The position numbers were made by a program, and so were the translations under genes. From the IMG/VR virus record IMGVR_UViG_3300042881_004318, positions 1-24,994 of that record: 24,994 nucleotides of DNA. The stretch is one strand, 5' to 3'. The DNA is from a virus. The notes under the pieces were generated by a model that had not been told where the DNA came from, made no database searches, and worked only from the letters and a program-made list of their open reading frames with translations. This document shows, in pieces, positions 1 to 24,994 of this stretch (its first letter is position 1; each line of letters opens with the position of its first letter).

Positions 1-2
1 TT

Positions 3-77
3 AAGGCCAGGCACAACTGCTCCGAGAAGAAGGACAAACTGACTCCGGGGTATTGGGCCTGTAACCACAACTGGTGA
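3..77 (+). CDS. C-terminal end of an unknown protein (partial)
   Basis: An open frame enters from the left edge and stops with TGA at 75-77, giving 24 residues that end in GYWACNHNW. The two cysteines and the aromatic residues look like a real protein tail, and the stop lies five bases before the next ATG, as in the packed neighbouring genes. The other two plus frames hit stops early. Function cannot be judged from this fragment. The 5' part lies outside the window. Confidence 0.5.
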   Translation, partial: KARHNCSEKKDKLTPGYWACNHNW

Positions 78-82
78 AAACC

Positions 83-205
83 ATGGCAAAACCAAAGTCC
101 AGCTCATCTCTTAAAATCGAATCCAAACCCAAGAAGACAAGGCAAGGGCGTTCTAAAAGTACTAAGCTAAAGCCTGGGCAAAAACGCTATCGTGGCCAAG
201 GCTAA
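83..205 (+). CDS. Small lysine/arginine-rich basic protein
   Basis: A 40-residue ORF starts with ATG at 83 and begins MAKPKSSSSLKIESKP. It is strongly basic, with about a third Lys plus Arg, and ends in RYRGQG. There is no membrane segment or enzyme motif. My recollection is that short basic proteins with a KKTRQG core and an YRGQG end occur in cyanophages, but I cannot check this here. Nucleic-acid or capsid binding would suit the charge but is inference. The gene follows the preceding stop by five bases, and its own end overlaps the next ORF by 14 nt. Confidence 0.65.
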   Translation: MAKPKSSSSLKIESKPKKTRQGRSKSTKLKPGQKRYRGQG

Positions 206-416
206 GAAGTTTTATCACGCCGTTATTGATTTAACGGGCAACGTTTACGGTCGTTTAACCGTTCTTGGTTATAGTCCCAGCGTGAAACACCAGTTATCAC
301 GCTGGGTTGTTTTATGTGAATGTGGAAAAAAGTTTACAACTTATGGGATGTCGCTAGCCCGTTTAGTGTGGGTGGGACGAACAAGTGTCAATAGGATACT
401 TAAAAATTGTGTATGA
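192..416 (+). CDS. Short zinc-finger-like protein, probably truncated
   Basis: A 74-residue ORF opens with GTG at 192. Residues about 13-50 (DLTGNVYGRLTVLGY, then WVVLCECGKKF) resemble a small module, common in phage and HNH-associated proteins, that normally runs DLTGQRFGRLTVL, then CxCG, then ends in a KSCGC-type cysteine pair. Here the first CxCG is present, but the sequence after GMSL does not give the second pair, so a four-cysteine zinc site is incomplete. Another frame in the same stretch reads SVGGTNKCQ, closer to the expected ending, so the tail may have been frameshifted. The start is uncertain because no ATG is available before residue 53. Confidence 0.5.
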   Translation: MAKAKKFYHAVIDLTGNVYGRLTVLGYSPSVKHQLSRWVVLCECGKKFTTYGMSLARLVWVGRTSVNRILKNCV

Positions 417-440
417 TTGGGGTAATGTTTCGTTGTCCTC

Positions 441-1115
441 ATGACCGATTACACGTCTGCAATTAATTTAATTTGCAAGCATGAGGGCTTTAACGAGAAA
501 GCCTACGCTGATCCAAGCACAGGTGGAGAACCTTACACCATTGGATATGGCACACAGTTTTATCCAGATGGCTCACCTGTAAAACGCGGCCATCGATGCA
601 GCAAAGAGAAAGCGCTTGAATATTTGTTTTACGAAGTAGACGTAATCGATACTCAATTATCAAAACTCAACATTGGCATTAGTGATTCTGCTAGACAGGC
701 GTTGATTTCATTCATTCATTCTGTGGGATGGGACTCCTTTTTCTACAGCAGTATTGTCGATAACTTGGAACATGAAGACCTACAAGAAGTAACTGAAGAA
801 ATGACAAGGTGGGTTTTTGATGTGGACCATCAAGTCATTGGGAGCCTGCTTGATCGGCGCCGTGAAGAAACAAATCTTTTGTTAAAAGATACCGATGCAT
901 TTGTGCAGCCGTGTGCACGGCTTTTGTTGTCTGCATTCAGGGTTTACTCTGGAGCTCAGCATGAGATACAAGCCATTAAGCACATGGAAGAGAGCTTAAA
1001 TCCTTATGTATTGTCCCGCTTTGCAAATGAGTTTAGGGTCAGCGAAAAACCCTGGGACACATTCCGCGCTGACGAGTACGACCCCGATGATTTCAACACT
1101 GTCTTTGACAGGTAG
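441..1115 (+). CDS. T4-type lysozyme (GH24 muramidase)
   Basis: This 224-residue protein is predicted to cleave the N-acetylmuramic acid to N-acetylglucosamine bond of peptidoglycan. The GH24 active-site pattern is clear at the N-terminus: Glu15 in KHEGF, Asp24 in YADPSTGG and Thr33 in PYTIGYGT, matching the Glu-Asp-Thr arrangement of T4 lysozyme with a three-residue insertion common in the family. The catalytic domain covers roughly residues 1-150. The last 70 residues are an extra, mostly helical and acidic extension that I do not recognise. No signal peptide is visible, so release would need a holin, or the protein could be a virion component. It is the first of two wall-degrading enzymes in the window; the other is at 14157-15269. 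Confidence 0.88.
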   Translation: MTDYTSAINLICKHEGFNEKAYADPSTGGEPYTIGYGTQFYPDGSPVKRGHRCSKEKALEYLFYEVDVIDTQLSKLNIGISDSARQALISFIHSVGWDSFFYSSIVDNLEHEDLQEVTEEMTRWVFDVDHQVIGSLLDRRREETNLLLKDTDAFVQPCARLLLSAFRVYSGAQHEIQAIKHMEESLNPYVLSRFANEFRVSEKPWDTFRADEYDPDDFNTVFDR

Positions 1116-1139
1116 AATTAGAATAGTTGCATTAAAAAC

Positions 1140-1442
1140 GTGCAAAGCGGAATGGAGCGTTCAGTAGAGCCACGGGAGTTTGAGCTTCCTCTAGAGCTTC
1201 AATTCTCGATGCGCAAAGCTGAGCTTGCAGCCCAAGAGATGACCTGGGACGACCTGTATGCAGCTCTTCTGAACCTTTACCATCAACGCCTGATGGAGTG
1301 GTATGCAGTGAAAGAGATCATGGCATCTGAAAATATTGACATTGACTTTGATATTCCCACCGATCTAGAGCTAGCAGAACTCGCCGCCGCATGTATATAC
1401 GACGACGAGGACGAGGATGAAGACGATCTTCAGCCGTTCTGA
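1140..1442 (+). CDS. nblA: NblA-like phycobilisome degradation protein
   Basis: NblA is a small helical adaptor that triggers breakdown of phycobilisomes, the light-harvesting antennae of cyanobacteria. Phage versions are known, for example in the Microcystis phage Ma-LMM01. Residues about 16-65 follow the NblA pattern: LPLELQFSMRKAE, then a MTWDDLYAALLNLYHQRLM stretch, comparable to LSLEQQFxLR...MSxEQAQxFLVxLYRQMM in host proteins. The length of 100 residues exceeds the usual 55-65. The surplus is a C-terminal tail of about 35 residues ending in an Asp/Glu run and QPF, which is unusual. GTG at 1140 is the longest start; ATG at 1152 would remove four residues. Its end overlaps the convergent DUF3310 gene by 13 nt. 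The assignment rests on pattern recognition only. Confidence 0.7.
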   Translation: MQSGMERSVEPREFELPLELQFSMRKAELAAQEMTWDDLYAALLNLYHQRLMEWYAVKEIMASENIDIDFDIPTDLELAELAAACIYDDEDEDEDDLQPF

Positions 1443-1924
1443 GTTTCGTTGACGGTAATTAGGCGGTCCAAGTACCACTGTGCTTTCTTGAGGTCCTGCA
1501 GACCGCCTTTGTTACGCCAACGCCACGTGTACTTGACGCAATTACCACGCAGGTAACCCTGGAACTCCTCTGAGGTTAGCTGTGCCTCAATAGCATCGAT
1601 GCACTCAATTGCGCCATCAGCGTAGTGAGACGGGTGGTTTACCAGGTCTTCCTGGAGCACAGGAGCAGCTTCTTTGGTGGCCCAGGGCACTGGGCAAACA
1701 CCATCCTTGCACTCAGTTGAATCGCTGATTATCGGCGCAAACCACGGCGAAGAAGGGACTGTTCCATCAGTTCCTTGTTGGGTGCCCCCAGGTCCAGCAC
1801 TAACGCTTTGGGTTTCGGTGAGGCTCCCAGCATCACTCCCTGTTCCATTGTTGGAATATAGCCCGTTGCTCCAGGCCGTCCCCCCTCGAGTGCCAAGTTT
1901 GTCCGTTCCCTTCCGTCCTGACAT
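1430..1924 (-). CDS. DUF3310 family protein (phage nucleotide-kinase-like)
   Basis: The C-terminal 70 residues carry the DUF3310 signature: VNHPSHYADGAIECIDAIEA, then GYLRGNCVKYTWRWRNKGG and LKKAQWYLDRLI. The family is widespread in phages and is often labelled nucleotide kinase without a clear biochemical basis. The start is doubtful. ATG at 1924 adds about 90 Gly/Ser/Thr-rich residues without recognisable structure, and that part overlaps another minus-strand frame (1729-2070) that reads more like a normal protein. GTG at 1660 (V89) or GTG at 1690 (V79) would give a compact DUF3310 protein and remove the overlap. The domain call is firm and the N-terminus is not. Confidence 0.75.
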   Translation of the reverse strand: MSGRKGTDKLGTRGGTAWSNGLYSNNGTGSDAGSLTETQSVSAGPGGTQQGTDGTVPSSPWFAPIISDSTECKDGVCPVPWATKEAAPVLQEDLVNHPSHYADGAIECIDAIEAQLTSEEFQGYLRGNCVKYTWRWRNKGGLQDLKKAQWYLDRLITVNETQNG

Positions 1925-2070
1925 AGGGTTAACCCTCTGTTGTACATATCCATTAAGGGTACATCATTTTCTTCGTTGGCGAGAGGTGCGCCAAAATCTT
2001 CTTCACTAAGACAACGACAATTCAGTTCGTCTTGAACAAAACTATCTAAAAACCCCGCCGCGCCGTGCAT
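1729..2070 (-). CDS. Unknown protein overlapping the DUF3310 gene
   Basis: A 113-residue ORF starts with ATG at 2070. It has balanced composition, an acidic N-terminal half and a basic LLRRGLRR end. No known domain is recognised. Its last 196 nt overlap, in another frame, the N-terminal part of the long version of the DUF3310 ORF, where this frame gives the more protein-like reading (for example GYIPTMEQGVMLGASPKPK). I therefore favour this gene being real and followed by a shorter DUF3310 gene. Without it the 146 bases before 1924 would be empty, unlike the rest of the window. Confidence 0.5.
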   Translation of the reverse strand: MHGAAGFLDSFVQDELNCRCLSEEDFGAPLANEENDVPLMDMYNRGLTLCQDGRERTNLALEGGRPGATGYIPTMEQGVMLGASPKPKALVLDLGAPNKELMEQSLLRRGLRR

Positions 2071-2099
2071 GACTCTCTAGTGGCTTGATTTACTGTTTT

Positions 2100-2105
2100 T
2101 ATAAT
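2100..2105 (+). promoter_or_regulatory. Possible -10 box before the 2112 gene
   Basis: A perfect TATAAT lies in the 41-base gap between two divergent genes, six bases before the ATG at 2112. No good -35 box is seen at the usual distance. If used, it would give an almost leaderless transcript, which would fit the lack of a Shine-Dalgarno sequence before this ATG. Confidence 0.3.
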
Positions 2106-2111
2106 ATTATC

Positions 2112-2492
2112 ATGGCAAGATTCTTTGACGCTACATACGACCCACGCAACGACTCTGGTACGTCTGGAGCTGAAATCTCCGACCTTAACCCAGAGCAGGC
2201 GTATGACACGGACTTGCGTCGCGTTGATTCAGACTCAAGATCAGCAGTAGAAGGCATTAATGATCCACAAGATCGCATTTCAAAATTCTTAAAGGCTTCT
2301 AAGAGTGCTGGGAAATTTCAGCAAACACGCATGTTACGTGATACAACCATAAATGGGAAAACCCCAAGGTCTGAGGCGTCCATCGGAGGAGTCACCATTC
2401 CAAACCTTGGGGATCGCATCGGTGAAGCAGGCGGTACCAACTATGCCAGGAAGCCAGGGCGTAGTGGTGGCACCTTCTATGGGTTTAGTTAA
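2112..2492 (+). CDS. Unknown phage protein (126 aa)
   Basis: This is a hydrophilic protein starting MARFFDATYDPRND. It is rich in Asp, Ser, Arg and Gly, with a Gly/Arg/Ser-rich C-terminus ending in GGTFYGFS. It has no membrane segment and no recognised domain. ATG at 2112 is preferred over an upstream TTG at 2085, because the nine residues the TTG would add come from the AT-rich promoter-like stretch. It is a lone plus-strand gene between two minus-strand blocks. Its stop and that of dCTP deaminase share the palindrome TTAA at 2489-2492. The flexible, polar composition would suit a minor virion or scaffolding protein, but that is only a guess. Confidence 0.6.
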   Translation: MARFFDATYDPRNDSGTSGAEISDLNPEQAYDTDLRRVDSDSRSAVEGINDPQDRISKFLKASKSAGKFQQTRMLRDTTINGKTPRSEASIGGVTIPNLGDRIGEAGGTNYARKPGRSGGTFYGFS

Positions 2493-3076
2493 ACCTGGCT
2501 ATAAACCACCTCATAGGGTTGGTTCTGGTACTTGCCCTTGCGATCTTGGTAGCTTACATCGCAGGGCTCGCCGCGATAAAAGAGGAGCTGTGTAATGCCT
2601 TCGTTGGCATAGATACGATTAAACAGTCCTGTGCAGTTGCTGATCTCAAGGGTCAGGTGTCCTTCCCAGCCAGCTTCTGCAGGTGTAATGTTTACCAGGA
2701 TGCCAGATCGGGCATAGGTTGACTTGCCAACGGCAACAACAGTCACGTCCCTTGGAAGCTTGATGTGTTCCATTGCCACGCCCAGGCAATAGCCGTACGG
2801 CGGAAGAAGAAAGTATTCACCCTTTTCATCTTCCAGCAACTCGGCAGGTTTTAGAATATTCTCATCAAAGGCTTTGGGATCACAGTCCCCTGCCTGGATT
2901 TTACCAAAGATTAAGCATTGCTTTGGCGAGAGGCGAATGTCGTAGCCGTATGAACTGAGACCATAGCTTAGAAGGCGCCTTCCGTCCTCCTTGTTAATCA
3001 AATGATCAACAAAAGGCGAAATCATTTCTCCTTCTTCCGCAAGCTCTTTGATTTCCCAGTCGGCTAGTACGCTCAT
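2489..3076 (-). CDS. dcd: dCTP deaminase
   Basis: This enzyme deaminates dCTP to dUTP, feeding dTTP synthesis for phage DNA replication. The 195-residue length is typical. The family core is clear: GKSTYARSGILVNITP at about 117-132, with Ser119 and Arg123 matching the active-site Ser and Arg of the E. coli enzyme, then GWEGHLTLEISN, where Glu144 matches the catalytic glutamate. The SYGYDIRLS stretch (42-50) is the usual N-terminal motif. The region between the TP and the GWEG is two residues shorter than in E. coli. Whether it also hydrolyses dUTP cannot be told from sequence. It lies last in a run of minus-strand genes, separated from the Dam-like gene by 32 nt. Confidence 0.9.
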   Translation of the reverse strand: MSVLADWEIKELAEEGEMISPFVDHLINKEDGRRLLSYGLSSYGYDIRLSPKQCLIFGKIQAGDCDPKAFDENILKPAELLEDEKGEYFLLPPYGYCLGVAMEHIKLPRDVTVVAVGKSTYARSGILVNITPAEAGWEGHLTLEISNCTGLFNRIYANEGITQLLFYRGEPCDVSYQDRKGKYQNQPYEVVYSQV

Positions 3077-3108
3077 AAGACCATTGATTCGATGATCAGT
3101 CTACATAC

Positions 3109-3702
3109 TCAGGCAATGATCCGGCCCTTCTCTGAATAAATGTCAATAAAATTTTGGGTGTAGTTGTCCAAGTCATCACTGGGTTGCAAGTAGACAATAA
3201 AAGAACTGCACGTATTTTTGGCCTCGATTCGACCATCTTCAAAATAATGCCGCCGAAGCATTGGGGTGTTTTTTAAAAAACAGATGGGAAAATCAAAAAT
3301 GTCCTGGGCATAACGAATCATGTCAGGGCAGTTGCCAAAATAAAGACCTTGTCTAATCTCACCAGACAGCCATTTTCTTTTAAGTGTTCGCCACCAGAGT
3401 GCGTACCCAGAAATCAAGGTATGTGACAAACCGCGTGTACGCTTCCACCTCTGGGACTTAATGTCCCAAAAGTACGTGTAGTTTGGTGGGAAAACGTAGA
3501 CATTTCCGAACCAATCCTGCTCGTTCAAGCCGTCATCTTCTGGTGTATAAAAGTGTTCAGCATTGACATAGCTATTGGCTACGGCAGAACTGGCTGGGTC
3601 AAGATCAATTCCACCCATAAGCATATGCGCGGAATTAATTAGATCGGCTCCAGACACCCACTCGAATGTATCGGCGTGCGCATTACCACGGAAAGAAGGC
3701 AT
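3109..3702 (-). CDS. Dam-like (phage N6-adenine methyltransferase family) protein with altered catalytic motif
   Basis: This 197-residue protein matches the layout of the phage DNA N6-adenine methyltransferase family (PF05869). IDLDPASS at 32-39 is the typical DxDPAS motif, followed by YTPEDDGLNEQDWFGNVYV. Where the family has the catalytic NPPY or DPPY, this protein has FPPNYTYFWD. The first residue of the tetrapeptide is Phe instead of Asn or Asp, and the aromatic residue is displaced by one. The later part has WWRTLKRKW and YFGNCPDMI. It may be an active variant with a shifted motif or a fold-conserving protein with another role. Its ATG shares one base with the stop of the upstream gene (TAATG), indicating coupled translation. 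Confidence 0.6.
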   Translation of the reverse strand: MPSFRGNAHADTFEWVSGADLINSAHMLMGGIDLDPASSAVANSYVNAEHFYTPEDDGLNEQDWFGNVYVFPPNYTYFWDIKSQRWKRTRGLSHTLISGYALWWRTLKRKWLSGEIRQGLYFGNCPDMIRYAQDIFDFPICFLKNTPMLRRHYFEDGRIEAKNTCSSFIVYLQPSDDLDNYTQNFIDIYSEKGRIIA

Positions 3703-4088
3703 TACTTTTCACTCACCTGGCAATAATCAATCTCAAGATAACGAATCCCGTCATCATCGTTAATAAGGTATCCAGCTTTCTCTTCCGGATTAATTTTTTG
3801 CGCCGCTGCCAATACCCGCCTGAACGTTTCCGCGAGGTCACCATTGTCTTCCCTTTCGCAACTCTCTTGTGCTGAATGCAATTCTTTTAGTGTCATAAAG
3901 AACATTGAGCGCTCTTTGTTGGTGGGCTGAAATACCATGATGCCAGGACCTTCAGCATCCCACAACTTACAGTAATGTTGCCCCATGTCACCAAGAATCA
4001 ACTTGATGGTGGCATCAAGCATCCTGGTTTTGGTCGTATCCAAATCCCCCTGGAGCGCGGCAGCAATTAATTTTTCGCGTCTATTCAT
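3702..4088 (-). CDS. Unknown protein (128 aa)
   Basis: This soluble protein is predicted largely helical and begins MNRREKLIAAALQGD. Two Cys are the only residues of possible note. No domain is recognised. It sits in a tightly coupled set: its start overlaps the end of the upstream gene by 8 nt (ATGAATAG), and its stop overlaps the ATG of the Dam-like gene by one base. The operon position next to an HTH protein and a methylase-like protein suggests a DNA-related or regulatory role, but nothing in the sequence itself shows this. Confidence 0.65.
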   Translation of the reverse strand: MNRREKLIAAALQGDLDTTKTRMLDATIKLILGDMGQHYCKLWDAEGPGIMVFQPTNKERSMFFMTLKELHSAQESCEREDNGDLAETFRRVLAAAQKINPEEKAGYLINDDDGIRYLEIDYCQVSEK

Positions 4089-4545
4089 TTTTTAAGAGTC
4101 CTTGACGGATTAGTATTTGTTTCATCTTAGGGAGTGGCTTGTAGATAACGACAAGCTTTCCTAGATTTCCTCGTTTTTTTACGAGCTTTTGATTTTCGTC
4201 TTTTAACTTGTCAAACTCTCCGGCTCGAATTAAATACTCGGCCACACAACGCAAGCGTCGTTTAAGGGACAAGTCTGCTTCTGGAAATTTACCACAGATT
4301 GTATCTGGTGCCATATCGGCAAATGCAATTCGCAGTCTGTTGGCAAGTGTCACATTGAAATGTGGATCTTCCTTTTCGAATTCTTTTATGTTGTACAGGT
4401 ACCGACGAAGGGTTTTTGTATCAAAAGAACCTTCGGGAGGCAGGAACATTTCCACTTGGTCAGCAAGCCCCTTAGGAAGAAGCTCGCAATAGTTCTCAAG
4501 GGTGACTGAGTCAATATCAATGAAATGAAAACGGTTATTACTCAT
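4081..4545 (-). CDS. Unknown protein (154 aa)
   Basis: The start is placed at ATG 4545 (MSNNRFHFIDIDS). An upstream in-frame ATG at 4659 would overlap the HTH gene by 122 nt and add residues unlike the rest. From 4545 the overlap is 8 nt (ATGAGTAA), and a purine-rich AAAGGGTGA precedes it, a good ribosome-binding site. The protein is mixed alpha/beta in appearance, with a Lys-rich C-terminal half (KLKDENQKLVKKRGNLGKLV) that could form a short amphipathic helix. No known domain is recognised. It is translated in series with the HTH gene upstream. Confidence 0.65.
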   Translation of the reverse strand: MSNNRFHFIDIDSVTLENYCELLPKGLADQVEMFLPPEGSFDTKTLRRYLYNIKEFEKEDPHFNVTLANRLRIAFADMAPDTICGKFPEADLSLKRRLRCVAEYLIRAGEFDKLKDENQKLVKKRGNLGKLVVIYKPLPKMKQILIRQGLLKNE

Positions 4546-4987
4546 CTTCACCCTTTGGCACGGAGCGATCAGGCACATGCCGTTGCTTTTGTTCTTGTAC
4601 ATCTTTATACTTTGTCCTTGCCCTGAATGACAAGATGGATACTTCATTATTTTTAGCAAAGGATGCGACCAGTCGATTCCAAGGAATTCGAATTGTATCC
4701 TTCTTCTTGCTGTCAGGGGAGATGTTGACGTAGTGAATATTTTGCGTCCATCCTTTAGACGGATCTTTTTTGCCGATTAAGATCCAATTGCGAATGGTTT
4801 GATCTGAAACGTTGAGTCTTTGGGCGCACTCATCCGTTGAAATATATTCATCTGCGTATGCTTCTGGTCCAACCTGGTCGGTCTCGTCATTTTTGTAGCG
4901 ACTATTCCACATGGCCCCAAGGATATTTTTAATCCCCTTGAGTTCGTACGCAATGTCTTCAAGTCCTTTTCGAATGCCGTATGCCAT
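4538..4987 (-). CDS. Helix-turn-helix DNA-binding protein
   Basis: Residues about 49-75 (YISTDECAQRLNVSDQTIRNWI) form a helix-turn-helix of the MerR/excisionase type, a conserved pattern in which an alanine-containing helix is followed by a VSxxTIRNW recognition helix. The remainder has a basic C-terminus of about 40 residues. Its 149 residues exceed a bare excisionase, and no integrase is seen, so a transcriptional regulator is the simpler reading. It is the first gene of the minus-strand block that continues through two unknowns, the Dam-like protein and dCTP deaminase. The divergent 54-base gap to the 5042 gene should hold its promoter; CTAAATAA on the minus strand at 5000-5007 is the only candidate box. 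Confidence 0.75.
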   Translation of the reverse strand: MAYGIRKGLEDIAYELKGIKNILGAMWNSRYKNDETDQVGPEAYADEYISTDECAQRLNVSDQTIRNWILIGKKDPSKGWTQNIHYVNISPDSKKKDTIRIPWNRLVASFAKNNEVSILSFRARTKYKDVQEQKQRHVPDRSVPKGEDE

Positions 4988-5041
4988 AAAGCAGTTTCTT
5001 TATTTAGATGCTAGTCTTTTTCTAACATCTTTGCGTGTTTT

Positions 5042-5365
5042 ATGGAAGATCAAATTCCCGCCAGTCAGGTGCCGTCTAGCATTCCTGTGGCTCCCCCAGA
5101 GACGCAGCAAGTGCCGCCTGGACGCATCAGTGCCCAAGACCTGGAGCTAATGAAGGCTCGTGCCAGGGAGCTTGCTGTGCAGCAGACACTAAGGCAACAG
5201 GTACCTCCTGCGCAACCTCCTCAAGTTGTTTATGTTCGCCGCAATCTTACCGTTGCTGAACTTATTGTTGTCCTTGCGCTTTCCTGTGGAATTGTGGCTA
5301 CTGTTCAGTTTGGTTGGAATTTTGTTACTAACACCCTCCCTAGGTTAGAGATTAAGGTCAAGTGA
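5042..5365 (+). CDS. Small membrane protein, Pro/Gln-rich N-terminus
   Basis: This 107-residue protein has a Pro/Gln-rich N-terminal region (1-65, for example QQVPPAQPPQVVYV), then a single hydrophobic segment at about 70-92 (TVAELIVVLALSCGIVATV), flanked by RR before it and a short basic end. This looks like a one-pass inner-membrane protein with a long soluble N-terminus. No family is recognised. It lies directly upstream of the tail-fibre genes on the same strand and may be co-transcribed with them. A spanin or holin role is conceivable from the topology but is not supported by position, since the lysin and holin-like genes lie 9 kb away. Confidence 0.65.
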   Translation: MEDQIPASQVPSSIPVAPPETQQVPPGRISAQDLELMKARARELAVQQTLRQQVPPAQPPQVVYVRRNLTVAELIVVLALSCGIVATVQFGWNFVTNTLPRLEIKVK

Positions 5366-5382
5366 ATTAAACACACCGGAAC

Positions 5383-5400
5383 TATAATCTTTATATAAGG
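5383..5400 (+). promoter_or_regulatory. Possible promoter before the tail-fibre genes
   Basis: The 51-base gap before the fibre gene holds TATAAT (5383-5388) followed by TATATAAGG (5392-5400). Either could serve as a -10-type box for the long plus-strand fibre operon. No TTGACA-like -35 box is present at the proper distance, so use by an altered polymerase or by a phage activator would be needed. Confidence 0.3.
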
Positions 5401-5416
5401 GATTTTAGTTTAATAC

Positions 5417-7240
5417 GTGGCCAATCGTCGCATTTCTGAGCTACCTGAATTAGCTGGAGCAGATGTAGCCGAACAGGATCTGCTGACGATGGTCCACGTT
5501 TTTGAGGTGGACCCCACCTTAAAAAACAAGAAGATTACCATATCTGGTTTTAGGGATTATTTAACAACCAAATACTTGGCCACCTCTGGTGGGACAGTTA
5601 CTGGTAATGTTTTAATTCAGGGAGATTTAACGGTAACCGGAGTTACTGTTGTTAACTCCATCACTGCCAGTGGTGCCGCCACATTCAGTGGAGTACTGGT
5701 TCAAAATAATTTAACAGCTAGTGGAACGATCAGCGGCCAGACCATCACGGGTCAAGCGCTGCAAGCTGTAACCATTAATGCGGCGACAGGCACATTCACA
5801 ACAGTTACTGGGGCCACCGCAAATTTTGTTAGCGGTGACTTCAGTACTCGTGTATCGGGTGCAACAATTACTGGCAATATTTTACAAGCAACGTCTGGAC
5901 AGTTTAATTATTTAAGTGGTAACACCGTTACCGGTAATACCGTTCAGGGCACCAGTGGTGTTTTTGGTACGTTGTCAACGCCGCTGCTAAACGTAAGCGG
6001 TAACCTATCCGTTGCTAGTGGCTTAACCGTTACCGGTTTAGCCCAGTTTGGTAACGATGTACAGGTAACAGGAACTTTATCAGGAACAACCGTTACAGGT
6101 ACAGCGGCACAATTTACAAGCATCACAGGTGCAACTGGTGTATTCACATCAGTTGTATCAGGCGCGTCAATTACTGGTTCGGTTGTTAACGCAACTCAGA
6201 TCACGGGCATCTCTGGAACTTTTACATCAAGAGTATCTGGCGCAACCGTTACCGGTAACGTAGGTGCATTTGGTTCAATCACTGGCATCTCGGGCGTATT
6301 CACCCAGGTTTTGTCTGGTGCCGTAATCACAGGCAACACGGGACTTTTCTCCGTAGTTACGGGAGTCTCTGGCGTCTATACAAATTTATCAGGTACAACA
6401 GTTACAGGGGACGTTGTACTTGCCACAAGCGTTACAGGCGTAACTGGTGTATTTACCAGTCGTGTGTCAGGTGCCACGATTACTGGTAACACTGCTTTAT
6501 TTACAAATGTCACTGGTGTGTCCGGTGTATTTACCACACAGGTATCAGGCGCAACCGTTACAGGTACTAGTGGTTTATTTACAAACTTAACTGCAGGCAC
6601 TGGAGTTTTTACTCTTGTTTCAGGGTTTACTGTTACGGGTAACGTAGGTGCGTTTACAACAGTTAGTGGTATTGACGGTGTTTTTACCGGAAACATCTCA
6701 AGTTCCAGTGTCACTGCTACAACGATCTCTGCAACAACCGGTACGTTTACCAGCGTAACGGGAACAACTGTTAATGCACCCACTGGTATCTTTACGTCTG
6801 TAGTCAGTGGCGCAACCGTAACAGGAAATACGGGTTTATTCACGGTAGTAACAGGTGCTACTGGCGTTTTCTCCCAGGTTTCCGGCACCACAATCAATGC
6901 AAACAATTTCTTAGGCGGAACCTTTTCAGGTGAACAATACAAAGTTTCGGGCGATTTAACAATTATTGATGCCTCTGGTGGCGTCAAGCCGTACGGTCAG
7001 TTCACTTTCCCAGCGTCTCCTGGTACCAACAACTATATTCTTACTAGTAATGGTGATGGCACCACAATGTGGCGCTCTACATCATTTCCCAGTCAGGGCA
7101 TTATTCTTGAAAGTATCATTGAGATTATTGTTAACACAGCCATTACCAATGGAAACCATGGTTTGTCCGTTGGCCCCGTATCGGTTGCATCCGGTGTGGT
7201 AGTCACTGTACCTTCTGGGTCTTATTGGAGAATCGTTTAA
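5417..7240 (+). CDS. Repetitive tail-fibre protein
   Basis: This 607-residue protein opens with a non-repetitive head (1-50, ISELPELAGADVAEQDLLTMVHV) typical of a phage fibre attachment end. Residues about 55-500 follow as a Gly/Ser/Thr/Val repeat with units such as SGATVTGNTGLFTxVTGVSGVFT. This composition suits a trimeric beta-helical shaft. The last 110 residues contain YKVSGDLTIIDASGGVKPYG and a TSNGDGTTMW element that recur in the two next genes. The start is GTG at 5417; no ATG is available near the N-terminus. It is first in a plus-strand series of fibre and propeller genes. A structural virion role is well supported by architecture; which tail part it forms is not. Confidence 0.8.
   Translation: MANRRISELPELAGADVAEQDLLTMVHVFEVDPTLKNKKITISGFRDYLTTKYLATSGGTVTGNVLIQGDLTVTGVTVVNSITASGAATFSGVLVQNNLTASGTISGQTITGQALQAVTINAATGTFTTVTGATANFVSGDFSTRVSGATITGNILQATSGQFNYLSGNTVTGNTVQGTSGVFGTLSTPLLNVSGNLSVASGLTVTGLAQFGNDVQVTGTLSGTTVTGTAAQFTSITGATGVFTSVVSGASITGSVVNATQITGISGTFTSRVSGATVTGNVGAFGSITGISGVFTQVLSGAVITGNTGLFSVVTGVSGVYTNLSGTTVTGDVVLATSVTGVTGVFTSRVSGATITGNTALFTNVTGVSGVFTTQVSGATVTGTSGLFTNLTAGTGVFTLVSGFTVTGNVGAFTTVSGIDGVFTGNISSSSVTATTISATTGTFTSVTGTTVNAPTGIFTSVVSGATVTGNTGLFTVVTGATGVFSQVSGTTINANNFLGGTFSGEQYKVSGDLTIIDASGGVKPYGQFTFPASPGTNNYILTSNGDGTTMWRSTSFPSQGIILESIIEIIVNTAITNGNHGLSVGPVSVASGVVVTVPSGSYWRIV
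5580..6900 (+). repeat. Degenerate Gly/Thr/Val repeat array in the fibre gene
   Basis: About 20-25 residue units alternate VTG or ISG turns with GxFT strands. They are degenerate, with no exact unit length. Short DNA words such as GTTACAGG, ACTGGTGT and GGTGCAAC recur through the stretch. Confidence 0.7.
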
Positions 7241-7268
7241 ACTGTTATGATGGTAAATAAATAACACT

Positions 7269-7622
7269 ATGGCATACGGATCAGTAAAAAGTGATTACCT
7301 TGTTTACAGCACCATTACAGGTGATGTAACTCTTACCGTATCCGGCATTAACGATAGCTCTGCTCTTGCTGGTATTGTTAATTCCACTACCAAAAACATC
7401 ACAACTACTGGCGTCATCTCTGGATATACGTATAAAACCAGTGGCAACGTTACTGTTATCAGTGGATCTGGTGACGTGCGTCCCTACGGCCAGTATTCTT
7501 TCCCAACAACGACAGGCACTTCGGGTAACGTGTTGATTACCAATGGAGATGGTACAACGTCTTGGGGGAGTATTGGTGGTGTTACATATGCAACTCTCGG
7601 TCAAATTGTTGCCTTGAATTAA
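7269..7622 (+). CDS. Small tail protein sharing the fibre C-terminal module
   Basis: This 117-residue protein has a Thr/Ser/Gly-rich beta-type composition. Residues about 54-100 (YKTSGNVTVISGSGDVRPYG, then YSFPTTTGTSGNVLITNGDGTTSW) repeat the C-terminal module of the upstream fibre and are again repeated in the next gene. It ends immediately before the next ATG (TAA then ATG, no gap). It lacks any shaft repeat, so it may be an accessory or capping subunit of the same fibre. No homologue is recognised by name. Confidence 0.7.
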   Translation: MAYGSVKSDYLVYSTITGDVTLTVSGINDSSALAGIVNSTTKNITTTGVISGYTYKTSGNVTVISGSGDVRPYGQYSFPTTTGTSGNVLITNGDGTTSWGSIGGVTYATLGQIVALN

Positions 7623-7979
7623 ATGACTATCTTAAAGATTGACAATATAATTTTTAGCACCACATCAGGTGACGTATCTACGGCTATTTCTGGTGCCATT
7701 ACAAGTGCTGAATATGCCCTTATTACTGGCATTATTAATCCCGCCAACGGAAATATAACTACAACCGGAGTGATCTCAGGTGGTTCTTTTAAAACCAGTG
7801 GGAACGTCACTGTTATTGATTCGGCGGGTGGGGTTAGTCCCTATGGCTTGTACACATTGCCAAGTGGAGTAGGTATTTCTGGATATGTTGCAACAAAAGG
7901 TGGGACTACTACAGCGTCGTGGCAACCTACTCCGTCTGGTTATTCAACTGCCTTTTCAATTGCACTAGGTAAGTGCTAA
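7623..7979 (+). CDS. Paralogue of the preceding small tail protein
   Basis: This 118-residue protein follows the same plan as its neighbour at 7269-7622. ITTTGVISGGSFKTSGNVTV, then GGVSPYGLYTLPSGVG line up with that protein, while the N-terminal third has diverged. It probably arose by tandem duplication of the module at the C-terminus of the 607-aa fibre. The ATG abuts the previous stop, so translation is likely coupled. The C-terminal 20 residues (TPSGYSTAFSIALGKC) replace the GTTSW ending. A structural role is inferred from position and composition. Confidence 0.7.
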   Translation: MTILKIDNIIFSTTSGDVSTAISGAITSAEYALITGIINPANGNITTTGVISGGSFKTSGNVTVIDSAGGVSPYGLYTLPSGVGISGYVATKGGTTTASWQPTPSGYSTAFSIALGKC

Positions 7980-8003
7980 TATAAAAGAAAAGTTGGTCTA
8001 AAA

Positions 8004-8339
8004 ATGCCAGAAGCTTTTGCAAATAGTGGTGTTAGGTTAACATCTACGGGCGTTACTACAATTTATCAAGCACCCACCTCTGCTGGTGCAAGGGCCGTTG
8101 TGTTGTCTTCTTTGGCGGCAAATGCTTCGGGTGTTTCGAGTGTTAACTATAGTGTTGATTTAACTGATAGTGCTGATACTGTTGTTGCTACAATTGCAAA
8201 GACAATTGCAGTACCAGCGAACGCAACCCTGGAACTGATTCCTAATAAAGTTGTGTTGTCTTCTGGCCAAAAGCTGCGAGCTACATCAAGTGTGGCAAGC
8301 GGTATTCATGTGGTTACTTCCGTTTTAGAAATTACCTGA
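8004..8339 (+). CDS. Small virion-type structural protein
   Basis: This 111-residue protein is rich in Ala, Ser, Val and Thr, with no Cys or Trp. Its alternating hydrophobic pattern suggests a beta-sandwich (SSVNYSVDLTDSADTVVATI, then VPANATLELIPNKVVLSSG). The form GVTTIYxAPTSAGARAVVLS is reminiscent of small tail or head decoration proteins found beside fibre genes in marine phages, but I cannot name a family. It lies between the fibre module genes and the propeller genes and is probably in the same transcript. There is an 8-base gap to the next gene. Confidence 0.65.
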   Translation: MPEAFANSGVRLTSTGVTTIYQAPTSAGARAVVLSSLAANASGVSSVNYSVDLTDSADTVVATIAKTIAVPANATLELIPNKVVLSSGQKLRATSSVASGIHVVTSVLEIT

Positions 8340-8346
8340 TTTAGTA

Positions 8347-11300
8347 ATGGCATTAGAGACTTTCGAAGCAGGCTACGCGGGTTCGCGTCCACCCCGCACT
8401 GGTGCCCAGTGGTCAGGCATGTGGAAGCTTGGTCAAGTCACTGATCGCCTTATTGATGGCAAATGGCCCAGTGCCTGGTCTGTTGCTGGCGGCAATCAAC
8501 AAAAATCATTTGCAATTGTGCCGGGAGATGGAACACCTACTGATGTTCAATTTAATGATGACGGAACCAAGTTTTATGTAATTGGAAATACAAAAGATAC
8601 AATTTATCAATATACATGTACCACTGCATGGGACGTAAGTACTGCAGTATATGCAGGTAAATCGTTTTATGTTGGTACACAAGAAATAGCTCCAAATGCA
8701 TTATTTTTTAAATCAGATGGGACTAAATTTTATGTTGTAGGCCAAGCAAACGATACGATATATCAGTATTCATGTGCAACTGCATGGGATATAAGCACTG
8801 CATCTTATGACAGTAAATCATTTAGCATTGGGGTGCAAGAAATAAACCCACACGGATTATTTTTTAAATCAGATGGTACCAAGTTTTATGTTATTGGTCT
8901 TACAAGTAGCGGTAGAATTTTTCAATACTCATGTGCAACAGCATGGGACGTAAGCACTGCGTCATATGACACTAAATCGTTTAGTGTTAGCTCCCAAGAT
9001 ATATCTCCACAAGGATTATTTTTTAAATCAGACGGCACTGCGTTTTACATTGTAGGTCCTACAAACGACACAGTTTATCAATACACATGTGCTACGGCAT
9101 GGGATATTAGTACTGCATCTTATTCAAGTAAATCGCTTGTTGTCAATGGACAGGAAACGCAACCACAAGCATTATTTTTTAAATCAGACGGTACAGCTCT
9201 TTATGTTGTTGGCCAAACAAATGATGCAGTATTTCAATACACCTGTGCTACTGCGTGGGATGTAAGCACAGGATCTTACAGTCAGAAAGCGTTTTATATT
9301 GGCGGTGGACAGGAAACAAGTCCTAACGAGGTACAATTTAATGATGATGGAACTAAATTTTATATCGTAGGTAGTACAAGTGACACCGTATATCAATACT
9401 CATGTGCAACAGCGTGGGATGTAAGCACAGCGTCATTTGCTAATAAATTATTTTTCGTTGGGCTGCAAGAAACAAGTCCAACAGGATTATTTTTTAAATC
9501 AGATGGCACTAAATTTTATATTGTAGGCAGTACAAACGACACCGTATATCAATACTCATGTGCTACTGCCTGGGATGTAAGCACTGCATCTTATGACAGC
9601 AAATCATTTAGTGTTAGTGCGCAAGAAACAAATCCACAAGCATTATTTTTTAAGTCTGATGGTACTAAATTTTATATTGTAGGTTCTGGTACTGATACCG
9701 TATATCAATACTCATGTTCTACAGCATGGGATATAAGCACAGGATCTTATGACATTAAATTTTTTAGTGTTAGCTCCCAAGATATATCTCCACAAGGATT
9801 ATTTTTTAAATCAGATGGAACAACTTTTCATGTGTTAGGTGCCAACACCAGAACAGTATATCAATACTCGTGTGCTACAGCATGGGATATCAGCACTGCA
9901 TCTTATGCAAGTAAAGCATTTAGTGTTTCTACACAGTTAGCATTGGAAACCCTTACTGGTATCTGTTTTAAATCAGATGGAACTAAGCTGTACATTTTAG
10001 GCAGTAGTTTGAGGATAGTTTATCAATACACATGCTCTACCGCTTGGGATTTAAACACTACTTCTACATATGACAGCAAATCATTCAGTATTGCTGCACA
10101 AGATTTAACCCCAGTAGATGTACAGTTTAAAGATGATGGGACCAAGTTTTATATTTTAGGCCAAGTAAACAGAACAGTATATCAATACTCGTGTGCTACA
10201 GCATGGGACGTTAACACTGCGTCATATGACAGTAAATTATTTAGTGTTAGTACGCAAGAAACAAGTCCAAATAGTTTATTTTTTAAATCAGATGGTACTA
10301 AATTTTATATTGTAGGCAGCACAAATAGAACAGTTTATCAATACACATGTGCTACGGCATGGGATGTAAGTACTGCTTCATATGAAAGTAAATCGTTCAG
10401 CGTTAACACACAAGAAACAAGCCCGCAAGGTTTATTTTTTAAACCTGATGGTACTAAATTTTATATTGTAGGCACCATAAATAGAACAGTTTATCAATAC
10501 ACATGTGCTACAGCATGGGATGTAAGCACTGCATCATATGATAATAAATCGTTTAGTGTTACTAACCAAGAAACTATTCCCAATGGATTATTTTTTAAAT
10601 CGGATGGTACTAAGTTTTACATTGTAGGTGCTGCAAGCGATACTGTTTATCAATACTCTTGTGGCACAGCATGGGATGTAGGTACTGCGTCATATGATAC
10701 TAGATTGTTTAGTGTTGCTTCGCAGGAAACATCACCACAAGGATTATTTTTTAAGCCAGACGGTACCAAGTTTTACATTGTAGGCACTATAAACGATACT
10801 GTATATCAATATTCAACTGTTGCCGCATGGGAAATCCAATCTCCTTTTTATGATAACAAATTTTACAGAACAGCTACAGAAGAAACAACGCCATATGGGT
10901 TAACTTTTAAAACAGACGGTACCAAGTTTTACATTGTTGGTAATACATACGACACAGTTTTTCAATACTCATGCGCCACTGCATGGGATATTAGTACTGG
11001 GTCTTATGACAACAAAACGTTTACTACTACAGCACAAGAAGGACAGCCCACTAGTTTATTTTTCAAACCAGACGGCACCAAGTTATATGTAATAGGCAGT
11101 TCAAACGATGCAGTATTCCAATACTCATGCGCAACAGCCTGGGACGTAAGCACTGCATCATACGATAGTAGGTCATTTAGCGCTACTACACTGGAAAGTT
11201 CAGCGGAAGGATTGTTTTTTAAACCAGATGGCACTAAGTTTTATATTGTTGGTAGCACAAACGACACTGTATTTCAATTTGCCTGTGGTACAGCTTGGGA

Positions 11301-11610
11301 TATAAGTACCGCCTACTACGAAACAAAATCATTTACTATTCGCGCACAAGAAGGTAATCCGTTTGGTTTATATTTTAAAGATGACGGAACCAAATTTTAT
11401 ATGTTAGGCAGTTCAAATGATTCAGTATACCAATACTCCTGTACTACTCCTTGGGACGTAAGCACCGCTTCCTATGACGGTGTATCGTATAGTGTTGCAA
11501 CACAAGACACTACAAGCCATGAGATTCAATTTAAACCTGATGGCACTACATTTTATGTATTAGGTGATAACACCGACACAATCTATCAATACTCATGTCT
11601 ACTACAATAA
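8347..11610 (+). CDS. Giant beta-propeller tail protein with 20 blades
   Basis: This 1087-residue protein has a 63-residue N-terminal part (TGAQWSGMWKLGQVTDRLIDG, a tail-protein-like Trp pattern). It is followed by 20 copies of a ~52-residue unit of the form PxGLFFKSDGTKFYIVG, then STNDTVYQYSCATAWDVSTA, then SYDSKSFSVSxQETS. Each unit has four strand-like segments with a DGTK turn, the usual look of a beta-propeller blade. The last unit stops after strand three (YQYSCLLQ), while KSFAIV just before unit 1 could supply the missing strand, a classic ring closure. Units 1, 6 and 11 share a variant first strand (VQFxDDG), pointing to groups of five. It probably binds the host surface, perhaps glycans; that function is inference. 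Confidence 0.85.
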   Translation: MALETFEAGYAGSRPPRTGAQWSGMWKLGQVTDRLIDGKWPSAWSVAGGNQQKSFAIVPGDGTPTDVQFNDDGTKFYVIGNTKDTIYQYTCTTAWDVSTAVYAGKSFYVGTQEIAPNALFFKSDGTKFYVVGQANDTIYQYSCATAWDISTASYDSKSFSIGVQEINPHGLFFKSDGTKFYVIGLTSSGRIFQYSCATAWDVSTASYDTKSFSVSSQDISPQGLFFKSDGTAFYIVGPTNDTVYQYTCATAWDISTASYSSKSLVVNGQETQPQALFFKSDGTALYVVGQTNDAVFQYTCATAWDVSTGSYSQKAFYIGGGQETSPNEVQFNDDGTKFYIVGSTSDTVYQYSCATAWDVSTASFANKLFFVGLQETSPTGLFFKSDGTKFYIVGSTNDTVYQYSCATAWDVSTASYDSKSFSVSAQETNPQALFFKSDGTKFYIVGSGTDTVYQYSCSTAWDISTGSYDIKFFSVSSQDISPQGLFFKSDGTTFHVLGANTRTVYQYSCATAWDISTASYASKAFSVSTQLALETLTGICFKSDGTKLYILGSSLRIVYQYTCSTAWDLNTTSTYDSKSFSIAAQDLTPVDVQFKDDGTKFYILGQVNRTVYQYSCATAWDVNTASYDSKLFSVSTQETSPNSLFFKSDGTKFYIVGSTNRTVYQYTCATAWDVSTASYESKSFSVNTQETSPQGLFFKPDGTKFYIVGTINRTVYQYTCATAWDVSTASYDNKSFSVTNQETIPNGLFFKSDGTKFYIVGAASDTVYQYSCGTAWDVGTASYDTRLFSVASQETSPQGLFFKPDGTKFYIVGTINDTVYQYSTVAAWEIQSPFYDNKFYRTATEETTPYGLTFKTDGTKFYIVGNTYDTVFQYSCATAWDISTGSYDNKTFTTTAQEGQPTSLFFKPDGTKLYVIGSSNDAVFQYSCATAWDVSTASYDSRSFSATTLESSAEGLFFKPDGTKFYIVGSTNDTVFQFACGTAWDISTAYYETKSFTIRAQEGNPFGLYFKDDGTKFYMLGSSNDSVYQYSCTTPWDVSTASYDGVSYSVATQDTTSHEIQFKPDGTTFYVLGDNTDTIYQYSCLLQ
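8536..11607 (+). repeat. 20 tandem ~156-nt blade repeats
   Basis: The repeats start at residue 64 (Pro). The spacing is mostly 156 nt (52 codons), with small indels in units 3, 5, 9 and 10. The DNA is also repetitive: the word TTATTTTTTAAATCAGATGG recurs in many units. The final unit is truncated to 31 residues. Confidence 0.9.
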
Positions 11611-11630
11611 ACAAATAGAACGTACTAAAA

Positions 11631-14114
11631 ATGAAAGGAAGTTACATCGGTAAAAAACCCTCTGGTTACAGCGCCATCTCTGCTAGTAAAACAGGGGCTT
11701 GGGAAATTTACGACCAAGGGCAAATGGTACGTGATACCCAATGGACTGGCCAACCGTGGGAGGTGAATAACGGATATTACCTAAATAAAAAATGGACGGT
11801 TGGATTAAGTCCAACAGCTCCCAGTGATGTTCAATTTAATGATGATGGTACTAAGCTTTACATTATAGATCAAACAAACCGAACAATATTTCAATACTCA
11901 TGCGCAACTGCATGGGATGTAACCACAGCTTTTTATACAGGTAACTTGTTTAGTGTTGCTTCGCAAGAAACAAATCCAAACGCATTATTTTTTAAATCAG
12001 ACGGTACTAAATTTTATATTGTAGGCAATACAAATGCCATAGTATTTCAATACTCTTGTGGTGTTGCTTGGGATATAAGTACTGCATTTTATGATAACAA
12101 AGCGTTTTATATTGGAACACAAGAACAAACTCCACATGGATTATTTTTTAAACCAGATGGCACTACATTTTATATTGTAGGCAGTTCAAATGATACTGTT
12201 TATCAATACTCTTGTGCTACGGCATGGGATGTTAGTACTGCATCATATGCAAGTAAATCGTTTAGTGTTACTTCTCAAGAAAGTTCTCCGCTTGGACTAT
12301 TTTTTAAATCTGATGGCACTAAATTTTATATTGTAGGTTCTGTAAATGATCAAGTATTTCAATACTCATGTGCAACTGCATGGGATGTAAGTACAGGATC
12401 TTATGATACTAAATTTTGCCGCCTTACTGGTATAGAAGGAACTCCAACTGGTTTATGTTTTAAATCAGATGGAACTAGATTGTATGTTATTGGTACTAGT
12501 CTTGACTCAGTAATTGAATTCACCTTGTCTACTGCCTGGGATGTTAGTACTAATAATAGGGCGGGCGGTGTTTTTTATGTAGGGGGACAAGAATTAACTC
12601 AACAAGGTATTGCTTTTAAACCTGACGGCACTACATTTTATATTGTAGGAACTACAAATAAAACAATTTATCAATATTCCTGCGCCACTGCATGGGATGT
12701 AAGTACAGGATCATATGCAAGTAAATCATTTAGTGTTAACGCGCAAGAAACAAATCCAGGTGATTTATTTTTTAAATCTGATGGTACTACGTTTTATATT
12801 GTAGGAACTACAAATGATACGGTATATCAATACTCATGTGCTACAGCATGGGATGTAAGTACGGCTTCTTATGCAAGTAAATCATTTAGTGTTGCTACAC
12901 AAGAAACAGGTCCAACTGGATTATTTTTTAAATCTGATGGTACTACGTTTTATATTGTAGGAACTATAAATGATACGGTATATCAATATTCCTGCGCCAC
13001 TGCATGGGATGTAAGTACAGGATCATATGCAAGTAAATCATTTAGTGTTAACGCACAAGAATCAAGTCCACAAACATTATTTTTTAAATCTGATGGTACT
13101 AAGTTTTATGTCATTGGTCAAGCTAATGCAACAGTTTATCAGTACTCATGTGCTACGGCATGGGATGTTAGCACTGCATCATATGACACTAGATTGTTTA
13201 GTTTTGCAGGACAAGATAGTACCATAAATGGACTTTTTTTTAAAGCGGACGGAACCAGGTTATATGCAGCAGGTCAAGCAAACTATAACATTTATCAATA
13301 CGACCTACCCCTAGCATGGGACGTGGTTAATGCTGGGTTTGGTATTAAAGCTTTTGCGGTTAATTTACAAGACACAAGCCCAACTGATTTAACTTTTAGT
13401 TCGGATGGTACTAAACTTTATGTTATTGGTGATGCGGGTAATTCAGTATATCAATACACATGTTCTACAGCATGGGATATAACTACTGCGGTTTTTAATT
13501 ATAACTCAAGTGGTGCTTATGGACGTGCTCGTGTTAATACACAAGAAGCAACTCCATATGGTTTATTTTTTAAGCCAGATGGTACTAAGTTTTATATTGT
13601 AGGTCTTACTAATGACACAGTTTATCAATACTCCTGTGCGACAGCATGGGATGTAAGTACGACATCTTATGAAAATAAATCATTTAGTGTTAACGCACAA
13701 GAAACGTTTCCAACCACATTATTTTTTAAACCAGATGGCACAACATTTTATATTGCAGGGCAAACAAATGATAGAATTTATCAATATACATGTGCTACGG
13801 CATGGGATGTAAGCACTGCTTCATATGCAAGTAAATCATTTAGTGTTAGTTCACAAGAATTATCACCAAGCGGATTATTTTTTAAATCAGATGGTACTAA
13901 ATTTTATGTTGTAGGTACTTTTGGCAATTCAGCATATCAATACTCTTGCGCTACACCATGGGATGTTAGCACTGCATCATATGACAGTAAATCTTTCAGT
14001 GTTTCTTTACAAGGATCATCTACACAGGGAGTAACAATTGACGATTCAGGAAGATTTCTATACATTACCAATACAACCTCCCCACAAGGCGCATACCAAT
14101 ATTCTTTAGTTTAA
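11631..14114 (+). CDS. Second beta-propeller tail protein with 15 blades
   Basis: This 827-residue protein is a paralogue of the upstream 1087-aa protein. It has a 63-residue N-terminal part (SASKTGAWEIYDQGQMVRD), then 15 copies of the same ~52-residue blade beginning at residue 64, the same residue number as in its neighbour. Most blades have the YQYSCATAWDVSTASY core. Blades 5, 10 and 15 alone lack the cysteine (EFTLSTAWD, QYDLPLAWD, QYSLV), and blades 1, 6 and 11 have odd first strands. This fits three five-bladed rings in a row. Blade 11 has a seven-residue insertion containing YNSSGAYG. It is separated by 20 nt from the upstream gene. A host-adsorption role is likely but inferred. Confidence 0.85.
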   Translation: MKGSYIGKKPSGYSAISASKTGAWEIYDQGQMVRDTQWTGQPWEVNNGYYLNKKWTVGLSPTAPSDVQFNDDGTKLYIIDQTNRTIFQYSCATAWDVTTAFYTGNLFSVASQETNPNALFFKSDGTKFYIVGNTNAIVFQYSCGVAWDISTAFYDNKAFYIGTQEQTPHGLFFKPDGTTFYIVGSSNDTVYQYSCATAWDVSTASYASKSFSVTSQESSPLGLFFKSDGTKFYIVGSVNDQVFQYSCATAWDVSTGSYDTKFCRLTGIEGTPTGLCFKSDGTRLYVIGTSLDSVIEFTLSTAWDVSTNNRAGGVFYVGGQELTQQGIAFKPDGTTFYIVGTTNKTIYQYSCATAWDVSTGSYASKSFSVNAQETNPGDLFFKSDGTTFYIVGTTNDTVYQYSCATAWDVSTASYASKSFSVATQETGPTGLFFKSDGTTFYIVGTINDTVYQYSCATAWDVSTGSYASKSFSVNAQESSPQTLFFKSDGTKFYVIGQANATVYQYSCATAWDVSTASYDTRLFSFAGQDSTINGLFFKADGTRLYAAGQANYNIYQYDLPLAWDVVNAGFGIKAFAVNLQDTSPTDLTFSSDGTKLYVIGDAGNSVYQYTCSTAWDITTAVFNYNSSGAYGRARVNTQEATPYGLFFKPDGTKFYIVGLTNDTVYQYSCATAWDVSTTSYENKSFSVNAQETFPTTLFFKPDGTTFYIAGQTNDRIYQYTCATAWDVSTASYASKSFSVSSQELSPSGLFFKSDGTKFYVVGTFGNSAYQYSCATPWDVSTASYDSKSFSVSLQGSSTQGVTIDDSGRFLYITNTTSPQGAYQYSLV
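11820..14111 (+). repeat. 15 tandem ~156-nt blade repeats
   Basis: This array has the same unit as the 8536-11607 array. Blades 6 and 8 are identical over 74 nt (12669-12742 and 12981-13054, exactly 312 nt apart), so this array has been homogenised recently. Confidence 0.9.
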
Positions 14115-14156
14115 TTAGCCGCATTAAAAATAAAAACACCACAAGCAAAAAGTAAA

Positions 14157-15269
14157 ATGTCAATTAAATTAACTGATGCTGCAAAATATGACGAGCAACT
14201 TGAGCATCAAATAGATGCGTGGAATTGGCTTCAATCCCAAATTTCCCCTGAGACCCTAGAATCTTTTGCTGTTAAGTACCGCAGTAAACCCGTTACACCT
14301 TCAGATTATTCCAATACCTGGGACGGTGTTTTACAAGCAGCAAAACAAGCTGGTGCCAAATATCCAGAAGTTGTTGCTGCTCAATGGGCACTTGAATCCG
14401 GTTGGGGTAAACACACCTCAGGTAAAAATAATTTCTTTGGCCTTAAAGGGTCTGGGTCAACTGTAAACACTCAAGAGTTTTTAAACGGTCAGTGGATAAC
14501 AATTCAAGCTGGTTTTATTGATTTTCCTGACATTGACACATGCATTTGTTACCTTGTTGATCGCTGGTATAAAGACTACGGCACTTACAAGGGTGTAAAC
14601 CGTGCCACAAGTAGAAACAACTGTGCTCAATTATTAGTCACAGAAGGATACGCTACTGATCCTGGCTATAGCACCAAGTTAATCCAGATCATGGATAAAC
14701 AACTTGGAACACCTGGTGTAGATACAGCCAATATAACAACAGCTAAAACACTGTCTGTACCTTATTTCTACCAGCTTGACAATCGGTCTGGCACGGGCTA
14801 TCGCGAGTGCTTCTCTTCAAGCTGTGCCATGATTGCTGCTTATTACAACTTGGTAAAATTGGATGACGAATACAATAAAATTCGTGCTAAGTACGGAGAC
14901 ACAACAAATAAAGATGCTCAGCTAGCAGCTTTGCGATCCCTGGGGCTCAAGGCAACTTTTATCACCAATGGCAATTCAGCATTACTGGAAAATGAAATTC
15001 GCAACGGTAGGCCAGTAGCCGTTGGTTGGCTGCACCACGGAAATGTCAAGCAACCTACGGGTGGTGGGCACTGGACCTGTTGTATTGGTTTTACAGCTGA
15101 CGCTTTTATCCATAACGATCCCAATGGTGAGGCTGATATGGTAAACGGCAACTACATCAGTACTTCTGCGGCAAAAGGAAAAGGCGTTAAATACAGTAAA
15201 AAAAATTGGCTGCCTCGATGGGAATGCGATGGCAGTAGCACGGGCTGGGCAATTATTGTATCAAAATGA
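14157..15269 (+). CDS. Two-domain lysin: glucosaminidase plus C39-like cysteine peptidase
   Basis: This 370-residue protein has two enzyme-like parts. Residues about 50-185 match the glucosaminidase/FlgJ-type domain: the likely catalytic Glu80 in WALESGWGKH, then KNNFFGLKG, and a C-terminal TKLIQIMDKQLG. After a linker (185-200), residues 200-370 match papain-like C39-type peptidases: VPYFYQLDNRSGTGYRECFSSSCAMI with Cys218 the likely nucleophile, His305 in GGGHWTC and Asp321 in HNDPNG. The first would cut the glycan strand and the second could cut a peptide bond in peptidoglycan. No signal peptide is seen. It follows the propeller genes and precedes a 53-aa ORF (ATGA overlap) and the convergent holin-like gene, so it may be the endolysin or a tail-tip enzyme. 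Confidence 0.82.
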   Translation: MSIKLTDAAKYDEQLEHQIDAWNWLQSQISPETLESFAVKYRSKPVTPSDYSNTWDGVLQAAKQAGAKYPEVVAAQWALESGWGKHTSGKNNFFGLKGSGSTVNTQEFLNGQWITIQAGFIDFPDIDTCICYLVDRWYKDYGTYKGVNRATSRNNCAQLLVTEGYATDPGYSTKLIQIMDKQLGTPGVDTANITTAKTLSVPYFYQLDNRSGTGYRECFSSSCAMIAAYYNLVKLDDEYNKIRAKYGDTTNKDAQLAALRSLGLKATFITNGNSALLENEIRNGRPVAVGWLHHGNVKQPTGGGHWTCCIGFTADAFIHNDPNGEADMVNGNYISTSAAKGKGVKYSKKNWLPRWECDGSSTGWAIIVSK

Positions 15270-15427
15270 AATGTAATAAAGATTTAAAGATTCGCGTCAA
15301 TATCTGCTGGATAGTTGGCAACGAAAAAAAGTGCGCAACCCTCAATAAAGAAGAGGCTTACGCAACTAGAAAATGGGTGGAAGACAACGATGGTGTTGTG
15401 TTCTGGAGCCAGGTGCTACCTGATTAA
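15266..15427 (+). CDS. Small unknown protein coupled to the lysin
   Basis: This 53-residue ORF begins MKCNKDLKIRVNICWIVGNE and ends WSQVLPD. Its ATG overlaps the lysin stop as ATGA, the standard coupled arrangement. It contains three Cys (3, 14, 23), three Trp and a KEEAYATRKWV helix. The whole looks like a compact folded domain. There is no membrane segment, so it is not a holin. Its last base at 15427 abuts the end of the convergent holin-like gene at 15428. No family name is recognised. Confidence 0.7.
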   Translation: MKCNKDLKIRVNICWIVGNEKKCATLNKEEAYATRKWVEDNDGVVFWSQVLPD

Positions 15428-15592
15428 TCAGCGTTGTTTGGCGCGACCGATCACCAAGCCACCAATTTCAATCAACCTGTACAGCTTACGCACGAGCTTA
15501 TCGTCTTTAGGGGTGGGGGTAAGGGCCACGATTGCTGAACAAGCAGCGTGAATAGCAAGGGCGACTTCAAAATACTGGTTAATGTGGGCCAT
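15428..15592 (-). CDS. Small holin-like phage protein
   Basis: This 54-residue ORF opens with ATG at 15592 (MAHINQYFEVALAIHAACSA). It has a moderately hydrophobic N-terminal helix (10-24), then a conserved-looking TPTPKDDKLVRKLYRLIEIGG and a basic end GRAKQR. Short proteins of this plan (hydrophobic segment, TPTPxDD, then YRxIE) are common in phages near lysis genes and are often labelled holin-like. The hydrophobic parts are weak for a true transmembrane span, so a membrane role is uncertain. Position next to the lysin supports it. It is transcribed convergently with the lysin and its 53-aa partner, so it would not be in the same transcript. Confidence 0.62.
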   Translation of the reverse strand: MAHINQYFEVALAIHAACSAIVALTPTPKDDKLVRKLYRLIEIGGLVIGRAKQR

Positions 15593-15620
15593 GGTTATTA
15601 GGTGTTTTCTTTATTCTAGT

Positions 15621-16037
15621 TTATTTACCATACAAGAAATATTTAAATTCGTTATTAACAATCCAATTATCATCTTCATGTTTTATAAACCATTTACGCC
15701 AAACCCTGAATTGCTTATCAGAAACGCATGATTCACACACAACAGTAAGAAAGTCCCCCTCGGGGATTACGCACATCCATTGGCGCAGCTGGCGCACAGC
15801 AATTGCTTGCACCCTGGGACCCACCTTGCCCGTTAGTGTGTTATTCAATTGTTGAGTACGTTTGTTTTTCTTTTTATTTAACCAATCATTTATTTGATGT
15901 TTTGATTTACTGACAGCAAGTGATACCAGCCACACATATTGTTTGCCTGTTTTATACCAAGGCAACATGCGCATTTTTAAGTAGGTATTGTCTTCAAGTT
16001 TAATTGTTAGTACTTGCTTATGACGTTTAGTCTTCAT
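15621..16037 (-). CDS. Unknown basic protein (138 aa)
   Basis: The start is set at ATG 16037 (MKTKRHKQVLTIKLEDNTYL), giving an 11-nt overlap with the upstream 37-aa ORF; an ATG at 16052 would add five residues. The protein is rich in Lys, Arg and Trp (WLNKKKNKRTQQ, VRQLRQWMCVI, FRVWRKWFIKHEDD), with three Cys. The charge suggests nucleic-acid contact, but no domain is recognised. It lies between the 37-aa gene and the holin-like gene on the minus strand. Confidence 0.6.
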   Translation of the reverse strand: MKTKRHKQVLTIKLEDNTYLKMRMLPWYKTGKQYVWLVSLAVSKSKHQINDWLNKKKNKRTQQLNNTLTGKVGPRVQAIAVRQLRQWMCVIPEGDFLTVVCESCVSDKQFRVWRKWFIKHEDDNWIVNNEFKYFLYGK

Positions 16038-16140
16038 AAATACGGCACTCAAGCGCCCAGGGATTATTGTCGCAATACACTTTAAATGCTTTAGTTGGAT
16101 TGTGTTTTTTCTTAAGCAAATGCAAGATAAATTTAAACAT
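16027..16140 (-). CDS. Very small phage protein (37 aa)
   Basis: The ORF runs from ATG at 16140 to TAA at 16027. It begins MFKFILHLLKKKHNPTKA and ends VYCDNNPWALECRIYED. The C-terminal motif CDNNPWALECRIY looks conserved in type, with two Cys seven residues apart around an NPWA core; I have an impression of similar short proteins in cyanophages but cannot verify it. The stop overlaps the next gene by 11 nt, and only 4 nt separate it from the 254-aa gene upstream, so it is embedded in a coupled series. Confidence 0.6.
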   Translation of the reverse strand: MFKFILHLLKKKHNPTKAFKVYCDNNPWALECRIYED

Positions 16141-16144
16141 GTGC

Positions 16145-16909
16145 TTAGGGGCGATCAGTAAGGGGGACAAAAAGTTCTGGTAAGTGGGCATCGGGATCTC
16201 TTTCACGTTGCCATGCTTTTGTCCATTCAGCTACTGAGTGATCATGCTCTACATCTGTAGTGTAGCTGTCACTAGGCTCCAGGTCAAAATTAAACGCATC
16301 TGTGAGCGTTTCCTGAATTAAAAAGCTGCAGTCCAGATCCTCCAGCAAGATGTATGAAACAGGGGCAGAGAATTCAACAACTAAACCTAAGGTATAGTCA
16401 AGTGGCTCATTCCTGGTACTGGAAACACAGATTAAATAACTGCCTGTTTCCAAAACAAAATAAAGGTCATTACCTTTGTTAACCGTAAAACTGTTGAAGG
16501 TGTTTGCCAGATCTGAACCGGCTCCCATTACATGTCCTAAGTACGGGTAAAAAATTTCCCCATCCGCAAGCGTATAAGAAACACTATCCGCCTGAAAGAT
16601 CATCCGTCCTTCAATTGGATTTTTATTTAAGTCAAACGCAGAAACTTCAATGTAATTAGGACGAGGTCCCCCTTTGCGTGTAATAATCCAAGCAGGGCTT
16701 GTGATATTGATTTGAAACCAATGGTTCATGGTGCCACCACCAAAACCACCGTTTGAATATTGATTTGTATCTGCGCGACCAACGACCTTGTTTTCTGGTC
16801 CCAAGGAGCCACGTAATTCACGCAAAGAAGTTTCGCTAAACGTTCCAAGGACTAGCGGATTTTCTTTTGTGCGTTGACGTTGAGACGTGCTAGTTGAATA
16901 ACGGGACAT
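16145..16909 (-). CDS. Unknown, probably virion-associated protein (254 aa)
   Basis: This protein begins with a Ser/Thr/Arg-rich flexible N-terminus (MSRYSTSTSQRQRTKENP). A long beta-rich part with many aromatic and Gly residues follows (YSNGGFGGGTMNHWFQINI, then ADGEIFYPYLGHVMGAG), and it ends in an acidic tail with DHSVAEWTKAWQRERDPDAH. The pattern resembles a carbohydrate-binding or pre-peptidase-type beta-sandwich and a structural protein, but no family is identified. The gene is on the minus strand, 27 nt after the HNH-like gene. AGATAAATA lies directly before its ATG. Confidence 0.6.
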   Translation of the reverse strand: MSRYSTSTSQRQRTKENPLVLGTFSETSLRELRGSLGPENKVVGRADTNQYSNGGFGGGTMNHWFQINITSPAWIITRKGGPRPNYIEVSAFDLNKNPIEGRMIFQADSVSYTLADGEIFYPYLGHVMGAGSDLANTFNSFTVNKGNDLYFVLETGSYLICVSSTRNEPLDYTLGLVVEFSAPVSYILLEDLDCSFLIQETLTDAFNFDLEPSDSYTTDVEHDHSVAEWTKAWQRERDPDAHLPELFVPLTDRP

Positions 16910-16936
16910 TATTTATCTATTACCTATCATTCCATT

Positions 16937-17590
16937 TTACTCTTCGGTTTCTTTTAGTAATTCCGGTTTAGTGATAGAAAATTTGTACTGCCGTTTAAGA
17001 AAAGAACTGAGTGTCCCCGCTTCTTTTTGCTGGGCATAAAACACAAGTTTATTGGCTTTGAACTCTGGCTCAAAAGGAGCAATTACTTTTGGTGGCGTGG
17101 TGCGGTTAAAGCTTGACACCATGTGCAATGGGTTGAAACACTGCTTATTCCCGCATGTCCGCGTGACGCTAAGAGTGCCGACATCGCCCCAGGCGCATTG
17201 ATAAATGGCTTTGTGCAGGGTAACGTTTTCGGCTGCTTGCTTGCTGTATGCAGCACGATAAGAGGGCATGCAGACACGCTTCAGTTCTTTCTGATTTGAT
17301 CGCTTGAGATGCCAGCAGTCAACTGTTTTACCAGTCTCAATTGAGTCCCAGATTGTGGCGTATTTGTGTTTGTAGCGGGCATCAAGGTAGTTGAGGTCAA
17401 AGCCACAGATGTTTGACACGATCTTGTGGACACACTCGTAGCACCAATGTTGGTCTTGTTTGCGAATGGTGTGACCATGGGCGCAGGAGTAGCCAACGTA
17501 GTAGCCGGCCCGCTCTAGGTCATCTTCCGATAGTTTGGTTAAGTCTCCTAAGTAGTGAAAGGAGACTACAGTTTCAATTACTTTTGCCAT
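16937..17590 (-). CDS. HNH/His-Me-finger zinc-loop protein, possibly not a nuclease
   Basis: This 217-residue protein has two zinc-site candidates. Cys36, His40, Cys50 and Cys53 (CAHGH, CYEC) could form a ribbon. Cys146-x4-Cys151-x4-His156 (CGNKQCFNPLH) is the zinc loop of I-PpoI-type His-Me finger endonucleases. In I-PpoI the catalytic His lies two residues before the first Cys of this loop; here that position is Arg144 (TRTCG), so the catalytic residue appears absent unless another His replaces it. It may be an inactive homing endonuclease or a DNA-binding regulator. It is followed 27 nt downstream by the 254-aa gene and preceded by another HNH-type gene. Confidence 0.65.
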   Translation of the reverse strand: MAKVIETVVSFHYLGDLTKLSEDDLERAGYYVGYSCAHGHTIRKQDQHWCYECVHKIVSNICGFDLNYLDARYKHKYATIWDSIETGKTVDCWHLKRSNQKELKRVCMPSYRAAYSKQAAENVTLHKAIYQCAWGDVGTLSVTRTCGNKQCFNPLHMVSSFNRTTPPKVIAPFEPEFKANKLVFYAQQKEAGTLSSFLKRQYKFSITKPELLKETEE

Positions 17591-17619
17591 TTTTAAAAAA
17601 CGGTTTTAAATTTAGAACC

Positions 17620-17976
17620 TTAAAAAGATTCGCGTTTAGTTTGACGCTTGTTAGTTTTTTTTCGCTCAAAAAGAGTTAAGCGTTTGCGGTTGTCTTTTTC
17701 TGGATTGTCGCTGCCATGCATGACGTCAAAGTTGCCGGGATCCTTGCCGGTCCGCAGGTAGTAAACAATGCGATGGGCGTGAAACTGGTCACCATTCATG
17801 CGAATGACGTAGTACTGACCAGTGCTATTCCACTTGCCAGCCATGTCACCAGCCTTGTGTCGACCCGTGGTTTCGCGCCACTCAAGGGCACTGGGGTATT
17901 TGAGGGATAATTTGAGCCTGGCTCTGAGGTACCAGAGGGGTAAAAGCTGCTTGTACTCTCGCGCCATGCCTTTCAT
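17620..17976 (-). CDS. HNH_3-type endonuclease-like protein
   Basis: This 118-residue protein has a core resembling HNH_3 homing endonucleases: GQYYVIRMNGDQFHAHRIVY, then YYLRTGKDPGNFDVMHGSDNPEKDN, where the usual form is HRLVYELHTGE, then VDHiDGNpxNNRLSNLR. The first His is in FDVMHGSDN, and the asparagines NP and DN match later positions, although the usual VDH is VMH. It ends in a very basic tail (KKTNKRQTKRESF). ATG at 17976 or 17967 is possible (MKGMARE). It lies 14 nt or 23 nt from a well-formed TTGACA-18-TATAGT promoter, making it the first gene of the minus-strand block. Confidence 0.65.
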   Translation of the reverse strand: MKGMAREYKQLLPLWYLRARLKLSLKYPSALEWRETTGRHKAGDMAGKWNSTGQYYVIRMNGDQFHAHRIVYYLRTGKDPGNFDVMHGSDNPEKDNRKRLTLFERKKTNKRQTKRESF

Positions 17977-17989
17977 AGTTGGATATCCG

Positions 17990-18019
17990 ACTATAGGCGC
18001 TGCACGCGAGGCTTGTCAA
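17990..18019 (-). promoter_or_regulatory. Sigma70-type promoter for the HNH gene block
   Basis: On the minus strand a perfect TTGACA (18014-18019) and TATAGT (17990-17995) are separated by 18 nt. TATAGT continues as TATAGTCGGA. Transcription would start near 17983, giving a 7-16 nt leader to the ATG at 17976 or 17967. This is the best match to a host-type promoter in the window and points to expression by unmodified host polymerase, likely early. Confidence 0.65.
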
Positions 18020-18040
18020 GCGCAGAAAATGGTTGTTTTT

Positions 18041-18103
18041 TCCGACTATACATGCATTTTATCTTTTATATAACCAGGATTACATTTTGGTCCATTTTGT
18101 AAT
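18041..18103 (-). promoter_or_regulatory. Palindrome-activated promoter module, minus copy
   Basis: Read on the minus strand: an ATTACA...TGTAAT palindrome (18079-18103), two bases, TGGTTATATAA, then TATAGTCGGAAAA with TATAGT at 18045-18050. The right arm AAAATGTAAT is 28 nt from TATAGT. The same order and spacing occur in the divergent plus copy at 18186-18252. There is no clear -35 box, so a phage activator bound to the palindrome is the natural reading. Confidence 0.5.
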
Positions 18104-18125
18104 GATGCTCCACCTGGGTGCCTTG

Positions 18126-18182
18126 TATAATCGGAATCTCAACCCCGTCTCAAACTTGTCTCACCACACAGGTATAATCGGA
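18126..18182 (+). promoter_or_regulatory. Two further TATAATCGGA elements
   Basis: GTATAATCGGAA occurs at 18125-18136 and again at 18172-18183, 47 nt apart on the plus strand. Both contain a perfect TATAAT followed by CGGA, as in the other three elements of this region. Neither has the palindrome at the 28-nt distance seen for the two modules, and neither has a good -35 box. They may be promoters of a different strength class or binding sites. Confidence 0.4.
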
Positions 18183-18185
18183 AAA

Positions 18186-18252
18186 CATTACACTTTTGCT
18201 CAAAATGTAATGTTGGTTATGTAAGGTTTAGAACGGCGGTATAGTCGGAAAA
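18186..18252 (+). promoter_or_regulatory. Palindrome-activated promoter module, plus copy
   Basis: A near-perfect inverted repeat at 18186-18212 (CATTACA-C-TTTTG / CAAAATGTAATG) is followed by two bases, TGGTTATGTAA and TATAGTCGGAAAA with TATAGT at 18240-18245. There are exactly 28 nt between AAAATGTAAT and TATAGT, as in the minus-strand copy. No plus-strand gene follows, so the transcript, if any, is non-coding or antisense to the glycosyltransferase gene. Confidence 0.5.
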
Positions 18253-18365
18253 TTTAACCCCCTACATTTCGCCCAACGTTTCTTATCCGTACCAACTCCG
18301 CATAAAATCCCCATCCCTTGGTACAAACCAACTGTTTTTCCTGTATTCATCAGTCTCATCACCCA

Positions 18366-18393
18366 ATAAAAAGCCCCCGCCAAAGCAGGGGCT
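18366..18393 (-). terminator. Rho-independent terminator after the glycosyltransferase gene
   Basis: On the minus strand AGCCCC (18393-18388) pairs with GGGGCT (18377-18372) around a 10-base loop and is followed by TTTTTATT. It lies 21 nt past the stop at 18414. It closes the long minus-strand replication and modification block. Confidence 0.8.
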
Positions 18394-18413
18394 CTTGTCT
18401 CACCAATATCAAC

Positions 18414-19709
18414 TCACTTGCCAAGGCGTTTCTTCTTTCGCTTGCTACGTGGCTCAGGTGCCTTCTGCTGAGCAGACTCCCTCATGTCATGGGCAGTGCC
18501 ATAGGAGCCATCCAGAACCTCCTGGAACAGCCCTGAGAACTGAGGTGCGATGTTGTCCCAGTCGTAGTAGGAGGAGGTGGCACGCTCGTAGCAGAGGCGT
18601 GCAGTCTCATCAAGCTTCTCACGGTTCTCGTATAGATCCGTCAAGATTTCAGCGAGGTGATCAGAGGAAGGGCATGGCATTTCCCGTGCGTAGTTCGTAT
18701 CCACATCAACGTGGTCGCAGCGGATCAGGCGTCCAGCACCCTCAAAGATCTCCTTACATGACGTATGGTCGGGCACCACCTGAGCAACGCGGCAACCAGC
18801 GTGTTCATGGTTGACCAAACCGTGGCCCTCACCCTTGCAAGTGTTGACGCCCACATCGGCTGCGTTGTAGATGGCATTAAGGACATCCACCTCCACATTG
18901 GGAGGCCCATCCGTTTGTGCGGTAAGGATGATGCGTCCATTGGGATCAATCCCTTCTCGCCTCATGGCCCTAGCAAACATGGGCATCAAGTCCCAACCTT
19001 GATCCTTGAGTCCCATATGTAGATACAGTTGCGTATCTGGTTTGTCCTTAGCAAACTTGGCAAAACCTTCAACCGTAATATCGATTCGTTTACGGAATTG
19101 GTTGCGGTTACCGTTGAACACCACAAAGATGTCATCCGATAAACCAAGCCGTTTACGAGCATCACTCTTATCCATGGGATAGAACTGACCCTTGGTGACG
19201 CCGTGAGGAATCACAGCGACAGGCTTCTGGTAGCCAGCGGCCACAATTTCTTTTGCGCCAAATTCCGTATAACAAATGGACGCATCCCATTCGTTCATGG
19301 TCTCAAGGATGCAACCAGTCCAGCCGTAGCTGTCCATGGGGTAGTACCCAATAAACTTAAAGGCACCAGTCTTATGGATGTCTTGGATCTGACGATACAA
19401 CTCATTCAGAATCCACAGATCATTCATGATGAAGATGAGATCTGGTTTCTCTTTCTCTACAATCTCCCTGATGCGTTGCTCACCAAAGGGTGCGGTCTGG
19501 TATCGATTGGACGACGGATAAATCAAATACTTATCACAGAGCGGATGTGGGTCACCCCACCAGTTATTACCAAGCACCACAACTTCATAGTCATCACAAA
19601 GACGCTCAAGCACATTTTCCGTGACACGAGCAAATCCGGTCTTGGCAATGATGTCACCGGACCAGAGCAGTTTAGGACGTTTTGTTTTTTTCAAGATACT
19701 CAATTGCAT
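18414..19709 (-). CDS. GT4-type glycosyltransferase
   Basis: This 431-residue protein transfers a sugar from a nucleotide-sugar donor to an unknown acceptor. The GT-B fold pattern is visible: an N-terminal domain beginning LLWSGDIIAKTGFARVTENV, IGYYPMDSYGW in the middle, then the donor domain with FNGNRNQFRKRID (Arg/Lys contacts to the diphosphate, about 198-210) and the EX7E motif Glu294-GHGLVNH-Glu302. The basic C-terminus (RSKRKKKRLGK) is short and flexible. The start (MQLSILKK) overlaps the upstream endonuclease-like gene by 38 nt; TTG at 19694 would reduce this to 23. It could modify phage DNA, virion protein or a host glycan; the sequence does not tell which. Confidence 0.82.
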   Translation of the reverse strand: MQLSILKKTKRPKLLWSGDIIAKTGFARVTENVLERLCDDYEVVVLGNNWWGDPHPLCDKYLIYPSSNRYQTAPFGEQRIREIVEKEKPDLIFIMNDLWILNELYRQIQDIHKTGAFKFIGYYPMDSYGWTGCILETMNEWDASICYTEFGAKEIVAAGYQKPVAVIPHGVTKGQFYPMDKSDARKRLGLSDDIFVVFNGNRNQFRKRIDITVEGFAKFAKDKPDTQLYLHMGLKDQGWDLMPMFARAMRREGIDPNGRIILTAQTDGPPNVEVDVLNAIYNAADVGVNTCKGEGHGLVNHEHAGCRVAQVVPDHTSCKEIFEGAGRLIRCDHVDVDTNYAREMPCPSSDHLAEILTDLYENREKLDETARLCYERATSSYYDWDNIAPQFSGLFQEVLDGSYGTAHDMRESAQQKAPEPRSKRKKKRLGK

Positions 19710-20127
19710 TTCTAAAATAATCTACATCATCTTTGAAATAACCAAGGCCAAGGTTGCATGTTGAACAAAGGACTCCTCTTACTTTGTTAGTTTCATGGCA
19801 ATGATCTACATGCCAATCCTTTGCTCCTGGACTTTTTGTTTTGCAAATTGCGCAACAATGTCCTTGTTTGGCTAGCAGGTTATTTCTTTCTTCAAGTGTT
19901 ACCCCGTAAAGGCGCATTAGATTACCGGACTTTCTTTTGTCTGCGTTGTTTTCTTTCCACTCTTTTGCTTTATTTTTAGTACATTCTTTACAGATATAAG
20001 AAAGATACCCCACCCTCCTGCTGGGACCATTTTTTTTGGACGCATAGAACTCAGCGGCTTTTTTAATAACCTTGCAACAGTTGCATTGCTTTTGCGTCAA
20101 GGGCTCGGTTCGCTTGGGCCACGCCAT
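19672..20127 (-). CDS. Endonuclease VII-like HNH nuclease
   Basis: This 151-residue protein has a C-terminal part resembling T4 endonuclease VII (gp49), which resolves branched DNA. It has CCAIC (91-95), HVDHCHETNKVRGVLCSTCN (106-125) with the DH-H catalytic pattern, and paired Cys for zinc. T4 gp49 has HLDHDHELNG, then KVRGLLCNLCN. The N-terminus adds another zinc-type set (Cys15, Cys18, Cys46, Cys49). Free-standing members in phages often act as homing endonucleases, so a resolvase role is not assured. Its end overlaps the glycosyltransferase start by 38 nt, unusually long here, and a terminator-like hairpin separates it from speD upstream. Confidence 0.78.
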   Translation of the reverse strand: MAWPKRTEPLTQKQCNCCKVIKKAAEFYASKKNGPSRRVGYLSYICKECTKNKAKEWKENNADKRKSGNLMRLYGVTLEERNNLLAKQGHCCAICKTKSPGAKDWHVDHCHETNKVRGVLCSTCNLGLGYFKDDVDYFRNAIEYLEKNKTS

Positions 20128-20135
20128 TTACTTAA

Positions 20136-20169
20136 TGTCAAAAAACCATTGTAACAGTTTACTGGTTTT
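20136..20169 (-). terminator. Possible AT-rich terminator after speD
   Basis: On the minus strand AAAACCA and TGGTTTT pair, with an inner GTAA/TTAC stem around ACTG and a two-base bulge, followed by a continued T run. It begins 12 nt after the speD stop. The stem is AT-rich and so weak; it could reduce rather than stop read-through into the endonuclease gene. Confidence 0.4.
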
Positions 20170-20181
20170 GTTGACTTTTAA

Positions 20182-20541
20182 CTATACAGAAGTGCAAGGA
20201 GTTGTTGATCGTACTAATTCTTTTTGTTCGGCTATTTCCGCCTTGAGTTTTGTTTTTAAAAACTCAGCTGCTCGATGCGTTTGTGTTGTATCACCACAGG
20301 TGTACAAATCGATTGCCGCATACCCAATCTCTGGCCAAGTGTGCACACTTGCATGGGACTCAGCCAACAATGCAAGCAGCGTCACGCCTTGCGGCTCAAA
20401 TTTTTCACCAATGATCCGTAGGATATTGGCTTTAGCCATGACAAGAGAAGCCTCAAGCAATCGTTGAAGCTCCTCATAATCATTCAAAACCTCTGGGTTA
20501 CACCCATAGAGATCTAAGATTAAATGGCGGCCGTTGCTCAC
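20182..20541 (-). CDS. speD: S-adenosylmethionine decarboxylase proenzyme
   Basis: This 119-residue protein makes decarboxylated S-adenosylmethionine, the aminopropyl donor for spermidine. It matches the prokaryotic SpeD class that self-cleaves: LLAESHASVHTWPE places the cleavage between Glu61 and Ser62, with Ser62 becoming the pyruvoyl group. His67 and Cys82 (DLYTCG) match the catalytic His and Cys. The length is typical. The start is GTG at 20541 inside GTGA, overlapping the primase stop by 4 nt, so the two are translated together. SpeD genes are known in marine cyanophages and may adjust polyamines for DNA packing or host photosystem use; that link is inference. Confidence 0.9.
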   Translation of the reverse strand: MSNGRHLILDLYGCNPEVLNDYEELQRLLEASLVMAKANILRIIGEKFEPQGVTLLALLAESHASVHTWPEIGYAAIDLYTCGDTTQTHRAAEFLKTKLKAEIAEQKELVRSTTPCTSV

Positions 20542-23165
20542 ATTTCTTCTGCAGCAACTTCCATTGTCTCATTAGTAGGTACATCTAGGGTAGCCCCGTA
20601 GAAATCTCGATACTTTTGACGATCAGAAGACACTTCTACAATTGACGGATAAGCCTCATACTTTTGATTTGACTCCCGTACAGCTGCATTAAATACCCGC
20701 ATACCTTTGGTGTTCTTGGTGGCATACACATTTAACTTGAGCTGGTGTTTGCAGATGTCAAGGAACAAGGGTTCAAACCGGCCACGAGACATAATGCCTA
20801 CATTGCAGCTACGACAAAACTCTGCATAGCTTGCATACATCCACTGGTTCCAGTTCATGTACGCACCTGAGCTTCCACCTGGTAGCGGCTTACAGAAACC
20901 AACAGGAGCAGATGCACCTGGGTCAAATACAACCTTGTGATCCAACCAATCCAGCAACGGGTTGGAACGCAGGCTTTGCTGCTTCTCATACCGCTGGAAG
21001 AAATCAACTTTCTTGCCGGTTTCCATCAGGTATGTCCGCATTTCTTCTGCAGACATATCCAATAACCAGTTCACCAGACCAGGCAGCATGGGTGCAAACA
21101 CACCTTGCGGCATACCCTTGGCATCAAACTTGATCAGTTCTTTTTGCTCGGCTTGTCCACCTTCGAATGGACGATCAAACGGAACAGTGAGACGGCGACG
21201 AGCAAGACCAGAAGTATAGTCGGTTGACTGAATAGCTTCGTTGGCCGTGATCATAACAACCCCGTGGTACTGGAAGGGATCTTGACTTTCAGTCTGATAC
21301 TTGCGTTCAGAACGAATCCAGTCATTACCAGTGATCGCCTTCAGTTTTGATACCGACCCACCCCAACGGTCTGCATCTTGGAACAGCAACAGCTTTTTAC
21401 CCATGTAGCTAGCTGCTTCAAACCTGTTCTTCTCCAGATTTTCAAAGTCTGTTGAGTAGGTGTTCTGTTTACCGACCAGTGCTACAGCCAGGTTTGCATA
21501 GGTGGATTTACCAGATTTACCTGGACCTACAATTTCAATAAACTTCTGGATCTCATAGCAGCCAAGGAGTGTGGCCCGCAACCATGCACGTAGAACCTGA
21601 GCACGTTGCCAGCTACCGTGTTGAGTGTGCTTCAACCAGATAACAATTTCTTCACAAGTGGCAGATGCGTCATAGTTGTACGGCATCTGTTGGATCATGT
21701 GAAGCTCCCTGTCAAAAGGAAGTAGTTCACGTGTATCAATATTTAGGACACCATTGGTGAACAAGAGGTATTCACCACCTTCATACCAATTATCAAATGC
21801 CAGCTCAGCCTGCAGCTGAGCAAAGACATCATTCATAAGGTTTGTACTGAACCCCTTAGGAAGGAAGTCACCCAACTCCTTGAGCTTGCCCCTTATATCA
21901 CCAAGCACGTCGATCTTGGTCAACGGTGACCAGAGGCCTTTCTTTTTGTCCTTCTCATATAAGAAGAACTGACCATGGGGTTGACTGTACAGCAGATTGC
22001 CCCTATACATTTGGAGCAATACATCCGTGACTTTATCCGATGAAGGGTTCCGTCCTTTGGAGTCTTCTCCTTCTTTGTCTACCTGTTTTGCCGGCACATG
22101 CTTCGTCTTCTTTTCAAAGACAGGAGCCTGTTCTAATGTGGTTGCCTGACTCATCTCTAGATCCTGTTCTAATTCTTCCAGCAGTTTCGACACATGTTCT
22201 AATGTCGCATCATCGACATTCATCGCCCTGTGATCCTGGGGCGGCTGCCAACCGTTCTCCTTCGCAATGTGAACAAGAGAACCAATCCCACGACCACCCC
22301 CACGACTAAACGACAGCCACCGGCGGTGACATTCGCCATCTTTATACTTATCCGATTGCCTGGACCAGTTATCCCATTCATCTAATAGGGATTCATCCAG
22401 CGAGTGAAGCGACTGACCGACCGTGATCCAAATGTCATAGTCATCAGTTGCTTCCGGAGGCAGTGCCCACATTGCCTCCCTTGCCAACTTCATGTCCCGA
22501 TCAAGATCGATCTGAACATTGACTGCAAAACTTGGGCCAACAAGCCGAGTAGTTTCCTTGGCAGGGACCCCCTGCTTTACATTTTTATTGATGATGGCAT
22601 TCAGCAGCCATTCCGGAAACTCAGGCAGTTCCTGGACCCACTCAAAACCACAGTCCTCACCCGTAAAGTAACCATCGGTCTCAGGGTGCAGACCCATTAG
22701 CACACCCTGGTGCCGCTTCCAAAGAATCTCAAGTTTTTCTTTGTTTTCTTCCCCGTGCCAGGTGTATTTATTTCTGACGAAATGCTTATGATTTTCCCGT
22801 TTCAGGCGATAAAGTTTGCGTTCACGCCCAATTTTGCCACTGAAAACGGTCAGGGTTTGGGGCAATGCTTCATTAAGAGGCAAGCCAGAGAGTTGTTCAA
22901 TAAGTGGATAGATGCTCGGTCCATCAACATCAACCCAGACCAGGCCATAAGGATAGTTGTAGACAGGGCCGCCAAGTAAACCGACAGCTTTGCACTTGCC
23001 GGTAAGGATTTCCTCCTCAATTTCCTGTGGACTAAATGGCTTGTTTTGCCAACCTGATACATATGGATCTTTGTTTGCGCCGAGCGGCGTAAGCGGCCAA
23101 TCCTTGGGGATGTAGTCAAGACGTACCTCGCCGGGCTTCAGGGTCAATTGTTGTTTGCTTGTCAT
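20538..23165 (-). CDS. Primase-polymerase / SF3 helicase
   Basis: This 875-residue replication protein has several domains. The N-terminal 15-190 is PrimPol-like: VWVDVDG with Asp79 and Asp81, and a later GYFTGEDCGFEW. Residues about 218-310 resemble the PriCT-2 helical domain (DYDIWITVGQSLHS, then GGGRGIGSLVHIAKENGW). Residues about 380-520 are D5-N-like. The SF3 helicase domain has Walker A GPGKSGKST (547-555), Walker B LLLFQDAD (592-599), VMITANE (637-643) and Arg-rich GLARRRL. It would prime and unwind phage DNA. A charged linker at about 330-375 separates the halves. The start ATG overlaps the upstream gene stop (ATGA), and its end overlaps speD by 4 nt. Confidence 0.88.
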   Translation of the reverse strand: MTSKQQLTLKPGEVRLDYIPKDWPLTPLGANKDPYVSGWQNKPFSPQEIEEEILTGKCKAVGLLGGPVYNYPYGLVWVDVDGPSIYPLIEQLSGLPLNEALPQTLTVFSGKIGRERKLYRLKRENHKHFVRNKYTWHGEENKEKLEILWKRHQGVLMGLHPETDGYFTGEDCGFEWVQELPEFPEWLLNAIINKNVKQGVPAKETTRLVGPSFAVNVQIDLDRDMKLAREAMWALPPEATDDYDIWITVGQSLHSLDESLLDEWDNWSRQSDKYKDGECHRRWLSFSRGGGRGIGSLVHIAKENGWQPPQDHRAMNVDDATLEHVSKLLEELEQDLEMSQATTLEQAPVFEKKTKHVPAKQVDKEGEDSKGRNPSSDKVTDVLLQMYRGNLLYSQPHGQFFLYEKDKKKGLWSPLTKIDVLGDIRGKLKELGDFLPKGFSTNLMNDVFAQLQAELAFDNWYEGGEYLLFTNGVLNIDTRELLPFDRELHMIQQMPYNYDASATCEEIVIWLKHTQHGSWQRAQVLRAWLRATLLGCYEIQKFIEIVGPGKSGKSTYANLAVALVGKQNTYSTDFENLEKNRFEAASYMGKKLLLFQDADRWGGSVSKLKAITGNDWIRSERKYQTESQDPFQYHGVVMITANEAIQSTDYTSGLARRRLTVPFDRPFEGGQAEQKELIKFDAKGMPQGVFAPMLPGLVNWLLDMSAEEMRTYLMETGKKVDFFQRYEKQQSLRSNPLLDWLDHKVVFDPGASAPVGFCKPLPGGSSGAYMNWNQWMYASYAEFCRSCNVGIMSRGRFEPLFLDICKHQLKLNVYATKNTKGMRVFNAAVRESNQKYEAYPSIVEVSSDRQKYRDFYGATLDVPTNETMEVAAEEM

Positions 23166-23350
23166 GCTTCCGTGTGCTGCTTGATCTCCACTTTAAAGTC
23201 CCGCTCAGGGAATACCGTATCCTTAACCAACATATATGCATGAAAATGCATGTCGGTAGGCAGACAAAAACAATCTCCATCCGCCGCATTCATCATGAGG
23301 CTTTGGAGCGTATTCATCCACTCACCAACGGAAATAACGTGGATTTCCAT
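23162..23350 (-). CDS. Small unknown protein upstream of the primase gene
   Basis: This 62-residue protein begins MEIHVISVGEWMNTLQSLMM. It has two Cys, several Met and His, and no membrane segment. Its TGA overlaps the primase ATG (ATGA), indicating coupled expression, so a replication-related role is possible. No family is recognised. The 71 bases between it and the next upstream gene (23351-23421) hold no gene. No Shine-Dalgarno sequence is visible; a run of C precedes the ATG. Confidence 0.65.
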   Translation of the reverse strand: MEIHVISVGEWMNTLQSLMMNAADGDCFCLPTDMHFHAYMLVKDTVFPERDFKVEIKQHTEA

Positions 23351-23421
23351 CGGGGGGTTGGGTTGTGTGTCTTCTTATCCTACGGCCCCCAATTCAAGCT
23401 GTTCGCAAATAATTCTGTAGA

Positions 23422-23595
23422 TTACTTGGTCTCACCAGACGCAGCTTGAGCTTTTTCAATTTCCTCATCCCACTCTTTCATGATCTGGTTGTAGGAATCT
23501 ACTGGGTCTCTACCGTTCTCAATACAAGACGAAGTTGCGACAGACCAAGCAATACGCTTGCGCAGCTCGAGGGGATCATTTGGATTCCAGACCAT
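23422..23595 (-). CDS. Small acidic protein (57 aa)
   Basis: The ORF starts with ATG at 23595 (MVWNPNDPLELRKRIAWSV) and ends KAQAASGETK. It appears mostly helical: an N-terminal amphipathic stretch, then MKEWDEEIEKAQ. It begins only 3 nt after the stop of the nuclease gene, so it belongs to the same operon. No family is recognised. Composition and position support a real gene; function is unknown, perhaps a small partner of the nuclease or the primase. Confidence 0.65.
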   Translation of the reverse strand: MVWNPNDPLELRKRIAWSVATSSCIENGRDPVDSYNQIMKEWDEEIEKAQAASGETK

Positions 23596-23598
23596 AAC

Positions 23599-24453
23599 TC
23601 AAATCAAATCAGGATCATAAACATTACAGCGTTCGATCTGGCTGTAGTACTCCTCTACCACCTTCAACCAGTCACCCCTTAAGGAATCTAAAAACTTCCT
23701 GGAGATCTTAAAGACTTGAGTGCGTACTGGTGTTGAAACAAGGATAGCAGCTTGTTGGACCCGCATTCCAAGTGTTTGTTCAATACCCAAATCGTAAGCA
23801 GCGAGCTGTTTACACGTTTTTTTAAACTTGAGGTGCCCACCAAGGATGTCGCGCCACTCTATTGACCCCTTCTCCAGGTCTTTAGGCCACTTGCGGCTGT
23901 AGGGTTTGACGCTGGTCTTAAGGTCGGCAAGCGTCAGTTTGTTCCCCACAACACCAATGATGTCAGGCGATCCAACCCATGCCCTGCCCTCGTCATCGTG
24001 TGCCCACACCCTACCGATACCATCATCTGATAGTGTGAATTGATGCTTGTCGAGCAGAGGAGTTTCAGCCCATAGCACCTCGTCAAACTGATCGAGAATC
24101 CCTGGCATACCAGCCCAAAAATCCTGGTAGTCAGGAGGGATCTCAGGGTTCTTATCCCCTTTTAGGTAGCATTCCATGCCATAGTGGATAGCAGTTCCAC
24201 GCTCGGCAGCAGCTTCTTTTACGCCTGGATTATTCTTACTCCACATCTCCAGCTTCCGCTTGTTTGCTTCGGATGCTGTCTCTGAGATAATTGTTGTGAC
24301 CGATGGCGCCGGCCCTGTTACAAACGGTGTATGGTAGTGTCGCTTTCCGTTAATTGTAATACGGGCGGGGCGGCTGTTCAGCTCCCGCATCAACTCTGGC
24401 TGCTCTTGATATTTCAGCGACCATGGATCGCTTGTTTCAATTCTAGCAACCAT
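23599..24453 (-). CDS. RecB/Cas4-like PD-(D/E)XK nuclease
   Basis: This 284-residue protein is a predicted metal-dependent DNA exonuclease. The family elements appear in order: RGTAIHYGMECYL (about 85-97), an acidic residue near Glu130, GSPDIIG with Asp164, LADLKTS with the DxK pair Asp177 and Lys179, and QLAAY (Gln216, Tyr220), the Q-x3-Y motif of RecB-type nucleases. There is no Cas4-style cluster of four Cys, so no iron-sulphur cluster is expected. It starts with ATG at 24453 and leads the minus-strand replication operon. It likely processes phage ends or recombination intermediates, or degrades host DNA; the choice is not decided by sequence. Confidence 0.82.
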   Translation of the reverse strand: MVARIETSDPWSLKYQEQPELMRELNSRPARITINGKRHYHTPFVTGPAPSVTTIISETASEANKRKLEMWSKNNPGVKEAAAERGTAIHYGMECYLKGDKNPEIPPDYQDFWAGMPGILDQFDEVLWAETPLLDKHQFTLSDDGIGRVWAHDDEGRAWVGSPDIIGVVGNKLTLADLKTSVKPYSRKWPKDLEKGSIEWRDILGGHLKFKKTCKQLAAYDLGIEQTLGMRVQQAAILVSTPVRTQVFKISRKFLDSLRGDWLKVVEEYYSQIERCNVYDPDLI

Positions 24454-24505
24454 TGAAGGTTTTGTATATTGCTGTTATCCTAGCGTATATGCTTAGCTAT
24501 TGACG

Positions 24506-24610
24506 ATGGAAAACCAAAGGTGGACAATCATGTGGCTGATTGCAGCTATTGTTCTTGTTGTAGGGCTTGACGCCTACCTGTTTGCGGCCGAAGTTTTTAA
24601 AAACCAATGA
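24506..24610 (+). CDS. 34-aa single-span membrane peptide upstream of hli
   Basis: This 34-residue ORF begins MENQRWTIMW. A hydrophobic span follows (MWLIAAIVLVVGLDAYLFAA, about 9-28), and it ends EVFKNQ. The length and topology are like those of small photosystem subunits, but the sequence does not match PsbM, PsbI, PsbL or PetL as I know them. Its TGA overlaps the Hli ATG (ATGA), so the two are made together. It may insert in the thylakoid membrane beside Hli; that is inference. Confidence 0.65.
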   Translation: MENQRWTIMWLIAAIVLVVGLDAYLFAAEVFKNQ

Positions 24611-24846
24611 ACAAAGCAGTGCTCTGGATCCAAGGTTGGTGCAACTGCCTGTCCTGGATCATCCAAGAAATTATCAGCCGCTACTGCCCAGACCTCAACA
24701 TTGCAACCTTACCGACTCACCCTGAGGATTACCTTTGGTATGCCGAGCGTTTTAATGGTCGCGCTGCTATGCTCGCCGTGATCTTCATCCTGCAATGGGA
24801 GTTTGTGACCCACAAATCTATCTGGGAGTTTGTAGGTGTCTATTAA
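24607..24846 (+). CDS. hli: High-light-inducible protein (Hlip)
   Basis: This 79-residue one-helix protein of the chlorophyll a/b-binding superfamily is a product that protects photosystems by binding chlorophyll and carotenoid. The signature ERFNGRAAMLAVIF (47-60) has the conserved ExxNGRxAM, with Glu47, Asn50 and Arg52 the expected pigment ligands and salt bridge. The N-terminal 45 residues are longer than in many phage Hli proteins and include a hydrophobic, Trp-rich stretch (VLWIQGWCNCLSWIIQEI). Phages carry hli to keep host photosynthesis going during infection. It is coupled to the 34-aa peptide upstream, and its end overlaps the next gene by 11 nt. Confidence 0.88.
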   Translation: MNKAVLWIQGWCNCLSWIIQEIISRYCPDLNIATLPTHPEDYLWYAERFNGRAAMLAVIFILQWEFVTHKSIWEFVGVY

Positions 24847-24994
24847 CCTCACCAGGTTTTATTACGACATCGATGACGAGCAGCGCACCGGCCTCTTGAA
24901 TCAATGCGTGGTTGACGACGTTGAGACGATTGAAGCCGATGCGTTTGAATTGGAGTTACAATCCAAGGATATTGAATACATCCGAGTCGACCTG
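24836..24994 (+). CDS. Acidic unknown protein (5' part, cut by window end)
   Basis: An open frame starts at GTG 24836 and runs without stop to the end of the window, giving 53 residues. It begins MSINLTRFYYDIDDEQRTGL and continues acidic and hydrophilic. It overlaps the Hli stop by 11 nt. No domain can be assigned from this part. Confidence 0.55.
   Translation, partial: MSINLTRFYYDIDDEQRTGLLNQCVVDDVETIEADAFELELQSKDIEYIRVDL

Follow-up and report, generated by a model that had tools for sequence, protein, structure and literature searches.

A symmetric single-copy element 3' of the primase operon is a probable replication origin of S-EIV1-like cyanophages

What is the function of two mirror-image sequence modules that lie between co-oriented genes of a virus? 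The question was raised by a stretch of viral DNA of 24,994 nucleotides (IMG/VR record IMGVR_UViG_3300042881_004318, positions 1 to 24,994), referred to hereafter as the window, which represents part of the genome of a phage related to Synechococcus phage S-EIV1 (KJ410740; 58% identity in the primase). A preliminary description of this DNA had read the modules, at 18041–18252, as a pair of divergent, activator-dependent promoters. We found that they are the halves of a single large symmetric element (Table 1), of which dozens of uncultured relatives of S-EIV1, a freshwater Synechococcus phage, have one copy per genome. To our knowledge, few replication origins have been mapped in dsDNA cyanophages, and it is as a probable origin that the element is considered here.

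The twin modules, their palindromes and the 28-nt spacing were present exactly where the preliminary description had placed them, and far above chance expectation. Each arm comprises a 25-bp palindrome, ATTACA-N13-TGTAAT, a 28-nt filler starting NNTGGTTATRTAA, and then TATAGTCGGAAAA; the minus-facing arm extends over 18042–18103 and the plus-facing arm over 18187–18248. The 24,994-base record contains AAAATGTAAT-N28-TATAGT just twice, with one copy per strand, and the full module, ATTACA-N13-TGTAAT-N28-TATA[AG]T, which occurs twice in the window, was absent from 300 block shuffles, where the bare palindrome arose at a frequency of 0.007 per shuffle. The absence of a proper -35 box was also borne out, the hexamers at 17-nt spacing being TTATAT and TTATGT. 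The claim that the filler bases largely differ held only in part: when both fillers were compared directly, 12 of the 28 positions differed and 16 matched, reflecting the common TGGTTATRTAA.

The inverted repeat extends beyond the modules, with arms at 18031–18104 and 18186–18259 (74 nt each, 72% complementary). Folded as a single hairpin, the element reached -35.6 kcal/mol, as compared with -18.8 ± 3.1 kcal/mol in shuffles (z -5.5). The centre carries iteron-like repeats; TGAGAC/GTCTCA occurs at 5.4 per kb in the intergenic element regions as compared with 0.34 per kb genome-wide, a 16-fold difference, and neighbouring copies are most often 11 bp apart (13 pairs), the repeats not being tandem in every relative. 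Five TATARTCGG boxes lie within 17987–18248, three of which (17987–17995, minus; 18126–18134, plus; 18173–18181, plus) had been missed in the preliminary description. The copy at 17987–17995, also TATAGTCGG, sits in the separate classical promoter of the HNH gene and has a good -35 box, and one further TATAGTCGG was found in the rest of the window, at 21215. Between the element and the GT terminator, TTGGTACAAACCAA at 18318–18331 forms a small perfect inverted repeat; it lies in a block that is kept in four close relatives, and the surrounding bases diverge. Elsewhere in the window, ATGACAnnAAATnnTTTAGTGTTAG occurs four times (8966, 9593, 9749 and 10226) inside one large open reading frame, 8347–11610 on the plus strand, which apparently encodes a repeat-containing virion protein.

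Table 1. Coordinates of the element, its parts and the neighbouring genes in the window.
Feature	Position	Strand	Remarks
Primase-helicase	20538..23165	-	Prim-Pol, PriCT_2, D5_N, DUF5906; proposed initiator
Glycosyltransferase (GT), last gene of the primase operon in the window	18414..19709	-	Missing in some relatives, element still present
Terminator-like hairpin AGCCCC..GGGGCT plus T run, between GT and element	18366..18393	-	Conserved in relatives
Whole element, imperfect inverted repeat or extended stem-loop	18031..18260	.	About 230 nt
Outer box TATAGTCGG, plus-facing arm	18240..18248	+	No plus-strand gene before the GT end
28-nt filler with TTATGTAAGGTTTAGAAC, plus-facing arm	18212..18239	+	Left-arm consensus AAGGGTTAAAA
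Palindrome ATTACACTTTTGCTCAAAATGTAAT, plus-facing (left, GT-side) arm	18187..18211	.	
Extra box TATAATCGG	18173..18181	+	Adjoins the palindrome at 18187
Three TGAGAY repeats, element centre, iteron-like	18136..18163	-	11-bp steps (18136, 18147, 18158)
Extra box TATAATCGG	18126..18134	+	Within block TGAGATTCCGATTATAC, invariant in four close relatives
Palindrome ATTACATTTTGGTCCATTTTGTAAT, minus-facing (right, HNH-side) arm	18079..18103	.	Family consensus ATTACACTTTGGCCCAAAGTGTCAT
28-nt filler with TTATATAAAAGATAAAAT, minus-facing arm	18051..18078	-	A-rich right-arm consensus AAAGATAAAA
Outer box TATAGTCGG, minus-facing arm	18042..18050	-	-10-like hexamer 18045–18050
Classical promoter TTGACA-N18-TATAGT before the HNH gene	17990..18019	-	11 of 12 consensus positions
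HNH protein, 118 aa, immediately following the element	17620..17976	-	Missing in S-EIV1 and several relatives
p217, zinc/His-Me-finger (I-PpoI-like) protein	16937..17590	-	Adjoins the element in every relative examined

The element outranked every other inverted repeat in all of 12 genomes or contigs, the window and 11 related ones, and none of 6,681 other 400-nt windows reached its score. In these approximately 690 kb the arm module occurred only at the element, and outside it the palindrome scored just once, weakly, in a single genome. When 2.9 million viral contigs were scanned blindly for palindrome-N28-nAnnnTC, 12 contigs matched, all of them already listed as family members, eight with both arms. 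The exact string TATARTCGGA was present in 8 of 14 records, at no more than three copies each, and those placements that were compared with the loci fell at the element. A genome-wide promoter class and scattered stoperator-like sites were accordingly rejected, the module being confined to a single locus both in the 12 genomes or contigs and in the 2.9 million viral contigs.

Relatives were gathered through the neighbouring p217 protein, which matched 294 IMG/VR loci. The best 80 of the 294 were fetched, and 71 of these 80 gave the GT-to-HNH/p217 intergenic region, 41 of them non-redundant. In 36 of the 41 the best inverted repeat beat all 15 dinucleotide shuffles, and in the other five it did not exceed them; for 28 of 33 relatives, none of 40 shuffles folded as low as the stem-loop. 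Arms in the family measure 70–150 nt each. A position weight matrix built from four seed arms found the arm module in 60 of 76 possible arms, the matrix frequencies being somewhat flattering because the matrix was fitted to the same data. Of the 34 right and 26 left arms of non-redundant relatives, 18 and 17, respectively, had exactly 28 nt between palindrome and box hexamer; among arms whose palindrome ends in a recognizable TGT[ACT]A[TC], other distances were no more than scattered exceptions. The conservation of palindrome and spacing on which the preliminary description had staked its case is thus strikingly evident in relatives. The box itself varies (TATAGT, TAAAGT, CAAAGT, TATTCT, TATTGT, TATGAT) and is followed by C-n-G; its A2 and T6 were each present in 100% of the 34 right arms, and in 92% and 100%, respectively, of the 26 left arms.

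The filler consensus differs by side, AAAGATAAAA on the right as against AAGGGTTAAAA on the left. The two arms of one phage nevertheless vary together: boxes were 84% identical within and 60% between phages, and palindromes 70% and 40%, respectively, neither difference being reached in 5000 permutations, counts which are not strict probabilities because the sequences are phylogenetically related. The arrangement between the arms is variable, compact relatives (L078, L104) having a single palindrome common to both arms, and window-like relatives two, separated by TGAGAC repeats at 11-bp spacing. At mismatched arm positions, G-U-compatible pairs were not in excess on either strand (121 versus 125), indicating that the symmetry is kept at the level of DNA and not as an RNA stem. 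These comparisons show, as far as sequence can, that symmetry and the 28-nt spacing must stay fixed and that the sequence may drift.

Most IMG/VR relatives that were retrieved with the primase keep the order primase, AdoMet decarboxylase, GT, element, HNH, p217 and p254; the HNH gene is absent from S-EIV1, and no match to it was obtained at one primase locus. The element thus lies 3' of the primase operon and its terminator, one to three genes from the primase. In the window, the genes between primase and GT are an AdoMet decarboxylase gene (20182–20541, minus; PF02675, 1.7e-35) and a recombination endonuclease VII-like gene (19672–20127, minus; PF02945, 6e-25). The left-hand neighbour, GT in most relatives, always points at the element, so the left-facing box has no gene to serve. 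One relative without GT (L096) has the order primase, AdoMet decarboxylase, terminator, element. In two others the element is kept with a cupin-like gene between it and GT; this cupin or sugar-isomerase-like insert lies at 1410–1751 in L109 and at 1294–1875 in L146.

To the right of the element come the HNH gene, often missing, and p217, always present. The distance from the end of the right box to the HNH start codon is 20–25 nt in eight compact relatives, which makes rightward promoter activity plausible in those relatives. Small HNH genes vary on either side: L005 and L006 have a second one to the left of the element (in L005 one on each side, at 3249–3581 and 4001–4360), and S-EIV1 has none, a pattern that looks as if homing genes insert beside the element.

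Which proteins might act at this site? The primase-helicase matched Prim-Pol (4.8e-9), PriCT_2 (1.7e-21), D5_N (5.4e-10) and DUF5906 (6.3e-15), four domains identical in set and order to those of the BIP-1 replication protein, and its helicase half shares approximately 31–39% identity with cyanobacterial plasmid proteins of the P4-family and DUF3854 groups. When its last 206 residues were modelled (AF2, pLDDT 72), the top PDB fold match was 1ka8, the P4 origin-binding domain, with a probability of 1.00, a TM-score of 0.70 on the target and an E value of 0.025, which is below usual significance; ASFV PrimPol and Orc1/Cdc6 came next. The model thus predicts a winged-helix DNA-binding domain, most like that with which P4 binds its origin. 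The p217 protein combines a zinc-ribbon with a His-Me-finger, and the best fold matches of its model (AF2, pLDDT 87) were I-PpoI, I-HmuI and Smad3-MH1, all weak and below usual significance. In a profile alignment its invariant Arg144 falls at the position of the catalytic His98 of I-PpoI, so that p217 may not cut; this suggests that the nuclease fold has lost its ordinary mode of cleavage. Similarity between palindromes is better matched by similarity in p217 (partial r 0.35, with GT taken into account) than by similarity in GT (-0.07), making p217 a possible palindrome binder. The preliminary description had nominated the HTH protein encoded at 4538–4987 for this role, and no special link of that protein to the element was found; the primase C-terminal domain and the product of the adjacent p217 gene are better candidates.

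The single copy, the location 3' of the initiator operon, the dominance of the stem-loop, the retention of symmetry despite divergence of sequence and the lack of a gene for the left arm are better accounted for by an origin than by a pair of promoters. We conclude that S-EIV1-like cyanophages probably start replication at this element, which would be an origin of the stem-loop type seen in Prim-Pol/SF3 replicons. We infer binding, melting, priming and bidirectionality at the element along the following lines. The primase-helicase would bind through its C-terminal winged helix, and two mirrored complexes would assemble, their register being set by the 28-nt spacing (about three helical turns); the A-rich arms would melt, and two diverging forks would start. 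Because the boxes look like -10 elements, outward transcription may help to open or prime the origin, and the rightward box may also serve the HNH/p217 operon. The same resemblance counts against an origin, which does not require boxes that match a -10 rather well, as does the promoter-like position of the right box near the HNH start.

GC skew was of no help. The cumulative skew has a maximum, not a minimum, at the element in most relatives (at 18034 in the window), which is no origin signature, and this peak is present although the genes on both sides are co-oriented. At four-fold sites the HNH-side genes are C-rich (-0.12 to -0.20) and the primase side is near 0, a weak switch with large scatter that ascribes much of the skew to coding constraint. 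The skew neither supports nor clearly opposes an origin; it was rejected as proof of origin or terminus and not used. A GTG/CAC priming motif was also discarded, ranking just 10th among triplets for arm conservation, as was an A-rich stretch as the mark of the region, its A content being high and not unique.

Activator-dependent divergent promoters are the main rival to an origin, or a second role of the same DNA, and both roles can coexist. A dimeric phage activator, for which p217 is a candidate, would bind the palindrome, centred at about -53, and recruit host RNA polymerase to divergent promoters without -35 boxes, the right one transcribing HNH/p217/p254 and the left one a short non-coding or antisense RNA. 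This explanation is possible, although we consider it rather unlikely. Several observations speak for it: palindrome and spacing are conserved, the -10-like boxes, lacking a -35, keep a nearly invariant A2 and T6 at a fixed distance, and the right box has its place just before HNH in the eight compact relatives. Its difficulty is that the site occurs once per genome, with no regulon, that the left-facing promoter has no gene in any arrangement seen among relatives, and that the HNH gene has a good promoter of its own in the window. The position of the palindrome centre fits a dyad near -55 upstream of a -35-less -10 box, of the P2 Ogr/Delta type, and the single palindrome of L078 and L104 serves both arms as in the P2-like Smp131 (PMC3931495); no Ogr/Delta homologue was found, however, there being no PF04606 match in 8 records (the E. 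coli control matched), nor was a recombinase homologue in S-EIV1 and five relatives, and a sigma-region-4 match was obtained in just one of six genomes. The correlation of palindrome similarity with p217 similarity, and the resemblance of p217 to the dimeric DNA binder I-PpoI, are consistent with an activator, yet promoters do not need arms that are halves of the strongest inverted repeat, 70–150 nt per arm with outer sequence co-varying beyond the box. A combination of both roles, in which the arms would be initiator sites and outward promoters of a transcription-coupled bidirectional origin, mirrored transcripts would prime or open the forks, and p217 would be a nuclease turned palindrome-binding factor, seems doubtful to us.

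Repression and DNA processing were less probable still. Five box copies within 260 bp, phage-specific yet common to both arms and one of them overlapping a classical promoter, could be operators at which the p217/HNH operon is repressed by one of its own products, with a binding site (TATARTCGG and variants) that differs between phages; the fixed 28-nt mirror geometry, the long stem-loop and the missing left gene are left unexplained by such a repressor, and we judge it very unlikely. Least probable, by a little, is a site for site-specific recombination, packaging or a nuclease, or a structured RNA, to which the presence of a large symmetric element beside two nuclease-like genes might point. 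A recombination site was rejected, since no tyrosine or serine recombinase family was detected in S-EIV1 and five relatives, where positive controls matched. Packaging is disfavoured by the distance between the S-EIV1 terminase gene, at 54.1 kb, and the element, near 7.8 kb, and an RNA structure was rejected in view of the absence of G-U bias and of any Rfam match at gathering score.

The proposal of a stem-loop origin for Prim-Pol/SF3 replicons has so far rested on one archaeal plasmid family and one phage. The S-EIV1-like family, with its 294 IMG/VR loci, adds a candidate that is sharply delimited, present once per genome, constrained in its geometry and amenable to cloning and testing.

The Ogr/Delta late promoters of P2 and P4 lack a -35 box. 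They resemble the element in this and in their upstream dyad, one of which can serve two divergent promoters (PP/PO), as does the single TGT-N12-ACA site common to the PP'/PO' promoters of Smp131 (PMC3931495). That site was not found at the element, where the polarity is reversed (ACA-N13-TGT), and the element further differs in occurring once per genome and in having no leftward gene. The phage P4 origin, an iteron origin used with the alpha protein, is similar in its D5_N/SF3-type primase-helicase, in the P4-like C-terminal winged helix predicted here and in short repeats at helical spacing. It differs in that the alpha primase is of the Toprim type and not Prim-Pol (PMC4234260), the S-EIV1-like protein lacking the Toprim feature, and in that a dominant stem-loop, rather than iterons alone, marks the element. 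Cyanobacterial plasmid Reps of the P4-family/DUF3854 group have the related helicase half (31–39% identity) and an origin beside the rep gene; in pSYSA (CyRepA1) the origin adjoins the rep gene with overlapping transcripts, and control is by a ColE1-like RNA pair (PMC9978351).

In the Sulfolobus plasmid pRN1, a stem-loop of approximately 100 nt 3' of the rep gene is required for replication, its structure being conserved and its sequence unconserved, and the same kind of origin was proposed for BIP-1 (Berkner et al., 2014; PMC4234260); origin function in pRN1 was deduced from plasmid maintenance and not from mapped initiation (PMC4234260). In BIP-1, taken as a control, the second-strongest inverted repeat (26486–26848) lies 3' of the replication gene, which ends at 27177. 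The S-EIV1-like element differs from this type in having arms with a conserved 25-bp palindrome and a -10-like box set exactly 28 nt apart, in the usual presence of two more genes between primase and element, and in its iteron-like 11-bp repeats. It shares with the Sulfolobus pRN plasmids and Bordetella phages BIP-1/BPP-1 a protein that joins Prim-Pol, a helical domain (PriCT_2 in the phages) and an SF3-type helicase, followed 3' of the gene by a terminator and then a large stem-loop whose stem diverges in sequence and conserves its symmetry.
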